From positions 186,001 through 250,000 of the forward strand of contig NZ_JAGFMD010000005.1 of assembly GCF_017592825.1 (NCBI RefSeq): a stretch of 64,000 nt of DNA, written 5' to 3'. Below the pieces are notes generated by a model. It saw nothing but the letters and a program-made list of their open reading frames with translations. It was not told the origin of the DNA and did not search any database. How positions within the stretch are numbered: the stretch's first letter is position 1; the number at the start of each line of letters is the position of its first letter. Source of the DNA: Roseivirga sp. E12. Lineage in GTDB: Bacteria; Bacteroidota; Bacteroidia; Cytophagales; Cyclobacteriaceae. The position numbers and the translations under genes are program-made. This document shows positions 1-64,000 of the stretch, piece after piece.

Positions 1-1
1 T

Positions 2-79
2 AGTTCAGGGGATAGCTTATCTGATGCTCGGTACAAAAGTAAATTCTCCTTGACTAAGAAAAAAGTGTTTGCCAAGTAA
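2..79 (+). CDS. Possible 3' end of a gene entering from the left
   Basis: One frame is open from the window edge to a TAA at 77-79 and would encode the last 25 residues of a protein, ending in a basic tail (LTKKKVFAK). A second frame is open to a TGA at 51-53, so the frame choice is not secure. The piece is too short to name. The remaining bases up to the next gene at 156 show no clear promoter or terminator. Confidence 0.35.
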   Translation, partial: SSGDSLSDARYKSKFSLTKKKVFAK

Positions 80-155
80 TTTCTGCTATCGTTTTTTCTC
101 CTTTTAATAAGTACGTGGAATCTGTATATTGCTTTCTTTGCAATAGCCGTATTAG

Positions 156-2720
156 ATGATGAACAAACGTTTTTTTAAGCTCCTTTTAGTAATTCTCCTT
201 TCCACCGGATCGATGGCTTTTGCCCAAGTAGACTTGGCCTACTATCTACCCGACAATGTTCAATATGATCCTGCCATTCCCACCCCCGAGTCAGTCATAG
301 GACACCAGGTTGGTGAGTGGCACATTACGCATGACAAGCTGGTTTCTTATATGAAAGCCGTTGCGGCAGCTTCTGACAGGATTACTATAGAAGAAACTGG
401 CCGAACTCATGAAGGAAGGCCTCAACTCCTTTTGACAATTACTCACCCAAGCAATCACGTAGGAATTGATAAGATCAGAAGTGACCATGTTTGGCTTACC
501 TACCCCAATGAGGCTGACAAGTTTGACGTGAAAAAAATGCCCAGTGTTGTTTATATGGGCTTTAGTATACATGGCAACGAGCCGAGTGGATCTAATGCCT
601 CTTTGCTGGTTGCATACTATCTGGCTGCGGCACAAGGAGCCGAAATAGACAACTCACTCAGAAATACGGTAGTCTTACTAGACCCTTCATATAATCCTGA
701 CGGCCTGACGCGGTTTTCGACATGGGCAAACATGCACAAAGGCAAAAACGTAAATCCAGATCCTAATGATAGAGAATATCGCGAGGTCTGGCCTGGAGGA
801 CGTACCAACCATTACTGGTTCGACTTGAATAGAGACTGGCTACCCCTTCAACAACCTGAATCAAGAAACAGAATTGCAAAGTATCATGAATGGAAGCCAA
901 ACATCTTGACCGATCATCACGAGATGGGTACCAACTCAACATTCTTCTTTCAACCTGGCGTGCCCTCTAGAACACACCCACTTACGCCAAAACTTAATCA
1001 AGAGCTAACAGGCAAAGTAGGTGAATACCATGCTCAAGCCTTGGATAGCATAGGTTCACTCTACTATACAAAAGAAGGATATGACGATTTCTACTATGGA
1101 AAGGGCTCGACTTTCCCGGATATAAATGGTGGCATAGGTATTCTTTTTGAACAAGCTAGCTCCCGAGGCCATGCGCAAGAAAGTGCAAATGGTGTTCTGA
1201 AGTTTCCATTTACCGTACGCAACCAATTCACGACAGCACTATCAACTTGGCAAGCGGCTGTTTCTATGAGAGTCGAGCTATTAGAGTATCAAAAGAGTTT
1301 TTACAAAAGAGCACTAAGAGAGGCTGACTCTGACGCTCACAAGGCCTACATATTTAAGGCAGAAAAGGACCCTGTGCGCGCTTATCACTTGGCAGAAATC
1401 CTAGATCAGCAGGAAATAGACTTCTACAGACCTTCGAGAAGAATACGATTAGAAGACGAAGAGTACTTACCAGGAAATAGCTACATAGTACCTCTAAAAC
1501 AGCGAAATTATAAAATCATTAAGGCCATGTTTGAGCAACGCACCACATTTGAGGATAGCCTTTTCTATGATATTTCAGGCTGGACATACCCATTGGCTTT
1601 CAATCTTGAATATCATGAAATGTCAAGTAGGGACTATGGAAGAAACCAACTAGGAGATAAAATTGAAAACTTGTCATTTCCAGAAGGTCAAGTAGTTGGT
1701 GGTCAAAGTAATTATGCGTATGCCTTCGAATGGCATGGATATTATGCCCCAAGGGCAGCTAATCGACTCTTATCCAAAGGCGTAAGATTAAAAGTTGCTA
1801 CGAGCAAATTTGAAGGTGCGGATGAAAAGGAATTTGACAGAGGAACTATCCTTATACCTGTTGCCAATCAGAAACTATCGGCATACGACCTCTTCGAAGA
1901 ACTGCAGGCCATAGCCAGAGAAGATGGGCTCGATATACACGCCCTCAATACGGGGCTGACTGGAGGAGTATCCTTGGGAAGTAACTCATTTATTACTCTT
2001 GAAAAGCCAGAAGTGGCACTGGTCGTTGAAGCGGGTAGTTCTTACGATATTGGTGAGGTTTGGCACCTTTTGGATACAAGAATGAACATGTTGGCAACCA
2101 AACTTCCTGTAGGTAGACTTGGCTCTGCAGCGATTGACCGTTACAATACCATCATTATTTCAGGGGGGCTAAACCTTAGTGAGTCTGCCATGGAAAACCT
2201 AAAAAGGTGGATTAGAAATGGTGGTACTTTAGTCGGCACTGGTTCGGCCGTGGGCTGGATGGCAAGAAACAAGCTGACTAACCTAAAATCGGTCAGTGCC
2301 AAGCGTCCAAGTGCTGAGGAAATCGCTTACGATCAGATTTCGAATTATACAAGGGCACAGAATATTCCAGGAGGTGTTTACATGTCTACATTAGACCTTT
2401 CGCACCCTATGACATTTGGCTATTACAGAGAATCACTACCTACATTCAGAAGGGGTAATACCATGATAGAGCCGGCTGAGAGTATGTTTGCTAACCCCGG
2501 ACGATATACTGAAGAACCTCTACGCAGTGGCTGGATCAGTGATGCAAATCTGGAAGCCTTAAAAGGAACTTCCACCATCAGAGTTAATGCAATGGGCAAT
2601 GGTCGAATTGTCTCTTTGGTGGATAATCCAAACTTCAGGGCTTTCTGGTATGGCACCAACAAATTAATGATGAACGCCATATTCTTTGGAAGAATAGTAA
2701 ACAGAGGGGCTGCACGATAA
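156..2720 (+). CDS. Secreted M14-family zinc carboxypeptidase
   Basis: An 854-residue exported protein with a clear N-terminal signal peptide ending at AFAQ. An M14 metallocarboxypeptidase domain follows: the first zinc motif is HGNEPSG (His about residue 139, Glu 142), the third ligand lies in TDHHEMG near 254-255, and a Glu in GILFEQASSRG fits the catalytic base. The C-terminal half, about 430-854, is a long extension with a glutamine-amidotransferase-like look (GGTLVGTGSAVGW) as found in large Bacteroidetes M14 proteins. It should trim peptides in the periplasm or outside the cell. It stands alone, and either ATG at 156 or 159 could start it. Confidence 0.88.
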   Translation: MMNKRFFKLLLVILLSTGSMAFAQVDLAYYLPDNVQYDPAIPTPESVIGHQVGEWHITHDKLVSYMKAVAAASDRITIEETGRTHEGRPQLLLTITHPSNHVGIDKIRSDHVWLTYPNEADKFDVKKMPSVVYMGFSIHGNEPSGSNASLLVAYYLAAAQGAEIDNSLRNTVVLLDPSYNPDGLTRFSTWANMHKGKNVNPDPNDREYREVWPGGRTNHYWFDLNRDWLPLQQPESRNRIAKYHEWKPNILTDHHEMGTNSTFFFQPGVPSRTHPLTPKLNQELTGKVGEYHAQALDSIGSLYYTKEGYDDFYYGKGSTFPDINGGIGILFEQASSRGHAQESANGVLKFPFTVRNQFTTALSTWQAAVSMRVELLEYQKSFYKRALREADSDAHKAYIFKAEKDPVRAYHLAEILDQQEIDFYRPSRRIRLEDEEYLPGNSYIVPLKQRNYKIIKAMFEQRTTFEDSLFYDISGWTYPLAFNLEYHEMSSRDYGRNQLGDKIENLSFPEGQVVGGQSNYAYAFEWHGYYAPRAANRLLSKGVRLKVATSKFEGADEKEFDRGTILIPVANQKLSAYDLFEELQAIAREDGLDIHALNTGLTGGVSLGSNSFITLEKPEVALVVEAGSSYDIGEVWHLLDTRMNMLATKLPVGRLGSAAIDRYNTIIISGGLNLSESAMENLKRWIRNGGTLVGTGSAVGWMARNKLTNLKSVSAKRPSAEEIAYDQISNYTRAQNIPGGVYMSTLDLSHPMTFGYYRESLPTFRRGNTMIEPAESMFANPGRYTEEPLRSGWISDANLEALKGTSTIRVNAMGNGRIVSLVDNPNFRAFWYGTNKLMMNAIFFGRIVNRGAAR

Positions 2721-2783
2721 TTTGTTATCATACTACACCTGAAGTGTCCTTTCTCGGTTTATTAAGCAATAATCTTTAGCTTT

Positions 2784-3308
2784 GTGAAAAATTTCAAAGT
2801 GTCAGATCGCTTATTCCTTCTTGACAAGAACTATCTCCTAAAAGAGGCACAGGCAAACTCGAGGCTGGAGCTTCAGGCTAGGCTGGTTGAACTAGTTAAG
2901 GAAGGGTACTTTCAACTTTTCAACCCACTACGATTACCTGATGAAAGGACGGATCTCATCGAAAACTTCAAACCCACCCATCTTTCTTTTTTCGATGAGC
3001 TCTATGATGTATTGGCAGGGATTTACCGGTATAACATCGGAGACAATCAACTCGAACTTCTTTTTGATGGGCGGAGTCATTATGAAATGTATATGACTGA
3101 CTGGCCAAAAGCTTTTGAGGAGTATGTGAATGATCTCTGCAGCAAAAAGAATTTCGTCCTAGCTGGGCTTGAGCTCTCTGTTTTTCATGACCCTTCCAAA
3201 AGAATTGAGCTTGCACAAAATAGAATGAAGGTGAGCATATTCGATCATTTTGGCCTTCGCATTTACAAGTATAAGGGAATACAAAAGCTGAATTCTAAAT
3301 CAGCATAA
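2784..3308 (+). CDS. Hypothetical protein, about 170 aa
   Basis: I do not recognise this family. The product is soluble, mixed in charge and has no signal peptide or membrane segment. The first half is helical and leucine-rich; the second has aromatic motifs (HYEMYMTDWPKAFEEYV). The frame opens with GTG at 2784, but a TAGCTTTG element at 2777-2784 looks like a -7 box. If so, transcription begins near 2790 and the GTG at 2799 is the likelier start. It converges on deoC with 3 bp between the ends. Confidence 0.65.
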   Translation: MKNFKVSDRLFLLDKNYLLKEAQANSRLELQARLVELVKEGYFQLFNPLRLPDERTDLIENFKPTHLSFFDELYDVLAGIYRYNIGDNQLELLFDGRSHYEMYMTDWPKAFEEYVNDLCSKKNFVLAGLELSVFHDPSKRIELAQNRMKVSIFDHFGLRIYKYKGIQKLNSKSA

Positions 3309-3311
3309 CGA

Positions 3312-3977
3312 TCAGTCAAGGCTGGCCTGCTCCTCCATAATCTTTACACCTGAAGAAGTCCCAATACGATCGGCACCGGCAGCTATCATTGCCTGAAGTG
3401 TATACAGATCTTTAATACCTCCCGAGGCTTTTAAACCTACATTAGATGGAGCATGTGCTCTCATCAAAACAATGTCATCGGCTTGAGCCCCACTAGAAGC
3501 AAAGCCTGTAGAAGTTTTTACAAAATCAGTCCCGGCCTCGGAGGCAAGTTTAGTCGCAACGATAATTTCATTCTTTGTAAGATAAGCTGTCTCAATAATT
3601 ACCTTCATCATACAGCTCGATTGATGTATCAAATTGGCACATTTAGCAAGCTCAACTTTCACCCAAGGCATACCTGATTTAAAGGCAGAAACATTCATAA
3701 CAACATCCAACTCATGAGCACCATCATCGATGGCAGTCTCAATTTCCAGAAGTTTACTTTGAGTCATTTGGTAACCCAGTGGAAATCCAATCACCGTTAC
3801 CAATTGGGTATCATGATCAGCCAATTCTCTCGATGCGCGTTTAACCCAGAAAGGAGGAACACAGACACCGATAAATTTGTGATCTATCGCCTCCTTAACC
3901 AATACATCTATATCCCTATCCTCTAAATTGGGCTTCAGGTTTGTATGTTCTATGTATCTGCTAATGTCCATTGACAT
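3312..3977 (-). CDS. deoC: Deoxyribose-phosphate aldolase
   Basis: 221 residues, the usual DERA length. It cleaves 2-deoxyribose-5-phosphate to glyceraldehyde-3-phosphate and acetaldehyde in deoxynucleoside catabolism. The Schiff-base lysine lies in VKTSTGF and the second catalytic lysine in LKASGGI; the acidic DVVMNVSAF segment is also present. Its start overlaps the end of the upstream dehydrogenase by 17 bp, so the two are translated from one message. No other deo or nucleoside-salvage gene is adjacent. Confidence 0.95.
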   Translation of the reverse strand: MSMDISRYIEHTNLKPNLEDRDIDVLVKEAIDHKFIGVCVPPFWVKRASRELADHDTQLVTVIGFPLGYQMTQSKLLEIETAIDDGAHELDVVMNVSAFKSGMPWVKVELAKCANLIHQSSCMMKVIIETAYLTKNEIIVATKLASEAGTDFVKTSTGFASSGAQADDIVLMRAHAPSNVGLKASGGIKDLYTLQAMIAAGADRIGTSSGVKIMEEQASLD

Positions 3978-5175
3978 AGTCTTGTAAATAGGAGTATCTC
4001 TCCGTCAATTGGCCATCTTCCGTGATTGAGGCACGTTTGATAATATCGTCAGTATCTTCTCCGATTAGATTAGGAAGAATATGTTTTAAAAATTCCTTTC
4101 CAAAATCTTCCGATGCATTACGTGGAAGCTCGCAAGGAAGATTATCTACTGCCATTACAGTTATATTTCCCTCATCTGCAAAGGCTGATTCTACACGATC
4201 GTTACTTGGGTTAAAGTCATAAATGGGATCGTCAATGGTACTCGGTTGCTTAGTTGAAGGGATTGAACCTTCAATGTCACAGGTAATGTCAGCCACTACC
4301 CTCAATTTAAAGTCGGGTTGCAGAGCATCGTGCTTTGTGAAAAGAACAGGGGCTTTAGGATCCCAAAATGCTCCCGCAATCAATACATCCGCCTTTCGAG
4401 CATAATTGAGGAAAGAGGACTCATATTGACTTGGATCTGAGTAAAATTCATCCCTATTAAAATCACCTCCACCTATTCTCTGGTTATAGTCTCGTGTATT
4501 AAGCTGAGTATAGACGGGCTCGTCAAAATACTCATCAACAAATTCAGCAGGGCTCACTTTTCTTATTCCCATTCCATTCAGTACTTCCATAGCGCCTTTT
4601 GAGACTCTACCTCCACCCGTCAGTGCGATCTTTATGGCTGGTAATTCAACCTTAGAATACTCCGTTTCCATGTCGTCCAAGTCGAAGCATTCATGCGCAG
4701 GGCGTAGTTGAAAAAGATTATACCGCTTACCAAAGGTCAAAATGCCATTGTATGCTCCCACGATGCCAGCATATCGACCAAAGGCAATAAGTCTCTGACT
4801 ATTCTTATTGGTAAGGCATTCCCAATCAATGAGTCGAATTTTCTTCTTGATGATTTCCTGAAGGAGGCCCCTATTATACTCTTGCATTTTGATGGTGTGT
4901 GAGAAAAAGAAGTGTGTTTTTCCCTCAGAGAGCATCGGGATTGGGACTTCCTTGACACCTAGTATTATCCCACAATCTGAGACATCATCGATCATTATCG
5001 CCCCGGCCTCCGCATACTCCGAATCGGGAAAACAACGAATTTCACTGCGCTGGCACTTGATCTCAATATTTTCATATGTAGCCAAGATTTCTTTAACCTG
5101 AACCGGTGTAAGAGGTACTCTGCGATCAATAGGTACTTTGCCTTCCTTGATAATGCCGATGCTAATAGATTCCAT
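3961..5175 (-). CDS. Saccharopine/alanine dehydrogenase-type NAD(P) oxidoreductase
   Basis: 404 residues with an AlaDH/PNT-type N-terminal domain (GIIKEGKVPIDRRVPLTP) and a Rossmann-like centre (KIALTGGGRVSKGAMEVL). This is the architecture of NAD-dependent, lysine-forming saccharopine dehydrogenase (LYS1-like). Bacteroidetes members are usually named only as oxidoreductases and the true substrate is not established. I start it at the ATG at 5175 rather than at the longer frame, because a TATTTTTG -7 box lies just 4 bp upstream of that ATG. deoC overlaps its end. Confidence 0.8.
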   Translation of the reverse strand: MESISIGIIKEGKVPIDRRVPLTPVQVKEILATYENIEIKCQRSEIRCFPDSEYAEAGAIMIDDVSDCGIILGVKEVPIPMLSEGKTHFFFSHTIKMQEYNRGLLQEIIKKKIRLIDWECLTNKNSQRLIAFGRYAGIVGAYNGILTFGKRYNLFQLRPAHECFDLDDMETEYSKVELPAIKIALTGGGRVSKGAMEVLNGMGIRKVSPAEFVDEYFDEPVYTQLNTRDYNQRIGGGDFNRDEFYSDPSQYESSFLNYARKADVLIAGAFWDPKAPVLFTKHDALQPDFKLRVVADITCDIEGSIPSTKQPSTIDDPIYDFNPSNDRVESAFADEGNITVMAVDNLPCELPRNASEDFGKEFLKHILPNLIGEDTDDIIKRASITEDGQLTERYSYLQDYVNGH

Positions 5176-5179
5176 GCAA

Positions 5180-5187
5180 CAAAAATA
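5180..5187 (-). promoter_or_regulatory. Promoter -7 box of the dehydrogenase-deoC operon
   Basis: TATTTTTG on the minus strand matches the Bacteroidetes -7 consensus TAnnTTTG and lies 4 bp before the ATG at 5175, implying a very short or absent leader. The -33 TTG is poorly placed; the nearest candidate is 25 bp away. Confidence 0.55.
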
Positions 5188-5222
5188 TAAATTATGTGCC
5201 AAGCATTGCCATCAAATAGCAA

Positions 5223-6566
5223 CTAGAATGGATCATCCACGAAGCGAACAGAAGGTCTTTGTCCTTTTAACAAAAAATGTTGGTTTAAATACAAAAGACC
5301 ATAACCTATATTCCCATAGAAGTACCCATTGAATGTTGTAATGCTACCGGCATTTGACATAAACCCAAAACGAGGTATCGACCAATGACGACCTTCGTCC
5401 ATGACTGATTTAGTAGTGATGTGCTCAATTATTTGCAGTGAGAAATCAAGATACTTTTGATCACTTGTTAGTCTATACAGTTCTTGGGCAAATGAGCCCA
5501 CTCCTGCCAGCCCAAAACGCTGATCGGTAGAAAATGGCTCCTTACCAAAATTTGATTGTGGAGTTAACAAGGGATTACTGGACACTATTCCGTTATAACA
5601 GGCTTCCGCTTTTTTCAACCACTTAACGTCACTCGTGACACGGTTCAAGAGGACAAACAAGCGCCCTACTCCTGCGGGTCCATGTGCCCAGCCAATATCG
5701 TATGGTCGCCTCCAGTCATTATCCGGAAAGCCGTAGGGTATTAGATAAACATCATCTGTAGTATTAGCGATGTTGTCTAAATAGTCCACTGCGCTAAGGG
5801 CAGCATTGAGGAATTTTTCATCACCTGTTTTCTCATAAAGTCGGGTCAGGAAATAGGCAATACCTGCATTTCCGTGTGAAAAATTTGGGAGTATAAACCG
5901 TCCATTCTGTCCACGCTTCCAAAAAAGACCGTCTCCTTCATTTTCAGCACGAGCTATTAAGGTTTCTCCTGCTCCAATGGCCATATTGGTCGCCTTAGCA
6001 TTCTCCAGCTCCTCTCCAGCGTACAGTAGGAAAAGGCCCGTGCCAGCCAGCCCACCTAAAACATCATTTCCCAAGTCCCAAGAGATGGTATCATTCGGGT
6101 GATCAGCGAAATGGGCCAACACATCCAATATTGATAATGCTCCATTTAGAAACTTAGGCTTATGTGTCACTTTGTAGAGTTCGGTCAAAGCAAAACCAGG
6201 GGCACACACATTACCGTATGGGCTAAAAGCCCAAAACTTTCCTTTCAACGTATCAGTCTTGCGAGGTAAATTATTCAGGACATACTCACCAATTTCTTCC
6301 GCACGATTCAGATAAGCTTCGTCTCCAGTAGCATTATACAGTTCTAGATAAAAAGTCAAGCCGCCAGACATTCCATCAGAAAATGATAGTGAGATATTAC
6401 TAGGATCATCTATCGCATCTGGCCAGACGTTCGAATCGTTGGTTTGGTTCTGAAGCCATGACTCTGTTTCTAGCGCCAGTTTCAGATATTGGGATTCATT
6501 TGAAGCACAAGAGAAAAGGCATATCGAGGCGAGGTAAGTCAAGAGGAACCAGAGGTTTTTACGCAT
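5223..6566 (-). CDS. LanC-like alpha/alpha-toroid lipoprotein without zinc ligands
   Basis: 447 residues with a lipoprotein signal (LASICLFSC, lipidated Cys about 20), so it is exported. The body is a series of helical-pair repeats with G-x-x-G loops, as in lanthionine cyclase LanC proteins: DGMSGGLTFYLEL, HGNAGIAYFLTRL, WAHGPAGVGRLF and RFGLAGVGSFAQEL. In true LanC enzymes the last two loops are WCxG and CHG and carry the zinc-binding Cys, Cys and His. Here they read WAHG and RFG, so the metal site is gone and cyclase activity is unlikely. No lanthipeptide precursor or dehydratase is near. A membrane LytTR regulator gene precedes it by 84 bp. Confidence 0.75.
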   Translation of the reverse strand: MRKNLWFLLTYLASICLFSCASNESQYLKLALETESWLQNQTNDSNVWPDAIDDPSNISLSFSDGMSGGLTFYLELYNATGDEAYLNRAEEIGEYVLNNLPRKTDTLKGKFWAFSPYGNVCAPGFALTELYKVTHKPKFLNGALSILDVLAHFADHPNDTISWDLGNDVLGGLAGTGLFLLYAGEELENAKATNMAIGAGETLIARAENEGDGLFWKRGQNGRFILPNFSHGNAGIAYFLTRLYEKTGDEKFLNAALSAVDYLDNIANTTDDVYLIPYGFPDNDWRRPYDIGWAHGPAGVGRLFVLLNRVTSDVKWLKKAEACYNGIVSSNPLLTPQSNFGKEPFSTDQRFGLAGVGSFAQELYRLTSDQKYLDFSLQIIEHITTKSVMDEGRHWSIPRFGFMSNAGSITTFNGYFYGNIGYGLLYLNQHFLLKGQRPSVRFVDDPF

Positions 6567-6617
6567 ATCATTTTTTTGGCAAAAACAGCGTTCCCAACCC
6601 TTCTCTCAAAGGAAAGA

Positions 6618-6646
6618 TTCGCGAATAGGCTCAAAAAGTTCGCGAA
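6618..6646 (-). promoter_or_regulatory. Two TTCGCGAA boxes 21 bp apart, candidate LytTR operator
   Basis: The 8-bp palindrome TTCGCGAA occurs at 6618-6625 and 6639-6646, start to start 21 bp, in the 84-bp gap between the LytTR gene and the LanC-like gene. LytTR-domain regulators typically bind two short boxes about two helical turns apart. Assignment to this regulator is inference. Confidence 0.45.
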
Positions 6647-6650
6647 AGCT

Positions 6651-7466
6651 TCAATGAGAAGTGAAACTGGATTTATAGGATTCTCCAAGCTTCAGTTCTG
6701 TTCCATCTGAAAGCATTACAAATGTGCCTTTCGATCCCCTTGACTTTTTGTAAATACTTTGGATATGCTCCTTGTTTATAAAGTAAGATCTATGTGCACG
6801 GCCGAAAACCTCGGTCGGCAATTTGACTTCAAGGCCCTTCATGGTCTGGCTTATCAAGTGATAACCCGTTGGGGTGTGGACTTTTTGATAATGGTCAAGT
6901 GCTTCTACCCATAACACATTGGCAAAGTCGATATAAAACAGCCTTCCATTCTCTCGAATTTCAAACCTCCTCAACAGCTTTTCAGGTGCCTCAACCCTTT
7001 CTTTTCGCTCTTTAAAGTAATAAGTAGCAATTAAGACAATGGCCCAATAACTCAGCAGATGAATATGAACAACATTGGTGAGGTACTTGGTGACAAAGCG
7101 ATCAAGTATCGGTACTGAAGAAAGGTTAATACTGAACAGCAGCAAATTGCAACACACCATATGCAGTCCAACCATCAAAATGGAAAACCCGAAATGAAAT
7201 AGGTAGTGCAGTCTATCCTTTGATAACGGAAACTTTCGTGCGAACCTCAACAAGAAGGGTGTTGAGAAAGCAAAACTCCCATAAACGACCAGATTATAAA
7301 TAAGACTAAGCTTAATAGAAAACGCCTCGTTGGTGATATTCTTTATATAATTCTGCCCCCAAACGATTAACGAAATGACAATTAGTACCAAGAGTACCAA
7401 ACCGGTCAATTCCGCCTCTTTGCTATCTCTGTTCACCGAAGGTGATAGGATTGATGTTTTGGGCAT
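6651..7466 (-). CDS. Membrane-bound LytTR-family transcriptional regulator
   Basis: 271 residues. About four hydrophobic segments fill residues 20-150, followed by a C-terminal LytTR DNA-binding domain from about 170 (FYIDFANVLWVEALDHYQKVHT, then FGRAHRSYFINKEHIQSIY). There is no receiver or kinase domain, so the membrane part itself may sense the signal, as in one-component membrane LytTR proteins. It starts 17 bp after glycerate kinase, suggesting cotranscription, and is followed by the LanC-like lipoprotein, its most obvious target. Confidence 0.85.
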   Translation of the reverse strand: MPKTSILSPSVNRDSKEAELTGLVLLVLIVISLIVWGQNYIKNITNEAFSIKLSLIYNLVVYGSFAFSTPFLLRFARKFPLSKDRLHYLFHFGFSILMVGLHMVCCNLLLFSINLSSVPILDRFVTKYLTNVVHIHLLSYWAIVLIATYYFKERKERVEAPEKLLRRFEIRENGRLFYIDFANVLWVEALDHYQKVHTPTGYHLISQTMKGLEVKLPTEVFGRAHRSYFINKEHIQSIYKKSRGSKGTFVMLSDGTELKLGESYKSSFTSH

Positions 7467-7483
7467 AGCAGTTTATACTAGAT

Positions 7484-8602
7484 TCAAGGCAGGTGGGTTT
7501 TGAAATTGCTGAGCATATCATACGCGCTTCTCTCTGTTAACTCAGAAGCATGTGCTAAAGCATATGCCAAGCTCATATCATTTTTCATCAAGCTCTTCAC
7601 CTCAAAAACCTGTTCCTTGAGTAAATCTTTAGTCTCGCTTTCAGCAAGCCCACAAATAATACCGATTGGTATATTTTTTATCTTACTGGCTTTCATCACG
7701 CCTGCAACCACTTTGCCTTCCAAGGACTGGCTGTCAAGTTTTCCCTCCCCGGTGATAACTAAATCTACCCCATCTAATATTTTATCAAAGTCCACAATCT
7801 CTAGGACCGTTTCAATACCCGATTGGATCTCTGCATTGAGAAAGGACATTGCTCCATAACCCAATCCACCCGCAGCACCAGAACCTGCGGCATGTTCATT
7901 GCCATTGTTCAACACGCTAGCCAGATTTGACATACCTCGATCAAGCTGTATCATCTGTTCATCATCAGCCCCCTTTTGAGCTCCATAGACTTGAGAAGCC
8001 CCTCTTTTTCCGAGTAGCGGATTTTGGACATCCGACAAAACCGTAAACCGAACACCCCTTATGGATGGATCACAATTTTCATTTGATATACCAACGATAT
8101 TTGCAAGCCCAGCCCCTGTCGCTTCAAAACTCTCATTCGCTTTTGTCATAAACTCGAAACCCAAGGCATGGGCCATGCCAATACCTCCATCGTTAGTGGC
8201 ACTACCACCAATCAACAGATATATCTCGTCCACACCCTGATTTACGGCATGCCTTATTATTTCTCCGGTACCATAAGTGGTCGTTTTGAGAGGATTCCTT
8301 TCTGAAGGGCTCAAAAGTTGGAGTCCAGAGGCCATAGCCATTTCTATAAATGCCATTGAATCATGACGAAGATAATAGACCTCAATAGGCCTAAATAAAG
8401 GATCACTAACCCTTAGGATGATTCGCTTCGTAGGTAAAATGGACTCTAACACATTCAGGGTTCCTTCTCCGCCATCGGCCAATGGAAGCAGTCTGGTTTC
8501 CACCGATGAATCCAAGCGTTTTAATCCCCGATCTATTGCAGCACACACTTCAGTAGCTGTCAGAGAACCTTTAAACTTATCGGGGCAAACTAATAGCTTC
8601 AT
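7484..8602 (-). CDS. Glycerate kinase
   Basis: 372 residues, family length for GarK/GlxK-type glycerate 2-kinase. The N-terminus MKLLVCPDKFKGSLTATEV, the central LLIGGSATNDGGIGMAHALG and the GSGAAGGLGYG loop are diagnostic. It phosphorylates glycerate with ATP to feed lower glycolysis. It is the first gene of a likely operon with the LytTR regulator (17-bp gap). No glyoxylate or tartronate-semialdehyde gene is next to it. Confidence 0.93.
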   Translation of the reverse strand: MKLLVCPDKFKGSLTATEVCAAIDRGLKRLDSSVETRLLPLADGGEGTLNVLESILPTKRIILRVSDPLFRPIEVYYLRHDSMAFIEMAMASGLQLLSPSERNPLKTTTYGTGEIIRHAVNQGVDEIYLLIGGSATNDGGIGMAHALGFEFMTKANESFEATGAGLANIVGISNENCDPSIRGVRFTVLSDVQNPLLGKRGASQVYGAQKGADDEQMIQLDRGMSNLASVLNNGNEHAAGSGAAGGLGYGAMSFLNAEIQSGIETVLEIVDFDKILDGVDLVITGEGKLDSQSLEGKVVAGVMKASKIKNIPIGIICGLAESETKDLLKEQVFEVKSLMKNDMSLAYALAHASELTERSAYDMLSNFKTHLP

Positions 8603-8639
8603 AACCTCTTTCGGTAATCTATGTAAAATTAGAGTCTGC

Positions 8640-8675
8640 CAAAAATAAAAATACCAAAGCCGTATACTTTGGTAT
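8640..8675 (-). terminator. Terminator of the GyrI-like gene
   Basis: ATACCAAAG (8651-8659) pairs perfectly with CTTTGGTAT (8667-8675) across a 7-base loop. Read on the minus strand the hairpin is followed by TTTTATTTTT. It lies just downstream of the gene ending at 8705. Confidence 0.8.
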
Positions 8676-8704
8676 CTGTCATGAAGTTATGTTTTGCTGC
8701 CCCC

Positions 8705-9319
8705 TTATCTAATAGCGTACCGAAGGATTGTTCTTAGTTTTTCTTCTGCTACTTTTCTTGGGTCACTCAAATATATTTCGTGATGATACCCAGCAATTTC
8801 AAAGCCCTCTTTCTCGATAAACGCATAAAGCTTTTCGAGCGAGGCAGTCTCATTATCGTAAGAACCCAAGTGAAGTATTTGTGCTGAAAGTCCCTCGTGG
8901 ATTTCTTCGAATACTAATCCATGTTCTGATGATATCTTGCCCTTTTCAATTAGCCCTTCGAGACCCACTTCATAATCCGATCTGCCCACAAAGTCCGGCA
9001 TTCGGAACATAATTTTCCAGTGCCAATCGCTTCTGGGAGTCTCTTCGAATGGAAGGGAGCCGTCTACCCACCAAAAGCCCTCCATTTTTGGAACTACAAA
9101 GTCAAGGTCATTTGCCTTACATGTGAACTTAATTGAATAAGCCAGTGCATAGAGCTTTTCAAGAGACTCCATAAAGATGGGTGCCTCTGGCGCAGATACG
9201 CCTGAAATGGTGATGTAATTGTACGGTTCAAGATTTACTAACTGAGGCTTTTCTTTTGCCTTATAGTATTCTGGATAGTGTTTGGTTAAATCGAGTTTCT
9301 GTGATGCTACCATGTTCAT
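8705..9319 (-). CDS. GyrI-like small-molecule-binding domain protein
   Basis: 204 residues with the GyrI/SOUL-like ligand-binding fold, the same domain found at the C-terminus of AraC/MerR multidrug regulators (EPYNYITISGVSAPE; LVFEEIHEGLSAQILHLGSYDNE). It has no DNA-binding part, so it may sequester or hydrolyse a ligand, or be a partner of another regulator. It lies downstream of, and in the same direction as, a WYL/YafY regulator; the 77-bp gap contains an inverted repeat. Starts at ATG 9319 or 9313 are both possible. Confidence 0.8.
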   Translation of the reverse strand: MNMVASQKLDLTKHYPEYYKAKEKPQLVNLEPYNYITISGVSAPEAPIFMESLEKLYALAYSIKFTCKANDLDFVVPKMEGFWWVDGSLPFEETPRSDWHWKIMFRMPDFVGRSDYEVGLEGLIEKGKISSEHGLVFEEIHEGLSAQILHLGSYDNETASLEKLYAFIEKEGFEIAGYHHEIYLSDPRKVAEEKLRTILRYAIR

Positions 9320-9340
9320 AATTTTGATTTTGGAAGCAAT

Positions 9341-9367
9341 TACATAGGCACTAGTGACAACCCTATG
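9341..9367. promoter_or_regulatory. Inverted repeat upstream of the GyrI-like gene
   Basis: ACATAGG at 9341-9347 and CCTATGT at 9361-9367 form 7-bp arms around 13 bp. The position just before the start codon suits an operator for the adjacent WYL regulator, but nothing else supports it. Confidence 0.25.
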
Positions 9368-9396
9368 TCAGTAGGATTGTGGGACCCTAAAAAAAT

Positions 9397-10347
9397 CTAA
9401 GAATTATAATGGTCAGCCAACTCACGTGCACGCTCGACCATTATGCCCTTTAAACTCTCTGGCTCTAATATTTCTACAGAGTCGCCTAACGAGACTAACC
9501 ACCTTGAGAAGTATTCGAGACCAGGCACTAAAAATTTCATTTCAACTCGTCCGTCCTTTTCTACCTCACTTACAAAACCCTGATAAAACTTCTGATTGGA
9601 GATCAGCACAGCAATCTTTCTTTCAATATTGATAATGACTTCAGAAAGCTCCGTACCTCGCATCAAGTCTTGGGTGAATTGATCCAATACCTCATACTTT
9701 ATTTCGAACTGTTCGTCAAGCATAGATAATTTCACCAACCTATCTACTCTGAAATCTCTAGCGGCCTTTCTAAGACGACAATAGGCCAGAAGATGCCAAT
9801 TACCTCCATAATAGGTCAGACCAATCGGTTCTACATGCCTATCATTGAAATCACCGGTGTAATTAGAAAAGTATTTGAAGCTTAAAACCTTATGGTTGAT
9901 TAGAGCATTTTGAATGGTTGCCAGAAAGTTGTTCGGAAAATCATCGCTCTGGTTACGCGGAATGCGCTCTACTCTTATCTGTGATTCAAGCCTCTCGAGG
10001 CCTTCTTTTTCATCATTTTTCAAGACACTCTTAATTTTATACATGGCCTCATTGAAATGCTTTTTAATGGAGTGATCCGTTTGCTCCTCAATCAGCTTGG
10101 CACCCAGAACTAGGGCATTGGCTTCTTCTTGTGAAAACATGACTGGAGGAAGGTGATAACCATCCATAATGAAGTAACCCGTACCAGCCTCAGCTCCCAA
10201 TGGAACACCAGCCTCTTCAAGTGCTCGAACATCACGATAAACCGTTCTTAGGCTAATATCAAACCTATTGGCAATTTCTTGAGCCTTCACCACCTTCTTA
10301 GATTGAAGCTGTATAAGGATGGCGGTAAGTCGATCAATTCTATTCAT
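9397..10347 (-). CDS. YafY-type HTH/WYL-domain transcriptional regulator
   Basis: 316 residues from the ATG at 10347. An N-terminal DeoR-like winged helix (IDRLTAILIQLQSKKVVKAQ, then RFDISLRTVYRDVRALEEAGVP) is followed by a WYL ligand-sensing domain around 150-230 (KVLSFKYFSN, WHLLAYCRLRKAARDFRVDR) and a WCX-like C-terminus. The longer frame to 10395 would run into the divergent gene; the family normally begins at MNRIDR, and a TATGTTTA near -7 box precedes this ATG. It probably controls the GyrI-like gene, itself or the divergent membrane genes. Confidence 0.88.
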   Translation of the reverse strand: MNRIDRLTAILIQLQSKKVVKAQEIANRFDISLRTVYRDVRALEEAGVPLGAEAGTGYFIMDGYHLPPVMFSQEEANALVLGAKLIEEQTDHSIKKHFNEAMYKIKSVLKNDEKEGLERLESQIRVERIPRNQSDDFPNNFLATIQNALINHKVLSFKYFSNYTGDFNDRHVEPIGLTYYGGNWHLLAYCRLRKAARDFRVDRLVKLSMLDEQFEIKYEVLDQFTQDLMRGTELSEVIINIERKIAVLISNQKFYQGFVSEVEKDGRVEMKFLVPGLEYFSRWLVSLGDSVEILEPESLKGIMVERARELADHYNS

Positions 10348-10393
10348 AATGCTCGCAGCCCTAAACATAAAAAATATCCTTATCATTGCGACC

Positions 10394-10984
10394 ATGTGGC
10401 TCGATCATAGCATATTATTCTTGGGCTGGGGGGTGTTTTATTTTCTCCACAGTTTCTTGCTACTGCCAAAAGTCAAGGAAAGAATTGGATTAAAGCCAAG
10501 AACCTATCGCATACTCTACAATTTAATTTCACTACTAGTGATTGGCTTGGTATTATTGATTAGTGCTATTATTCCGAGTCCATTATTGATGGTTCCTACG
10601 CCAACCCACTTTTATGTAGGTCTGATGATGGCGACAATGGGTATTTTTATTATCAAGAGAGCTTTTCGAGCTTACAGCACTGGTGTATTCCTAGGGTTTA
10701 AACCCGAACCCAAGGAGCAGCACTTGGCCACCGATGGCCTTCAGCGCAAAGTGAGGCACCCTCTTTATTCTGGCACCATTCTTATCTTTTTAGGCTATTT
10801 CACTTATAACCCATTGCTCTCGAGCTTTGTCACACTTTTGGCACTGGTCATCTATCTACCTATTGGAATTCGCCTAGAAGAAAAAAAGTTGATTCAAAAG
10901 TTTGGTCAAGCTTATATTGAATACAAAAAAGAAGTACCCGCCATTTTTCCGACCTTGTTTAAAAGAAGCTCCTCTCAGTTATGA
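10394..10984 (+). CDS. Isoprenylcysteine methyltransferase-like membrane protein
   Basis: 196 residues, about five membrane segments, starting at ATG 10394 (46 bp from the divergent regulator). The C-terminal signature RHPLYSGTILIFLGY followed by RLEEKKLIQKFGQAYIEYKKEVP is that of the ICMT/PEMT-type integral membrane SAM methyltransferases; the N-terminus resembles the NnrU/MddA branch. The methyl acceptor cannot be read from sequence. A small membrane protein gene overlaps its stop by 4 bp (ATGA). Confidence 0.8.
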   Translation: MWLDHSILFLGWGVFYFLHSFLLLPKVKERIGLKPRTYRILYNLISLLVIGLVLLISAIIPSPLLMVPTPTHFYVGLMMATMGIFIIKRAFRAYSTGVFLGFKPEPKEQHLATDGLQRKVRHPLYSGTILIFLGYFTYNPLLSSFVTLLALVIYLPIGIRLEEKKLIQKFGQAYIEYKKEVPAIFPTLFKRSSSQL

Positions 10985-11166
10985 AAGTCAAAATAGTCAC
11001 ATGGATTGCCTTCTTTGGACTCTTTTTAGTAATAATAGCTGCCCTACTCAAACTTTTCTTTTCGATTGACTTCAACATAAGATCGGTTATGCTAGTCACT
11101 GGCTTTACTCTAATGCTACTGGGCACTATTTGGAGAGTAGTTCTGGAAATGAACGAATCAGATTGA
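10981..11166 (+). CDS. Small two-helix membrane protein
   Basis: 61 residues with two hydrophobic helices (about 7-28 and 35-53) separated by a short polar loop, and a short acidic tail. The family is not recognised. The ATGA overlap with the methyltransferase-like gene indicates translational coupling and a shared role at the membrane. Confidence 0.7.
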   Translation: MKVKIVTWIAFFGLFLVIIAALLKLFFSIDFNIRSVMLVTGFTLMLLGTIWRVVLEMNESD

Positions 11167-11214
11167 ATGTCCGAGCAAAGGCCTGAAAGCTTATTTTAGG
11201 ACGTATAAGGGACA

Positions 11215-11242
11215 TTGACCGCTGAATTTTTAGCTATATTTG
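11215..11242 (+). promoter_or_regulatory. Promoter of the FG-GAP lipoprotein pair
   Basis: TTG at 11215-11217 and TATATTTG at 11235-11242 are separated by 17 bp, an exact match to the Bacteroidetes -33/-7 form. The ATG at 11248 lies 5 bp downstream. Confidence 0.8.
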
Positions 11243-11247
11243 CCACC

Positions 11248-13506
11248 ATGTTGGGAAAGCGAATAGTCATACTATTATCCATAGTATTCCTAATGCAATC
11301 ATGTGATTTAGAGGAGAACAAAAGCGCTCAAGAGCAAAACCAATATATGGTCTCCTTATTGGCCGAAAGGCATAGCGAAGTAAGCCCCGCTGAAATCACC
11401 TACTACTTCAATGAAAAACGCGCTTCGGTTTTAGACTCCATGCGCCAGTTCAAGAAGAACAATTTTCAAGAGTACGTTTCATTCAGTTATTGGTATATCC
11501 GAGAAGTGCTCAATAGTGGAAATACTGAAAAAGCAATTCAAGAAGTCGATCGTTTTAATGCTGAAGTTTCAGGAGCAGGTCAAAAGCTTGACAAGCAGTG
11601 GAATTATTTTTTTAAGAGACTTGAAGCCCTATCCTATATCCGACTGGGAGAACAGCAAAACTGCCTAATCAACCATACATCCGCGTCATGTATTTTACCC
11701 ATTGCAAATAATGGCGTTCACCAACTCAAGATGGGTTCCCAATCAGCTATTGATATCATTGAGCCATTGTTAGAAGATTATCCAGAAGACCTTGAGCTTG
11801 TATGGTTGCTCAACATCTGCTACCAAACTATAGGTGAATACCCAGCAGGAGTACCCGCCAAATACCTAATTGCGCCAGAAGCCTTTCAAGATGATAATAG
11901 TACCTTGAAAGGCTTTGTAGACAAAGCACCTAACCTGGGGATAGCATCTAAGGGCATTTCAGGAGGGTCAATAGTGGAAGACCTTAACAATGATGGCTTC
12001 CTTGACATCGTGGCATCTTCTAGTGGTACGACCGAAAAAGATCAATTAAAAATCTTCTTTAACAATGGTGACGGCACATTCTCGGACCAAACAGTTTCAA
12101 CAGGTGTATCTGGATTGTTTGGTGGTCTAAACTGTATGCAGACCGATTACAATAACGATGGGCTTGTAGATCTATTTATCCTTAGAGGTGGGTGGTTTGG
12201 TCAATGGGGACAACACCCAAACTCTCTCCTCAAAAACAATGGTGATGGCACTTTTTCTGATGTGACGGAAAAAGCAGGCTTACTTTCTTTCCACCCAACT
12301 CAGACGGCTGTTTGGAGAGACTTCAATCAAGACGGTTGGCTTGATGTATTCATTGGTAATGAAACCACTGCCACCAATACAATTGGCCGAGCAGCCAGAG
12401 GTAAAGTCCATGCTTCCGAATTTTATGTGAATCAAGGAGATGGCACATTTAAGAACATGGCAAAAGATGCTGGACTGGAGTTCAAACAACTTATTAAAGG
12501 AGTCACGGCTTTGGATGCCGATAATGATGGCCTTGAGGATATCTATATTTCAATAATGGGAGGTGAGAATAAACTGATGATCAATCAAGGCAACCTCCAA
12601 TTTATTGACCAAGCCAAGGCACTCAACCTAACAGAACCATTTGTGAGCTTTTCGACAGGCTCGATGGATTTCAATAATGATGGTTTCGATGATTTGTTCG
12701 TATCTGCCTACACCACCAGCAACAACCCTTTAGCACATGAAGTCACCTTTGAACTCCAAGGTAATTCTCCTACAGCGGCACTACCAAAGCTTTACAAAAA
12801 TAACGGTGATGGATCGTTCACTGACGTTACGGAAGCAACAGGGTTTATGAAATCTATATATGGCATGGGCTTCAACTATGGCGATTTAGATAATGATGGA
12901 TACCTCGACCTCTATTTCGGAACAGGTGATCCGAATTTCGAAAGTATCATTCCTAATAGAATGTTTCGCAACGTTGACGGTGAGTTTTTCGAGGAGGTCA
13001 GTTTTGCCGGAGGCTTCTCAAATATTCAAAAAGGGCACGGTATAAGTTGGGGAGATATGGACAACGATGGTGATCATGATATTTATATTACCATGGGGGG
13101 TGCTCATGAAGGAGACATCTATCAGAACCAGCTATTAGTTAACCCTAATGAAGATAAAAACTGGATCAACATCCAGCTTACGGGTACAAAATCGAATAAA
13201 AAAGCTGTCGGTGCCAGAGTGCACCTGGTAACTTCTGAGGGTCAACACCTCTACAGAACGGTATCTAATGGAGCAAGCTTTGGTGGCAATAGTTATGCTC
13301 TGGAAATAGGGCTTGGCATGGCAAAATCAATTGATTTACTCGAGGTCATTTGGCCCACTGCAAATTCGAAACAGACTTTTCAAAATATATCGGTCAACCA
13401 GAGTATAGAAATAGTCGAGGCAAATGACGAAATTGCAAGACGATCACTCACAAGCTTGAATTTTTTTATGGATAACGATTCAATGAACCATAGCGATCAT
13501 GAATAA
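11248..13506 (+). CDS. FG-GAP/VCBS-repeat lipoprotein with ASPIC-UnbV domain
   Basis: 752 residues starting MLGKRIVILLSIVFLMQSC, a lipoprotein signal with Cys at about 18. Residues about 30-220 are helical; about 220-640 hold FG-GAP/VCBS beta-propeller repeats with calcium-type D-x-N-x-D-G loops (DLNNDGFLDIV, DYNNDGLVDLF, DMDNDGDHDIY); the C-terminus, GARVHLVTSEGQ to VIWPTANSKQTF, is an ASPIC/UnbV domain. This CRTAC1-like type sits on the outer membrane, probably for binding or adhesion. The promoter at 11215-11242 fixes the start; a frame beginning further upstream begins inside that promoter. Its end overlaps the next gene by 8 bp. Confidence 0.9.
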   Translation: MLGKRIVILLSIVFLMQSCDLEENKSAQEQNQYMVSLLAERHSEVSPAEITYYFNEKRASVLDSMRQFKKNNFQEYVSFSYWYIREVLNSGNTEKAIQEVDRFNAEVSGAGQKLDKQWNYFFKRLEALSYIRLGEQQNCLINHTSASCILPIANNGVHQLKMGSQSAIDIIEPLLEDYPEDLELVWLLNICYQTIGEYPAGVPAKYLIAPEAFQDDNSTLKGFVDKAPNLGIASKGISGGSIVEDLNNDGFLDIVASSSGTTEKDQLKIFFNNGDGTFSDQTVSTGVSGLFGGLNCMQTDYNNDGLVDLFILRGGWFGQWGQHPNSLLKNNGDGTFSDVTEKAGLLSFHPTQTAVWRDFNQDGWLDVFIGNETTATNTIGRAARGKVHASEFYVNQGDGTFKNMAKDAGLEFKQLIKGVTALDADNDGLEDIYISIMGGENKLMINQGNLQFIDQAKALNLTEPFVSFSTGSMDFNNDGFDDLFVSAYTTSNNPLAHEVTFELQGNSPTAALPKLYKNNGDGSFTDVTEATGFMKSIYGMGFNYGDLDNDGYLDLYFGTGDPNFESIIPNRMFRNVDGEFFEEVSFAGGFSNIQKGHGISWGDMDNDGDHDIYITMGGAHEGDIYQNQLLVNPNEDKNWINIQLTGTKSNKKAVGARVHLVTSEGQHLYRTVSNGASFGGNSYALEIGLGMAKSIDLLEVIWPTANSKQTFQNISVNQSIEIVEANDEIARRSLTSLNFFMDNDSMNHSDHE

Positions 13507-16500
13507 GTCATTACGGAGCTTAGCTGTATTTTTTTCATTAGGTATTCTCTTCTCTTCATGTAGCGAGCCGGAGCAGAATGACGGCCTCTTTAAATTACTG
13601 AGTCCTAAAGAATCAGGCATCCGTTTTAATAATGAGATGCATGAAAATCGTGAGATTAACCTTCTCAGTTTTGCCCCGATATACAATGGTGCCGGGGTTG
13701 CTGTTGGCGACCTCAATAATGACGGGCTTGAAGACATCTTCTTTACAGGAAACTTTGTCTCAAGCAGGCTCTACCTTAATAAAGGAGATTTGAAGTTTGA
13801 TGATATCACCAAAGAAGCTGGGGTTTCGACCGAAGCTTGGTGTAATGGGGTTTCAATAGTAGATATCAATGCTGATGGCTTTAACGACATATATATTGCA
13901 GTTTCCAATCCGGACAGTACCAAGCGGGAGAATCTCCTATTTATTAACAATGGAGACCTAACATTTACAGAGCAAGCGGAAGCCTACGGCCTAAACGATA
14001 ATGGACACTCTACGCATTCAGCATTCTTCGATTATGACCTGGATGGAGACCTTGACATGTACCTCCTGACCTACGGCAATAATGAGGGTACAGATTTAAA
14101 GTTGGTCAACAAGAAAATTATTGATGGTACGGGGCTTTCAAACGATAGGCTTTATCGTAACAATGGTGATAATACTTTTACCAATGTCACCCTTGAGGCT
14201 GGAATTCTGGTGGAAGGCTACGGACTCGGTATTGCGGTAAACGATTTGAATAATGACCTGTATCCTGACCTTTATATTAGTAATGATTTTCTCTTTGACG
14301 ATATAGTCTATATCAATAATCAAGACGGGACTTTCACTGATCAATCCAAGGTGTACTTAAAGCACACGAGTCATTTTGGGATGGGGGTAGATGTTCAGGA
14401 TTTTAACAACGACCTGATGCCGGATGTGGTTCAGGTTGACATGATGCCAGAGGATAATTACCGTCAGAAAAAGATTCTTGGCCCCATGCACTATGACTTT
14501 TTTAATCTCTCAATTAAGGAAGGCTATACTCCACAATACATGCGTAATACGCTTCAGATGAATCAAGGCGAAAAAGGCTTTTCTGAAATTGGCCAGTTCG
14601 CGGGCATCAATGAAACCGATTGGAGTTGGGCTCCAGTGTTTGCCGATTATGATGCCAATGGAGAAAAGGACTTGATCATAACAAACGGCTTCAGAAGGAA
14701 CGTTACTGATTGGGATTTTAGAAATTATATCAGTGAACAACTAGAAATTGCAAAAGGTAAAGGGCAAGACCCTGATGAAGTGGCATTAGCCATTGTCAAG
14801 AAAACAAATGATCTCAAGCTTCCCAACTATGCCTACTCATATAATGGCGACCTTACATTTACAGATGTGACGACTGACTGGGGTCTTTCTGCCCCTACCT
14901 GGTCGAATGGGATGGCTTATGGCGACTTCGATCAAGATGGTGATTTAGATTTGGTGATATCCAATATTGATGACTATGCCTACGTATATGAAAACACCTT
15001 AGATCAGTCAGAAGCGAAGCCTTACTACCTCAAAGTAAAACTTGACGGTACCGAAGAAAACCCGGAAGGAATTGGTGCCAAGGTGATAGTTCAACAAGGA
15101 GAAATCAAAAGGGCCCACTATCAGTCAAAGTCGAGAGGCTATCTGTCTAATGTCACTTCAGAAATCTACTTTGGCTTTGGTGATAATAATCAGGCCGTCA
15201 ACGTTACAGTCATCTGGCCAAACGGTCAATCAGAAACCAAAGAGACGACTTTGAATACCAGCCTCAGTTTCCAAATTGAAGATTCCAGTGAGAATACTTC
15301 CATTCACAATACACTAACATCTTTAACCTCAGGAAACCTTGCAAGCGCCTATGGGCTAGATCACATAACCCCTGAGAATGAATATGTGGATTTCTACTAT
15401 GAGCCATTACTTCCTCATAGACTATCACAATCAGGTGTTGCTCTTTCTAAGGGAGATGTGAATGGAGATGGTTTAGAGGACTTATTTGTAGGTGGTTCGT
15501 CCGGTAATGCTGGATACATTTTTATACAAACTAGAAATGGTAAGTTCAGAAAAAGTGAGTTAGGGGGAGCTCCAAATGCTGAGGATACTGACGCTGTATT
15601 CCTAGATTTTGACAAAGATGGTGACCTTGACCTTTACGTAACCTCAGGCAGCAATGAGTTTGAACCCCTAAGTCGTGAGTATCAAGATCGACTTTATATT
15701 AATAACGGCAGAGGTAAATTCAGACTTGGGCAAGGTGTCCTACCGGAAATGCTTACCAGCTCAGGATCGGTTTCAGTGTCAGACTTTGACAACGATGGAG
15801 ATGTTGACCTCTTTGTCGGTGGAAGACTTGACCCTAAGAAGTACCCTCTTCCAGGCACTTCTTATATTTTGCTTAATGAAGGGGGTAGCTTTTCCGATAT
15901 TACAGAAGAAGTTGCTCAGGGGCTCCAAAAAATAGGAATGGTTACCGATTCGGAATGGGCTGACTTTGACGGAGACAATGACATTGACCTGATTTTGACA
16001 GGTGAGTTTATGCCTATCACTGTTTTCCTACAAGAGGATGGTAAGTTCACAAATGCATCCACATCACTAGGCCTAGATACTTATACCGGCTGGTGGAATA
16101 GTTTGCATTTGGAAGACCTCAATAAAGACGGAAAACTTGATGTCATTGCCGGTAATTTGGGTGAGAATACAAAGTATGATGTCAGTAAGGATCAACCCAT
16201 CAGTGTTTTTGCAAAAGACTATGATGATAATGGTATGATTGATGCCATAATGAGCTGCTTTATAGGAGGAGAGGAACATGTATTACACTCAAAGAGCACC
16301 TTAGAGCAGCAGGTTATTCGGTTTAAGAAAAGGTATGTGAAACACGAAGAGTTTGCAAAGGCGACATTTGCTGAAGTAATTCCTCCAGAAATTCGTGATG
16401 GAGCTTATGTACTACAAGCAAACACCTTCAGTCATATGGCATTTTTAAGCGCTGCAGAAGGGTATAAGGACATTCCACTACCGAAGGCTACTCAAATCGC

Positions 16501-16768
16501 ACCAATTCAGGCAATTGTAGAATTGGACGGTCAATATCTAATTAGTGGAAACGACTACGGAACAGAGGTGACAGTAGGGCAGTATGATGCGAGCCATGGG
16601 TTTACCATTTCTTATGATGTGACAAAAGAAAAATTTGAATTGATTCGTGACTCAAAGTACAGAGCCAGTGGCAACATCAAGTCATCACTTAAGGTAAAAG
16701 TGGGAAGCGAAACGATCATTGTTCATTCAGCGAACGGAGAAAGTCTCTATGTAAGCAAAAGCAATTAG
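13499..16768 (+). CDS. Large FG-GAP/ASPIC-UnbV repeat lipoprotein
   Basis: 1089 residues with a lipoprotein signal (FFSLGILFSSC). It contains two blocks of FG-GAP repeats, about 60-480 and 620-900, with an ASPIC/UnbV domain between them (GIGAKVIVQQGEIKRAHYQS to VTVIWPNGQSETK). Typical loops are DLNNDGLEDIFFTGNF and DVNGDGLEDLFVGG. It overlaps the preceding lipoprotein of the same family by 8 bp, so the two are a cotranslated pair, probably a surface complex. These proteins often accompany SusC/SusD genes, but none is in the window. Confidence 0.9.
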   Translation: MNKSLRSLAVFFSLGILFSSCSEPEQNDGLFKLLSPKESGIRFNNEMHENREINLLSFAPIYNGAGVAVGDLNNDGLEDIFFTGNFVSSRLYLNKGDLKFDDITKEAGVSTEAWCNGVSIVDINADGFNDIYIAVSNPDSTKRENLLFINNGDLTFTEQAEAYGLNDNGHSTHSAFFDYDLDGDLDMYLLTYGNNEGTDLKLVNKKIIDGTGLSNDRLYRNNGDNTFTNVTLEAGILVEGYGLGIAVNDLNNDLYPDLYISNDFLFDDIVYINNQDGTFTDQSKVYLKHTSHFGMGVDVQDFNNDLMPDVVQVDMMPEDNYRQKKILGPMHYDFFNLSIKEGYTPQYMRNTLQMNQGEKGFSEIGQFAGINETDWSWAPVFADYDANGEKDLIITNGFRRNVTDWDFRNYISEQLEIAKGKGQDPDEVALAIVKKTNDLKLPNYAYSYNGDLTFTDVTTDWGLSAPTWSNGMAYGDFDQDGDLDLVISNIDDYAYVYENTLDQSEAKPYYLKVKLDGTEENPEGIGAKVIVQQGEIKRAHYQSKSRGYLSNVTSEIYFGFGDNNQAVNVTVIWPNGQSETKETTLNTSLSFQIEDSSENTSIHNTLTSLTSGNLASAYGLDHITPENEYVDFYYEPLLPHRLSQSGVALSKGDVNGDGLEDLFVGGSSGNAGYIFIQTRNGKFRKSELGGAPNAEDTDAVFLDFDKDGDLDLYVTSGSNEFEPLSREYQDRLYINNGRGKFRLGQGVLPEMLTSSGSVSVSDFDNDGDVDLFVGGRLDPKKYPLPGTSYILLNEGGSFSDITEEVAQGLQKIGMVTDSEWADFDGDNDIDLILTGEFMPITVFLQEDGKFTNASTSLGLDTYTGWWNSLHLEDLNKDGKLDVIAGNLGENTKYDVSKDQPISVFAKDYDDNGMIDAIMSCFIGGEEHVLHSKSTLEQQVIRFKKRYVKHEEFAKATFAEVIPPEIRDGAYVLQANTFSHMAFLSAAEGYKDIPLPKATQIAPIQAIVELDGQYLISGNDYGTEVTVGQYDASHGFTISYDVTKEKFELIRDSKYRASGNIKSSLKVKVGSETIIVHSANGESLYVSKSN

Positions 16769-16771
16769 AGG

Positions 16772-16978
16772 TTATTCTTCCTCTTCACTGCTTTGAGTTT
16801 CATCCAGGTCATCACGATCTCTCAATTTCTTGTCATCAACGTTTTTATTTAAAAAGTCATTGATTTTGTCAATTGATAGAGAGTTTTGAATCTCTCCAAA
16901 AGAATCTATGTTTACCTCTAGTCCATCCAACTCAGGAGCGACTTTAGGCTTTTCTTGTTGCGGTTTTTTCTTTGCCAT
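16772..16978 (-). CDS. Small charged protein downstream of gltX
   Basis: 68 residues: a lysine-rich N-terminus (MAKKKPQQEKPK), a middle LEVNIDSFGEIQNSLSIDKINDFLNKN, and an acidic tail ending SSEEEE. The family is not recognised. The 2-bp gap after gltX and the same strand make cotranscription likely, and the charge split suggests a nucleic-acid or protein-binding accessory. Confidence 0.7.
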   Translation of the reverse strand: MAKKKPQQEKPKVAPELDGLEVNIDSFGEIQNSLSIDKINDFLNKNVDDKKLRDRDDLDETQSSEEEE

Positions 16979-16980
16979 GG

Positions 16981-18495
16981 TTAATCGTTTAAAGCGATTG
17001 TATCTGTAGCCTTTTTGATTCTGTTAGTAACCTCGGTTGGACCTAATATTTCTATTATTGCCATTAAGTCCGGTCCTCCAGCCTGACCAGTAAGTGCCAA
17101 TCTTAAGGCTGGCATTACTCTGCCCAAGGGAGTCTCATCTTCAGCAAGGTAACTCATTAATAGTTCACGTGCCTCCTCCTTCTCAATTTGGTCTTTATCC
17201 TTGAGCCTATCTGAAAATCCATTTAGCTTGTCAACAGCCAATTGATTCCATTTCTTTCTGACCGTCTTTTCGTCATATGTCTGCGGGGCTTCAAAGAAAA
17301 AACGACCTGCTTCGATCATATCTTTGACAAAAGTCACTCGCTCTTTCAACGACTCTACAATGGAGATAGCCTTTTTCTCATCGACTGGTTGATCCAGAAG
17401 GGATATGAATTCCTCCGCTAAGACCTTACTAGATTTAGATTTAAGATATTGCTCGTTAAACCACTTGGCCTTTTCTATATCGAACTTGGCACCTGCCTTA
17501 TTAATCTTCTCTAGACTAAAAAGCTGGATGAGATCTTCCATCCTAAACAACTCCTTTTCTCCGCCTGGGTTCCAACCCAATAAGGCCAAAAAGTTAATGA
17601 AGGCATCAGACAGGTAGCCTTCTTCCATAAAGCCTTTAGATAATTCTTGTGTTACTGGGTCTGTCCAGTTAAGGGGAAAAATTGGAAAGCCTAATTTGTC
17701 AGCGGCTCTTTTGCTAAGTTTTCCGTTACCATCAGGTTTCAACAAGAGCGGCAAGTGTGCAAACTCTGGTTTCTCCCAGCCTAAATACTCATATAACAAT
17801 ACATGCAGTGGTGCTGAAGGAAGCCATTCCTCTCCACGTATGACATGAGATATTTCCATTTGGTGATCGTCAACAATGTTTGCCAAATGATAGGTAGGCA
17901 TTCCGTCCGACTTGAGGAGCACCTTGTCATCCATAGTCGCTGTATTGACAACCACCCAACCTCGGACTAAATCTTTAAACCTTACATCCTCATTTCTCGG
18001 AAGCTTGATTCGCACCACATAAGGCTGTCCTTGGGCAATTAGCTCATTAACCTCATCGGACGATAGTGTTAATGAGTTTCTCATTTGCATGCGAGTGATT
18101 GCATTATACTGAGGGTTTGCCACGCGAGCCTCTTTAAGTCTTTCACGCATGGCATCGAGCTCATCTGGAGTATCAAATGCCAAGTAGGCCTTTCCATCCG
18201 CAATCAATTGATCGGAAAATCTCTTATATCTTTCCTTCCGTTCCGATTGCTTATAAGGACCATAATCTCCACCAGCACTGACGCCTTCATCGGGAGTAAT
18301 GCCTGCCCAGTCTAATGCCTGCTCTATGTACGATTCTGCACCTTTTACGAAACGATTTTGATCGGTGTCTTCTATTCTAAGAATAAAAGCTCCATCATGT
18401 TTTTTTGCAAAAAGATAGTTATAAAGGGCTGTTCTAATGCCCCCAATATGCAGCGCCCCGGTAGGGCTTGGAGCAAATCTTACGCGAACACTCAT
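16981..18495 (-). CDS. gltX: Glutamyl-tRNA synthetase
   Basis: 504 residues, class I synthetase charging tRNA-Glu. The HIGH-type motif is PSPTGALHIGG (residues 8-18) and the KMSKS-type motif is GKLSKRAADKLG. Full length with the helical anticodon-binding C-terminus. The ATG at 18495 is preceded by a TATATTTG -7 box at 18514-18521. The small charged gene follows after 2 bp. Confidence 0.97.
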   Translation of the reverse strand: MSVRVRFAPSPTGALHIGGIRTALYNYLFAKKHDGAFILRIEDTDQNRFVKGAESYIEQALDWAGITPDEGVSAGGDYGPYKQSERKERYKRFSDQLIADGKAYLAFDTPDELDAMRERLKEARVANPQYNAITRMQMRNSLTLSSDEVNELIAQGQPYVVRIKLPRNEDVRFKDLVRGWVVVNTATMDDKVLLKSDGMPTYHLANIVDDHQMEISHVIRGEEWLPSAPLHVLLYEYLGWEKPEFAHLPLLLKPDGNGKLSKRAADKLGFPIFPLNWTDPVTQELSKGFMEEGYLSDAFINFLALLGWNPGGEKELFRMEDLIQLFSLEKINKAGAKFDIEKAKWFNEQYLKSKSSKVLAEEFISLLDQPVDEKKAISIVESLKERVTFVKDMIEAGRFFFEAPQTYDEKTVRKKWNQLAVDKLNGFSDRLKDKDQIEKEEARELLMSYLAEDETPLGRVMPALRLALTGQAGGPDLMAIIEILGPTEVTNRIKKATDTIALND

Positions 18496-18513
18496 ATGCT
18501 ATAATTTAGGGCG

Positions 18514-18521
18514 CAAATATA
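18514..18521 (-). promoter_or_regulatory. gltX promoter -7 box
   Basis: TATATTTG on the minus strand, an exact match to TAnnTTTG, lies 18 bp before the gltX ATG. No TTG is seen at -33. Confidence 0.55.
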
Positions 18522-18560
18522 GGAAGACTTATTAAAGTCATATCCTCAATTCTCGTCTTA

Positions 18561-18941
18561 TCAATCAACCGCGATACAGGAAATTTCCACGTTCACATCC
18601 TTCGGCAATCGTGCCACTTCAACTGTCTCTCTAGCAGGAGGGTTATCCTTGAAGTACATGCCGTAGGCTTCATTGATTGTTCCAAACTGATTCATGTCTT
18701 TGATGAAAATTGAACACTTCACCACTTGGCTGAAAGTCATTCCGGCTTCGCTCAGAACTGCTTCAATATTCTTCATCACTTGATGCGTCTCTTCAGTGAT
18801 GTTCTCATTTATCATTTCGCCTGTTAGCTGATCAAAAGGGATTTGACCTGAGACATAGAGTGTATTGCCTGCTTTAACTGCCTGGCTGTAGGGCCCTATT
18901 GGGGCTGGTGCGTTAGCACTTGTAATAATGATCTTTGACAT
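18561..18941 (-). CDS. ridA: RidA-family enamine/imine deaminase
   Basis: 126 residues, exactly family size. RidA hydrolyses reactive 2-aminoacrylate-type enamines produced by PLP enzymes. The signature NPPARETVEVARLPKDVNVEI contains the substrate-binding arginine, and IGPYSQAV near the N-terminus is typical. It is divergent from the 3HCDH-C gene, and the latter's -33 element lies inside the ridA start. Confidence 0.93.
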   Translation of the reverse strand: MSKIIITSANAPAPIGPYSQAVKAGNTLYVSGQIPFDQLTGEMINENITEETHQVMKNIEAVLSEAGMTFSQVVKCSIFIKDMNQFGTINEAYGMYFKDNPPARETVEVARLPKDVNVEISCIAVD

Positions 18942-18963
18942 GGTCTAATTATTAATACTTTTG
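18935..18963 (+). promoter_or_regulatory. Promoter of the 3HCDH-C protein gene
   Basis: TTG (within TTTGACA) at 18935-18937 and TACTTTTG at 18956-18963, 18 bp apart, match the Bacteroidetes consensus. A GTG in frame at 18963 overlaps the -7 box, so translation must start at the ATG at 18981. Confidence 0.75.
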
Positions 18964-18980
18964 TGTCAAATTACTCATTT

Positions 18981-19643
18981 ATGAAGATTCTGGTTATTGG
19001 TACGGAAAGAGATTTCAATGAATTCGAAAAAAAGTTTGGATTGACAAATGATCTGACTTTCGACTCCACCTATCAGTTTCATTCTTCGTTTCCCTCTTTT
19101 GATTTGATTTTTGACTTTTTTGTCGGAGATGAACCAGAATTGTTCTCGCATTATCGAGATAGCGAAGGCCTAACGATTTTTGTCAATTCACCGAAAATTT
19201 CACTTGCCGAACTTTCTTACTTTCAGGAACAAGAGTCGAGAAACACCGTCTTTGGATTTAATGGGCTCCCGACATTTGTGGACAGAGAGATCTTAGAAGT
19301 TAGTCTCCTAGATCAAGATAGCCTTCAAGAACTCAACAACATCTGCAAAGCGATAGGAACAGACCTTGAGGTTGTGAATGACAGAGTTGGGATGGTCACT
19401 CCAAGAATCATTGCCATGATTATTAACGAGGCTTTCTACACAGTACAAGAAGGAACTGCTACCAAAGAGGATGTTGATCTAGGCATGAAACTGGGTACCA
19501 ATTATCCCTATGGCCCATTTGAATGGTGTGAAATGATTGGGATTCAAAACATTTACGAATTGCTTGAAGCCCTTTATGAGGACACTAAGGAAGAGCGATA
19601 CAAAATCTGCCCACTATTAAAAAAGGCCTATCTATTGGCATAA
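18981..19643 (+). CDS. 3-hydroxyacyl-CoA dehydrogenase C-domain protein, degenerate N-terminus
   Basis: 220 residues from ATG 18981 (MKILVIGTERDF). The C-terminal half (about 125-215) is a 3HCDH C-terminal helical domain: VTPRIIAMIINEAFYTVQEG, DLGMKLGTNYPYGPFEW. The N-terminal half is reduced: there is no GxGxxG dinucleotide loop and the usual His-Glu catalytic arrangement cannot be found. It is therefore probably not a working beta-oxidation enzyme; a regulatory or binding role is possible. Confidence 0.8.
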   Translation: MKILVIGTERDFNEFEKKFGLTNDLTFDSTYQFHSSFPSFDLIFDFFVGDEPELFSHYRDSEGLTIFVNSPKISLAELSYFQEQESRNTVFGFNGLPTFVDREILEVSLLDQDSLQELNNICKAIGTDLEVVNDRVGMVTPRIIAMIINEAFYTVQEGTATKEDVDLGMKLGTNYPYGPFEWCEMIGIQNIYELLEALYEDTKEERYKICPLLKKAYLLA

Positions 19644-19665
19644 AAAAAGGGAGCTAAACTCCCTT
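19642..19665 (-). terminator. glmS terminator
   Basis: AAGGGAG (19647-19653) and CTCCCTT (19659-19665) form a 7-bp stem with a 5-base loop, followed on the minus strand by a run of T. It lies directly after the glmS stop at 19672 and abuts the end of the convergent gene. Confidence 0.8.
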
Positions 19666-19671
19666 GGAAAA

Positions 19672-21507
19672 CTATTCTACCGTAACCGATTTTGCCAAAT
19701 TTCGAGGTTGATCGACATTACAACCTCTCATCACCGCAATGTGATATGAGAGAAGCTGAAGTGGTATTACTGATACAAGTGGCATCAATGCTTCGTGGGC
19801 ATGTGGCACTTCGATGATATGATCCGCTATCTCGGTAATTTCGGTATCTCCCTCAGTTACAATCGCGATCACTTCGCCTTTTCTAGCTTTTACCTCTTGA
19901 ATATTGGAAACTATCTTCTCATATGAAGAGTCCTTAGTGCCAATAAATACCACAGGCATATTCTCATCAATTAATGCAATTGGTCCATGTTTCATTTCAG
20001 CAGCGGGATAACCTTCTGCATGGATGTATGAAATTTCCTTTAGTTTAAGTGCTCCTTCAAGGGCTACAGGGAAGTTATATCCACGTCCCAGATAAAGAAA
20101 ATTGGTGGCATCTTTAAATTTCTCAGATATGATTTCAATCTGAGGATTTAAATCTAAGCATTTCGCAATCTTATCAGGAATAGACTCCAGTTCAACCAAT
20201 AGGCTTCTGAACTTACTCTCAGACAAAGTACCCTTCTTTTGAGCAATCATCAAAGCCATCATTGTCAGCACAGAAATTTGAGCGGTGAAGGCTTTTGTAC
20301 TCGCAACCCCAATTTCTGGACCGGCATGAGTATATGAACCTGCATGAGTAGCTCTAGGAATAGAAGAACCAACTACATTACAAACCCCAAGAATAGTCGC
20401 TCCTTTAGATTTAGCCAACTCAATTGCAGCAAGTGTATCTGCCGTCTCACCTGATTGAGAGATAGCTATAACAATATCTTTTTCTCCAACAATCGGGTTA
20501 CGATAACGGAATTCGGAAGCATATTCTACCTCAACCGGAATTCTACAAAACTCCTCGAAAATATATTCAGCGACCAAACCTGCATGCCAAGATGTTCCGC
20601 ATGCGAGAATTAGAATACGGTCGGCATTCAAAATCTTATTCGTGTAGTCATGTATACCACCAAGATGAAGATGACCTTCTTTTGCATTTAGACGACCTCT
20701 TAGACAATCTCCAACTGACTTGGGTTGTTCAAATATCTCTTTGATCATAAAGTGATCATATCCACCCTTTTCTATTGCTTCGAGCTCAATATCCACGGTC
20801 TGGACATAAGGTTTCATCTCTACATCCTCAATATTCTTGATTGTCAGATTATTGTCTTTAATAATTGCGATCTCCTGATCATCCAGATACACAACCTCAT
20901 TAGTGTACTCAATAATTGGAGTAGCATCTGAGGCCAAGAAAAACTCATCTTTACCCAAACCAACGACCAAAGGACTACCCTTTCGCGCAGCTATCAATAA
21001 GTTTGGATCTTCTAGAGAGACAATGGCTATGGCGTATGCTCCCACTACTTTATTTAATGCAAGTCTTACAGCTTCAGCTAAATCAACCTTCGTATTGAGG
21101 TAAATATCCTCTACAAAGTTGATAAAGACTTCAGAATCTGTCTCGCTTTGAAACGAATATCCTTTAGACACCAAGTCAGTCTTAAGAGCTGCATAGTTTT
21201 CGATAATTCCATTGTGAATCATTGCCAATTTACCGCCCATAGAAATATGAGGATGAGCATTGGTATCATTCGGTTCACCATGTGTAGCCCATCGCGTGTG
21301 ACCAATGCCTATTGAAGAGGACAAATCCTTCTCTTTCGCAAAATTGTGAAGATCAGCAACTTTACCTTTTTTCTTGTAAACGTTCAATTCTCCATTCAAC
21401 AATGCAACTCCGGCACTATCATATCCTCTATACTCAAGTCTTTGTAAACCCTTGATTATTATGGGATAAGCTTCTCTTTTTCCTATATAGCCAACAATTC
21501 CACACAT
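19672..21507 (-). CDS. glmS: Glutamine-fructose-6-phosphate aminotransferase
   Basis: 611 residues, full length. It makes glucosamine-6-phosphate from fructose-6-phosphate and glutamine for peptidoglycan and LPS. The N-terminal nucleophile Cys2 is present (MCGIVGYIG), with the glutaminase motifs HTRWATHGEPND and NGIIENY, then two SIS isomerase domains (ACGTSWHAG, ISQSGETADT) and the conserved tail DQPRNLAKSVTVE. It is a single-gene unit ending in a hairpin terminator. No glmS ribozyme is apparent in the 43-bp upstream gap. Confidence 0.97.
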   Translation of the reverse strand: MCGIVGYIGKREAYPIIIKGLQRLEYRGYDSAGVALLNGELNVYKKKGKVADLHNFAKEKDLSSSIGIGHTRWATHGEPNDTNAHPHISMGGKLAMIHNGIIENYAALKTDLVSKGYSFQSETDSEVFINFVEDIYLNTKVDLAEAVRLALNKVVGAYAIAIVSLEDPNLLIAARKGSPLVVGLGKDEFFLASDATPIIEYTNEVVYLDDQEIAIIKDNNLTIKNIEDVEMKPYVQTVDIELEAIEKGGYDHFMIKEIFEQPKSVGDCLRGRLNAKEGHLHLGGIHDYTNKILNADRILILACGTSWHAGLVAEYIFEEFCRIPVEVEYASEFRYRNPIVGEKDIVIAISQSGETADTLAAIELAKSKGATILGVCNVVGSSIPRATHAGSYTHAGPEIGVASTKAFTAQISVLTMMALMIAQKKGTLSESKFRSLLVELESIPDKIAKCLDLNPQIEIISEKFKDATNFLYLGRGYNFPVALEGALKLKEISYIHAEGYPAAEMKHGPIALIDENMPVVFIGTKDSSYEKIVSNIQEVKARKGEVIAIVTEGDTEITEIADHIIEVPHAHEALMPLVSVIPLQLLSYHIAVMRGCNVDQPRNLAKSVTVE

Positions 21508-21550
21508 AGTTCTATCTGCCTTTTTCGAAAAGTAATAATAATAAGAATGG

Positions 21551-22852
21551 CTACCTCAACTGAGAGAAGAAAATCTTGATTTCGAGGTCACCCAATCCAA
21601 GGGTGAATCCATTCGTGGACAGGTTCATATTTGCTGGATATATGAATACTTCATTACGTCTAAATACATCATTCAAATAGCCTCGAACATAGGAAGTAAC
21701 AGACGCAGTATAAGTCCTGTCATTCTCGTTATATCTCAACTGAAGTGGGAAAGCTTGGGAGATTACACTAACTCCATCCTCTTGAATTGCCCTTAACGCA
21801 CCACCATCACTTATCAAGGTGTTTCGTTCATCAGTGATTAGTAACAGTAATATCGATGGAGGAGAAATACCAGGTGGCAATTCACCAATCGGACCGACAG
21901 TCATCTCAGCCAAATTTACAATGGCACCATCATTTACATTTGCGAAACGCTCTAAATCTGAAAGATCAAGCTTGGTAACCAGCCCAATTCCAGACTGTAC
22001 CACTAGCTCAGATATCTGATTATACTCAACGCTCGTCTCTTGAACAAAAGCAAAATTTGTAGCAGATCGATCTGATGTAAAGTGATGAAAACTCGGCTGT
22101 CCCACACCACTCATAGTAATTGTTCGGTTAGCAACATTACCGCTTCCATCACTCAATGGAGCAGAATAGTAAAATATGACTTCAAAATTAGAACCAGTAC
22201 CTAGTCCAAAAATGTTTTGAGAACTTCCTTCATGGCGAAAAACAAAGCCTGGAAAAAACTGGCTAAATGCAGGTTGAGCATCAAATGTCGCATTTTCATC
22301 TCTTATACCATCAAAAATTTCCTGTGCCCAATTTAGGTCGGCATCAATACTATAAACAGAATCAAAAGTGTCAATCTGAACATCGCCAGAAGCAATCAAT
22401 TCATTGGTTTGAATTAACTCACTCGTGGTTATATATCTATCAGCCGGAAACGACTCACCAATTTTGTATGCCCTTAAATTCAGTGCGCGGTTTGTCGCAG
22501 AAGTATCATACAAAAAATTGATACTAAAGTTCAGCTTCACAGAATCCAGAACATCATCAGCAGTGAGTACAGGGTGACTGTTCTCATTGAGATCAAGACC
22601 CAAATATCCTTTGGCCGTCATATCGCCAAAGTCGGAACCGGAATGCTCCCCAACAAAAATTCGTGCCAAGTTTGCAGAGTTAATTGAGTCTAACCAGACA
22701 ATGCCTGTACTCAAAGATATATTCTCTGCTTCGAATTCGATTGGCGCCACATCTGAGCCCAATTCAAAATCACCTTTCTCCTCACAAGAATTAAATATAA
22801 TGAGGCCCATTAAAAGAGCCCCATATATTCTAATCTTAGCCAACAAGTTCAT
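21551..22852 (-). CDS. DUF4270 lipoprotein
   Basis: 433 residues with a lipoprotein signal (LLMGLIIFNSCEEKG). The sequence FELGSDVAPIEFEAENISLSTG and the beta-rich body, ending TNGFTLGLGDLEIKIFFSQLR, match the DUF4270 family of Bacteroidetes, which in this phylum is characteristically next to a glycogen-synthase-like gene and panC. It starts inside the end of that gene (17-bp overlap). Function is unknown; an outer-membrane or surface location is likely. Confidence 0.8.
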   Translation of the reverse strand: MNLLAKIRIYGALLMGLIIFNSCEEKGDFELGSDVAPIEFEAENISLSTGIVWLDSINSANLARIFVGEHSGSDFGDMTAKGYLGLDLNENSHPVLTADDVLDSVKLNFSINFLYDTSATNRALNLRAYKIGESFPADRYITTSELIQTNELIASGDVQIDTFDSVYSIDADLNWAQEIFDGIRDENATFDAQPAFSQFFPGFVFRHEGSSQNIFGLGTGSNFEVIFYYSAPLSDGSGNVANRTITMSGVGQPSFHHFTSDRSATNFAFVQETSVEYNQISELVVQSGIGLVTKLDLSDLERFANVNDGAIVNLAEMTVGPIGELPPGISPPSILLLLITDERNTLISDGGALRAIQEDGVSVISQAFPLQLRYNENDRTYTASVTSYVRGYLNDVFRRNEVFIYPANMNLSTNGFTLGLGDLEIKIFFSQLR

Positions 22853-23648
22853 TATATAGGTTAAAATAGGAGTCTAAAAAGTTATCGTCCTTTTCAATTG
22901 TACTTACGGTTCTTCCTTGTTCTATTTCTGAAAACAAGTTAATTAAGCTATCGCTGGCTTCTTCTTCTGCTCTAATTACAGCATCAGCATATTCAGCTCC
23001 AGTTTTAATAAAACCAGCAAAATCAGCTGATTTTAAGTTCTCCAACATACTGTCGTCAATATCCATCATCTTAACCTTATCCAACAAGTCACCTTTGAAC
23101 TGGTGAGCAAAGTCGTTGTTGTAGATGGTAAAAACCGACCTGGTATTCTGGAATATAGGATCGTTTTTGTAGGTCGTTTTTAGATACATAGGAATAAGGC
23201 TCGTCATCCAGTCATTACAATGAACGATATCTGGCGCCCAACCCAATTTCTTTACAGTTTCTAAAACTCCTTTACAGAAGAAAATGGCTCTCTCGTCATT
23301 ATCCTCATAGAAATTGTCCTCTTTGTCGTAGAAAACGGTCTTTCTGTGGAAATAGTCTTCATTATCAATAAAATAGACCTGAAGCTTTGCATTCGGGATT
23401 GAAGCAACCTTTATCACTAAAGGTTTCTCTTCCTCACCAACAGCAATATTGATTCCTGAAAGTCTAACAACTTCATGTAAACGATTCTTTCTCTCATTAA
23501 TGAGACCGAAACGTGGCACTAAAATTCTGATTTCCATACCTCTCTCCTGCATGGCTTGAGGTAATTTTCTAACAAAATCTGATACCTCAGAGGTTTGTAG
23601 AAACGGCTGAATTTCACTTGCAACGTACAGAATTCTTAATTTTGACAT
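22836..23648 (-). CDS. Glycogen synthase-like protein, N-terminal GT5 domain only
   Basis: 270 residues, against about 480 for GlgA. It covers only the starch-synthase catalytic N-domain: ILYVASEIQPFLQTSEVSDFVRKLP, IVHCNDWMTSLIPMYLK, FTIYNNDFAHQFKG. The whole C-terminal nucleotide-sugar domain is missing, and the KxGG substrate loop near the N-terminus is replaced by QTSE. It is thus unlikely to make glycogen alone. The DNA is otherwise intact and the stop overlaps DUF4270, so it is a maintained short form rather than a fresh truncation. No other glg gene is nearby. Confidence 0.82.
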   Translation of the reverse strand: MSKLRILYVASEIQPFLQTSEVSDFVRKLPQAMQERGMEIRILVPRFGLINERKNRLHEVVRLSGINIAVGEEEKPLVIKVASIPNAKLQVYFIDNEDYFHRKTVFYDKEDNFYEDNDERAIFFCKGVLETVKKLGWAPDIVHCNDWMTSLIPMYLKTTYKNDPIFQNTRSVFTIYNNDFAHQFKGDLLDKVKMMDIDDSMLENLKSADFAGFIKTGAEYADAVIRAEEEASDSLINLFSEIEQGRTVSTIEKDDNFLDSYFNLYNELVG

Positions 23649-23692
23649 ACTTAATGGAAATTAAATGAAATCTCTTCTTTGAAAAAGAGCCA

Positions 23693-23700
23693 CAAAATTA
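23693..23700 (-). promoter_or_regulatory. Promoter -7 box of the GlgA-like/DUF4270 operon
   Basis: TAATTTTG on the minus strand, 44 bp before the ATG at 23648; a TTG lies 23 bp further upstream. Matches the Bacteroidetes promoter form. Confidence 0.55.
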
Positions 23701-23787
23701 CGGAATTTGGGTCAAAAATCATTCAATTTTACAGAAAAAGGCAATGTATTGTCTCTCGCACCACGTTAATAACCGTTAAAAGTCATT

Positions 23788-24636
23788 ATGAAAATCTGTA
23801 AGACTGTAAAGGAGGTTAGGAATACACTCCAAAACTCAAGGTCTAAAGGCCAGTCAATCGGGTTTGTACCCACAATGGGTGCTTTACACCAAGGTCACTT
23901 AAAGTTAGTAGAGGCCTCCAAAGAAAACTGTGATTTGACTGTTACCAGCATTTTCGTGAACCCTACGCAGTTCAACAATGCAGACGATCTCTCAAATTAT
24001 CCAAAAACAATTGATGAGGATTCCGAGAAACTAATGACAACAGGCTGCGACATTTTATTTCTACCAGATGTTAAGGAGATGTATCTATCCAAACCACAAT
24101 TAAGAATTGGTTTTGATGGAATTGCCGAGCAATTAGAAGGAAGCTTTAGACCTGGCCATTTTGATGGTGTGGGATTAGTTGTATCCAAGCTCTTTAACAT
24201 TATCCAACCTGATCAAGCTTTTTTTGGGCAGAAGGATTTGCAACAATTCTTTATTGTTAAGGCTTTAGTAGATCATCTCAACTACTCTATTCAATTAAGA
24301 ATGGTGCCAACTGTTCGAGAGTCAAACGGCTTGGCAATGTCATCTAGAAATATGCGACTGTCAGAAAAAGAAAGAAAAGAAGCGGGATTGATTTACAAGG
24401 CACTTGGCATTGGTCAAAAGAGTCTTTTGAATAGCTCAGATATTCAAGCTGTGAAAAAAGAGGTTAAAGAACTATTCGATACTTCAGAACGTTTAGGACT
24501 TGAATATTTTGAGATCATATCAACAGATGATTTCAAACCCACAGAAAGCCTGTTTAACAAAGAAAAGATTGCCTTGTGCATAGCTGTGAATATTGGCCAA
24601 GTTAGATTGATAGATAACTTGATGTTAATTTCTTAG
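23788..24636 (+). CDS. panC: Pantothenate synthetase
   Basis: 282 residues, family length. It joins pantoate and beta-alanine with ATP in CoA synthesis. The HIGH-like motif is PTMGALHQGHLKLV, with FVNPTQFN, the FGQKDLQQFFIVK loop and the KMSKS-equivalent MSSRN. panD follows 26 bp later and supplies beta-alanine, so the two form a pantothenate operon that continues into membrane and LPS genes. Confidence 0.96.
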   Translation: MKICKTVKEVRNTLQNSRSKGQSIGFVPTMGALHQGHLKLVEASKENCDLTVTSIFVNPTQFNNADDLSNYPKTIDEDSEKLMTTGCDILFLPDVKEMYLSKPQLRIGFDGIAEQLEGSFRPGHFDGVGLVVSKLFNIIQPDQAFFGQKDLQQFFIVKALVDHLNYSIQLRMVPTVRESNGLAMSSRNMRLSEKERKEAGLIYKALGIGQKSLLNSSDIQAVKKEVKELFDTSERLGLEYFEIISTDDFKPTESLFNKEKIALCIAVNIGQVRLIDNLMLIS

Positions 24637-24641
24637 TTTTG
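24634..24641 (+). promoter_or_regulatory. Possible internal promoter before panD
   Basis: TAGTTTTG overlaps the panC stop codon and fits TAnnTTTG. A strong purine-rich GAGGAGGAG follows at 24652-24660, just before the panD ATG, one of the few Shine-Dalgarno-like sites in the window. Confidence 0.45.
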
Positions 24642-24662
24642 CGCTCGTTTTGAGGAGGAGAA

Positions 24663-25010
24663 ATGCAAATAGAGGTCTTTAAGTCGAAAATTCATCGCGC
24701 CAAGGTAACTCAAGCTGAGTTACACTATGTCGGAAGCATTACATTGGATGAATCCCTAATGAATGCCGCCAATATTATTGAGAATGAGAAAGTTCAGATC
24801 GTTAATGTCAACAATGGCGAACGATTTGAAACCTATGTCATCAAAGGAGAGAAAGACAGTGGTATTGTCTGTTTGAATGGGCCAGCGGCAAGAAAAGTAC
24901 AAGTTGGAGATATAATCATTGTTGTATCTTACGCTATTATGGACTTTGAAGAGGCTAAATCTCATAAACCGAGCATAGCCTTCCCAGATAACAACAACAA
25001 AATAGCCTAA
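24663..25010 (+). CDS. panD: Aspartate 1-decarboxylase proenzyme
   Basis: 115 residues, family size. The precursor self-cleaves between Gly24 and Ser25 (HYVGSITLD) to form the pyruvoyl cofactor, then decarboxylates aspartate to beta-alanine for panC. The [20 protein letters not shown] stretch is also typical. Its GAGGAGGAG site makes the ATG at 24663 certain. Confidence 0.96.
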
Positions 25011-25018
25011 TCCCAATC

Positions 25019-26038
25019 TTGCGAATTGCAATAAAAGATATCCTCAAGTTTGTTGTCTCAATTGGACTGACTGGATTTGTCTTATACAAAACGTCTGGAG
25101 ATGTCGATTGGAGTAAAGCTTCAGATGCTATTCTCAAGTTTAATTATGGATGGATACTTCTCAGTGTTTTTCTTTCAATAATAAGTCACTTGCTACGTGC
25201 TTATCGCTGGAATTTGATGCTGAACACCGGTGGATATAACCCGAGCATTTCTACATCTTATTTAGCGCTGATGGTCGGTTACCTTTCCAGCATGGCAATT
25301 CCAAGGCTTGGGGAAGTAACTCGTTGTACAGTGCTCAAAAGGACAAGTAAAATCCCAGTTTCCTTCTCATTAGGTACAGTTTTTACAGACCGCCTTTTAG
25401 ATTTATTCATGCTCGCGTTGCTGACTTTATTCTTACTATCGATTCAATTCGATTTACTCAAATCTTTTTTTATTGAATTCGTGGAATCAAAAGCTCCTAT
25501 CATTAGTCAGTATTGGCCGATATTAGTTCTGTTAGCCATTGGAGGCTTAGCATTCATTTTTTGGTTAATCCGAAAGGCAAGACAACCACAAAAGCAAAGT
25601 GGTTTCGTGTCGAAAGTCATTGAATTCATGGCAAACCTTCTGAAAGGCATGAAGACAATTGCCAAAGTAAAGAGCCCCGTTAAGTTCTGGCTTGCGACTT
25701 TTGGGATTTGGATTCTCTATTTCTTCATGCTTTATGTAATTTCATTTGGCTATGGGCCCACTGACGAAATGTCATTTATGGCAGGTGTGGCAGTTTTAGT
25801 AATGGGAAGTTTGGGCATGGCAACCCCCGTAAACAACGGTATTGGGGCATACCAGGCTTTTGTAGCCAGTATTCTTGTTGTATTTGGCATAGTCTACGAG
25901 GATGGCTATGTTTTTGCAATAATCTCACAAGGATCGCAAGTAGTGGCCATCATATTAATTGGCTTTATAAGCTTGTTGATTCTTAACTTTAGAAATAAGA
26001 ATCAAAAAATTGAAGCAGACCGCAACCAAGATAGTTAG
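25019..26038 (+). CDS. Lysylphosphatidylglycerol synthase TM-region/UPF0104 membrane protein
   Basis: 339 residues with about eight membrane helices, of the LPG_synthase_TM (UPF0104) type: ILSVFLSIISHLLRAYRWNLML, YLSSMAIPRLGEVTRCTVLKR, GSLGMATPVNNGIGAYQAFVAS. The soluble aminoacyl-transferase domain of MprF is absent, so it is the flippase-like or transport part only. The best start is TTG at 25019, 8 bp after panD; no ATG is available near the N-terminus. Its end overlaps rfaE2 by 29 bp. Confidence 0.85.
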   Translation: MRIAIKDILKFVVSIGLTGFVLYKTSGDVDWSKASDAILKFNYGWILLSVFLSIISHLLRAYRWNLMLNTGGYNPSISTSYLALMVGYLSSMAIPRLGEVTRCTVLKRTSKIPVSFSLGTVFTDRLLDLFMLALLTLFLLSIQFDLLKSFFIEFVESKAPIISQYWPILVLLAIGGLAFIFWLIRKARQPQKQSGFVSKVIEFMANLLKGMKTIAKVKSPVKFWLATFGIWILYFFMLYVISFGYGPTDEMSFMAGVAVLVMGSLGMATPVNNGIGAYQAFVASILVVFGIVYEDGYVFAIISQGSQVVAIILIGFISLLILNFRNKNQKIEADRNQDS

Positions 26039-26489
26039 TCAAGAAGAGCTCAAAGACAGAGTTCAAGATTGGCAATCCAATGGCCTGAAAGTCGTTTTTT
26101 CGAATGGATGTTTCGACATTCTTCACCTCGGGCATATCGACTATCTGGAAAAGGCACGTTCTTGTGGTGACCGCTTGATCATTGGTCTTAATTCTGACGA
26201 TTCTGTAAGATTACTCAAAGGAAAAAACAGGCCGGTAAACAACGAAGAGGCCCGTGCCAGAATGCTGGCGGCAATGTCTTTTATTGATGGTGTCACTGTC
26301 TTTGGAGAAGAGACTCCAAAAGAGTTAATCGATTATCTTTTGCCAAATGTACTGGTGAAGGGGAGTGACTACAAAGTTGAAAACATTGTAGGTGCGGACA
26401 GCGTAATTGCAAATGGTGGATCTGTAGAAACCATTGACTTGGTCAACGGGTACTCTACCACCAATATCATAGAGAAAATAAGAAAATAG
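26010..26489 (+). CDS. rfaE2: Heptose-1-phosphate adenylyltransferase (RfaE2-type)
   Basis: 159 residues, a stand-alone nucleotidyltransferase domain of HldE. It forms ADP-heptose from heptose-1-phosphate for LPS inner core. The signature FSNGCFDILHLGHIDYLEKA holds the HxGH motif, followed by GLNSDDSVRLLKG. The kinase half of HldE is not in the window. The start appears to be TTG 26010, inside the end of the UPF0104 gene, giving a 29-bp overlap and probable coupling. Confidence 0.88.
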   Translation: MKQTATKIVSQEELKDRVQDWQSNGLKVVFSNGCFDILHLGHIDYLEKARSCGDRLIIGLNSDDSVRLLKGKNRPVNNEEARARMLAAMSFIDGVTVFGEETPKELIDYLLPNVLVKGSDYKVENIVGADSVIANGGSVETIDLVNGYSTTNIIEKIRK

Positions 26490-26493
26490 AGAT

Positions 26494-27186
26494 ATGAGTA
26501 TACCATTTATAGTTTTAATAGTCGGAATAATGATCGTTAGCTGGGCTGTTCAGAACAGTCTCAAACGAAAATTCAAAAAGTATTCTGAAGTGGGGCTTTC
26601 AATAGGCCTCAGTGGTAAAGAAGTTGCTGAGCTTATGCTGAGAGATCACAACATTGATGACGTTCAAGTAGTCTCTGTTCAAGGTCGACTTACAGATCAC
26701 TACAACCCGCTCGACAAAACGGTAAATTTGAGTCCTGATGTTTATGCAGGCAGATCAGTTATGGCGGCTGCCGTAGCAGCCCACGAGTGCGGACACGCTA
26801 TTCAACACGCAACAGCTTATGCCCCTCTAAAAATGAGATCAGCTTTGGTGCCCCTACAGGCTCTGAGTGGAAAGATTTTGAACATTCTGTTCTTTGTAAT
26901 GATTTTCGGAGTAGGAGCTTCATTCCTACCTTACGAAATGGCCGGAGTTCTCATTGTAGGTGTTTATGCAGTTTTTACGCTTTTTGCTTTTGTGACACTC
27001 CCCGTTGAGTTTGATGCAACCAAAAGAGCCTTGGCTTGGGTAGATCAAAGAAACATTACTCAGGGTGATGAACATGATATGGCTACAGACGCTTTAAATG
27101 CCGCTGCTAGAACATATTTAGTGGCTGCCCTAGGCTCACTTGCCATGCTACTTTATTATGCCATGGCATTCCTAGGAAATGACTAG
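26494..27186 (+). CDS. YugP-family membrane zinc metallopeptidase
   Basis: 230 residues with an N-terminal helix, a HECGH zinc motif (AAVAAHECGHAIQHATAYAPL) and three more membrane helices: the neutral zinc metallopeptidase 2 family, PF04298, that includes B. subtilis YugP. Substrates are unknown; the active site should face the membrane. It starts 4 bp after rfaE2 and is the last gene of the panC-led cluster. Confidence 0.9.
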   Translation: MSIPFIVLIVGIMIVSWAVQNSLKRKFKKYSEVGLSIGLSGKEVAELMLRDHNIDDVQVVSVQGRLTDHYNPLDKTVNLSPDVYAGRSVMAAAVAAHECGHAIQHATAYAPLKMRSALVPLQALSGKILNILFFVMIFGVGASFLPYEMAGVLIVGVYAVFTLFAFVTLPVEFDATKRALAWVDQRNITQGDEHDMATDALNAAARTYLVAALGSLAMLLYYAMAFLGND

Positions 27187-27205
27187 CAAGTTTTGGTGAA
27201 TTGAT

Positions 27206-27213
27206 TAACTTTG
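27206..27213 (+). promoter_or_regulatory. Acyl-CoA dehydrogenase promoter -7 box
   Basis: TAACTTTG matches TAnnTTTG and lies 29 bp before the ATG at 27243. No TTG is at the expected -33 distance. Confidence 0.5.
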
Positions 27214-27242
27214 CCTAACAAACGTTCGTTCAATAATTTCTA

Positions 27243-28382
27243 ATGAATTTCGAGTTAACAGAAGAGCATATTGCGGTAAGAGACGCGGCAAGAGAGTTTG
27301 CTAATACAGAGCTTTTACCAGGTGTCATTGAAAGAGATGAACATCAAAGATTTCCTGCCGAGCAAGTCAAGAAAATGGGTGAGCTGGGCTTTATGGGAAT
27401 GATGGTAGACCCAAAATATGGAGGAGGAGGTATGGATACCGTCTCTTATGTTTTGGCTATGGAAGAGATTTCTAAAATTGATGCCTCCGCCAGCGTCTGC
27501 ATGTCTGTTAATAACAGTTTGGTTTGCTGGGGTATTGAAAAGTTTGGCAATGAAGAACAAAAACAAAAATTCCTCACACCATTAGCAACTGGTGAAAAGA
27601 TTGGCGCTTTCTGTCTTTCTGAGCCCGAAGCTGGATCTGATGCCACATCACAACAGACCACTGCTGAAGATAAAGGCGATCACTACCTATTAAACGGAAC
27701 CAAAAACTGGATTACCAATGGTAATACAGCCTCTATCTATTTAGTCATTGCTCAAACAGATAGAGAAAAAGGTCATCGGGGAATTAACTGCCTGATTGTT
27801 GAAAAAGACATGGATGGTTTTGTAGTTGGCAAGAAAGAAGACAAGCTAGGAATTCGAGGATCAGACACGCATTCGTTGATGTTTACTGATGTAAAAGTTC
27901 CTAAGGAAAACAGAATTGGAGAGGATGGCTTTGGCTTCAAATTCGCTATGTCTACCTTAAATGGTGGCAGAATAGGAATTGCTTCTCAAGCTTTAGGGAT
28001 CGCTTCAGGCGCCTATGAGCTAGCATTGGCCTATTCAAAAGAAAGAAAAGCTTTCGGTAAGCCGATCAGTCAGCATCAAGCCATTCAGTTTAAACTAGCC
28101 GATATGGCAACCGAAATCGAAGCTGCTCGTTTGCTTTGCCTACAAGCTGCCCATCTCAAAGATCAGAAGAAGGACTTTGCTAAGGCGAGTGCAATGGCTA
28201 AATTGTATGCATCCAAAGTAGCCATGGATACTACAGTAGAAGCTGTCCAAGTGCATGGTGGATATGGTTTTGTAAAGGAATACCACGTTGAGCGCCTAAT
28301 GAGAGATGCTAAAATCACTCAGATTTACGAAGGGACATCGGAGATTCAGAAGATTGTAATCTCCAGAGAATTATTGAAATAA
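27243..28382 (+). CDS. Acyl-CoA dehydrogenase, short/medium-chain type
   Basis: 379 residues, standard length. The flavoenzyme forms trans-2-enoyl-CoA in fatty-acid or branched-chain amino-acid breakdown. Family signatures are FCLSEPEAGSDATSQQT (FAD binding), QVHGGYGFVKEYHVERLMRDAKI, and the catalytic glutamate in QIYEGTSEIQ. The position of that Glu is that of short- and medium-chain enzymes. It is a single-gene unit with its own promoter and a strong terminator. Confidence 0.95.
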   Translation: MNFELTEEHIAVRDAAREFANTELLPGVIERDEHQRFPAEQVKKMGELGFMGMMVDPKYGGGGMDTVSYVLAMEEISKIDASASVCMSVNNSLVCWGIEKFGNEEQKQKFLTPLATGEKIGAFCLSEPEAGSDATSQQTTAEDKGDHYLLNGTKNWITNGNTASIYLVIAQTDREKGHRGINCLIVEKDMDGFVVGKKEDKLGIRGSDTHSLMFTDVKVPKENRIGEDGFGFKFAMSTLNGGRIGIASQALGIASGAYELALAYSKERKAFGKPISQHQAIQFKLADMATEIEAARLLCLQAAHLKDQKKDFAKASAMAKLYASKVAMDTTVEAVQVHGGYGFVKEYHVERLMRDAKITQIYEGTSEIQKIVISRELLK

Positions 28383-28401
28383 CTAGAATTGTTACATATA
28401 A

Positions 28402-28445
28402 ATGACCATTGACATATAAATTATTGTCAATGGTCATTTTTTTTT
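28402..28445 (+). terminator. Strong terminator after the acyl-CoA dehydrogenase
   Basis: A perfect 13-bp stem, ATGACCATTGACA (28402-28414) with TGTCAATGGTCAT (28425-28437), a 10-base loop, then eight T. A textbook intrinsic terminator. Confidence 0.93.
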
Positions 28446-28518
28446 GTTAATGTTATACACAAGCGTAAATTCGTACACTTTATAACATTAATTTTTTCGA
28501 AACGTTTCATACACCACT

Positions 28519-29442
28519 ATGGAGGATTATAACAAAATCATAGAATCACTCGGAGTTCGCTACATCAAAAGTAGGAACATGAAGATAGCCAAGGCTGTTA
28601 CCATAGATAACTTTTACGATGTTGAAAATACAATTATTGTAGTCAACAATGGAGATGTATACTTCGGCCCGGATCAGGAAAAAGTCTCTGAAGGAGATAT
28701 GCTATTTATTCCTGGTGGCAAGTCGCTCTCAATTTCCTTTGGTTCTGTGACTGCTCAAGCTATTTCTAACGAGGAATTTATCTCCAACAAGAAGAAGTAC
28801 CTTCAAAATGCGAATGATTCTGAAATCAACGATTTTGACGTTGACGGATTTAGTCAAGTGATGTTCGAAGCTAAGGTCTTTGACTCGGTCAACTTCTTTT
28901 CTTCGCTGAACATCACTCCTTTTGCTATTCGTAATTCGACAGTTTTAGGAGATTTGATCAGACTGATTATTAACGAGGATAACTCTGTTAAGCCAGGTAA
29001 AAACAGAATCATCAAGGTAAACACCGAGTACTTAGTAGTTGAGGTGATTAGATATATTCTTGATAATAGGCTCTTTGTAGAACAACTTGTTACTAACAGT
29101 ACATACTTCAAGGACCCTAGGCTTATCGATATTTTTAGTTACATCAAAAAGAACATTGGTGGTGACTTATCGAACAAGGTATTGGCGCGTGTTGCTAATG
29201 TATCTGAAGATTATGTAGGTCAGTATTTCAAGATGTTGACAGGCATTAACCCTCAAGATTATATTGAGTACCAACGTATGGAGGCTGCTGTAGATCTTTT
29301 AAGAACTACCAAGAAGAGTATCAGAGATATCGGTAGAGAGGTTGGTTATAAAGACACCGCTTACTTCTGTCGAAGATTCAAAATGATGTTCGGTATTCCT
29401 GCAGGTAAGATGAGAAGACGTGAAAGCCTAATTAACATTTAA
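28519..29442 (+). CDS. AraC-family transcriptional regulator
   Basis: 307 residues. The N-terminal half is a cupin-like sensor (TIIVVNNGDVYFGPDQEKVSEGDMLFIPGG), and the last 100 residues hold two HTH motifs of the AraC type (LARVANVSEDYVGQYFKMLTGINPQDYIEYQRM; IRDIGREVGYKDTAYFCRRFKMMFGIPAGKMRRRE). Its ligand and targets are not evident; neighbours are an acyl-CoA dehydrogenase and a convergent GGGP synthase whose end overlaps by 15 bp. Confidence 0.92.
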   Translation: MEDYNKIIESLGVRYIKSRNMKIAKAVTIDNFYDVENTIIVVNNGDVYFGPDQEKVSEGDMLFIPGGKSLSISFGSVTAQAISNEEFISNKKKYLQNANDSEINDFDVDGFSQVMFEAKVFDSVNFFSSLNITPFAIRNSTVLGDLIRLIINEDNSVKPGKNRIIKVNTEYLVVEVIRYILDNRLFVEQLVTNSTYFKDPRLIDIFSYIKKNIGGDLSNKVLARVANVSEDYVGQYFKMLTGINPQDYIEYQRMEAAVDLLRTTKKSIRDIGREVGYKDTAYFCRRFKMMFGIPAGKMRRRESLINI

Positions 29443-30195
29443 GGCTTCATTATAAAAATGAACTACTTCAGAAACCTCAGTCACTAGATTGAGGTTTTTT
29501 TGTGCTCCATTGCCGATCACTATGATATCAGCACCAGCATCCAAAGCCTGTTTTGCTTTGAAAGGAGTGTTAAGCCCACCACCTATAATCAAAGGCACCT
29601 CTACTGCACTACGCACTGCGCGAACAACCTTAGGAGCAATTGGCTCTTCTGCACCACTTCCTGCATCCATGTACATGGTTCGAAGCCCCAGCATTTCACC
29701 AGCAAGAGCCGTACTTGCTACGAGACTCGGTTTATCGTTAGGAAGCGGTTGAGAATTGCTAATATAGGATGCGCTAGTAGGCTTACCTGAGTTCACCAAC
29801 ATGTAACCCGTTGGAACCACTTCCAACTTACTCCTCTTTACCACTGGCGCAGCAACTACATGTTGACCGATCAGCAATTCTGGATTTCTACCAGAAATCA
29901 AAGAGAGGAACAATACCGCATCGGCCGAAGCATCAATTTGGATGGCATTACCTGGAAAGAGTACACACGGAATATCGGTATATGATTTGATCATACTCAC
30001 TACCTCATGTAAGCTACCACTTGTTACCAAGCTACCTCCGACAAAAATATAGTCTACTTTTTGTTCAAGGCAGACGTTCAAACTCTTGATCAGGCTCCTT
30101 TCATCAGTGTCGTCAGGGTCGAACAATACTGCCAAGGCTTTTCTTCCATCAGCACGAAACTTGTTGAATGATTGAACTAGCCTGTCACTTTTCAT
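29428..30195 (-). CDS. Geranylgeranylglyceryl phosphate synthase family protein
   Basis: 255 residues, TIM-barrel prenyltransferase of the GGGPS/PcrB family, which joins a polyprenyl diphosphate to glycerol-1-phosphate to form an ether lipid. Recognisable parts are ALAVLFDPDDTDE, YIFVGGSLVTSG, MYMDAGSGAEEPI and LIIGGGLNTPFKAKQALDAGAD. Bacteroidetes have a GGGPS group close to archaeal enzymes, but the downstream lipid in them is not settled. It is the last gene of a three-gene operon with two small membrane-associated proteins. Confidence 0.9.
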   Translation of the reverse strand: MKSDRLVQSFNKFRADGRKALAVLFDPDDTDERSLIKSLNVCLEQKVDYIFVGGSLVTSGSLHEVVSMIKSYTDIPCVLFPGNAIQIDASADAVLFLSLISGRNPELLIGQHVVAAPVVKRSKLEVVPTGYMLVNSGKPTSASYISNSQPLPNDKPSLVASTALAGEMLGLRTMYMDAGSGAEEPIAPKVVRAVRSAVEVPLIIGGGLNTPFKAKQALDAGADIIVIGNGAQKNLNLVTEVSEVVHFYNEALNVN

Positions 30196-30547
30196 TTTTA
30201 TCTGTATCTATTTCACTCAATAAAGATGTCAGCCTTTCAGCAGCAAGGCCTAGTATGAAGACAATGGCTTGCTCCTTTAAAGTTGAGGTGAGTAGGTTAT
30301 CATGAAAATGAGACTTATCCTTTTTAGAAGACTTATCTCTTTTAACTTTTTCCTTTTTAGACTTCTTACCCGAGTCTGTAAAGGCAGTAGAAAGTAGGTA
30401 GGCACCCAGAAGCCCTCCTCCCACAATCAGTGCGGTCTTTCCGATCTTATCGACATTGTGCTTGAGATCACCCAATTGTGATTCAAGAGCAGTCTTGAAA
30501 TTTTCGTTCGCACTTTTAAGTTCTTCTCGTTTTGACATAGCCATCAA
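30185..30547 (-). CDS. Small membrane-anchored basic protein
   Basis: 120 residues: an N-terminal amphipathic helix, a glycine-rich hydrophobic segment (TALIVGGGLLGAYLLSTAF, about 40-58), then a lysine-rich stretch and a C-terminal helical part. The family is not recognised. It overlaps the holin-like gene upstream by 4 bp and the GGGPS gene downstream by 11 bp, so all three are cotranslated. Confidence 0.75.
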   Translation of the reverse strand: MMAMSKREELKSANENFKTALESQLGDLKHNVDKIGKTALIVGGGLLGAYLLSTAFTDSGKKSKKEKVKRDKSSKKDKSHFHDNLLTSTLKEQAIVFILGLAAERLTSLLSEIDTDKNEK

Positions 30548-30885
30548 AGATCTTCCTCTTTATTATCATTTTGTGCCTGTTCCCTAATTTTAGTCAAAAT
30601 GGATTCTTTATTGGCATATATCGTAGCACCAACAATTAGGTAAATGACGCCAACAATGAGATATCCAATAAAGTCATTTTCAAGAAACGAATTGAGTATT
30701 GAAGATGTTCCTAATGAAATAAATAATAAAGCCAGTAATGCAAATACCGCCACACTGAAAAATACGATTGCTTTAGCAATTACTCCACTCAGCTCTTCTT
30801 TAGCATCAAGCTTAACCAGTTCTATTTTGGTCTCAATGAAACCCGTGAACGTATCTATTAATTTATCTAAGTCGAAAAGCTTCAA
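30544..30885 (-). CDS. Holin-X (PF07332)-type two-helix membrane protein
   Basis: 113 residues: an amphipathic N-terminus (LDKLIDTFTGFIETKIELVKLDAKEE) and two long membrane helices (AIVFFSVAVFALLALLFISLG; FIGYLIVGVIYLIVGATIYA). This is the housekeeping phage-holin-family type common in Bacteroidetes, not evidence of a prophage. The only reasonable start is TTG at 30885. It heads the operon with the basic membrane protein and GGGPS. Confidence 0.8.
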   Translation of the reverse strand: MKLFDLDKLIDTFTGFIETKIELVKLDAKEELSGVIAKAIVFFSVAVFALLALLFISLGTSSILNSFLENDFIGYLIVGVIYLIVGATIYANKESILTKIREQAQNDNKEEDL

Positions 30886-30961
30886 TGGCCCATTTTTTTG
30901 ACAATTTAATCAGAAGAGTCGAATTGATATCTTCTAATCAAAAAATAGTCAGTCTGATGAG

Positions 30962-32095
30962 CTATATCAGAAAAAGCAGGTAGCCTAAAATGGCACTTCC
31001 CAAAACCAACCACATTGCACTGATCTTCTTTGGGCCGAATGTAAAGAGCATACTGAGTACCAGTATCACGATAGCTCGCCAGTCTACTAACGAAGTCCTA
31101 CCCATTTCGACCAGCACCCCGAGCATGACAGCAACAGCCGCTATGTTCACTGAATCCAGAAAATACCTCAAGGACTTGGACTTCCTCATTTTAGGCACCA
31201 ATGGGTTTAAAATAAAAACGAATAAAAAGGAAGGAAGAAAAATACCTGCAGTAGCTGCAATAGCCCCACCTACCCCAGCCATTTGGTAACCAATAAAGGT
31301 GGCTGTTGAAAGTACTGGACCAGGAGTAAATTGGCCAATTGCCACGGCATCAATAAGTGCCTCCCTAGTTAAGAGTCCGTTACTGACTAATTCAGCATCC
31401 AGATAGGCAAAAAGGACATACCCGCTGCCATATAATACAGCACCGACTTTGAGAAAACTCCAGAACACTTTGAGGGCAGTGACTTTAGTAACAGTGATTG
31501 CAGAAATGGACCATAGGGCAATAGGAGCAACAAACGACTTTAAGGTACCACCGCCACTAGCAGTGAAATAAACCATACCTACGATTCCTGCTATTAGGAG
31601 TGCTACAATTTCATTAACACCAAGAATACTTGCTAAAAGGACAAGCCCTCCCAGTACTCCAAGTTCCCATCCTTTCAATGCCTTTTTACCCAATTTGAGT
31701 ACTGCTCCAGCTATGATAGCTAAGACTGCAGGTTTAATACCAAAGACAAAGGCCTCTACTTCTGGTAGTTGTCCATACTGGGAATAAAGCCATGCGAAGA
31801 CTCCAGTAATGACAACTGCTGGAAATATAAAACAAAAACCAGCTACAAAAAGACCAGGAATCCCTGCTCGTTCATGACCGCAATGCATTGTCATCTCGGT
31901 TGAATTAGGGCCGGGAATTAGGTTTGTAGCTCCCATTAGATCAAGGAAATGCTGACGATCCATCCATTTCCTTTTTACTACCACCTCTTCTTCCATCATG
32001 GCCACGTGAGCCGCTGGACCACCAAAGGCAATACAGCCTAGCTTGAAGAACAAGCCCGCAACTTCGGCAAGTCTCCCCTTTTTAGTTTCTTCCAT
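30962..32095 (-). CDS. chrA: Chromate-transporter family (CHR) membrane protein
   Basis: 377 residues, long-chain (two-domain) CHR transporter. The N-half has FFKLGCIAFGGPAAHVAMMEEE and LMGATNLIPGPNSTEM; the C-half repeats the pattern as FLKVGAVLYGSGYVLFAYL and GQFTPGPVLSTATFIGYQ. Members expel chromate or exchange related oxyanions, but the natural substrate is often unknown. It lies downstream of the phosphate porin; an unusual palindrome with TTAACA half-sites precedes it at 32141-32159. Confidence 0.92.
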   Translation of the reverse strand: MEETKKGRLAEVAGLFFKLGCIAFGGPAAHVAMMEEEVVVKRKWMDRQHFLDLMGATNLIPGPNSTEMTMHCGHERAGIPGLFVAGFCFIFPAVVITGVFAWLYSQYGQLPEVEAFVFGIKPAVLAIIAGAVLKLGKKALKGWELGVLGGLVLLASILGVNEIVALLIAGIVGMVYFTASGGGTLKSFVAPIALWSISAITVTKVTALKVFWSFLKVGAVLYGSGYVLFAYLDAELVSNGLLTREALIDAVAIGQFTPGPVLSTATFIGYQMAGVGGAIAATAGIFLPSFLFVFILNPLVPKMRKSKSLRYFLDSVNIAAVAVMLGVLVEMGRTSLVDWRAIVILVLSMLFTFGPKKISAMWLVLGSAILGYLLFLI

Positions 32096-32140
32096 AGTAC
32101 TCTAATTTACCAGCCATATCAATGCATATGGGTATAAGCC

Positions 32141-32159
32141 TGTTAACTCTTAGTTAACA
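32141..32159. promoter_or_regulatory. TTAACA palindrome upstream of chrA
   Basis: TGTTAACT (32141-32148) and AGTTAACA (32152-32159) are perfect inverted arms around 3 bp. Read as direct repeats they are TTAACT and TTAACA with an 11-bp period, the layout of a Pho-type box. It is 46 bp upstream of the chrA ATG. Confidence 0.4.
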
Positions 32160-32183
32160 ATCATGTTTTTGATAGGTTTTATT

Positions 32184-33401
32184 CTAGAAAGCAACTTCTA
32201 CTTGAAATCTATAAACAAGACGATTGCTCGCCCCTGTTCTGTCATGGTAGGCGATATCACTCTGTATCTTTAGACTATGACCAACGATGTACCTTGAAAA
32301 CGCCAAGGTATATTGTTTCTCTTCTCTGAGACCTGAAAATGTAAGGTCGTCAGGGCTCACTGAAGTGTACCTGAAAGCCAATTCTTTATCTCCTTTGAAA
32401 AGATAGCCTGCCTGAAGGTTTAGAGCATTACCAGTTACATACTTGATAGTAGATCCATCGGTTAGTGTAGCGAAGACATTATCTGATGCCTTTTTATCAC
32501 CATATTCTCCCATCATTGAGAATCCATCGTATTTAAACATGAAATCGGCAAAGATTGTCGATAGATCAGTTGCAAATTGATTTCCATTCGAATCCTGAAC
32601 GAATGAACCTAATTGTCCACGCTGCCTTGCCGCGTCTTGGTTTACATCATAAGTCAAACCTATGGCTAGTTTTGGCTTTTCTTCTCTTTTCAGGTCAGAA
32701 CCAAAGTAATCTCCTTTACTCTCAAACTTGCCAAAAGGCAAATACTCCAATCTGTAAGTAAAGTTATAGCCTCCGGTATTGGCTGCAATAATATCTCTAC
32801 CCTCTCCCATAGAAAGAGAGAACATTTTTTTCAGAATACCATTCTCACCGACTTTATTATCATGCCTTACTTGTACTCCGATATCACGATCAATATTCAA
32901 TCTTGAGTTTAAAAGACTACGGTCTACGAACTGTAGTTTCTGAGAAGAAATAACTCGTTCTCGGTTACCCGGGAGTTTCGTTTGTCCAAACCAGAAACTC
33001 CAGTGTTTAGTGGCTTGCCACTTCACAACTGCATCGAGGATAATTCTTGATGTATTACCAGACTCATCTATGTCTCCGCCAGCATGATCTCTGTTAGATA
33101 ACCCAAGCTCAATTTTATAAGTGATTTTAGGGTTGTAAACGAATCCATCGAACTTAAGTCGGGCTCTTCTGACCAGGAAACGGTCACTCCATTCATCACT
33201 ATCGAGGTCTAATACACCTTGGTACAAGGTCTGAAACCTTGTACTAAACTTCATAGAGAAAGAAGAGTCAGCACCCACAATTTGAAGGCCTTTACCAAAC
33301 TTATTATTACTCGTGTCCTGTGCAAAAAGTACTGAGCTAAGCAGTGCTAATAGTAAAATAGATAGGGTGAACTTCCTTGGGGAAAAATTAGCTAGAGTCA
33401 T
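32184..33401 (-). CDS. OprO/OprP-type phosphate-selective porin
   Basis: 405 residues with a signal peptide ending VLFAQ. The rest is an outer-membrane beta-barrel of the phosphate-selective porin O/P family: FSTRFQTLYQG, RRARLKFDGFVYNPKITYKIELGLSNRD, FWFGQTKLPGNRERVISSQKLQFVDRS, and a terminal strand ending VEVAF. It should admit phosphate or polyphosphate to the periplasm, and the two flanking Na/Pi transporters fit that role. It lies 86 bp downstream of the first Na/Pi gene, on the same strand. Confidence 0.9.
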   Translation of the reverse strand: MTLANFSPRKFTLSILLLALLSSVLFAQDTSNNKFGKGLQIVGADSSFSMKFSTRFQTLYQGVLDLDSDEWSDRFLVRRARLKFDGFVYNPKITYKIELGLSNRDHAGGDIDESGNTSRIILDAVVKWQATKHWSFWFGQTKLPGNRERVISSQKLQFVDRSLLNSRLNIDRDIGVQVRHDNKVGENGILKKMFSLSMGEGRDIIAANTGGYNFTYRLEYLPFGKFESKGDYFGSDLKREEKPKLAIGLTYDVNQDAARQRGQLGSFVQDSNGNQFATDLSTIFADFMFKYDGFSMMGEYGDKKASDNVFATLTDGSTIKYVTGNALNLQAGYLFKGDKELAFRYTSVSPDDLTFSGLREEKQYTLAFSRYIVGHSLKIQSDIAYHDRTGASNRLVYRFQVEVAF

Positions 33402-33453
33402 TGATATAATAGGTTATGTATATTTGTAGTTTAAATACTTAAATAATTTATTA

Positions 33454-33469
33454 GTAAAGTACACTTTAC
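33454..33469. promoter_or_regulatory. Inverted repeat upstream of the phosphate porin
   Basis: GTAAAGT (33454-33460) and ACTTTAC (33463-33469) are perfect 7-bp arms separated by 2 bp, 53 bp before the porin ATG. It is distinct from the TTAACA boxes nearby and may be a regulator site or a small hairpin in the message. Confidence 0.35.
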
Positions 33470-33487
33470 ATTAGCGTTTAAATTTTT

Positions 33488-34663
33488 TTAATTGACCATT
33501 TCACTTTCTTTCCGAACAACTTCTTGCTTACTGGAGCCATCCTCACTTGATAAAGCTTTATTGATTGAAATAAGAAGAAAGGGAAGTAGGAAAAATGTAA
33601 TTATCACATAGGCCAAACCAATAATTCGCTTACGCGACATCACCACACTAAACTCTTTGGTATAACCCACCAAAAGTCTTCTCAACCCTGATGATATCAT
33701 AAACAAGACAGCACCTGTCAGATTGAACAGCAAATGGGCAATTGCTATGCTCATGGCGGCTTCTGAACTAAAGCTTGCTGCAATCAAAGCAGTTAGCGTT
33801 GTTCCTAGGTTGGCCCCAATGATAAATGGAAAAGCATTTATCAGTCTGATTTTCCTTGTTGCTACTAGTGGAACCAACAGAGAAGTAGAGACTGAACTCG
33901 ATTGGATGGCTGATGTAATGAGCATACCCCAGCCAAAAGACTTAACGGGTTTTTGAAAGACGAACTTCCTCAGCTTGTTCTTAGAATCACCAATTACTGT
34001 CTTTTGGATAAAACTTGTAAGCATCTTAATGGAAGTAAAGAGCAGCACAAAAGACAACAACATTAGAACAACATTACTCTGAACTAGTCCGGCAATGCTG
34101 TCGGTTATTCCAAAATCTAGGAACCACTTCCAGCCCTCTTCAGAACTAACTGTATGGCTACCAAAAATCAATTGTTGCAACTTGATAGAAATTCCCGATA
34201 AAAATCCATAAAAGTATTCTAGGGGGAACAGAATTAGCACTAAGATGATATTATAAAAGTCATGAATCACGCCAGCAGAAACTGCTTTTCTAAAGGCTTC
34301 CTTATCGGAGATGAAACCTAGAGCCACAATGGTACTAGTCAAGGTAGTGCCTATATTTGCTCCCATAATCACTGGAATCGCTTCCTGAATCGTAAGATTT
34401 CCAGTAGCAACTAGTGCCACAGCCATAGTACTTGTGGTAGAACTACTCTGAATAATTGCAGTAACAAGGAGACCAATGAAGAGCCCAATAAATGGATCCA
34501 AAGAAGAGGAAAGAATATTCTCCTGAAAACTAGGAGCAAAACCTCCCAAAGCCGTAACCATCAATTTTATGGAAAAGAAAAAGAATGCCAGAGTCGCTAT
34601 GATTTGACATGCTCTCTTTGCAACAGAAAACTGTTTGTTTTTATCTGTTGCGAGTTCTTTCAT
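33488..34663 (-). CDS. Na/Pi cotransporter family protein
   Basis: 391 residues from ATG 34663, about ten membrane helices. Two inverted Na_Pi_cotrans repeats carry the hallmark QSSSTTSTMAVALVATG and QSSSVSTSLLVPLVAT, and each is followed by a GANIGTT or GANLGTT motif. It should import phosphate with sodium. A longer frame begins at TTG 34708, but a TAAGTTTG -7 box sits at 34706-34713, so that start would precede the transcript. There is no PhoU-like tail, unlike the divergent paralogue. Confidence 0.92.
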   Translation of the reverse strand: MKELATDKNKQFSVAKRACQIIATLAFFFFSIKLMVTALGGFAPSFQENILSSSLDPFIGLFIGLLVTAIIQSSSTTSTMAVALVATGNLTIQEAIPVIMGANIGTTLTSTIVALGFISDKEAFRKAVSAGVIHDFYNIILVLILFPLEYFYGFLSGISIKLQQLIFGSHTVSSEEGWKWFLDFGITDSIAGLVQSNVVLMLLSFVLLFTSIKMLTSFIQKTVIGDSKNKLRKFVFQKPVKSFGWGMLITSAIQSSSVSTSLLVPLVATRKIRLINAFPFIIGANLGTTLTALIAASFSSEAAMSIAIAHLLFNLTGAVLFMISSGLRRLLVGYTKEFSVVMSRKRIIGLAYVIITFFLLPFLLISINKALSSEDGSSKQEVVRKESEMVN

Positions 34664-34705
34664 AAAATGTAATTCTGTAGTTTTGATAGGCCTGTTAACA
34701 AGACG

Positions 34706-34713
34706 CAAACTTA
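34706..34713 (-). promoter_or_regulatory. Promoter -7 box of the Na/Pi-porin genes
   Basis: TAAGTTTG on the minus strand, 42 bp before the ATG at 34663. A TGTTAACA palindrome lies just downstream at 34693-34700, near the expected transcription start, which would suit repression or Pho control. Confidence 0.5.
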
Positions 34714-34788
34714 TCGAAATGCTGTGTCAGTTAGTTTTCCTAAAGATCATCCAATTGTTAAGCTTACTTGACTTTTGATCATGTCGAC

Positions 34789-34805
34789 TTAACAAAAACT
34801 TAACA
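34789..34805 (+). promoter_or_regulatory. Candidate Pho box: TTAACA direct repeat
   Basis: TTAACA at 34789-34794 and 34800-34805, exactly 11 bp apart, with an A-rich spacer. PhoP/PhoB-type regulators bind such direct hexamers at an 11-bp period. It lies about 30 bp upstream of TACTTTTA, a near -7 box, in front of the second Na/Pi gene. Confidence 0.5.
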
Positions 34806-34889
34806 GACCGTTTATAAAAAGTATCCCTACTTTTACCCCTGAAAATCAATCTTTTAAAACTGAGATTCATTCAGTAACCTTAAACTAAT

Positions 34890-36584
34890 ATGGACTACGG
34901 AATATTGAACGTAATAGAGCTCCTAGGTGCTCTTGGCTTCTTCATTTATGGCATGAAAGTCATGAGTGAGGGTATTCAGAAAGCGGCTGGCAATAACCTG
35001 AGAAGCATTCTAAGCACAATGACCTCGAATCGATACACCGGGGTTCTTACTGGTTTTTTGATCACTGCCATTGTCCAATCATCATCGGCTACCACTGTAA
35101 TGACAGTGAGTTTTGTTAATGCTGGATTAATTTCATTGGTAGAATCTGCGGGAATCATGATGGGTGCGAACATTGGTACAACCATCACTGGCTGGTTAGT
35201 ATCCCTTCTTGGGTTTAAAGTGAAGATCTCCGCATTTGCACTTCCTATCTTGGCCGTTGCAATGCCAATGATGTTTTCAAAAAAGCAGAGTCTCAAGAAT
35301 TGGGCAGAGTTCCTGATTGGTTTTGCCTTGTTATTCATGGGTTTAGATGCCCTTAAAGGTGCGGTTCCTGATATTAAAAATAACGATCACGTTATTGCTT
35401 TTCTTACAGAGTATAGCAACCCAGGCCTTCTGACAAGACTCTTATTTGTAGCTGCAGGTACTCTTCTAACCATTATAGTTCAATCCTCCAGTGCAGCGAT
35501 GTCATTAACCATAGTATTATGTTCACAGGGACTACCAATAGAAATTGGAGCAGCTATGGTTCTAGGTGAGAATATCGGTACCACCATTACAGCTGAACTA
35601 GCGGCATTAATTGGAAATGTGCATGCAAAGCGATCGGCCAAGATTCACTCAATGTTCAACATTGTTGGTGTGACATGGATGGTTATTTTACTGCCGTATT
35701 TCCTTGATTTAATTCATTATATATGGCCGGCTCCGACTGGAGATAGTGCCGACAAATATACGCTAGCTACTTTCCACACCATGTTTAATACACTGAATGT
35801 ATTAATAATGATTTGGTTTGTCCCTCAACTTGTGCGCCTTGCAACGAAACTTGTTACCTCTAAGGGTGATGAGGACGAAGAGTTCCACCTGACTTATTTA
35901 GGAACTCAAGGTGCCCCACTTGCAGCAGATGTATCGATAGTAGAAGCTCAAAAAGAAACGGTCAAATTTGGGAAGATCACCATCAAAATGATGGACTTAC
36001 TCAAAAAGCAGTTACTTGAGCAGAACGAGAGCAAACGAGCCAAACAAAGGGCTAAGATTGCTGAGTATGAGAATTTGACTGACGACATTGAGGAGAACAT
36101 TGCCAGCTATCTTGTTAAGATAAGCGAGCAAAGACTTACAGAAGATGCTTCTGTTAAAGTCAGGTCTATCTTGAGTATTTCAACAGACCTTGAAAGAGTT
36201 GCTGATATTATTCTCAGGATGTCAAAGGATATTGAGAGAGGTAACAAGCAAAAACTGAGTTTCACCGAAAAACAGCATGCGAACATTGCCAAGATTTTCG
36301 GGTTGTTAGACGAGGCATTCAGCCTAATGAAGGGCAACCTTGAAGGACCATTTGGTAAAGCCGATATTGACGATGCTATTAAAGTTGAAATGGAAATCAA
36401 CTCTCTTAAAGCTAAGCTTAGAAAGAAACACCTTAAGTCCACAGAACAAATGGAGTACGATGTCAAGAGTGGAATAATCTATAAGGATCTGTTCTTCTCT
36501 GCTGAAAAAATTGGCGATCACATTATTAATATTAGTGAGGCGGTTCGCGGAGATTTCGGAAGGGACGATGAAGATATGGAATAG
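34890..36584 (+). CDS. Na/Pi cotransporter with PhoU-like C-terminal domain
   Basis: 564 residues. The first 340 form the Na_Pi_cotrans transporter with QSSSATTVMTVSFVNAG and QSSSAAMSLTIVLCSQG, and GANIGTT and GENIGTT motifs. Residues about 370-560 are a soluble helical PhoU-like domain (VSEQRL..SILSISTDLERVADIILRMS; FSAEKIGDHIINISEAV). It takes up phosphate with sodium, with the tail probably gating transport. It is divergent from the first Na/Pi gene, with a shared 226-bp control region. Confidence 0.93.
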   Translation: MDYGILNVIELLGALGFFIYGMKVMSEGIQKAAGNNLRSILSTMTSNRYTGVLTGFLITAIVQSSSATTVMTVSFVNAGLISLVESAGIMMGANIGTTITGWLVSLLGFKVKISAFALPILAVAMPMMFSKKQSLKNWAEFLIGFALLFMGLDALKGAVPDIKNNDHVIAFLTEYSNPGLLTRLLFVAAGTLLTIIVQSSSAAMSLTIVLCSQGLPIEIGAAMVLGENIGTTITAELAALIGNVHAKRSAKIHSMFNIVGVTWMVILLPYFLDLIHYIWPAPTGDSADKYTLATFHTMFNTLNVLIMIWFVPQLVRLATKLVTSKGDEDEEFHLTYLGTQGAPLAADVSIVEAQKETVKFGKITIKMMDLLKKQLLEQNESKRAKQRAKIAEYENLTDDIEENIASYLVKISEQRLTEDASVKVRSILSISTDLERVADIILRMSKDIERGNKQKLSFTEKQHANIAKIFGLLDEAFSLMKGNLEGPFGKADIDDAIKVEMEINSLKAKLRKKHLKSTEQMEYDVKSGIIYKDLFFSAEKIGDHIINISEAVRGDFGRDDEDME

Positions 36585-36607
36585 CTAAGTGCTGAATAAA
36601 GAAAAGA

Positions 36608-36632
36608 CCAACTTCTTAAAGTTGGCCTTTTT
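36608..36632. terminator. Bidirectional terminator between the Na/Pi and M20 genes
   Basis: CCAACTT (36608-36614) pairs with AAGTTGG (36619-36625) across 4 bases, followed on the plus strand by CCTTTTTT. It lies between convergent genes ending at 36584 and 36656. Confidence 0.8.
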
Positions 36633-36655
36633 TATTTCCTTTTTCTCAATCTGTA

Positions 36656-37846
36656 TTACTTAGTCAACTGATTCAGAGCAATCCAAGCCATTAAGCCAAT
36701 TCCAAGCTCAATGGCATCTTCGTCAATGTTGAAATTGGGCGTGTGTACGCCATTGGTGGTACCTTTAGCCTCATTTCCAGTACCCAGCCTATAGAAACTT
36801 GATGGCACTTCGTGTGTATAGAAAGCAAAGTCCTCCGCCCCCATCCAAAGGTCTAAATCGACTATATTTTCTTCTCCCAGGTATTCTGTGGCAGCCTGCC
36901 TTGCCACTTGCGTAGTTTTGATATCATTACTCAGATACGGATAGCCAACGTCAATATTAACATCGCATTCACCTCCCATACCCTCAGCTACCCCCTTGGC
37001 AATTGCAGTAATTCTTTTATGTGCTTCAAACCGCCAATCTTCATTCAAAGCCCTGAATGTTCCTGAGATTTTCACCTCATCAGGAATAATATTCTGTGCC
37101 TGTCCCCCATGAATAGTCCCAAAAGATAAAACAGTCGGTGTTTTCGGATCAGCGTTTCTGCTCACCACTTGCTGAAGCGCTACCAGTATATGAGAAGCAA
37201 TTAATATTGGGTCAATGACCTTATCCGGTAAGGCCGCATGACCACCTTTACCTTTCACTGTAAGATATATTTCATCTGCACTGGCCATGTACATTCCCTC
37301 TCTAAAACCAACCTTACCAGTCGGGATAAAGGGCATTACATGTTGGCCTAACATGCGATCAGGTCTTGGGTTTTCCAAAGCACCATCCTTAATCATTAAA
37401 GAGGCCCCTCCAGGGTTCTTTTCTTCTCCAGGTTGGAATACTAACTTGACGGTTCCCTCAAACCGGTCTTTCAGCTCAGTTAGAATCCTTGCAGCTCCTA
37501 AAACACATGCTGTATGAACATCATGACCACAGGCATGCATTACCCCTTCTTTGGTTGATTTATAGTCAATATCATTGGCTTCAAGAATAGGAAGGGCATC
37601 CATATCTCCTCGCAGTGCTACAGTTTTTGAAGTTGGATTTTTGCCTTCAATAGTTGCTGTCAATCCTGTACCGGCAACTCCCTCCAGAGGTGTTATACCC
37701 AACTCTCTAAGTTGTTCAGCTACATACTTGGCTGTTTCGAACTCTTGGAATGATAGTTCAGGATTTGCATGAATGTGACGTCTGATTTGTACTACGTCAT
37801 CTGCAAACTGCCTGGCTAATGCCTTTATTTTTTCAGCCGAAATCAT
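36656..37846 (-). CDS. M20-family amidohydrolase (N-acyl-amino-acid/hippurate hydrolase type)
   Basis: 396 residues, M20D peptidase. Metal-binding motifs are ALRGDMDALPI, MHACGHDVHTA and FQPGEEKNPGGA, with MGAEDFAFYTHEVPSSFYRLG near the C-terminus. A dimerisation domain is inserted at about 180-300. It should hydrolyse N-acyl amino acids in the cytoplasm. It overlaps the SPOR-like lipoprotein gene by 4 bp and so belongs to the secA operon. Confidence 0.92.
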   Translation of the reverse strand: MISAEKIKALARQFADDVVQIRRHIHANPELSFQEFETAKYVAEQLRELGITPLEGVAGTGLTATIEGKNPTSKTVALRGDMDALPILEANDIDYKSTKEGVMHACGHDVHTACVLGAARILTELKDRFEGTVKLVFQPGEEKNPGGASLMIKDGALENPRPDRMLGQHVMPFIPTGKVGFREGMYMASADEIYLTVKGKGGHAALPDKVIDPILIASHILVALQQVVSRNADPKTPTVLSFGTIHGGQAQNIIPDEVKISGTFRALNEDWRFEAHKRITAIAKGVAEGMGGECDVNIDVGYPYLSNDIKTTQVARQAATEYLGEENIVDLDLWMGAEDFAFYTHEVPSSFYRLGTGNEAKGTTNGVHTPNFNIDEDAIELGIGLMAWIALNQLTK

Positions 37847-38373
37847 TTCTCTTCAATCGGAAATTTATCGGGAACGATGGAAGCTGTAGGATAATATGCT
37901 CTGATTTTACGGTATAGCGGCTGAGCTTCTACTTGCTGAAAGAACTGACCTACTTTTACAAAGTAGGTAGGCAGCTTATAGCTATAGCGGGCAGTCATAT
38001 CTGGTACAATGTCGAACAGTCTGTTTCTCACACGTCCGGCCTCAGTTCCGTTGTTGCCAGAATAAACTAATATAGTGTAGCCATCCATCATACGCACGGA
38101 ATCGTTGCCGACTCGCATAGAATCCAAAAGTGCATCAAGTTGATCCGATATGTCAAACTGACTTTCTAAAGCTTCATTCTGAACTACTTCGTTGGATGCT
38201 TCACCAGAATTCGTGTTGGTCACTTCAACTTTAGGATTGTACTGAGATAAATCCTCGGAAAAGGTCAAATCAGCAACTTCAGTCTTTTGAGGAACAGTTG
38301 ACTTTGCGCAGCCAGCCGAACCCAAACCAATCACTAAAAGGATCAGAACAATATTTAGAATAACTCTATTCAT
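37843..38373 (-). CDS. Lipoprotein with SPOR-like domain
   Basis: 176 residues with a lipoprotein signal (LVIGLGSAGCAKS). A low-complexity linker is followed by a SPOR-like repeat fold at about 95-170 (GYTILVYSGNNGTEAGRVRNRL, then YFVKVGQFFQQVEAQPLYRKIRAYYP). SPOR domains bind denuded peptidoglycan at division sites, so it is probably a periplasmic envelope protein. It overlaps secA by 8 bp and the M20 gene by 4 bp, making a three-gene operon. Confidence 0.8.
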   Translation of the reverse strand: MNRVILNIVLILLVIGLGSAGCAKSTVPQKTEVADLTFSEDLSQYNPKVEVTNTNSGEASNEVVQNEALESQFDISDQLDALLDSMRVGNDSVRMMDGYTILVYSGNNGTEAGRVRNRLFDIVPDMTARYSYKLPTYFVKVGQFFQQVEAQPLYRKIRAYYPTASIVPDKFPIEEK

Positions 38374-41300
38374 CTATAACCACACACTTATTAGACATGA
38401 TGTCAGCCTCCACAGTCTTAAACTTAACGTCTTTTTTCACACTTCCGTCTGGATACTGAACGGATACCCTATCATTTCTACCAAAAACCTTTTCTGATTT
38501 TATAGGAGCTACTTTTTCGACCGGAGGTCTGTTCCGTGCATCCTGTCTGCCAGCTAAAGCACTTTGAGATTCAGCCTTAGACTCATTATAGTTTTGGCGC
38601 TTCGAAGACCTTGCCTCTTGTACTCGATTCGGGTCTTCCGTAGGAATAGCTGCTTTAGCTAGGAAAGACATCGTCTCTTCATTCACTTTTGAAAGGAATG
38701 CCTTGAACAACTCAAAGGCCTCAAATTTATAGATCAAAAGAGGGTCTTTCTGCTCATAGACAGCATTTTGAACTGACTGCTTTAAGTCATCCATATCACG
38801 CAAATGCTCTTTCCATGTCTGGTCAATTACACCCAAGGTAATCGCCTTTTCCATTGCCTTGATCATCTCGGCATTCTCAGTATCAATAGTCTTCTGCAAG
38901 TTTACTGGAACACCAATTTGACGTTTACCATCAGTAAATGGCAACAAGATATTTTCCACTGTTGCACCTCGTTCTTTCTGAATATGTTTCAGTAGTGGCA
39001 AGGTATTTTCAGCAATTGTCTTGTTCTTATTTTGATAAGCAGCAAATGCTTCGTCATAAAGGTCATTGACCAAATTATTGAAGTCAGTTTTAGTAAAGGC
39101 GTCTTGATCTATTTGGGAGTCGATACCCAAGGTACTAATACAGCTTAGCTTAAATGCATCGTAATCTTCTGAACCCTTGCTGTTATTAACAATGTCTTCG
39201 CATGTATCATATAGCATGTTCATGATATCGAGCTGCAAACGCTCTCCCTTAAGGGCATTTCTACGCCTATCGTAGATCACAGTACGTTGCTGGTTCATGA
39301 TGTCATCATACTCGAGCAAGCGTTTACGTGTACCGAAGTTATTTTCTTCAACTTTTTTCTGAGCACGCTCAATAGACTTGGTAATCATAGAGTGCTGAAT
39401 CATTTCGCCCTCTTTCAAGCCCATTCTATCCATGAGTTTAGCCACACGGTCAGATCCGAATAAGCGCATCAGGTTATCTTCCAAGGAAACGAAGAACTGA
39501 GATGCTCCGGGGTCTCCCTGACGTCCTGCCCTACCTCTCAACTGCCTATCAACACGTCTTGATTCGTGACGCTCTGTACCGATAATGGCCAGTCCTCCTG
39601 CAGCTTTCGAATCAGGATGAAGCTTAATATCTGTACCACGCCCTGCCATGTTGGTTGCAATGGTCACGGTACCGGGCTTACCTGCTTCAGCGACAACATC
39701 AGCCTCGCTGGCATGTTGCTTTGCATTTAGTACCTGGTGCTTAATCTTTTTGAGGTTAAGCATTCTACTCAGTACTTCAGAAATTTCTACCGAGGTGGTA
39801 CCTACTAATACTGGTCTACCTTGCTCCGTCAATTCAACAATCTCTTCAACTACAGCATTAAATTTCTCGCGAACAGTCTTATAAACCTTGTCTTGTCTAT
39901 CGTCTCTCTGGATTGGTCGGTTCGTAGGGATGACAACGGTATCTAGTTCATAGATTTCCCAAAATTCACCCGCTTCAGTCTCAGCCGTACCAGTCATACC
40001 AGCCAATTTATGATACATCCTGAAGTAGTTCTGAAGGGTAATGGTTGCATAAGTTTGCGTTGCATCTTCAACCTTCACATTTTCCTTCGCTTCAATAGCT
40101 TGGTGCAAGCCATCAGAATATCTACGACCGTCCATTACACGACCCGTCTGCTCATCTACAATCTTTACTTTGTTTTCGGCTACGATATATTCTGTATCGC
40201 GCTCGAACATTGTAAAGGCTTTCAAGAGCTGATTCACTGTATGAATCCTCTGTGCCTTAATGCTATAATCTTTTATAGCCTCATCTTTCTGCTTCAGCTT
40301 TTCCTCATCATTGAGCGTATCATCCTTTTCAAACTTGGCGACTATCTCACCAATATCCGTAAGAATAAAGAAGTTAGGGTCTTCACCTTCACCTGTAATC
40401 AGCTCAGTACCTTTTTCCGTTAGATTCACGGCATTGGTTTTTTCATCAATAGTGAAATATAGAGGCTCATCGGCCTGAGGCATATTTTTTTGGTTGTCTT
40501 GCAGGTAGAAGTTTTCAGTCTTCTGCATGGACATTCTTACGCCCGTTTCACTTAAGAACTTGATCAAAGGCTTATACTTTGGTAAACCTCTAAACGCCCT
40601 AAACAAGGCCAAGCCACCTTCTTGTTCATTACCTTCTTTCAGAAGTCTTTTAGCATCATTGAGGTACTGACCACAAATCTTTCTTTGGGCATCGACCAAC
40701 TTTTGGATACGCGGTTTTAATTCATGGAATTCGTGCTCATCACCCCTAGGCACAGGCCCCGAAATAATGAGTGGTGTTCTTGCCTCATCAATCAAGACAG
40801 AATCCACTTCATCTACCATGGCGTAGTGATGCTTGCGTTGTACAAGCTCTTTCTCTTCGCGCGCCATGTTATCTCTCAAGTAGTCAAAGCCGAATTCGTT
40901 GTTGGTACCGTACGTGATATCAGCACGATAGGCCTGACGTCTTTCTTCTGAGTTTGGCTGGTGCTTGTCAACACAGTCTATAGATAGTCCATGAAATTGG
41001 AAAAGTGGAGCCATCCACTCCGAATCACGTTTGGCCAAATAGTCATTTACGGTAATCACATGAACACCTCTACCAGCCAAGCCATTTAGATATGCCGGCA
41101 GTGTGGCAACCAATGTCTTTCCTTCACCTGTCGCCATCTCGGCAATGTTACCATTGTGCAATACGATACCACCGATAAGCTGAACATCGTAGTGAAGCAT
41201 CTCCCACTTTAGGAGGTTACCAGCAGCAGCCCACTCATTATACCAAGTAGCTGAATCTCCGTCAATTTCAATATGATCACCCTTCGCGGCTAGCTGTCGG

Positions 41301-41716
41301 TCCATCATCGTGGCAGACACAACTAGCTTCTCATTTTCTTTGAATCGCCTTGCAGTTTCTTTCACGGTTGCGAAAGCAGCAGGCAAAATTTCTTTTAGAA
41401 TAACTTCAAGCTCTTCATTACGCTTTTCTTCTAGCTTATCAATAGCTTGGAAGATGTTTTCTTTTTCCTGAATATCGAGATTAGGTTCGTCCTCAATACG
41501 CTGTTGAAGTGCAGCAATTTCTCCATCAATATCTTTCAGGCCATTGGCTATTGTATCCTTAAATTCTTGGGTCTTCCCTCTTAACTCATCATCGCTGATA
41601 TCTGCAAGTGTGGCATAAATCGTATTGATCTGAGCCACAATTGGTGTGACTTCCTTGACATCTCTGTCTGACTTACTACCGAAAAGCTTTGATATCCCCT
41701 TCGTAAAAATGCTCAT
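38366..41716 (-). CDS. secA: Preprotein translocase ATPase SecA
   Basis: 1116 residues, the long Bacteroidetes form. Walker A is ATGEGKTLVATLPAYLNG, Walker B-region VDEVDSVLIDEARTPLIISG, and the helicase motif TNMAGRGTDIKL is present. Nucleotide-binding, preprotein-binding and helical wing domains are complete. The usual C-terminal SEC-C zinc tail is absent: after FGRND the sequence continues RVSVQYPDGSVKKDVKFK instead of the Cys-rich motif. A TAACTTTA near -7 box lies 18 bp upstream of the ATG. Confidence 0.96.
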   Translation of the reverse strand: MSIFTKGISKLFGSKSDRDVKEVTPIVAQINTIYATLADISDDELRGKTQEFKDTIANGLKDIDGEIAALQQRIEDEPNLDIQEKENIFQAIDKLEEKRNEELEVILKEILPAAFATVKETARRFKENEKLVVSATMMDRQLAAKGDHIEIDGDSATWYNEWAAAGNLLKWEMLHYDVQLIGGIVLHNGNIAEMATGEGKTLVATLPAYLNGLAGRGVHVITVNDYLAKRDSEWMAPLFQFHGLSIDCVDKHQPNSEERRQAYRADITYGTNNEFGFDYLRDNMAREEKELVQRKHHYAMVDEVDSVLIDEARTPLIISGPVPRGDEHEFHELKPRIQKLVDAQRKICGQYLNDAKRLLKEGNEQEGGLALFRAFRGLPKYKPLIKFLSETGVRMSMQKTENFYLQDNQKNMPQADEPLYFTIDEKTNAVNLTEKGTELITGEGEDPNFFILTDIGEIVAKFEKDDTLNDEEKLKQKDEAIKDYSIKAQRIHTVNQLLKAFTMFERDTEYIVAENKVKIVDEQTGRVMDGRRYSDGLHQAIEAKENVKVEDATQTYATITLQNYFRMYHKLAGMTGTAETEAGEFWEIYELDTVVIPTNRPIQRDDRQDKVYKTVREKFNAVVEEIVELTEQGRPVLVGTTSVEISEVLSRMLNLKKIKHQVLNAKQHASEADVVAEAGKPGTVTIATNMAGRGTDIKLHPDSKAAGGLAIIGTERHESRRVDRQLRGRAGRQGDPGASQFFVSLEDNLMRLFGSDRVAKLMDRMGLKEGEMIQHSMITKSIERAQKKVEENNFGTRKRLLEYDDIMNQQRTVIYDRRRNALKGERLQLDIMNMLYDTCEDIVNNSKGSEDYDAFKLSCISTLGIDSQIDQDAFTKTDFNNLVNDLYDEAFAAYQNKNKTIAENTLPLLKHIQKERGATVENILLPFTDGKRQIGVPVNLQKTIDTENAEMIKAMEKAITLGVIDQTWKEHLRDMDDLKQSVQNAVYEQKDPLLIYKFEAFELFKAFLSKVNEETMSFLAKAAIPTEDPNRVQEARSSKRQNYNESKAESQSALAGRQDARNRPPVEKVAPIKSEKVFGRNDRVSVQYPDGSVKKDVKFKTVEADIMSNKCVVIDE

Positions 41717-41733
41717 ATTAAATCTTTATACGC

Positions 41734-41741
41734 TAAAGTTA
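41734..41741 (-). promoter_or_regulatory. Likely secA promoter -7 box
   Basis: TAACTTTA on the minus strand, one mismatch from TAnnTTTG, 17 bp before the secA start. No good -33 element. Confidence 0.35.
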
Positions 41742-41781
41742 ATTTCTTGTATACTAATAAAGAAAGTATGTCTCTATAATC

Positions 41782-42555
41782 TTACAGGCTAATTTGGCCG
41801 CTGAAAACTCTTTCGGCCGGGCCGATTAAATAGATATCTTTAAAATACTCTCCGTCCCGCTTAAAGGACACTTTTAATTCTCCGCCAACGGCATTGAGTT
41901 TTACTTGTTCTGTACCTGTCTTAAGTCCTAAAGAAAGTGCAGCTGCTGTACAGCCTGTACCACATGAAAAGGTCTCACCTTCGACACCTCGCTCATAGGT
42001 TCTGATCTTCAACTCGTCATCACTCATTTTCTCTAGAAAATTGACATTGACTCCGTCATTAGAAAAGCGATCTGAATAACGGATTTCTCTTCCCTCTGAC
42101 ACTGGATCTACAGACTCGGTATTGTCCACATATTTCAGGTAGTGCGGAGACCCGGTATCAATCAAGTAATCCTCACCAATCTTCTCATATGTAGATACCT
42201 CATGCATTAATAGATGCACTAGTCCACCCTCAATATATGCCTGATGAAGGCCGTCAATAGCCATGAAGGTTGTCTCATTTTGAATCATACCCAAGTGATT
42301 GGCAAACATCACAGCGCAACGACTGCCATTGCCACAGAGGGATTGCGAACCATCGGGATTGAAGAAAATCATCTCAAAATCAGCGCTACCATGCTCCTCT
42401 ATCAGGATAACTCCGTCAGCACCTACACCAAACCTTCGATCACAAAGAGCGATAACCTGGTTCAAATCAGATTTATTAAAATGATCATCACGATTATCTA
42501 TCATGACGAAGTCATTTCCTGTTCCCTGATATTTATGAAAATTAATGGTGGTCAC
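41782..42555 (-). CDS. dapF: Diaminopimelate epimerase
   Basis: 257 residues. It converts LL-diaminopimelate to the meso form for lysine and peptidoglycan. The two catalytic cysteines lie in LCGNGSRCAVMFAN and FSCGTGCTAAAL; the N-terminus FHKYQGTGNDFVMID is diagnostic. The start is GTG 42555; there is no in-frame ATG earlier. It is a single gene between secA and the ribosomal operon. Confidence 0.95.
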   Translation of the reverse strand: MTTINFHKYQGTGNDFVMIDNRDDHFNKSDLNQVIALCDRRFGVGADGVILIEEHGSADFEMIFFNPDGSQSLCGNGSRCAVMFANHLGMIQNETTFMAIDGLHQAYIEGGLVHLLMHEVSTYEKIGEDYLIDTGSPHYLKYVDNTESVDPVSEGREIRYSDRFSNDGVNVNFLEKMSDDELKIRTYERGVEGETFSCGTGCTAAALSLGLKTGTEQVKLNAVGGELKVSFKRDGEYFKDIYLIGPAERVFSGQISL

Positions 42556-42682
42556 TTCTAAATTTTAGCTCTGGATTGCAATTAACGAGCCTTTTTTGAA
42601 TTAGTGACAAAATGGCGCGACTTAAGTAGGTGACCACTAAAAAAATTCCAAAATAAAACTGCTCCAGACTAGGGGTTTACAT

Positions 42683-43105
42683 CTACTTCCTCCTCTTGAG
42701 AAAATATCTAAAACCAATACTCCCAGAAGCCAGATAACTTCCAGCCGATGAATTAAGAAGTGGCGTATACTCGCCAAAAAGAGTGAAATTGTCCTTTTTC
42801 TCAATAGGCTTAAATTGAAATCCAAGTGCCAATGCTATGTTTCCATCACTAAAAGTGGTGCCAACACCCACTCCACTATAAAGCTTAAAGTCCTCTCGCT
42901 CCAACACATTGTATAACACCATAGCAGTGATGTCAAATTCAGTCGAATTGGCACCAATTCGTGCCTCTCCCCATAGCTTTTTATCAGGGTTGGTCGAAAC
43001 GCCAAAAGCGCTAATGACTGAGGACTGATGATAAGAGAAACCTACTTGAGCTTTTACGAAGTTGGCAGAAAAGAGAAAGAGCGTGAGACAAAATAATTTT
43101 TTCAT
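42683..43105 (-). CDS. Small outer-membrane beta-barrel-like protein
   Basis: 140 residues from ATG 43105, with a signal peptide MKKLFCLTLFLFSANFVKAQ. The mature part alternates aromatic beta strands (VGFSYHQSSVISAF; WGEARIGANSTEFDITAMVLY; GFRYFLKRRK). The longer frame reaching 43189 would run through the rplS terminator, so it is rejected. The function is unknown. Confidence 0.75.
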   Translation of the reverse strand: MKKLFCLTLFLFSANFVKAQVGFSYHQSSVISAFGVSTNPDKKLWGEARIGANSTEFDITAMVLYNVLEREDFKLYSGVGVGTTFSDGNIALALGFQFKPIEKKDNFTLFGEYTPLLNSSAGSYLASGSIGFRYFLKRRK

Positions 43106-43172
43106 GTTCGATTTTTTGAGTTTAAAACTTATAGTGACAAGCAATAAACGTGCGATTCTAATTTCAGAACAT

Positions 43173-43198
43173 AAAAAAAGCCCCGACAAATCGGAGCT
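43173..43198 (-). terminator. Terminator of the rpsP-rplS operon
   Basis: AGCCCCGA (43179-43186) pairs with TCGGAGCT (43191-43198), one G-U pair, 4-base loop. On the minus strand a run of T follows. It is 24 bp after the rplS stop. Confidence 0.82.
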
Positions 43199-43221
43199 TC
43201 AATATTTTAATAGCTAAGTGC

Positions 43222-43581
43222 TTATCTAGAAATCTTTTCTTTGATTCTAGCTGCCTTACCTTGACGGCCTCTAAGGTAGAAAAGTCTAGCTCTTCTTACT
43301 TTACCTCTTCTCAGAACCTCTACTTTGTCAAGACTTGGAGACAATAGTGGGAAGATTCTTTCAACTCCTATGCCGCCAGAGATCTTTCTTACAGTGAAAG
43401 TCTCACCATTAGATCCTGGATTTTTTCTTTGTATTACAGTTCCTTGAAACTGCTGAATTCTTTCTTTAGTGCCTTCCTTAATTTTCACGTGAACGTTAAC
43501 CGTATCACCAGCAGCGAATTCAGGAAAAGAAGCTCTTCTCTCGTTACTTTCTTCCTCTATAAAATTGATAAGATCGCTCAT
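43222..43581 (-). CDS. rplS: 50S ribosomal protein L19
   Basis: 119 residues from ATG 43581 ([16 protein letters not shown]). The family core is present: [77 protein letters not shown]19 sits at the 30S-50S interface. A longer frame starts with TTG 43623, but that codon lies in the TATATTTG promoter box at 43621-43628. It ends the rpsP-rimM-trmD-rplS cluster and also has its own promoter. Confidence 0.96.
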
Positions 43582-43620
43582 AATCTTCGTTCTTAATCTG
43601 GTCTTCCCAAAATTGGAATG

Positions 43621-43628
43621 CAAATATA
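43621..43628 (-). promoter_or_regulatory. Internal rplS promoter -7 box
   Basis: TATATTTG on the minus strand, exact TAnnTTTG, 39 bp before the rplS ATG and in the gap after trmD. It allows rplS to be expressed apart from the rest of the operon. Confidence 0.55.
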
Positions 43629-43669
43629 GAAATTAGTTTTTTATAAACTGATACTCAGTTCGAAATTTT

Positions 43670-44347
43670 TTAGTCATCCAGCAAGTCTGGGCGTCTCTTT
43701 TTTGTTCTAGCCAGAGATTGCTTAAATCTCCACTCCTCAATCTTCTTTTCGTGACCCGAAAGTAGCACTTCCGGGACTGTCATTCCCTTATATTCTGCAG
43801 GTCGTGTATAGACCGGTGGAGCCAACAAATTATCTTGGAAGGAATCAGTCAAAGCCGATGTCTCATCCGACAATACACCCGGTATCAATCTAATAATGGC
43901 ATCTGACAGTACTGCTGCCCCTAGCTCACCGCCTGAAAGCACATAATCTCCTATACTGATCTCGCGAGTGATGAAACGTTCACGAACGCGCTCATCTACT
44001 CCTTTATAATGACCACAGAGAATCATGATGTTTCCTTTCAGAGATAGCTCATTGGCGATTTGTTGATTGAGGGTCTCACCATCTGGTGTCATATAGATCA
44101 CCTCATCATAGTCACGTTCAGCCTTGAGGGTCGAGATGCAATTATCAATTGGTTCGATCATCATAACCATGCCAGCACCTCCGCCATATGCGTAGTCATC
44201 AAGCTGTTTTTTCTTGTTGACGGCATACCCTCTAAGGTCATGTACAACTACCTCTACGATCCCTTTGTCTTGGGCGCGCTGGAGGATTGAGTGACTAAAA
44301 GGACTCTCCAACAACTTTGGTAGACATGTAATGATATCAATCCTCAT
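43670..44347 (-). CDS. trmD: tRNA (guanine-37-N1)-methyltransferase
   Basis: 225 residues, SPOUT-class trefoil-knot methyltransferase that makes m1G37 and prevents +1 frameshifting. Recognisable parts are [54 protein letters not shown] and the knot [15 protein letters not shown]. It overlaps rimM by 11 bp. Confidence 0.96.
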
Positions 44348-44882
44348 TATCTTCTAAATAGATATCAATTAAACCTTCAGGTACATTAAGCACAATCCGC
44401 TTCGATTCCTTGTCTATCGACTCTAATAAGCTTTCGGTATAAGGAATTAGAATCTCAACATCGTTTTCAGACAATACTGAAAACAATAACTGAGGTCCTG
44501 ACTCAATGACATTGTTGATGGTACCAACAGTCCCATCCGTATTCGAATCTTGAAGACTATAACCCACTATCTCGTGTAAGTAAAACTCGTTATCCGATAG
44601 CTCGGGTAAAGAGGCCAAAGGAAGATATAGCTCACGACCCTTTAACGCTTGAGCGCTTTCTAGTGAAGAAACATCTTCAAAACTCACGATAGTCTTAGCC
44701 CCATTGAGATTACTCATGGATTCAATAAAAAAAGGAACCAGCTGTTGCCCTTGCAGGACAAAAACTGATTCCAAATTTTGATATTCGTTCGGTGAATCAA
44801 CATCCAGATAAATCTGAACCTCACCTTTCAAACCATGTGTTTTGACTATGTAACCTAATTGATAACAGTCGTCAATGGTCAT
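44337..44882 (-). CDS. rimM: 16S rRNA processing protein RimM
   Basis: 181 residues: an N-terminal RimM barrel ([28 protein letters not shown]) and a C-terminal PRC-barrel-like domain ([37 protein letters not shown]). It helps 30S maturation by binding S19. It starts 15 bp after rpsP and overlaps trmD by 11 bp. Confidence 0.94.
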
Positions 44883-44897
44883 GGCGATTATTCTTGC

Positions 44898-45686
44898 TTA
44901 AGCCTTTTCCTCTTCAGCAGCATCCTCAGATGCATCAGCAGCAGGAGCTTCTTCAGCTTCAGCCTTTGGTGCCTCTTCTGCTTCTTCAGCAGCCGGTGCT
45001 TCTTCAGCAGGAGTCTCTTCTACCTCTGGAGCAGCTTCTGCAGCTACTTCTTCGGCAGGGGCTTCTTCAACAGCTGGAGCTTCTTCGGCAACAACCTCTT
45101 CAGCTGGCGCTTCTTCTACTACAGGAGTTTCTTCAGTTGCAGCCTCTTCAACTACTGGCGCCTCAGCTTCTACAGCTTCAGTAGCCTCAGCAGTTTCTTC
45201 AACCTCTTCTTCAGCAACCTCTTCTACCACTACATTCTTAGCAGCAATTGCTTCAGCTCTTGCAGCACTCACTTTAGCTTCAGCTTCAAGTTTAGCTTTT
45301 CTCGCCTCGGCTTTAGCCTTAGCCAATTGATCAGTTTTACCAGAAATCTTAGATTCCTTGTCTTCAACCCATGCAGCTAACTTCTTATCAGCATCTTCTT
45401 GAGAGATTGCTCCTTTATCCACACCTACTTGTAAATGTTTTCTGAACATCACACCTCTATAAGAAAGCATTGCTCTTACAGTGTCTGTAGGTTGTGCACC
45501 TTTCATCACCCAATCAAACGCTTTGTCGTTATCGATATTAATCGATGCAGGATCGGTGTTTGGATTGTAGGTTCCGATTTTTTCAATAAAGCGACCATCA
45601 CGTGGTGCTCTTGCGTCAGCGATGACAACATCGTACATCGCTCTTTTTTTACGACCTCTTCGGGCCAATCTGATTTTAACAGCCAT
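44898..45686 (-). CDS. rpsP: 30S ribosomal protein S16 with long acidic Ala/Glu tail
   Basis: 262 residues, against about 80-90 for a standard S16. The S16 fold fills residues 1-85 ([42 protein letters not shown] region, then [16 protein letters not shown]). Residues about 105-150 form a charged helix ([24 protein letters not shown]), and 155-262 are a nearly pure Ala/Glu/Val/Pro tail with repeated EEAPAEEV-type units. Tailed S16 is known in this phylum, but its purpose is unknown. It heads the operon and has a TACCTTTG promoter box at 45753-45760. Confidence 0.95.
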
Positions 45687-45752
45687 ATAACTTTTAAGTT
45701 CTACTAGGATCTCGTCCTCAAATTCTCAGGAACACGTCCTGAAAAAGGACTG

Positions 45753-45760
45753 CAAAGGTA
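45753..45760 (-). promoter_or_regulatory. rpsP operon promoter -7 box
   Basis: TACCTTTG on the minus strand, exact TAnnTTTG, giving a leader of about 60 nt before the rpsP ATG at 45686. The leader can form competing hairpins (45727-45750). Confidence 0.55.
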
Positions 45761-45877
45761 AGTCTTTTTTTTAATCTAGTAAAATGGAACTCCAATAATA
45801 AGCATCTTCCTCGAGCCTCTCCTTTCACCTTATATATATGACTCAAAAAGCTTTGTATTTAAAAATGATATATTCGT

Positions 45878-45897
45878 AAAACCGCATAAACGGTTTT
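45878..45897. promoter_or_regulatory. Inverted repeat upstream of the sucA promoter
   Basis: AAAACCG (45878-45884) and CGGTTTT (45891-45897) are perfect 7-bp arms around CATAAA, about 20 bp upstream of the sucA -7 box, covering the -33 region. A plausible operator for an unknown TCA-cycle regulator. Confidence 0.35.
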
Positions 45898-45917
45898 TAA
45901 AGCCTAAACCATTCCAG

Positions 45918-45925
45918 TACTTTTG
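45918..45925 (+). promoter_or_regulatory. sucA operon promoter -7 box
   Basis: TACTTTTG, exact TAnnTTTG, 27 bp before the ATG at 45953. A TTG in frame at 45923 lies inside the box, so it cannot be the translation start. Confidence 0.6.
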
Positions 45926-45952
45926 TTGTTAAGTGTCAGGAATAATAACGCC

Positions 45953-48691
45953 ATGGACAATTATACTTACCTAAGCAACGCTGATCCAAAAGCACTCGAA
46001 GTGCTTTATCAGCAATATAAAGCAGACCCACAAAGCATTGACGAAGGATGGAAGAAGTTCTTCGAAGGCTTTGAGTTCGCCCAAGAGCAATTTCCAATGT
46101 TGCCCAACGGTCAGGGATCTACAGGATCATCAGCTGTAGTATCAGGAAACGCCAAAGAAGTTCAAGTAAGAAATCTTATTCACGCCTATCGTACACGTGC
46201 CCACCTCAGGTCTAAAACAAACCCTGTAAGAGAGAGAAAGGATCGTAAACCGATTCTTGACCTACAATACTTCAATCTTTCGGAAGCTGACCTGGATACT
46301 GAGTTTGTCTCTGGTGAAGAAATTGGTATTGGAAAAGCCACGCTTAGAAAGATCATCGAGACGCTGAAGTATATATACGAAGGCACCGTTGGCTTCGAGT
46401 ACATGTCTGTCCGTGACCCTGAGAAACTCAAATGGCTCAGAGAAAAAATTGAAAAAGAAGCTTTGAGCTTCAATCCTTCTGCAGAGCAGAGAAAGCGCAT
46501 TTTATCTAAGCTCAATGAAGCTGTGGTATTCGAAAACTTTCTACATACTAAATACCTCGGACAGAAGAGGTTTTCGTTAGAGGGTGGCGAAACTACGATT
46601 CCTGCCTTAGATGCAATCATTAATAAAGGTGCCGAGCTTGGCCTGGAAGAAGTGATGATTGGTATGGCACATAGAGGTCGACTTAATGTTCTTGCCAATA
46701 TTATGGGTAAGACTTACGAGCAAATCTTTAATGAATTTGAAGGCGGTGCGACTCCAGACCTTACCATGGGGGATGGTGATGTAAAATACCATCTAGGTTA
46801 CTCTAGTCAAATCAAAGCTCAAAATGGTAAGACGGTCGAGCTCAAGCTTGCTCCAAACCCATCTCACCTGGAAGCTGTGAATCCTGTTGTTCAGGGTTTT
46901 GTTCGAGCGAAGGGGGATGAAGAATACAATAGAGATCGTTCTAAAATTCTACCAATACTAGTTCATGGTGATGCTGCTGTAGCAGGCCAGGGTATCATGT
47001 ATGAGATTGTTCAGATGAGCAAACTTGAAGGCTATAATACAGGTGGCACCATCCATTTTGTGATTAATAACCAAGTAGGATTTACTACCGACTTTGATGA
47101 TGCTAGATCTAGTATCTACTCTACTGATGTAGCAAAAATTATTGACGCACCAGTTTTACATGTAAACGGAGATGACCCTGAAGCAGTAATCTTCTGTGTT
47201 CAGTTTGCTGTTGAGTACAGACAAAAATTCCAAAGAGATATTTTCGTAGATATGGTCTGCTATAGAAGACATGGCCATAATGAAAGCGATGAACCTAAGT
47301 TCACTCAACCTTCGCTTTACAATGTCATTTCTAAACACCCCAATCCAAGAGAGGTCTATAACAAACAACTCATTGAAAAAGGTGAAGTAGAAGCTGCTTT
47401 GGCCAAGAACATGGACAAGGAGTTTAGAGCCACTCTTCAGGACAGATTGAATATGGTTAAGCAAAAGCCTTTACCATATGTATACCAACCTTTAGAAGAA
47501 GAATGGAGAAACTTAAGAAGGTCCAAGCCTGAAGATTTTGAAAAATCTCCTAATACAGGCATCTCTGAAGGCAGTATAGAGAAAGTTGCCAAGGCACTTA
47601 CATCTGTACCAGAAGGTTTTAAACCACTAAAGCAGATTGAAAAGCAACTGAAGCAGCGAAACGACATGTTCTTTAAGGACAAACTGTTGAACTGGGCCGG
47701 AGGAGAACTTTTAGCTTATGGTTCTTTGCTTTTAGACGGTAAGAAAGTGAGGCTCACAGGACAAGATGTTCAAAGAGGCACATTCTCACATAGACATGCT
47801 GTATTGCATGATATGAATACCAATTATGCCCATAATAGCCTCGATCATATTGAGGGTATTGAAAATAAATTCGAAATATATAACTCTCTGCTATCAGAGT
47901 TTGGAGTGATGGGTTTTGAATTTGGTTATGCAATGGCTAACCCCAATGCACTTACTATTTGGGAAGCACAGTTTGGGGATTTTGCCAATGGCGCCCAAGT
48001 AATGATAGACCAGTTTGTGTCCTGCTCCGAAACTAAGTGGCAGCGTATGAATGGCATGGTGCTGCTATTGCCTCATGGCTACGAAGGCCAAGGGCCTGAG
48101 CATTCAAATGCTCGTCCTGAAAGGTACCTTCAACTGAGTGCAGAATATAATATGGCAGTGGCCAATATTACTACCCCTTCTAACTTCTTCCACGCTATGC
48201 GAAGACAAATGACCTGGGAGTTTAGAAAGCCATTAGTGATCATGTCACCAAAGTCTTTATTGAGACACCCTAAGGCAGTATCTCCACTAGCTGAATTCAC
48301 TTCTGGTAGTTTCCAAGAGGTTATCGGAGATGACAATGTCACCGCAAGGTCAGTAAAGAAAGTAATTCTATGTTCTGGAAAAGTCTATTATGACTTACTA
48401 GAGCGAAAGGAAAAGGATAAACGAAAGGATGTTGCTCTCATTAGAATCGAGCAATTACAACCTTTCCCTGCTTCGCAGGTGAACAAAATACTAGACAAGT
48501 ATAAGAACGCTGAATACGTATGGCTACAAGAGGAACCTGAGAACATGGGTTATTGGAGCTTTGTCCAGCGAGCATATAAGGAGAAGAACCTCACCCTGAT
48601 TTCGAGAAAGGCAAGTGCATCACCGGCCACCGGATATGCTAAGGTTCATGCTCAAGAACAAGAAGAAATTATTAACAAAGCTTTCGCTTAA
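45953..48691 (+). CDS. sucA: 2-oxoglutarate dehydrogenase E1 component
   Basis: 912 residues from ATG 45953 (MDNYTYLSNADPKALE). A thiamine-diphosphate enzyme that decarboxylates 2-oxoglutarate in the TCA cycle and passes succinyl to E2. Typical parts are GMAHRGRLNVLANIMGK, HGDAAVAGQGIMYE and CYRRHGHNESDEPKFTQP, with the transketolase-type C-domain (ANPNALTIWEAQFGDFANGAQ; LLPHGYEGQGPEHSNARPERYLQL). The start is set by the promoter box. E2 follows after 12 bp. Confidence 0.97.
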   Translation: MDNYTYLSNADPKALEVLYQQYKADPQSIDEGWKKFFEGFEFAQEQFPMLPNGQGSTGSSAVVSGNAKEVQVRNLIHAYRTRAHLRSKTNPVRERKDRKPILDLQYFNLSEADLDTEFVSGEEIGIGKATLRKIIETLKYIYEGTVGFEYMSVRDPEKLKWLREKIEKEALSFNPSAEQRKRILSKLNEAVVFENFLHTKYLGQKRFSLEGGETTIPALDAIINKGAELGLEEVMIGMAHRGRLNVLANIMGKTYEQIFNEFEGGATPDLTMGDGDVKYHLGYSSQIKAQNGKTVELKLAPNPSHLEAVNPVVQGFVRAKGDEEYNRDRSKILPILVHGDAAVAGQGIMYEIVQMSKLEGYNTGGTIHFVINNQVGFTTDFDDARSSIYSTDVAKIIDAPVLHVNGDDPEAVIFCVQFAVEYRQKFQRDIFVDMVCYRRHGHNESDEPKFTQPSLYNVISKHPNPREVYNKQLIEKGEVEAALAKNMDKEFRATLQDRLNMVKQKPLPYVYQPLEEEWRNLRRSKPEDFEKSPNTGISEGSIEKVAKALTSVPEGFKPLKQIEKQLKQRNDMFFKDKLLNWAGGELLAYGSLLLDGKKVRLTGQDVQRGTFSHRHAVLHDMNTNYAHNSLDHIEGIENKFEIYNSLLSEFGVMGFEFGYAMANPNALTIWEAQFGDFANGAQVMIDQFVSCSETKWQRMNGMVLLLPHGYEGQGPEHSNARPERYLQLSAEYNMAVANITTPSNFFHAMRRQMTWEFRKPLVIMSPKSLLRHPKAVSPLAEFTSGSFQEVIGDDNVTARSVKKVILCSGKVYYDLLERKEKDKRKDVALIRIEQLQPFPASQVNKILDKYKNAEYVWLQEEPENMGYWSFVQRAYKEKNLTLISRKASASPATGYAKVHAQEQEEIINKAFA

Positions 48692-48703
48692 ATCAATAGA
48701 ATC

Positions 48704-50215
48704 ATGAGTTTGGAAATCAAAGTTCCTGCAGTTGGTGAGTCAATCACAGAAGTAACCATTGCACAATGGTTCAAGCAAGAAGGAGATCATGTCGAAATGG
48801 ACGAAGTGATCTGCGAGCTTGAGTCAGATAAAGCTACTTTCGAATTGAATGCGGAAGCAGCAGGCACCCTACATATCGTTGCCAGTGAGGGTGACACACT
48901 GGAAATAGGTGATGTCATTTGTAAAATAGACGAGGCTAGTTCAGGCAGTGCTCCAAAGGCAGACGAACCTACTACTGAAGCTAAGCCAGCTCCTGCTTCT
49001 GATGGCCCAAAAGCCACTGGCGAAGTAAAAGAAATGATTGTGCCTACCGTTGGAGAATCCATTACGGAAGTCACCATATCAAGTTGGTTGAAAGCCGATG
49101 GAGATTTTGTTGAATTGGACGAAGTTATTGCCGAGGTTGATTCAGACAAAGCAACATTCGAGTTACCTGCAGAAGCCAATGGTATACTACGCATTGTAGC
49201 GCAAGAAGACGCTACGATTGAGATAGGCGACCTAATTTGTAAGATCGAAGTAATGGAAGGCGGAGCACCTGCAGCGGCTGCACCAGCGCAAAGTACGGCT
49301 GTCGAAGCCACCGAAGCGACAGGCAATAATACCTATGCAACTGGCCACGCTTCTCCTGCTGCAGCTAAGATACTTGCTGAAAAAGGCATCGATGCCTCAA
49401 CGGTAAAGGGTACGGGTAAAGATGGACGTATCACTAAGGAAGATGCCGAAAAAGCACAAGCTACTCCTACCAAACCGACTGCTGCACCTGCACCAGCACC
49501 TGTTGTCCCTGGCAGCAGAAATGAGCGGAGAGAACGAATGACATCCTTGAGAAAGACTGTATCTCGAAGGTTGGTATCCGTGAAGAATGAGACAGCCATG
49601 CTGACCACATTCAATGAGGTGAATATGAAACCGATCATGGACCTTCGTAAGAAATACAAGGATAGGTTCAAGGAAAAGTACGAGGTAGGTTTAGGCTTCA
49701 TGTCCTTCTTTACTAAGGCTGTCACCATGGCCGCTAAAGAATGGCCCGCAGTGAATGCCAGAATTGAAGAGAATGAGATTGTTTATAGCGATTTTGTTGA
49801 TGTTTCGATCGCAGTATCGGCTCCTAAAGGATTGATGGTTCCGGTCATCCGTAATGCTGAATCCATGAGCTTCGATCAAATCGAAAAGGAAATTGTTCGT
49901 CTGGCAACGAAAGCCAGAGATGGTAAGCTGACAATTGATGAAATGACTGGTGGTACTTTCACCGTTACCAATGGAGGGATTTTCGGCTCAATGCTGTCAA
50001 CTCCAATCATCAATGCCCCTCAATCCGCCATCTTAGGAATGCACAACATTGTTGAGCGACCTATGGCTGTAAATGGAGAAGTGAAAATTTTGCCAATTAT
50101 GTATGTGGCCTTGTCTTACGATCATAGAATAGTTGATGGTCGTGAATCTGTGAGCTTCCTAGTAAGAGTAAAAGAGTTACTTGAAGACCCAACACGTTTA
50201 CTACTCGGAATTTAA
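48704..50215 (+). CDS. sucB: 2-oxoglutarate dehydrogenase E2, two lipoyl domains
   Basis: 503 residues. Two lipoyl domains instead of the usual single one in bacterial OdhB: lipoyl lysines are K43 (ELESDKATF) and K149 (EVDSDKATF). A peripheral-subunit-binding domain follows ([15 protein letters not shown] to [14 protein letters not shown]), then the catalytic acyltransferase with the active histidine in [15 protein letters not shown]. It transfers succinyl to CoA. E3 would follow directly but for a 433-bp inserted element after its stop codon. Confidence 0.96.
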
Positions 50216-50218
50216 ATC

Positions 50219-50253
50219 GTATTGAGTACCGAGTATTGGGTACCAAGTACTGA
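50219..50253 (+). repeat. Left heptad array, five 7-bp units
   Basis: Five head-to-tail 7-mers: GTATTGA, GTACCGA, GTATTGG, GTACCAA, GTACTGA, consensus GTAYYRR. A degenerate sixth, GAACAAG, follows. The period is exactly 7 with no slips, and the array ends 12 bp before the small gene's ATG. Confidence 0.85.
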
Positions 50254-50265
50254 GAACAAGACTTA

Positions 50266-50616
50266 ATGCATAAATACAAAGAATTAGAAGTTTGGAAGAA
50301 GTCCATAGCTCTAACAAAACGCATTTACTTGATTACATCAAGCTTCCCTTCTGAAGAGAAGTTTGGTTTGAAAAGTCAAATTAATCGAGCAGCCGTATCA
50401 ATAGCTTCAAACATTGCTGAAGGCGCTGGCAGGAACTCTAATAAAGAGTTTAATCAGTTTTTAGGGATAGCAATTGGTTCAATGCATGAAGTAGAGACAC
50501 AAATAATCATTTCGTTTGAAGTTGGCTTCATAGAAGAAACAGTTAAGGATGAAATCTGTGATCAAATATCTCAGTTAATCCTAATGACAAAAGGATTAAA
50601 AAATCACTTAGTCTAA
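50266..50616 (+). CDS. Four-helix-bundle protein (23S rRNA intervening-sequence type)
   Basis: 116 residues of the bS23/IVP-like family (TIGR02436-type): YKELEVWKKSIALTKRIYLIT, FPSEEKFGLKSQINRAAVSIASNIAEGAGRNSNKEFNQFLGIA, then IGSMHEVETQIIISFEVGF. The fold is a four-helix bundle that forms ring-like pentamers in known relatives, including the Avd accessory protein of diversity-generating retroelements. Its role here is unknown. It lies alone between odhB and lpd, same strand, inside inverted arrays of 7-bp repeats; its stop codon TAA is part of the first right-hand repeat unit. Confidence 0.85.
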   Translation: MHKYKELEVWKKSIALTKRIYLITSSFPSEEKFGLKSQINRAAVSIASNIAEGAGRNSNKEFNQFLGIAIGSMHEVETQIIISFEVGFIEETVKDEICDQISQLILMTKGLKNHLV

Positions 50617-50641
50617 GTACTAGCTACTTGGTACTAAGTAC
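50614..50641 (-). repeat. Right heptad array, four 7-bp units, inverted
   Basis: Plus-strand units TAAGTAC, TAGCTAC, TTGGTAC, TAAGTAC; on the minus strand they read GTACTTA, GTACCAA, GTAGCTA, GTACTTA, the same GTAYYRR-like family as the left array (GTACCAA is shared exactly). The first unit contains the small gene's stop codon. Confidence 0.85.
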
Positions 50642-50654
50642 TAACGATACAAAA

Positions 50655-52055
50655 ATGAAATACGATGTAACAGTAATAGGATCAGGACCCGGTGGCTACA
50701 TTGCAGCTATCCGATGTGCCCAGCTAGGTATGAAAACTGCCATTATTGAGAAGTATAACACTTTGGGCGGTACATGTTTGAACGTAGGCTGTATTCCTTC
50801 AAAAGCACTTTTAGACTCTTCAGAACATTACCACAATGCAGCCCATACTTTCGGTGAGCATGGTATTGAATTGAAAGACTTAAAGGTGAACCTGAAACAA
50901 ATGATCGACCGAAAGGCAGGCGTTGTGAGTCAGGTAACAAGCGGAGTCGACTTCTTAATGAAGAAGAATAAGATCGATGTTTTTCATGGCATGGGCTCTT
51001 TCGTAGATAAAAACACCATTCAGGTTACTGATGCTGAAGGCAAAGTCACCAAAGTGGAAACTGAAAAAGCCATTATAGCAACAGGTTCTAAACCAGCTTC
51101 TCTCCAATTCATCAACATAGACAAAAAGAGAGTTATCACCTCCACAGAGGCATTGGAACTCAAAGAAATTCCTAAGCACATGATAGTTATTGGTGGTGGA
51201 GTAATTGGAATGGAATTAGGTTCTGTCTATGCACGTCTAGGTGCAGAGGTTTCGGTGGTGGAGTTCATGGATGATATCATTCCATCTATGGACAAAACGA
51301 TGGGTCGAGAATTGAAAAAGTCTCTTAAAAAGTTAGGCTTCAACTTCTACTTAGGACATAAGGTTACCGAAGTAAAAGGAACTGCGAAAACAGTAACTGT
51401 AAAAGCAGAAAACAAGAAGGGTGAGCTTGTGGAAGTAAAAGGTGACTACTGCCTTGTTTCAATTGGAAGAAAGCCATACACTGAAGGTTTGGGACTGGAA
51501 AACGTTGGTATAAAAACTGATGACAGGGGTAGAATCGAAGTCGATAGTCATTTAGTGACTTCGGCTGATAACATCTACGCCATTGGTGATGTAATTAAAG
51601 GCGCTATGTTAGCCCACAAAGCCGAAGAAGAAGGAGTGTTCGTTGCCGAAGTCATTAACGGTGAAAAGCCTCATATCAATTATAACCTCATCCCAGGTGT
51701 AGTTTATACATGGCCTGAGGTTTCGGCCGTTGGTTTGACGGAAGAACAACTAAAAGAAAGTGGCAGAGCCTATAAGTCTGGTTCATTCTCTTACAGAGCT
51801 CTTGGACGGGCACAAGCATCTATGGATGTTGCTGGCTTAGTCAAAGTATTGGCAGACAAAGAAACCGATGAAATACTTGGTGTTCATATGATAGGTGCCC
51901 GTACAGCGGATATGATTTCAGAAGCAGTTGTTGCTATGGAGTTCAGGGCTTCAGCTGAGGATATTGCACGCATGTCTCATGCACATCCAACATACTCAGA
52001 AGCTTTTAAAGAAGCATGTTTAGCAGCTACGGATAATCGAGCGTTGAACGCCTAA
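50655..52055 (+). CDS. lpd: Dihydrolipoyl dehydrogenase (E3)
   Basis: 466 residues from ATG 50655 (MKYDVTVIGSGPGGY). It reoxidises dihydrolipoyl groups of E2 with NAD. The FAD motif GSGPGGYIAAIRCAQLG, redox disulfide GGTCLNVGCIPSKALL, NAD motif VIGGGVIGMELGSVYARLG and the C-terminal His-Glu motif MSHAHPTYSEAFKEA are all present. A longer frame starting at TTG 50628 would begin inside the heptad repeats and is rejected. Ends the E1-E2-E3 operon with a strong hairpin. Confidence 0.96.
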   Translation: MKYDVTVIGSGPGGYIAAIRCAQLGMKTAIIEKYNTLGGTCLNVGCIPSKALLDSSEHYHNAAHTFGEHGIELKDLKVNLKQMIDRKAGVVSQVTSGVDFLMKKNKIDVFHGMGSFVDKNTIQVTDAEGKVTKVETEKAIIATGSKPASLQFINIDKKRVITSTEALELKEIPKHMIVIGGGVIGMELGSVYARLGAEVSVVEFMDDIIPSMDKTMGRELKKSLKKLGFNFYLGHKVTEVKGTAKTVTVKAENKKGELVEVKGDYCLVSIGRKPYTEGLGLENVGIKTDDRGRIEVDSHLVTSADNIYAIGDVIKGAMLAHKAEEEGVFVAEVINGEKPHINYNLIPGVVYTWPEVSAVGLTEEQLKESGRAYKSGSFSYRALGRAQASMDVAGLVKVLADKETDEILGVHMIGARTADMISEAVVAMEFRASAEDIARMSHAHPTYSEAFKEACLAATDNRALNA

Positions 52056-52072
52056 AAAGAACAAAGCAAAAG

Positions 52073-52106
52073 AAAAGGGAATTCGAAGATCGAATTCCCT
52101 TTTTTG
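52073..52106. terminator. Terminator after lpd, bidirectional
   Basis: A perfect 14-bp stem (52073-52086 with 52090-52103, loop AGA) containing GGGAATTCGA and its complement, followed by T residues. It also reads as a terminator for the convergent lipoprotein gene ending at 52125. Confidence 0.92.
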
Positions 52107-52124
52107 TTTAGAATATCTTAAAAG

Positions 52125-52547
52125 CTATTTGCTTACGCGTATACCTTCCATTGGCAAGGCGTCTTCACCGACATACACTACCCCAGTAAAGGTATCTCCA
52201 TCGAAATCGCATTCAACTGAAGCGGTATTCCCCATGACATCAATATTTCCTGTCATAGCCGTACCCTGGAAATCAACTTCTGTAAGTTCGATAGTTCCGA
52301 ATTGATCAGTCTCTAACTGAGCTGTGTAAGTACCAGGATCTCCCCCGATTACCAGCTTACCTCCCGTTGCCCCATCAGGCGCTTCAACGGTATATTCCCA
52401 AGTTCCAGTGGGGTCGTAGGCCTCGATCTTTTTGCCTTTTTTACCTGCCTTTCCATCTGCAGCAGTATTTGTAACAGCACAGCCTGCAACAAAGAGTAGC
52501 ATTACTACCAAGGCAAGTCCACTCTTAATAAGATTAGTGTTTTTCAT
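52125..52547 (-). CDS. Small secreted lipoprotein
   Basis: 140 residues with a lipoprotein signal (VVMLLFVAGCAVT). A short lysine-rich linker (KAGKKGKK) is followed by a compact beta domain (DPTGTWEYTVEAPDGATGGKLVIGG, then TAMTGNIDVMGNTASVECDFDGDTFTGVV). The DPTGTW start and strand pattern resemble lipocalin-like or META-like beta barrels, but the family is not secure. It stands as its own unit. Confidence 0.72.
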   Translation of the reverse strand: MKNTNLIKSGLALVVMLLFVAGCAVTNTAADGKAGKKGKKIEAYDPTGTWEYTVEAPDGATGGKLVIGGDPGTYTAQLETDQFGTIELTEVDFQGTAMTGNIDVMGNTASVECDFDGDTFTGVVYVGEDALPMEGIRVSK

Positions 52548-52669
52548 TTTGGTTGAATTTCTAGGTAAATGTATGTCTAGGCAAATTAGTCATTTTTTCA
52601 ATTATCGATTTCAAACACCCCTCAAAACAGTCAAAAAAACATGTTGCAGGGATTAATGATAAACTCGTT

Positions 52670-52698
52670 TTGATTATTCGGTTTATGGCATAACTTTG
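52670..52698 (+). promoter_or_regulatory. carB promoter
   Basis: TTG at 52670-52672 and TAACTTTG at 52691-52698 are 18 bp apart, matching the Bacteroidetes consensus. The carB ATG follows 44 bp later. Confidence 0.75.
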
Positions 52699-52742
52699 TG
52701 CCAATTTGTACCTAAGTCAACCAGTCGTTCTTTACTTAAAAC

Positions 52743-55556
52743 ATGCCAAAAGACAATAGCATTAAATCCATCCTGATCATAGGTAGTGGGCCAATCATTA
52801 TTGGACAAGCCTGTGAGTTTGATTATTCTGGATCTCAAGCAGCCAGATCACTCCGAGAAGAGGGCATTGAAGTGACCCTTATTAACTCCAACCCCGCCAC
52901 CATTATGACGGATCCGGTGATGGCAGATAACATCTATCTAAAGCCGCTCACCAAAAAATCAATCATTGAGATTCTAGAAAAACATCAGATTGATGCCGTT
53001 TTACCTACAATGGGGGGTCAAACCGCGCTAAACTTAGCCATTGACTGCGACACTGCCGGCATTTGGGAAAAGTACAATGTGCGCATCATTGGTGTCGACA
53101 TTAATGCGATTGAAACCACGGAAGATCGAGAGAAATTCCGGTTGAAGATGAAGGAGATTGGTGTGGGTGTCTGTAAAGGAGAAACGGCCACATCATTCCT
53201 AAAAGGAAAAGAGATTGCCCAAGAAATTGGATTTCCACTCGTCATCCGACCTTCCTATACATTGGGAGGTTATGGTGGTGGATTTGTCAATACTCAAGAG
53301 GAGTTTGACGAAGCGCTTACTAGAGGCTTAAATGCCTCTCCGATCCACGAGGTATTGGTTGAACAAAGTATCCTTGGCTGGAAGGAATACGAACTGGAAC
53401 TCTTAAGAGATAATATTGGCAACGTCATCATTATCTGTTCGATTGAGAACTTTGATCCAATGGGTGTTCATACCGGTGACTCCATTACTGTTGCACCGGC
53501 AATGACGCTATCTGATACTACCTATCAGAGAATGCGAGACATGGCCATTCACATGATGAATGCAATCGGCCAATTCGCTGGAGGGTGTAACGTTCAGTTC
53601 TCTGTAGGCCCTGAAAACGAGGAAATTATTGGTATTGAAATTAATCCGCGTGTATCTAGGTCATCTGCACTGGCTTCAAAAGCGACAGGTTACCCGATTG
53701 CTAAGATTGCTGCTAAACTGGCCATCGGTTACAACCTAGATGAATTAAAGAACCAAATTACGAAGACAACATCGGCGTTTTTCGAACCGGCTTTAGACTA
53801 TGTAATTGTTAAAATCCCTCGTTGGAACTTTGACAAGTTCAAAGGTGCGGAAAGAAAACTAGGTCTACAAATGAAGTCTGTAGGCGAGGCTATGGGAATT
53901 GGCAGAAACTTCCAGGAGGCTCTTCAAAAGGCATGTCAATCACTTGAGATTAAACGAAATGGATTAGGTGCTGATGGCAAAGAAGTAAAAGATCAGGCCA
54001 CTTTACTGCACAGTCTTGAGAATCCGAGTTGGAATAGACTCTTCCATATATACGATGCCTTTAAACTAGGCATTCCATTCAAGACCATTCAAAAGAAGAC
54101 CAAAATTGACAAATGGTTCTTACAGCAGATTGAAGAGTTGATAGCGCTAGAAAAAGAAATAGGGCAGCATACGCTAGACACTATTCCTGAGAGTCTACTC
54201 AGAATGGCCAAAGAGAAAGGCTATGCGGATAGACAAATCGCTCATCTTTTAGACTGTCTTGAAAGTAAAGTTTTCAACAAAAGACATGAACTTGGTATCA
54301 AGCGGGTTTATAAAATGGTGGATACTTGTGCAGCTGAATTTGAGGCACAAACACCTTATTACTACTCAAGCTTTGACTCTGAAAACGAGTCTATTGTAAG
54401 TGACAAAAAGAAAATCATTGTATTAGGATCAGGACCAAACAGGATTGGTCAGGGTATAGAGTTTGACTACTGTTGTGTTCATGGGTTATATGCCGCTAAA
54501 GAGTGTGGGTATGAGACCATAATGATCAACTGTAATCCCGAGACTGTTTCTACGGACTTTGATACCGCAGACAAGCTTTATTTTGAGCCAGTTTTCTGGG
54601 AACATATTTATGATATTATCCTTCATGAGAAACCCGAAGGTGTTATCGTTCAACTTGGGGGGCAAACAGCCCTAAAACTTGCCGAAAAACTTGATCGCTA
54701 TGGTATCAAGATTATCGGTACGAGTTACAAAGCACTTGACCTTGCAGAAGACAGAGGAAGGTTTTCTACCCTTCTTGCAGAAAACGATATTCCTTATCCA
54801 AAGTTTGGTGTTATTGAGGATGCCGATGAAGCTCTTGAATTATCAAAGGAAATCGGTTTTCCACTGCTAGTGAGACCTTCTTATGTACTAGGTGGCCAGG
54901 GCATGAAAATCGTGATCAACGAGCAAGAGCTTGAAGAACACGTGGTCAACATCCTGAAAGATATTCCAGGTAACAGAGTACTGCTTGATCACTTCTTAGA
55001 AGGTGCTAAAGAAGCAGAAGCAGATGCGATCTGTGATGGTGAAAATGTATACATCATCGGAATTATGGAACATATCGAACCTGCTGGTATACATTCAGGT
55101 GATTCTTATGCACTCCTTCCCCCATACAGTTTAGGCGATATCGTAATGCGACAAATCGAGGAGCATACTAAGAAAATTGCCCTGGCTTTAGAGACAAAAG
55201 GACTCATCAATATTCAGTTTGCGGTGAAAGATGATCAAGTTTATATCATCGAAGCGAACCCAAGAGCATCTAGAACCGTTCCATTTATAGGAAAAGCTTA
55301 TCAGGAGCCTTATGTGAACTATGCCACAAAGGTGATGTTGGGTGAGAAAAAGGTGACTGATTTTGATTTCAAACCCGTTAAGAAGGGTTATGCCATCAAG
55401 GAACCAGTCTTCTCATTCCATAAATTCCCGAATGTGAATAAGGAGTTAGGGCCTGAAATGAAATCTACTGGTGAAGCCATCTACTTTATTGATGACTTGC
55501 TTGACGATTATTTCCTTGAAATTTATTCGAAAAGAAATTTATACTTAAGTCGATAG
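52743..55556 (+). CDS. carB: Carbamoyl-phosphate synthase large subunit lacking the MGS domain
   Basis: 937 residues, about 135 shorter than E. coli CarB. Both ATP-grasp halves are present ([42 protein letters not shown]), with the oligomerisation segment between. The protein stops about 20 residues after GPEMKSTGE, where the methylglyoxal-synthase-like allosteric domain normally begins. UMP and ornithine control through that domain must be absent. It makes carbamoyl phosphate for pyrimidines and arginine; carA is not in the window. The next gene starts directly at its stop codon. Confidence 0.95.
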
Positions 55557-55814
55557 ATGGGTATTTTACTCAAGTTCATATTATTCATAGTAGTTATAGG
55601 GTGGCTATTCAAAGGTGTCTCAAGATTCTTCTTGGGTAATCTTTATAAACAGGCACAACAACAACAGTATTCAGGAAATCGGCAGAGGACACAAACTGCT
55701 CAGCCTAAAGATGGAAACGTTAGTGTTGAATACGCACCAAAGAAGAAGACAGAAAAATCTGCCGATAACTTCAAGGGTGGCGATTACGTGGATTATGAAG
55801 AGGTGAAAGACTAA
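55557..55814 (+). CDS. DUF4834-type small membrane protein
   Basis: 85 residues: one N-terminal membrane helix (LLKFILFIVVIGWLFKGVSRFFLG) followed by a glutamine-rich linker and a charged tail (KGGDYVDYEEVKD). It matches DUF4834, a Bacteroidetes family of unknown role. Its ATG directly follows the carB TAG, so it is cotranscribed. The last 4 bp overlap the convergent neighbour. Confidence 0.78.
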   Translation: MGILLKFILFIVVIGWLFKGVSRFFLGNLYKQAQQQQYSGNRQRTQTAQPKDGNVSVEYAPKKKTEKSADNFKGGDYVDYEEVKD

Positions 55815-56263
55815 TTTCCCCTCTTCCTTTCACCAGGACCCTGCCAAAGCACATGCTCAATCATCCATTTTCCGTCATGCTTGGCGAGTAATAGATAGTC
55901 AAAGCCCCACCAAGCTTTCACTTTTGCCGAGGCAATATGTTCAGCCACTTCGTAGATTTCTACGCTGCCAGGAGGAACCTCACGAGTACGCCCCTTAGCT
56001 TTTACTCCTAGTGCATAGTCCACAGCCTCTTTGTAGGTCATTTGCCCTTCAGAAGCATAGGTGGTAGAATTTCGTCCCTTAAAATACCCGAACTTCAGGA
56101 GGTTTGGCGCAATAGCCCTTTTCAACTTAGAAGTATCCCCTTCGTAAAACCCCTCGAGGTAATCCAAGGCAGCACGTTCTACGGCTTTCTTTTCATCAGT
56201 GTTTTGTGCCCAGACCAATTGGACAATTGTAACCATGAGTAATATGAGTAAGACCTTTTTCAT
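55811..56263 (-). CDS. Secreted NTF2-like (lumazine-binding 2) protein
   Basis: 150 residues from ATG 56263, with signal peptide MKKVLLILLMVTIVQLVWAQ. The mature part is an NTF2/SnoaL-like fold of the putative lumazine-binding family: VERAALDYLEGFYEGDTSKLKRAIAPNL, HIASAKVKAWWGFDYLLLAKHDGKWMIEHVLWQ. Usually periplasmic, and often a chaperone or esterase-linked protein; the function is not known. The longer frame to 56323 lacks any added family sequence. Confidence 0.82.
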   Translation of the reverse strand: MKKVLLILLMVTIVQLVWAQNTDEKKAVERAALDYLEGFYEGDTSKLKRAIAPNLLKFGYFKGRNSTTYASEGQMTYKEAVDYALGVKAKGRTREVPPGSVEIYEVAEHIASAKVKAWWGFDYLLLAKHDGKWMIEHVLWQGPGERKRGN

Positions 56264-56343
56264 AATTTTCTTATTTAATAAACTTTTGTATAACAAATAA
56301 ATCGAATTTACACGACTTGACAAGTTTTTAAAAGAAAAACTGA

Positions 56344-57423
56344 TTAGGGCATCTGGTAAACCATAGCATTAATATGCATTCCTGCACCTACAGAGGCAAA
56401 AATGATATTATCTCCTGAGTTCAATTCATGACCCTCTAACTCTCCTTTGAGTATCAGGTCTAACATGGTTGGTATGGTGGCGACCGAGCTGTTCCCCAAA
56501 GTCTGAATGGTCATTGGCATCAATTTTTCTGAGTCCCCCATTACTCCATAAAGCTTGAACAGCTTGTGAAGTATTGCCTCATCCATTTTTTCATTGGCCT
56601 GGTGGATAAGTACCTTATCAATATCTTCTAGACCAAGGCCGGCACGTTCAATGGCACACTTGATAGCATCGGCCACATTGGTTAGAGCATACTCGTAAAT
56701 CTTACGACCCTTCATTTTAATATAGCTACCACCATGATCATTAAGTGACTCATTATTGGAGGGGCCCATAGCTAGGTAACACAACTCTTCGCTTGCATCC
56801 GTTCTTGAGCACTGCGCAACATAACCTCCCTTTTCTGCATCCGAAGCAGAGAAAATAGTTGCTCCTGCCCCATCGGAAAAGATCATTGAATCACGGTCAT
56901 GCGGATCGACAGTTTGGCTCAGTGTCTCGCCTCCAATCACCATCACATGTTTAGCATCACCACACCTAATCATCTGGGTAGCTTGGATTGCACCCTGTAC
57001 CCAACCTGGGCATCCGAAAATGATATCATAGCAAGTAGTGGCAGGATTGGCAATCCCCAACTGACCTTTCACTCTTGCAGCAAGGCTCGGCATCATATCA
57101 ATACGATTATTGTCCTTCTGCATGTCTCCGAAGTTATGTGCGAAGATGATGTAGTCTAGGTCCTCAGCATTCACATTGCTGTTTTCCAAAGCTTTCTTTG
57201 CCGCAATGGACCCGAGATCTGAAGCCTTCTGGCCAGGCTTGGCATAGCGTCTTTCCCTAATCCCTGTAATCTTCTCGAACTTTCGAATGATTACATCATT
57301 CGGGTCTGTAAATCGCTCTCCATTTTCCTGGTAGAATTCAGTATCGAGAAAATGCTCATTTGGAACCACTCTCGATGGAATGCAACTCCCCACCCCACTA
57401 ATTATTACACTTTGCATACTCAT
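56344..57423 (-). CDS. 3-oxoacyl-ACP synthase III-like (KAS III) enzyme
   Basis: 359 residues, somewhat longer than FabH (about 320). The catalytic triad is present: Cys138 (IIFGCPGWVQGA), His in LIHQANEKM and Asn in LGNSSVATIPT. It condenses an acyl-CoA starter with malonyl-ACP; the insertions and the regulator upstream suggest a specialised starter rather than the general FabH. It lies 2 bp after a TetR gene and is probably the enzyme that regulator controls. Confidence 0.9.
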   Translation of the reverse strand: MSMQSVIISGVGSCIPSRVVPNEHFLDTEFYQENGERFTDPNDVIIRKFEKITGIRERRYAKPGQKASDLGSIAAKKALENSNVNAEDLDYIIFAHNFGDMQKDNNRIDMMPSLAARVKGQLGIANPATTCYDIIFGCPGWVQGAIQATQMIRCGDAKHVMVIGGETLSQTVDPHDRDSMIFSDGAGATIFSASDAEKGGYVAQCSRTDASEELCYLAMGPSNNESLNDHGGSYIKMKGRKIYEYALTNVADAIKCAIERAGLGLEDIDKVLIHQANEKMDEAILHKLFKLYGVMGDSEKLMPMTIQTLGNSSVATIPTMLDLILKGELEGHELNSGDNIIFASVGAGMHINAMVYQMP

Positions 57424-57425
57424 TT

Positions 57426-58004
57426 CTAATGATTTCTAACTGCATCCCAACAAGCTTCGGCCGCTTGTTCAATGCGTTCTTCTGTTAAAGATTGGTTATG
57501 GTCTATATGTAGTTTGGATAGAGAAACGATAGGCCCATAAAGCAATGAGACAATCGTATAGAGCGGTAAATCCTTCATTTCTCCAGCACGCTTGGACTCT
57601 ATGAAGAATGACATAATCGGAGCTAAAATGATAAAGCTCTCTTCCCTTGTTACATTACTCATAAAAGGTGCATACCTGTATTGCTCTACAAACTGAAATT
57701 CCTTTGGGTGCGCTATACAATAGCTAATCAGGTTTCTCCACAGATGCTTGAAGCGCTCTTTGTAAGAACCTTCTTCTCTATAGCCGTCAAGCATGGCTTT
57801 TATCACTCGCCTTTTGATTGATGTGAACAGCTCATTAATCAACTGCTCCTTATTTTCGAAATAGCGATAAATAGTACCCGCTCCCACTCCAGCATGCTGT
57901 GCAATCATTGAGATTGGAGTACCATGAAATCCGTGCTCACACAAGAGGTCAAGTGTAGACTCTAGAATGGCACTTTTCTTATCAACTGTCTTATTATCAA
58001 TCAT
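57426..58004 (-). CDS. TetR-family transcriptional repressor
   Basis: 192 residues from ATG 58004 (MIDNKTVDKKSAILESTLDLL). The N-terminal HTH is AGVGAGTIYRYFENKEQLINELF; the C-terminal part is a helical ligand domain. The longer frame to 58037 would start inside a 24-bp perfect palindrome at 58010-58033, which looks like its own operator. It shares a transcript with the KAS III-like gene (2-bp gap), and accD is divergent, so it may sense an acyl-CoA or fatty acid. Confidence 0.9.
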   Translation of the reverse strand: MIDNKTVDKKSAILESTLDLLCEHGFHGTPISMIAQHAGVGAGTIYRYFENKEQLINELFTSIKRRVIKAMLDGYREEGSYKERFKHLWRNLISYCIAHPKEFQFVEQYRYAPFMSNVTREESFIILAPIMSFFIESKRAGEMKDLPLYTIVSLLYGPIVSLSKLHIDHNQSLTEERIEQAAEACWDAVRNH

Positions 58005-58009
58005 ATTAA

Positions 58010-58033
58010 AGCGGAATGAACGTTCATTCCGCT
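58010..58033. promoter_or_regulatory. 24-bp perfect palindrome, TetR operator
   Basis: AGCGGAATGAAC (58010-58021) is followed without spacer by its exact reverse complement (58022-58033). It includes the GAACGTTC centre seen in FadR/TetR-type operators and lies directly upstream of the tetR ATG, about 145 bp from accD. Confidence 0.75.
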
Positions 58034-58109
58034 CCAAAGTAAAAGACTATAATTTTGCCCCCCAAGCATTTTCAACTGTTTTTATCAAGCATCAGTATTA
58101 AGTAATCTT

Positions 58110-58140
58110 TTGGCGGGAGAAGACTTTTAGCCTATTTTTG
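58110..58140 (+). promoter_or_regulatory. accD promoter
   Basis: TTG at 58110-58112 and TATTTTTG at 58133-58140, 20 bp apart, match the Bacteroidetes consensus. The ATG at 58179 follows 38 bp downstream. Confidence 0.72.
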
Positions 58141-58178
58141 CCTACTCTTTGAAAAAAATTAGGCGATAACACTACTAT

Positions 58179-59018
58179 ATGTCTTGGTTTCAGCGAAAAA
58201 TTAAGGGTATTACTACTCCAACTGATCAGAAGAAAGATGCTCCTGATGGTTTATGGTTTAAGACCCCAGGCGGTACCATCGTCCATACTCGAGAACTTAA
58301 AAACAATGCTTATGTGAGTCCAGAAGATGGATTCCATGTACGTATTGGTTCAAAAGAGTATTTCGAAATACTGTTTGACGAGAACAAATTCACTGAATTG
58401 GATGCTGACATGACATCAGGAGATCCGTTGAAATTTGTTGATAGCAAACCTTATCCCAAAAGGATTAAGGCTACCCAAGCCAAATCAAACCTTAAGGACG
58501 CTGCAAGAACTGTCCATGGAAAAATGAACGGCCTAGACTTAGTGGTGTGCTGTATGGATTTCGCCTTTATTGGTGGTTCCATGGGCTCTGTTGTCGGAGA
58601 AAAAATTGCTAGGGGTATTGACTACTCTCTTAAGCATAAAATCCCTTTCTTAATGATTTCTAAATCTGGTGGTGCCAGGATGATGGAAGCGGGATACTCA
58701 TTAATGCAAATGGCTAAGACATCTGCTAAGCTTGCTTTACTTTCGGAAGCAGGTATTCCATACATTTCATTGCTTACCGACCCTACTACGGGTGGAGTAA
58801 CAGCCTCCTATGCTATGTTGGGCGATTTCAATATCGCTGAACCAGGTGCCTTAATTGGTTTTGCGGGCCCTCGTGTTATTAGAGATACGGTAGGAAAAGA
58901 TCTTCCGAAAGGTTTCCAAAGCTCTGAATTTGTATTGGATCATGGTTTCCTTGATTTCATCGTTGATAGACGAGATTTAAAGAAGCAATTGACTACAGTA
59001 TTGAGAATGCTTCAGTAA
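58179..59018 (+). CDS. accD: Acetyl-CoA carboxylase carboxyltransferase beta subunit, no zinc ribbon
   Basis: 279 residues. The crotonase-type transferase domain is intact ([81 protein letters not shown]). It makes malonyl-CoA with AccA. The N-terminal zinc-ribbon cysteines are all missing: positions 29, 32, 47 and 50, with the same spacing as the E. coli four, are Thr, Gly, Ser and Asp. The gene is intact and has a good promoter, so this is a metal-free variant. Confidence 0.94.
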
Positions 59019-59947
59019 AACTCCAGTATAGCAAAAGCTGATACAACCACTGTAAAGATCCATAACACACTACCAAACACTACAGGCTTTAACCCTGTGG
59101 ATTTATTGATCTGAAGTGAAGATCCCATCAAAAAAAGTACTAGGGCCATCAAACCTTTAGAAAAGCTCAGCACTGAATGCTCAGTTACTCGTGTTAATGG
59201 AAATATCGAAGTTGAAATCAGAGCTAAGATGAAGAATAGTACAAACCATGGGAATTTGAGTTTCGAATCATTTTTCCTAAAAAATGATAACAGTAACATC
59301 AAAGGGATTATCCATAGCATTCGGGTTAATTTAGCAGTAGTTGCAATTTCTAATGCTTCCTGTCCATATACTGCAGCTGCACCAACCACTGAACTTGTAT
59401 CATGAATGGCCACAGCACACCACAAACCAAACTGCCTTTGAGTCATTTCAAGGGCAAAACCGAGGTTTGGAAATACTAAAACGGCCAAGGCATTCAGCAA
59501 AAACACCACTGACAAGGCCACGGATATTTTTCTATTTGATGCTCTTAGAATCGGTGCTATTGAGGCTATGGCACTCCCTCCGCAAATTGCCGTTCCAGCA
59601 GATATTAACATTGAAAGGTCAGTATTCATCTTAACCAGCTTGGACATCAACCAACCCAGGCTTAAAACCATGATAACTGACACGGTTATATACAGAAAGT
59701 TCTCAGTCCCCACGTTGGCTGCTTGCTGAACATTTATACAAAGGCCCAGCGTGACAACTGAGGTTTGTAATAGCCATTTGCACAGCTTGGGAATGAACTT
59801 GATTTCTATCTCACCAATTACAAACCGAAAAGCTAGACCGATTAGGAGGGCCCATTGACTATTGATTAATGGGAATAGACATACCAGTCCAAGCAAAACG
59901 AACAAAGCATTCTTATGCCGCTTTCTTAGGTTCAGAAGTCTAAACAA
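59012..59947 (-). CDS. YeiH/UPF0324 putative sulfate-exporter family membrane protein
   Basis: 311 residues, about nine membrane helices. The family motifs [24 protein letters not shown] and [18 protein letters not shown] are clear. Members of UPF0324 are thought to export sulfur compounds, and in other bacteria are controlled by the LysR-type YeiE. Here a LysR gene lies just upstream beyond thrC. It overlaps thrC by 8 bp and converges on accD with a 7-bp overlap. Confidence 0.9.
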
Positions 59948-61118
59948 GGTGCTCTAGGTATTTGTATCCACCTCCTGTGTTAATCATCAACACCTTTTCA
60001 TCTCTCGATACTTCTCCTTGATCAATAAGCCTTAGGAGCCCTTTCCATAGAGCGGCCCCTTCAGGTGCCATTAAAATACCCTCGCTTTCGGCCACTTCCT
60101 TCACGCCATTAATCATGGCCTCGTCTGTTACTGTTACTGTTGTACCACCAGATTCAGCAACAACTCTGGCAATCATATCTTGACCGAAAGCCACAGGCAC
60201 TGCAAGTCCATTTCCAATTGATTCTGTATACAGAGCAATGTCTTTTTCCACTCCTTTAAGGAAATCAACTACAGGTGAACAATTAGCCGCTTGCACAACT
60301 ACCATTCTTGGTAGTTTGACGTCCGGCTTCAACCAGCCCAAACTGATCATTTCATGGAAAGCTTTCCAAATACCAATGAGACCGGTTCCTCCACCCGTGG
60401 GATATAAAATGACATCAGGTAATTTCCAATTCAATTGCTCCGCAATCTCATAACCCATGGTCTTTTTTCCTTCCAACCTGTAAGGTTCCTTTAAGGTTGA
60501 TACATTGAAAGCTCCTTTCTTCATTTCGATTTCGGAAGCCACAACAGCACACTTATTAATGAGACCGTCAACCAGAAGAAGTTCTGCACCATAGAGTTCA
60601 CATTCTTGCTTAAAGCTTAATGGCGTATGACTTGGCATCACAACCGTAGCTTTTATCCCAGCAGCTGCACAATAAGCGCTCATGGCCCCTCCAGCATTTC
60701 CGGCAGTTGGAATAACACAGTGATCTATATCTAATTCCTTCGCTTTTGAAATCGCCATACTCAAACCTCTGGCTTTAAAGGAACCAGTCGGGTTTGAACC
60801 TTCATCTTTTACCAAAACTGAACTAAGGCCATGTTCTTTTCTCAGGTTCTTGAGAGACAATATCTCTGTCATCCCCTCTCCCAAAGACACAATGTTGTCA
60901 GAATTTAGCACAGGCAACATACTAGCGTATCTCCACATGGTATTTGGCTGACTTAGCAAGGACGCCTTGTCAAACTCGTTATTGTAGTCATATGCCACAA
61001 CTAGAGGTTTGTTGCAGCATAATGCATAACCTTGGACCTCAAGAATTGAATACCGCGTGTTGCATTCCGAACAGGTTAGGTGACTGACATGAGAGTCTAA
61101 TACAGCTGTTGCATTCAT
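59940..61118 (-). CDS. thrC: Threonine synthase
   Basis: 392 residues, PLP fold type II. The PLP lysine lies in GSNPTGSFKARGLSMAISKAK; the serine-rich phosphate loop and PTGGGTGLIGIWKAF are present. The N-terminus carries a zinc-ribbon-like Cys set (CSECNTRYSI, CC) seen in this subclass. It converts phosphohomoserine to threonine. It overlaps the YeiH-like gene by 8 bp. Homoserine dehydrogenase is at the right edge of the window, but on the other strand. Confidence 0.92.
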   Translation of the reverse strand: MNATAVLDSHVSHLTCSECNTRYSILEVQGYALCCNKPLVVAYDYNNEFDKASLLSQPNTMWRYASMLPVLNSDNIVSLGEGMTEILSLKNLRKEHGLSSVLVKDEGSNPTGSFKARGLSMAISKAKELDIDHCVIPTAGNAGGAMSAYCAAAGIKATVVMPSHTPLSFKQECELYGAELLLVDGLINKCAVVASEIEMKKGAFNVSTLKEPYRLEGKKTMGYEIAEQLNWKLPDVILYPTGGGTGLIGIWKAFHEMISLGWLKPDVKLPRMVVVQAANCSPVVDFLKGVEKDIALYTESIGNGLAVPVAFGQDMIARVVAESGGTTVTVTDEAMINGVKEVAESEGILMAPEGAALWKGLLRLIDQGEVSRDEKVLMINTGGGYKYLEHLV

Positions 61119-61172
61119 TCTGCAATAATGAATAATACAGTATCACCGATCAAATGATTAATGGTAACAAGT

Positions 61173-61189
61173 TATAACTATTAGTTATA
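61173..61189. promoter_or_regulatory. Perfect palindrome, candidate LysR box upstream of thrC
   Basis: TATAACTA (61173-61180), one central T, then TAGTTATA (61182-61189). It holds a T-N11-A core as in LysR-type operators and lies 55 bp upstream of the thrC ATG, overlapping the last codons of the LysR gene. Assignment to that regulator is inference. Confidence 0.5.
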
Positions 61190-62077
61190 GATAAGCTTCG
61201 CTTCACTCACGAATGCCTTTGTAGTACCAGCTGGGGTTTCGCCTGTTCTTATCACAAAATTGAAGCTACGTTGAACATTCAGATCAGGAATGTCTACCTC
61301 TTTTAACAACCCCATCTCCAGTTCCCTTTTAATTGCCCAAGGGGATAGAAAGCCTATGGCTGTGTCTTCGACCAAGAAGTTTTTCAAGGCCTCTGTCCCC
61401 CCCAAACGAGCAACTATATTAAGATTACCAATCTTGACTTTGAGCTCATTCAGCTTTCTAGACCAAGCCGAAAGAGTACCCGAACCGACTTCGCGAATTA
61501 CTAATGGCACACTCATTAATTCATCCAACCTGATTTTTTGTCCAGCAAAAGGACTGTGGTTGGAGCAAACAGGAATGATTGTGTCAGCCATAAAGAAGTC
61601 ATAATGAAGAGCATTCGATTCATGCTTGTCCTCTACAATAGCCAGGTCAATCTCTTCCTTCACCAATGATTTCAACACATTTTCAGTATTTCTATTGATC
61701 AATGTAATCTTCGTCTGTGGCCATTTTCTTCTAAAAGAAGAAAGTACTTTAGGCAAAACATAAAGTGAAAGGGTGGTACTCGCTCCTATCCTAAGTTCAC
61801 CTCGTGCTTCCTGTTGAGTCTTGACAATATCAATATCCGACTCAATTTGCTTCTCAATTTGCCTAGCCTGCCTTAATTGAGTCAATAGTTTTTCTCCTGG
61901 CGGAGACAATCGGATAGTATTTCCTTGTCTTTCGAATAAACGAACCCCAAGTTCACCCTCCAACTTCTTAACCTGCTTACTAACAGCTGGTTGAGAAACA
62001 CACATAACATCCGCTGCTTTGGAAAAACTGAGGTGACAAGCTACTTCGTAAAATGTTTCATAAGCTATTGACAGCAT
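61181..62077 (-). CDS. LysR-family transcriptional regulator (CysB/YeiE-like)
   Basis: 298 residues. The N-terminal winged HTH is FYEVACHLSFSKAADVMCVSQPAVSKQVKKLEGELGVRLFERQGNTIRL in outline, followed by a type 2 periplasmic-binding sensor (RGELRIGASTTLSLYVLPKVL; VREVGSGTLSAW). Placed upstream of thrC and the YeiH-like exporter on the same strand, 62 bp from thrC. The context and the palindrome at 61173-61189 suggest it regulates those two genes. Its own promoter is not clear. Confidence 0.92.
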   Translation of the reverse strand: MLSIAYETFYEVACHLSFSKAADVMCVSQPAVSKQVKKLEGELGVRLFERQGNTIRLSPPGEKLLTQLRQARQIEKQIESDIDIVKTQQEARGELRIGASTTLSLYVLPKVLSSFRRKWPQTKITLINRNTENVLKSLVKEEIDLAIVEDKHESNALHYDFFMADTIIPVCSNHSPFAGQKIRLDELMSVPLVIREVGSGTLSAWSRKLNELKVKIGNLNIVARLGGTEALKNFLVEDTAIGFLSPWAIKRELEMGLLKEVDIPDLNVQRSFNFVIRTGETPAGTTKAFVSEAKLIYN

Positions 62078-62188
62078 CTTCTAAAATATTTCAGGCAAGT
62101 TAACAATCGGAATGTTCTCATATAAACTAAAAATCATTCCCAGCCCAACAATCGGTTTTAAATAGATATCCTTTTTGAGATTTTTCTT

Positions 62189-62218
62189 TGAAACTTCAAC
62201 AACGGCTACTACGTTTGC
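62189..62218 (+). promoter_or_regulatory. Promoter of the SAM-riboswitch metX-hom transcript
   Basis: TTG at 62189-62191 and TACGTTTG at 62211-62218, 19 bp apart, match the Bacteroidetes consensus. It lies about 40 bp upstream of the riboswitch P1 helix, in the 446-bp gap between the divergent LysR and metX genes. Confidence 0.75.
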
Positions 62219-62257
62219 AGCATCAAGTCATTCATTTCCGTATCAGGAAAAGGATCG

Positions 62258-62380
62258 ATTTATAAAGAAGCGTGGAGAGACTGGCTCTTTGAAGCGCTAG
62301 CAACCATTCCGACAACCATCGGAAAAGGTGCTAAATCCAGATCCCAAAGGGTGTCGAGTGACATTCGGGAGAATATAAAT
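62258..62380 (+). ncRNA. SAM-I (S-box type) riboswitch
   Basis: P1 is ATTTATA (62258-62264) with TATAAAT (62374-62380). The conserved core is present: GTGGAGAGACTGGCTC (from 62272), GAAGCGCTAGCAACC (62291-62305) and GGTGCTAAATCC (62327-62338). P3 is TTCCGA with TCGGAA across a CAACCA loop. It senses S-adenosylmethionine and represses methionine genes; the metX-hom context agrees. Confidence 0.92.
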
Positions 62381-62523
62381 TGGTAAGTATGCGTAATTCC
62401 ATTTTTCGACAATCATTGCATCTATTAAGTTCAGAAGCCCTGAGCCCAAGCAATATTCTGTGTTCTATTGGGAGAATTCTCTCTTAGTATTTCAACCCAT
62501 CTTTTCATTAAAAAAGTATCATC
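62381..62523 (+). other. Long metX leader downstream of the riboswitch
   Basis: 143 bases between the aptamer and the metX ATG. There is a small hairpin with palindrome GAGAATTCTC (about 62472-62481), but no stem followed by a T run, so a transcription terminator is not visible. No Shine-Dalgarno sequence is apparent. The expression platform may act on translation. Confidence 0.45.
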
Positions 62524-63594
62524 ATGTTGAAAGACACTAAAAAAGCTCATTTGGGTCTAAACCCTCTTGAATATTCACAACCTGAGTATTTCTTTACCAA
62601 TTCTCCTTTTCCTTTGGAGAATGGCAATGAACTTCCAGAGCTAAGGATTGCCTACCACACCTTTGGTCGGGTGAATGAAGACCGAAGCAACGTGGTTTGG
62701 GTATTTCATGCCTTAACAGCCAACGCTAACCCCCTAGAATGGTGGCCAGGATTAATTGGTGAAGATGACCTTATCAATCCCAAGGATCACTTCATAGTTT
62801 GCGCAAATATTATTGGTTCATGCTATGGCAGTACTGGACCGAAGGATTTTGACATTCGCAATGGCGAGCGATACTTAAGGGACTTTCCTAATCTGACCAT
62901 TCGTGATATTGTGAATGCCCATCAGCTATTGCAAGCACATTTAGGCATTGATGAGATCTGGTTAGGCATTGGTGGGTCAATGGGTGGCCAACAAGCTTTA
63001 GAATGGTCAATACAAGACAAGAGACTATTCAAACATTTAGCATTGGTTGCTACATCAGCTAAAAGTTCACCATGGGGCATCGCCATTCGAGCAGCTCAGC
63101 GTATGGCCATTGAGTCCGATCCTTCATTCTACTCATCCTCTCCGAAAGGAGGTTGGAAAGGGCTCGAGGCTGCAAGGGCAATGGCTATGATTTCTTATCG
63201 AAATCACGAAACTTTCAACAGTAGTCAGCAGGACCCCGAAGGGCAACTCGACAATTTTAGTGCTGAGAGTTATCAACGATATCAAGGCGAAAAGCTAGGT
63301 AGGCGCTTCGATGCCAGAACGTATTATACCTTGAACAAGGCCATGGATACCCATGATGTAGGTCGAGGAAGAAGAGGCATAGAAAATGCCCTAAGTCAAG
63401 TAAAGGCCAAAGTGCAGGTGATCGGCATAACCGGAGATTTACTCTTTACCGAAGCCGAGCAGCAACAACTTCATTCAGCTATTCCAGATGCGAGGCTCAA
63501 CTTTGTACCATCAAAATACGGTCACGATGGTTTCCTGGTAGAGGCCAAAGGTATCAGCAACATTCTTCAAAACTTTTTAAACGTACACCAATGA
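62524..63594 (+). CDS. metX: Homoserine O-acetyltransferase
   Basis: 356 residues, alpha/beta-hydrolase acyltransferase of methionine synthesis: it acetylates homoserine with acetyl-CoA. The nucleophile Ser152 lies in GIGGSMGGQQALEWS; the acid is in ITGDLLFT and the catalytic His in YGHDGFLVE. Acetyl- rather than succinyl-donor use is inferred from the family. It is under the SAM riboswitch and overlaps the next gene by 4 bp (ATGA). Confidence 0.95.
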   Translation: MLKDTKKAHLGLNPLEYSQPEYFFTNSPFPLENGNELPELRIAYHTFGRVNEDRSNVVWVFHALTANANPLEWWPGLIGEDDLINPKDHFIVCANIIGSCYGSTGPKDFDIRNGERYLRDFPNLTIRDIVNAHQLLQAHLGIDEIWLGIGGSMGGQQALEWSIQDKRLFKHLALVATSAKSSPWGIAIRAAQRMAIESDPSFYSSSPKGGWKGLEAARAMAMISYRNHETFNSSQQDPEGQLDNFSAESYQRYQGEKLGRRFDARTYYTLNKAMDTHDVGRGRRGIENALSQVKAKVQVIGITGDLLFTEAEQQQLHSAIPDARLNFVPSKYGHDGFLVEAKGISNILQNFLNVHQ

Positions 63595-64000
63595 AAAACA
63601 TTAGAATAGGTCTCTTTGGCTTTGGCTGTGTAGGCCAAGGACTCTATGAAACGCTCAATGGATCCAAAAACTTCTCAGGCCAAATCAGCAAAATCTGTAT
63701 CAAGAATCCGGATAAGCCAAGACCTCTAGACTCCAAGCTATTTACCACTAAAGCAAATGATATTCTGGACAATCCGGAGATCGATGTGATTGTGGAATTG
63801 ATAGATGATGCCGATGCGGCATTGGAGATAGTGACCCTGGCCCTAAAAAGTGGTAAGTCAGTAGTTACTGCCAATAAGAAAATGGTTGCAGAGCACCTCG
63901 CAGACTTAATCGAACTTCAGGCAAAAACAGGAAGCGCTTTACTCTATGAAGGTGCCGTTTGTGGCAGTATTCCAATCATTAGAACATTGGAGGAGTATTT
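63591..64000 (+). CDS. hom: Homoserine dehydrogenase, 5' part
   Basis: The first 136 residues before the window edge. The N-terminal NAD(P) domain begins IRIGLFGFGCVGQGLYETL, and continues with VIVELIDDADAALEIVTLALKSGKSVVTANKKMVA and LLYEGAVCGSIPIIRTLEEY, all family motifs. It supplies homoserine for both metX and thrC. It is cotranscribed with metX (ATGA overlap) and so lies under the same SAM riboswitch. The rest is outside the window. Confidence 0.93.
   Translation, partial: MKNIRIGLFGFGCVGQGLYETLNGSKNFSGQISKICIKNPDKPRPLDSKLFTTKANDILDNPEIDVIVELIDDADAALEIVTLALKSGKSVVTANKKMVAEHLADLIELQAKTGSALLYEGAVCGSIPIIRTLEEY

Follow-up and report, generated by a model that had tools for sequence, protein, structure and literature searches.

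A small predicted helix-bundle gene with matched heptad arrays at an operon junction

The unit between odhB and lpd

The window analyzed here, a stretch of 64,000 nucleotides from Roseivirga sp. E12, contains a small S23/IVP (four-helix-bundle) gene of unknown role between two metabolic genes, odhB (E2; 48704–50215, + strand) and lpd (E3; 50655–52055, + strand, with its start codon at 50655). The names of the two host genes come from the initial annotation and from the sequence, and not from a family search. The inserted unit is 433 bp long. Five heptads, GTATTGA GTACCGA GTATTGG GTACCAA GTACTGA, occupy 50219–50253 (+), followed by a gene for a 116-aa protein at 50266–50616 (+), and by four heptads in the opposite orientation at 50614–50641 (−), which read GTACTTA GTACCAA GTAGCTA GTACTTA when reverse-complemented. 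The stop codon TAA (50614–50616) opens the first right-hand unit. The outer ends, ATCGT at 50216–50220 and ACGAT at 50644–50648, are also inverted, and the two inverted arms are 83% complementary over 18 nt. In contrast to this insertion, the spacing between E1 and E2 is 12 bp.

The observation made in the initial annotation, that a helix-bundle gene is framed by inverted heptad arrays between odhB and lpd, is therefore confirmed. However, its description of the repeats as exact is wrong: the units are degenerate, since no two left units are identical and only one of the four right units (GTACCAA) obeys GTAYYRR. No run of three or more GTAYYRR appeared in 400 shuffled window-strands (mononucleotide shuffles in 2-kb blocks), and the left array is the only such run in the window. 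A 28-base identity scan of the window found nothing at period 7 at its threshold, and a maximal-segment score was used instead; at the genome-wide threshold of that score (10), the left array of the window is not listed.

The protein belongs to PF05635 (E 3.3e-38), the only Pfam family recognized at E 0.001 or less, and no transposase, nuclease or HUH domain was recognized. Its structural model (mean pLDDT 96.4) has 2gsc and 2rld as its best fold matches (E 6.4e-4 or better), and matches Avd of diversity-generating retroelements only weakly (4dwl, Foldseek E 0.059, TM 0.80). The 2gsc and 2rld entries each have five chains, and the Xanthomonas protein is cited as a homopentameric torus (PMC4990558).

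Period-7 arrays across the IVP family

The arrays are not a local oddity. The source genome has nine PF05635 genes, and the family is present in 34 of 39 genomes of the nearest relatives (the source included) and in 232 of 296 sampled Bacteroidota genomes. A scan of the family for flanking 7-bp arrays had been suggested beforehand as a check on the element idea, and we collected 151, later 247, IVP genes with at least 120 bp on each side, after leaving out records without full flanks or length (10 of 53, 7 of 158 and 7 of 254 at successive stages). In the 151 genes, the maximal period-7 self-match is 10.30 upstream and 11.38 downstream, against 3.83 and 3.82 in mononucleotide shuffles, while the other periods from 3 to 13 are at or near background, with a small excess at 8. 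At p 0.05 or less, 127 of the 151 genes have an array on at least one side and 84 on both; in the larger set these numbers are 194 and 127 of 247, and 53 genes show no significant array on either side. The collection is weighted to strong PF05635 matches, and 80 of the listed PF05635 places, not all, were retrieved. Among 28 genes from 12 genomes whose record titles name other groups (MAG labels that were not checked), the corresponding numbers are 23 and 18. One copy of the collection, L192, has CAGGTGA heptads and lies on a MAG contig labelled Bordetella parapertussis, a label that may be wrong. A few copies do not follow the usual orientation, the arrays being direct in locus L204 and having the C-rich side upstream in L388 and L389.

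Each copy has its own heptad, which is shared in inverted form by its two arms. In the 84 copies with both arms, the left arm matches the reversed right arm at 16.35 on average, against 7.13 for the right arms of other copies, and the highest of 5000 permuted means was 8.6. The match also holds among 15 copies at one site (14.20 versus 9.66, p 0.0002). Over all arms there is one core, Y-n-A-G-W-W-n (A 0.72, G 0.89), which is the same in left and in reversed right arms; in the first 211 arms its fit (603) exceeds five column-permuted nulls (327–416).

The heptad also goes with the protein. Between copies at different sites, the mean heptad distance falls from 3.59 (under 40% protein identity) through 3.49, 3.27 and 2.75 to 2.33 (65% or more, 17 pairs), and for the 2159 different-site pairs of at least 50% identity it is 3.10, against 3.42 (sd 0.05) when permuted. 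Same-site pairs under 50% identity are also closer than permuted (3.02 versus 3.42), so site or lineage contributes, and as the pairs are not independent, this shows linkage and not contact. Direct covariation between residues and heptad positions, tried on 127 and on 194 copies, is weak and only suggestive (top Z 6.4 versus 5.7 for the 95% null, with a null maximum of 11.3); an ancestry-corrected coevolution model of residues and heptad positions was not run. Moreover, the protein is not basic: the median net charge is +1, and that of the copy in the window is −1 over the domain.

We next asked whether the arms are selected to pair in RNA, and three tests gave no support for this. Mismatches between the arms do not prefer G:U (64 compatible against 84 incompatible transitions). 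The order of the units hardly matters: shuffling the right-arm order lowers the match from 15.71 to 14.91, with 5 of 76 copies at p 0.05 and 47 of 76 above their null mean, and changes the duplex energy from −26.1 to −25.3 kcal/mol. The sense strand pairs no better than the antisense (better in 58 and worse in 66 of 127). The arms look like two sets of the same sites rather than a mirrored stem, although they could still pair if transcribed.

Turnover at junctions and genomic context

The initial annotation had proposed comparing the odhB–lpd junction among related genomes, and this comparison revealed several different occupants. Genomes are numbered here with G and retrieved loci with L; gene names other than PF05635 rest on the initial annotation or on sequence motifs and not on a family search. 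Among 30 relatives' lpd loci, the gene is present in G000 and G003 (62% identical), decayed with stops in G016, and absent but replaced by a 36–39-nt right-oriented array in G017, G001, G011, G013, G018 and G015. Another heptad run is found in G007, G006, G004 and G014, whereas G005, G021 and G022 have spacers of 15–19 nt; we see no array in such short spacers. G000 is closest to G017 and G001, both without the gene. Fulvivirga aurantia (L149) and a Cyclobacteriaceae MAG (L174) also carry an IVP gene at this junction, although L149 was left out of the lpd tree because its contig ends inside lpd. G019 and G148 carry one directly before lpd, but odhB was not seen upstream of it in G019, and this was not checked in G148. 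In one further relative, G032 (L097), long tandem repeats of about 40 bp (GTTAGATTGTTCGATACAATAG...) lie upstream of lpd. In the IVP tree, the G000/G003 pair falls among IVPs that follow a thiolase-like gene in the same genus (90/92) and the G019/G148 pair falls elsewhere (92/95), suggesting at least two arrivals before lpd, although the starred branches alone do not force this and the bootstrap had not settled. In the source genome (C29:78808–80750), two IVP genes with different heptads (L002 and L007) stand on either side of one thiolase-like gene, and similar close pairs about 1.6 kb apart are listed in several congeners.

At a second junction, 3-HAO/ACMSD, 9 of 18 congeneric genomes hold the gene, in two subfamilies only 22–30% identical to each other (G000 and G005 against seven others). 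A 36-nt array stands alone in G001 and G011, G007 has a 153-bp remnant, and G003 has a 21-bp spacer. Gene-less spacers of 62–75 bp with a period-7 signal are found in five genomes, G008, G006, G004, G014 and G016; their two-armed layout was read by eye and is unclear on the left in G006 and G004. Two of the nine gene-bearing copies (G012 and G018) have no significant array on either tested side. The sister species G000, G017 and G001 hold three different occupants.

Of 215 units with two callable neighbors (32 of the 247 genes lacked these), 185 lie between co-directional genes. The upstream gene is co-directional in 199, compared with 243 of 294 control pairs (p 0.0013), and the downstream gene in 188, which is not significant (p 0.17). 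The median distances are 53 bp from the upstream stop and 49 bp to the downstream start. This arrangement fits a gene expressed by read-through, with arms filling the gap.

Arrays also occur without the gene. In 1.63 Mb of the source genome there are 26 intergenic period-7 segments, against 2–11 for the other periods tested; 7 belong to IVP genes and 19 do not. Of 8 scored segments without the gene between co-directional genes, 7 are oriented like right arms (p 0.07). Three solo GTA-type arrays lie between co-directional genes in L274 (7600–7900, 9200–9500 and 12020–12340), the first two of which stand in a repeated intergenic module with a near-identical sequence before the array. Two inverted arrays about 155 bp apart, with no IVP gene between them, lie between convergent genes in L241 (16542–16817). 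Compact gene-less double arms with a TGAATGN-like heptad (AA in place of AG) fill the space between co-directional genes at L286:13160–13227 and L251:18091–18146. At L113:2869–2913, six perfect copies of TCCTAAC follow what reads as a ribosomal-protein gene cluster, with no IVP gene in the neighboring reading frames listed.

Interpretation and related systems

Taken together, these analyses lead us to favor, with moderate confidence, the view that the 433-bp unit is one copy of a large, old family of small mobile elements of operon junctions, each an S23/IVP gene between two inverted arrays of degenerate heptads, and akin to the 23S rRNA intervening sequence (IVS). The sequences themselves show the arrays, their inversion, the match of the two arms within each copy, the common core, the preference for lying behind a co-directional gene, and the different occupants of the same junction in close relatives. 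The rest is our inference: that the heptads are binding sites, one AG-heptad per protomer, for the ring encoded by the same copy, so that arms and protein change together; that the gene is expressed by read-through from the host operon; and that after gene loss the right array can stay on as the leader of the next gene. Element status and turnover are well supported, whereas recognition is plausible and rests on indirect evidence. Neither binding nor movement was observed, and how the element copies or excises itself is unknown. No target duplication or bp-exact empty site was found, and since the sites with and without the unit are too diverged to align base by base, the comparison does not settle whether a target-site duplication exists; near-identical copies at different sites were not looked for.

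The interpretation offered in the initial annotation is thus partly supported. Its proposal of a discrete element is supported, its suggestion that the protein may bind the arrays is supported indirectly, and its suggestion of a long stem in the message tuning E3 expression is not supported. It had also stated in advance that the element idea would fail if all relatives carried the same gene at this junction without repeats, or if heptad arrays occurred with no association to this family. That condition is half fulfilled, as arrays do occur without the gene, although at two junctions relatives suggest that some are leftovers.

Among the alternatives, an RNA-processing element, whose arms pair in the operon transcript and which is cut out by RNase III as in 23S rRNA, appears unlikely. 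The arms of a copy do pair better with each other than across copies (−26.1 versus −10.6 kcal/mol), the units mostly lie between co-directional genes, and the Coxiella burnetii 23S IVS, with its S23p ORF and heptamers, has a 28-bp terminal stem cut by RNase III at the first repeat (PMC4990558). However, the three tests described above argue against it; RNA ends were not mapped. A host regulatory module, in which the IVP and its arrays tune the downstream gene, for instance by binding the leader of lpd, is likewise doubtful. The leftover right-oriented arrays before lpd are 35–36 of 36 identical in G013, G018 and G015, where third codon positions differ by 40–43%, solo arrays are mostly oriented like right arms, and IVP genes recur beside a thiolase-like gene across the phylum sample. 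On the other hand, the occupant differs between sister species and is often lost, and the spacer of G010/G008, in which we see no array, is conserved too (29 of 32), so leader conservation is not special to arrays. Plain replication slippage without function is very unlikely. Although unit number varies between C. burnetii strains (PMC4990558) and runs without the gene exist, slippage explains neither the fixed period of 7, nor the inverted match of the two arms of each copy, nor the common AG core.

The nearest known system is the 23S rRNA IVS. The C. burnetii IVS shares with the present unit the protein family, a similar length (428–444 nt there, 433 bp here), complementary ends, and tandem heptamers in front of the ORF, GACAGAT in that case, which vary between strains (PMC4990558). 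GACAGAT holds an AG but is unremarkable against the core, as 42% of all heptamers score as high. The present unit differs in lying in a protein-coding operon junction and not in 23S rRNA, and in having heptads at both ends, with a different heptad per copy, and its excision has not been shown; 23S rRNA motifs were found in none of the loci collected when they were sought. Avd has the same fold, but the NCBIfam Avd model gives 19.9 bits against a cut-off of 80; the immediate neighbors are odhB and lpd, and neither a reverse transcriptase nor template and variable repeats were sought. RAYT-REP systems and MITEs resemble the unit in having a gene framed by inverted repeats, gene-less relatives and solo repeats between genes, but here no transposase or nuclease family was recognized and degenerate heptads take the place of palindromes. 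TRAP is also a ring protein with regularly spaced AG-containing sites, but it is an 11-mer of another fold with about 5-nt spacing, whereas the arrays here have 7-nt spacing and both orientations.

A more far-reaching reading, which we consider possible but hold only tentatively, is that S23/IVP rings are sequence-specific heptad readers, each protomer holding one AG-centered 7-nt unit and each copy reading the arrays at its own two ends. In this view, they would form a class of mobile element spanning several phyla, with no recognized nuclease, that seeds operon junctions, leaves gene-less arms and solo arrays, and hands the host new leader sequences; the unexplained heptamers of other bacteria, such as TAACTGA and those of the C. 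burnetii IVS, would be its footprints. The arrays give each protein a concrete, copy-specific candidate ligand with a common core, so that its function becomes testable by a simple binding assay with matched and mismatched pairs. The finding also connects two published puzzles, the heptamers of the C. burnetii IVS and the TAACTGA repeats whose binding protein is unknown. Full-text searches of an open-access library, which excludes most subscription journals and all preprints, did not turn up this link, and searches on heptanucleotide repeats in Flavobacterium, on S23 with tandem, on Avd and on STRR gave nothing on the point.

The TAACTGA repeats (MacGregor 2015, PMC4679880) are intergenic heptads, mostly before start codons, for which the author suggests that an unknown binding protein might be the mobile part. 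They are solo direct repeats, and neither a helix-bundle gene nor S23 is named in the text searched. The reverse complement, TCAGTTA, fits the core, but so do 12% of all heptamers. We expected TAACTGA triples beside IVP genes, and this prediction failed as stated: 12 of 296 genomes have such triples, and 14 of 15 distinct places retrieved lack an IVP-like ORF within about 1.5 kb. G125 has such arrays and no PF05635 match, and G141 has arrays but is not among the matching genomes listed. Arrays thus also live without the gene, as relics or in a role of their own. At the one remaining place, L423 in G164, an IVP-like frame lies on the strand opposite to a TAACTGA array, starting about 50 bp beyond it.
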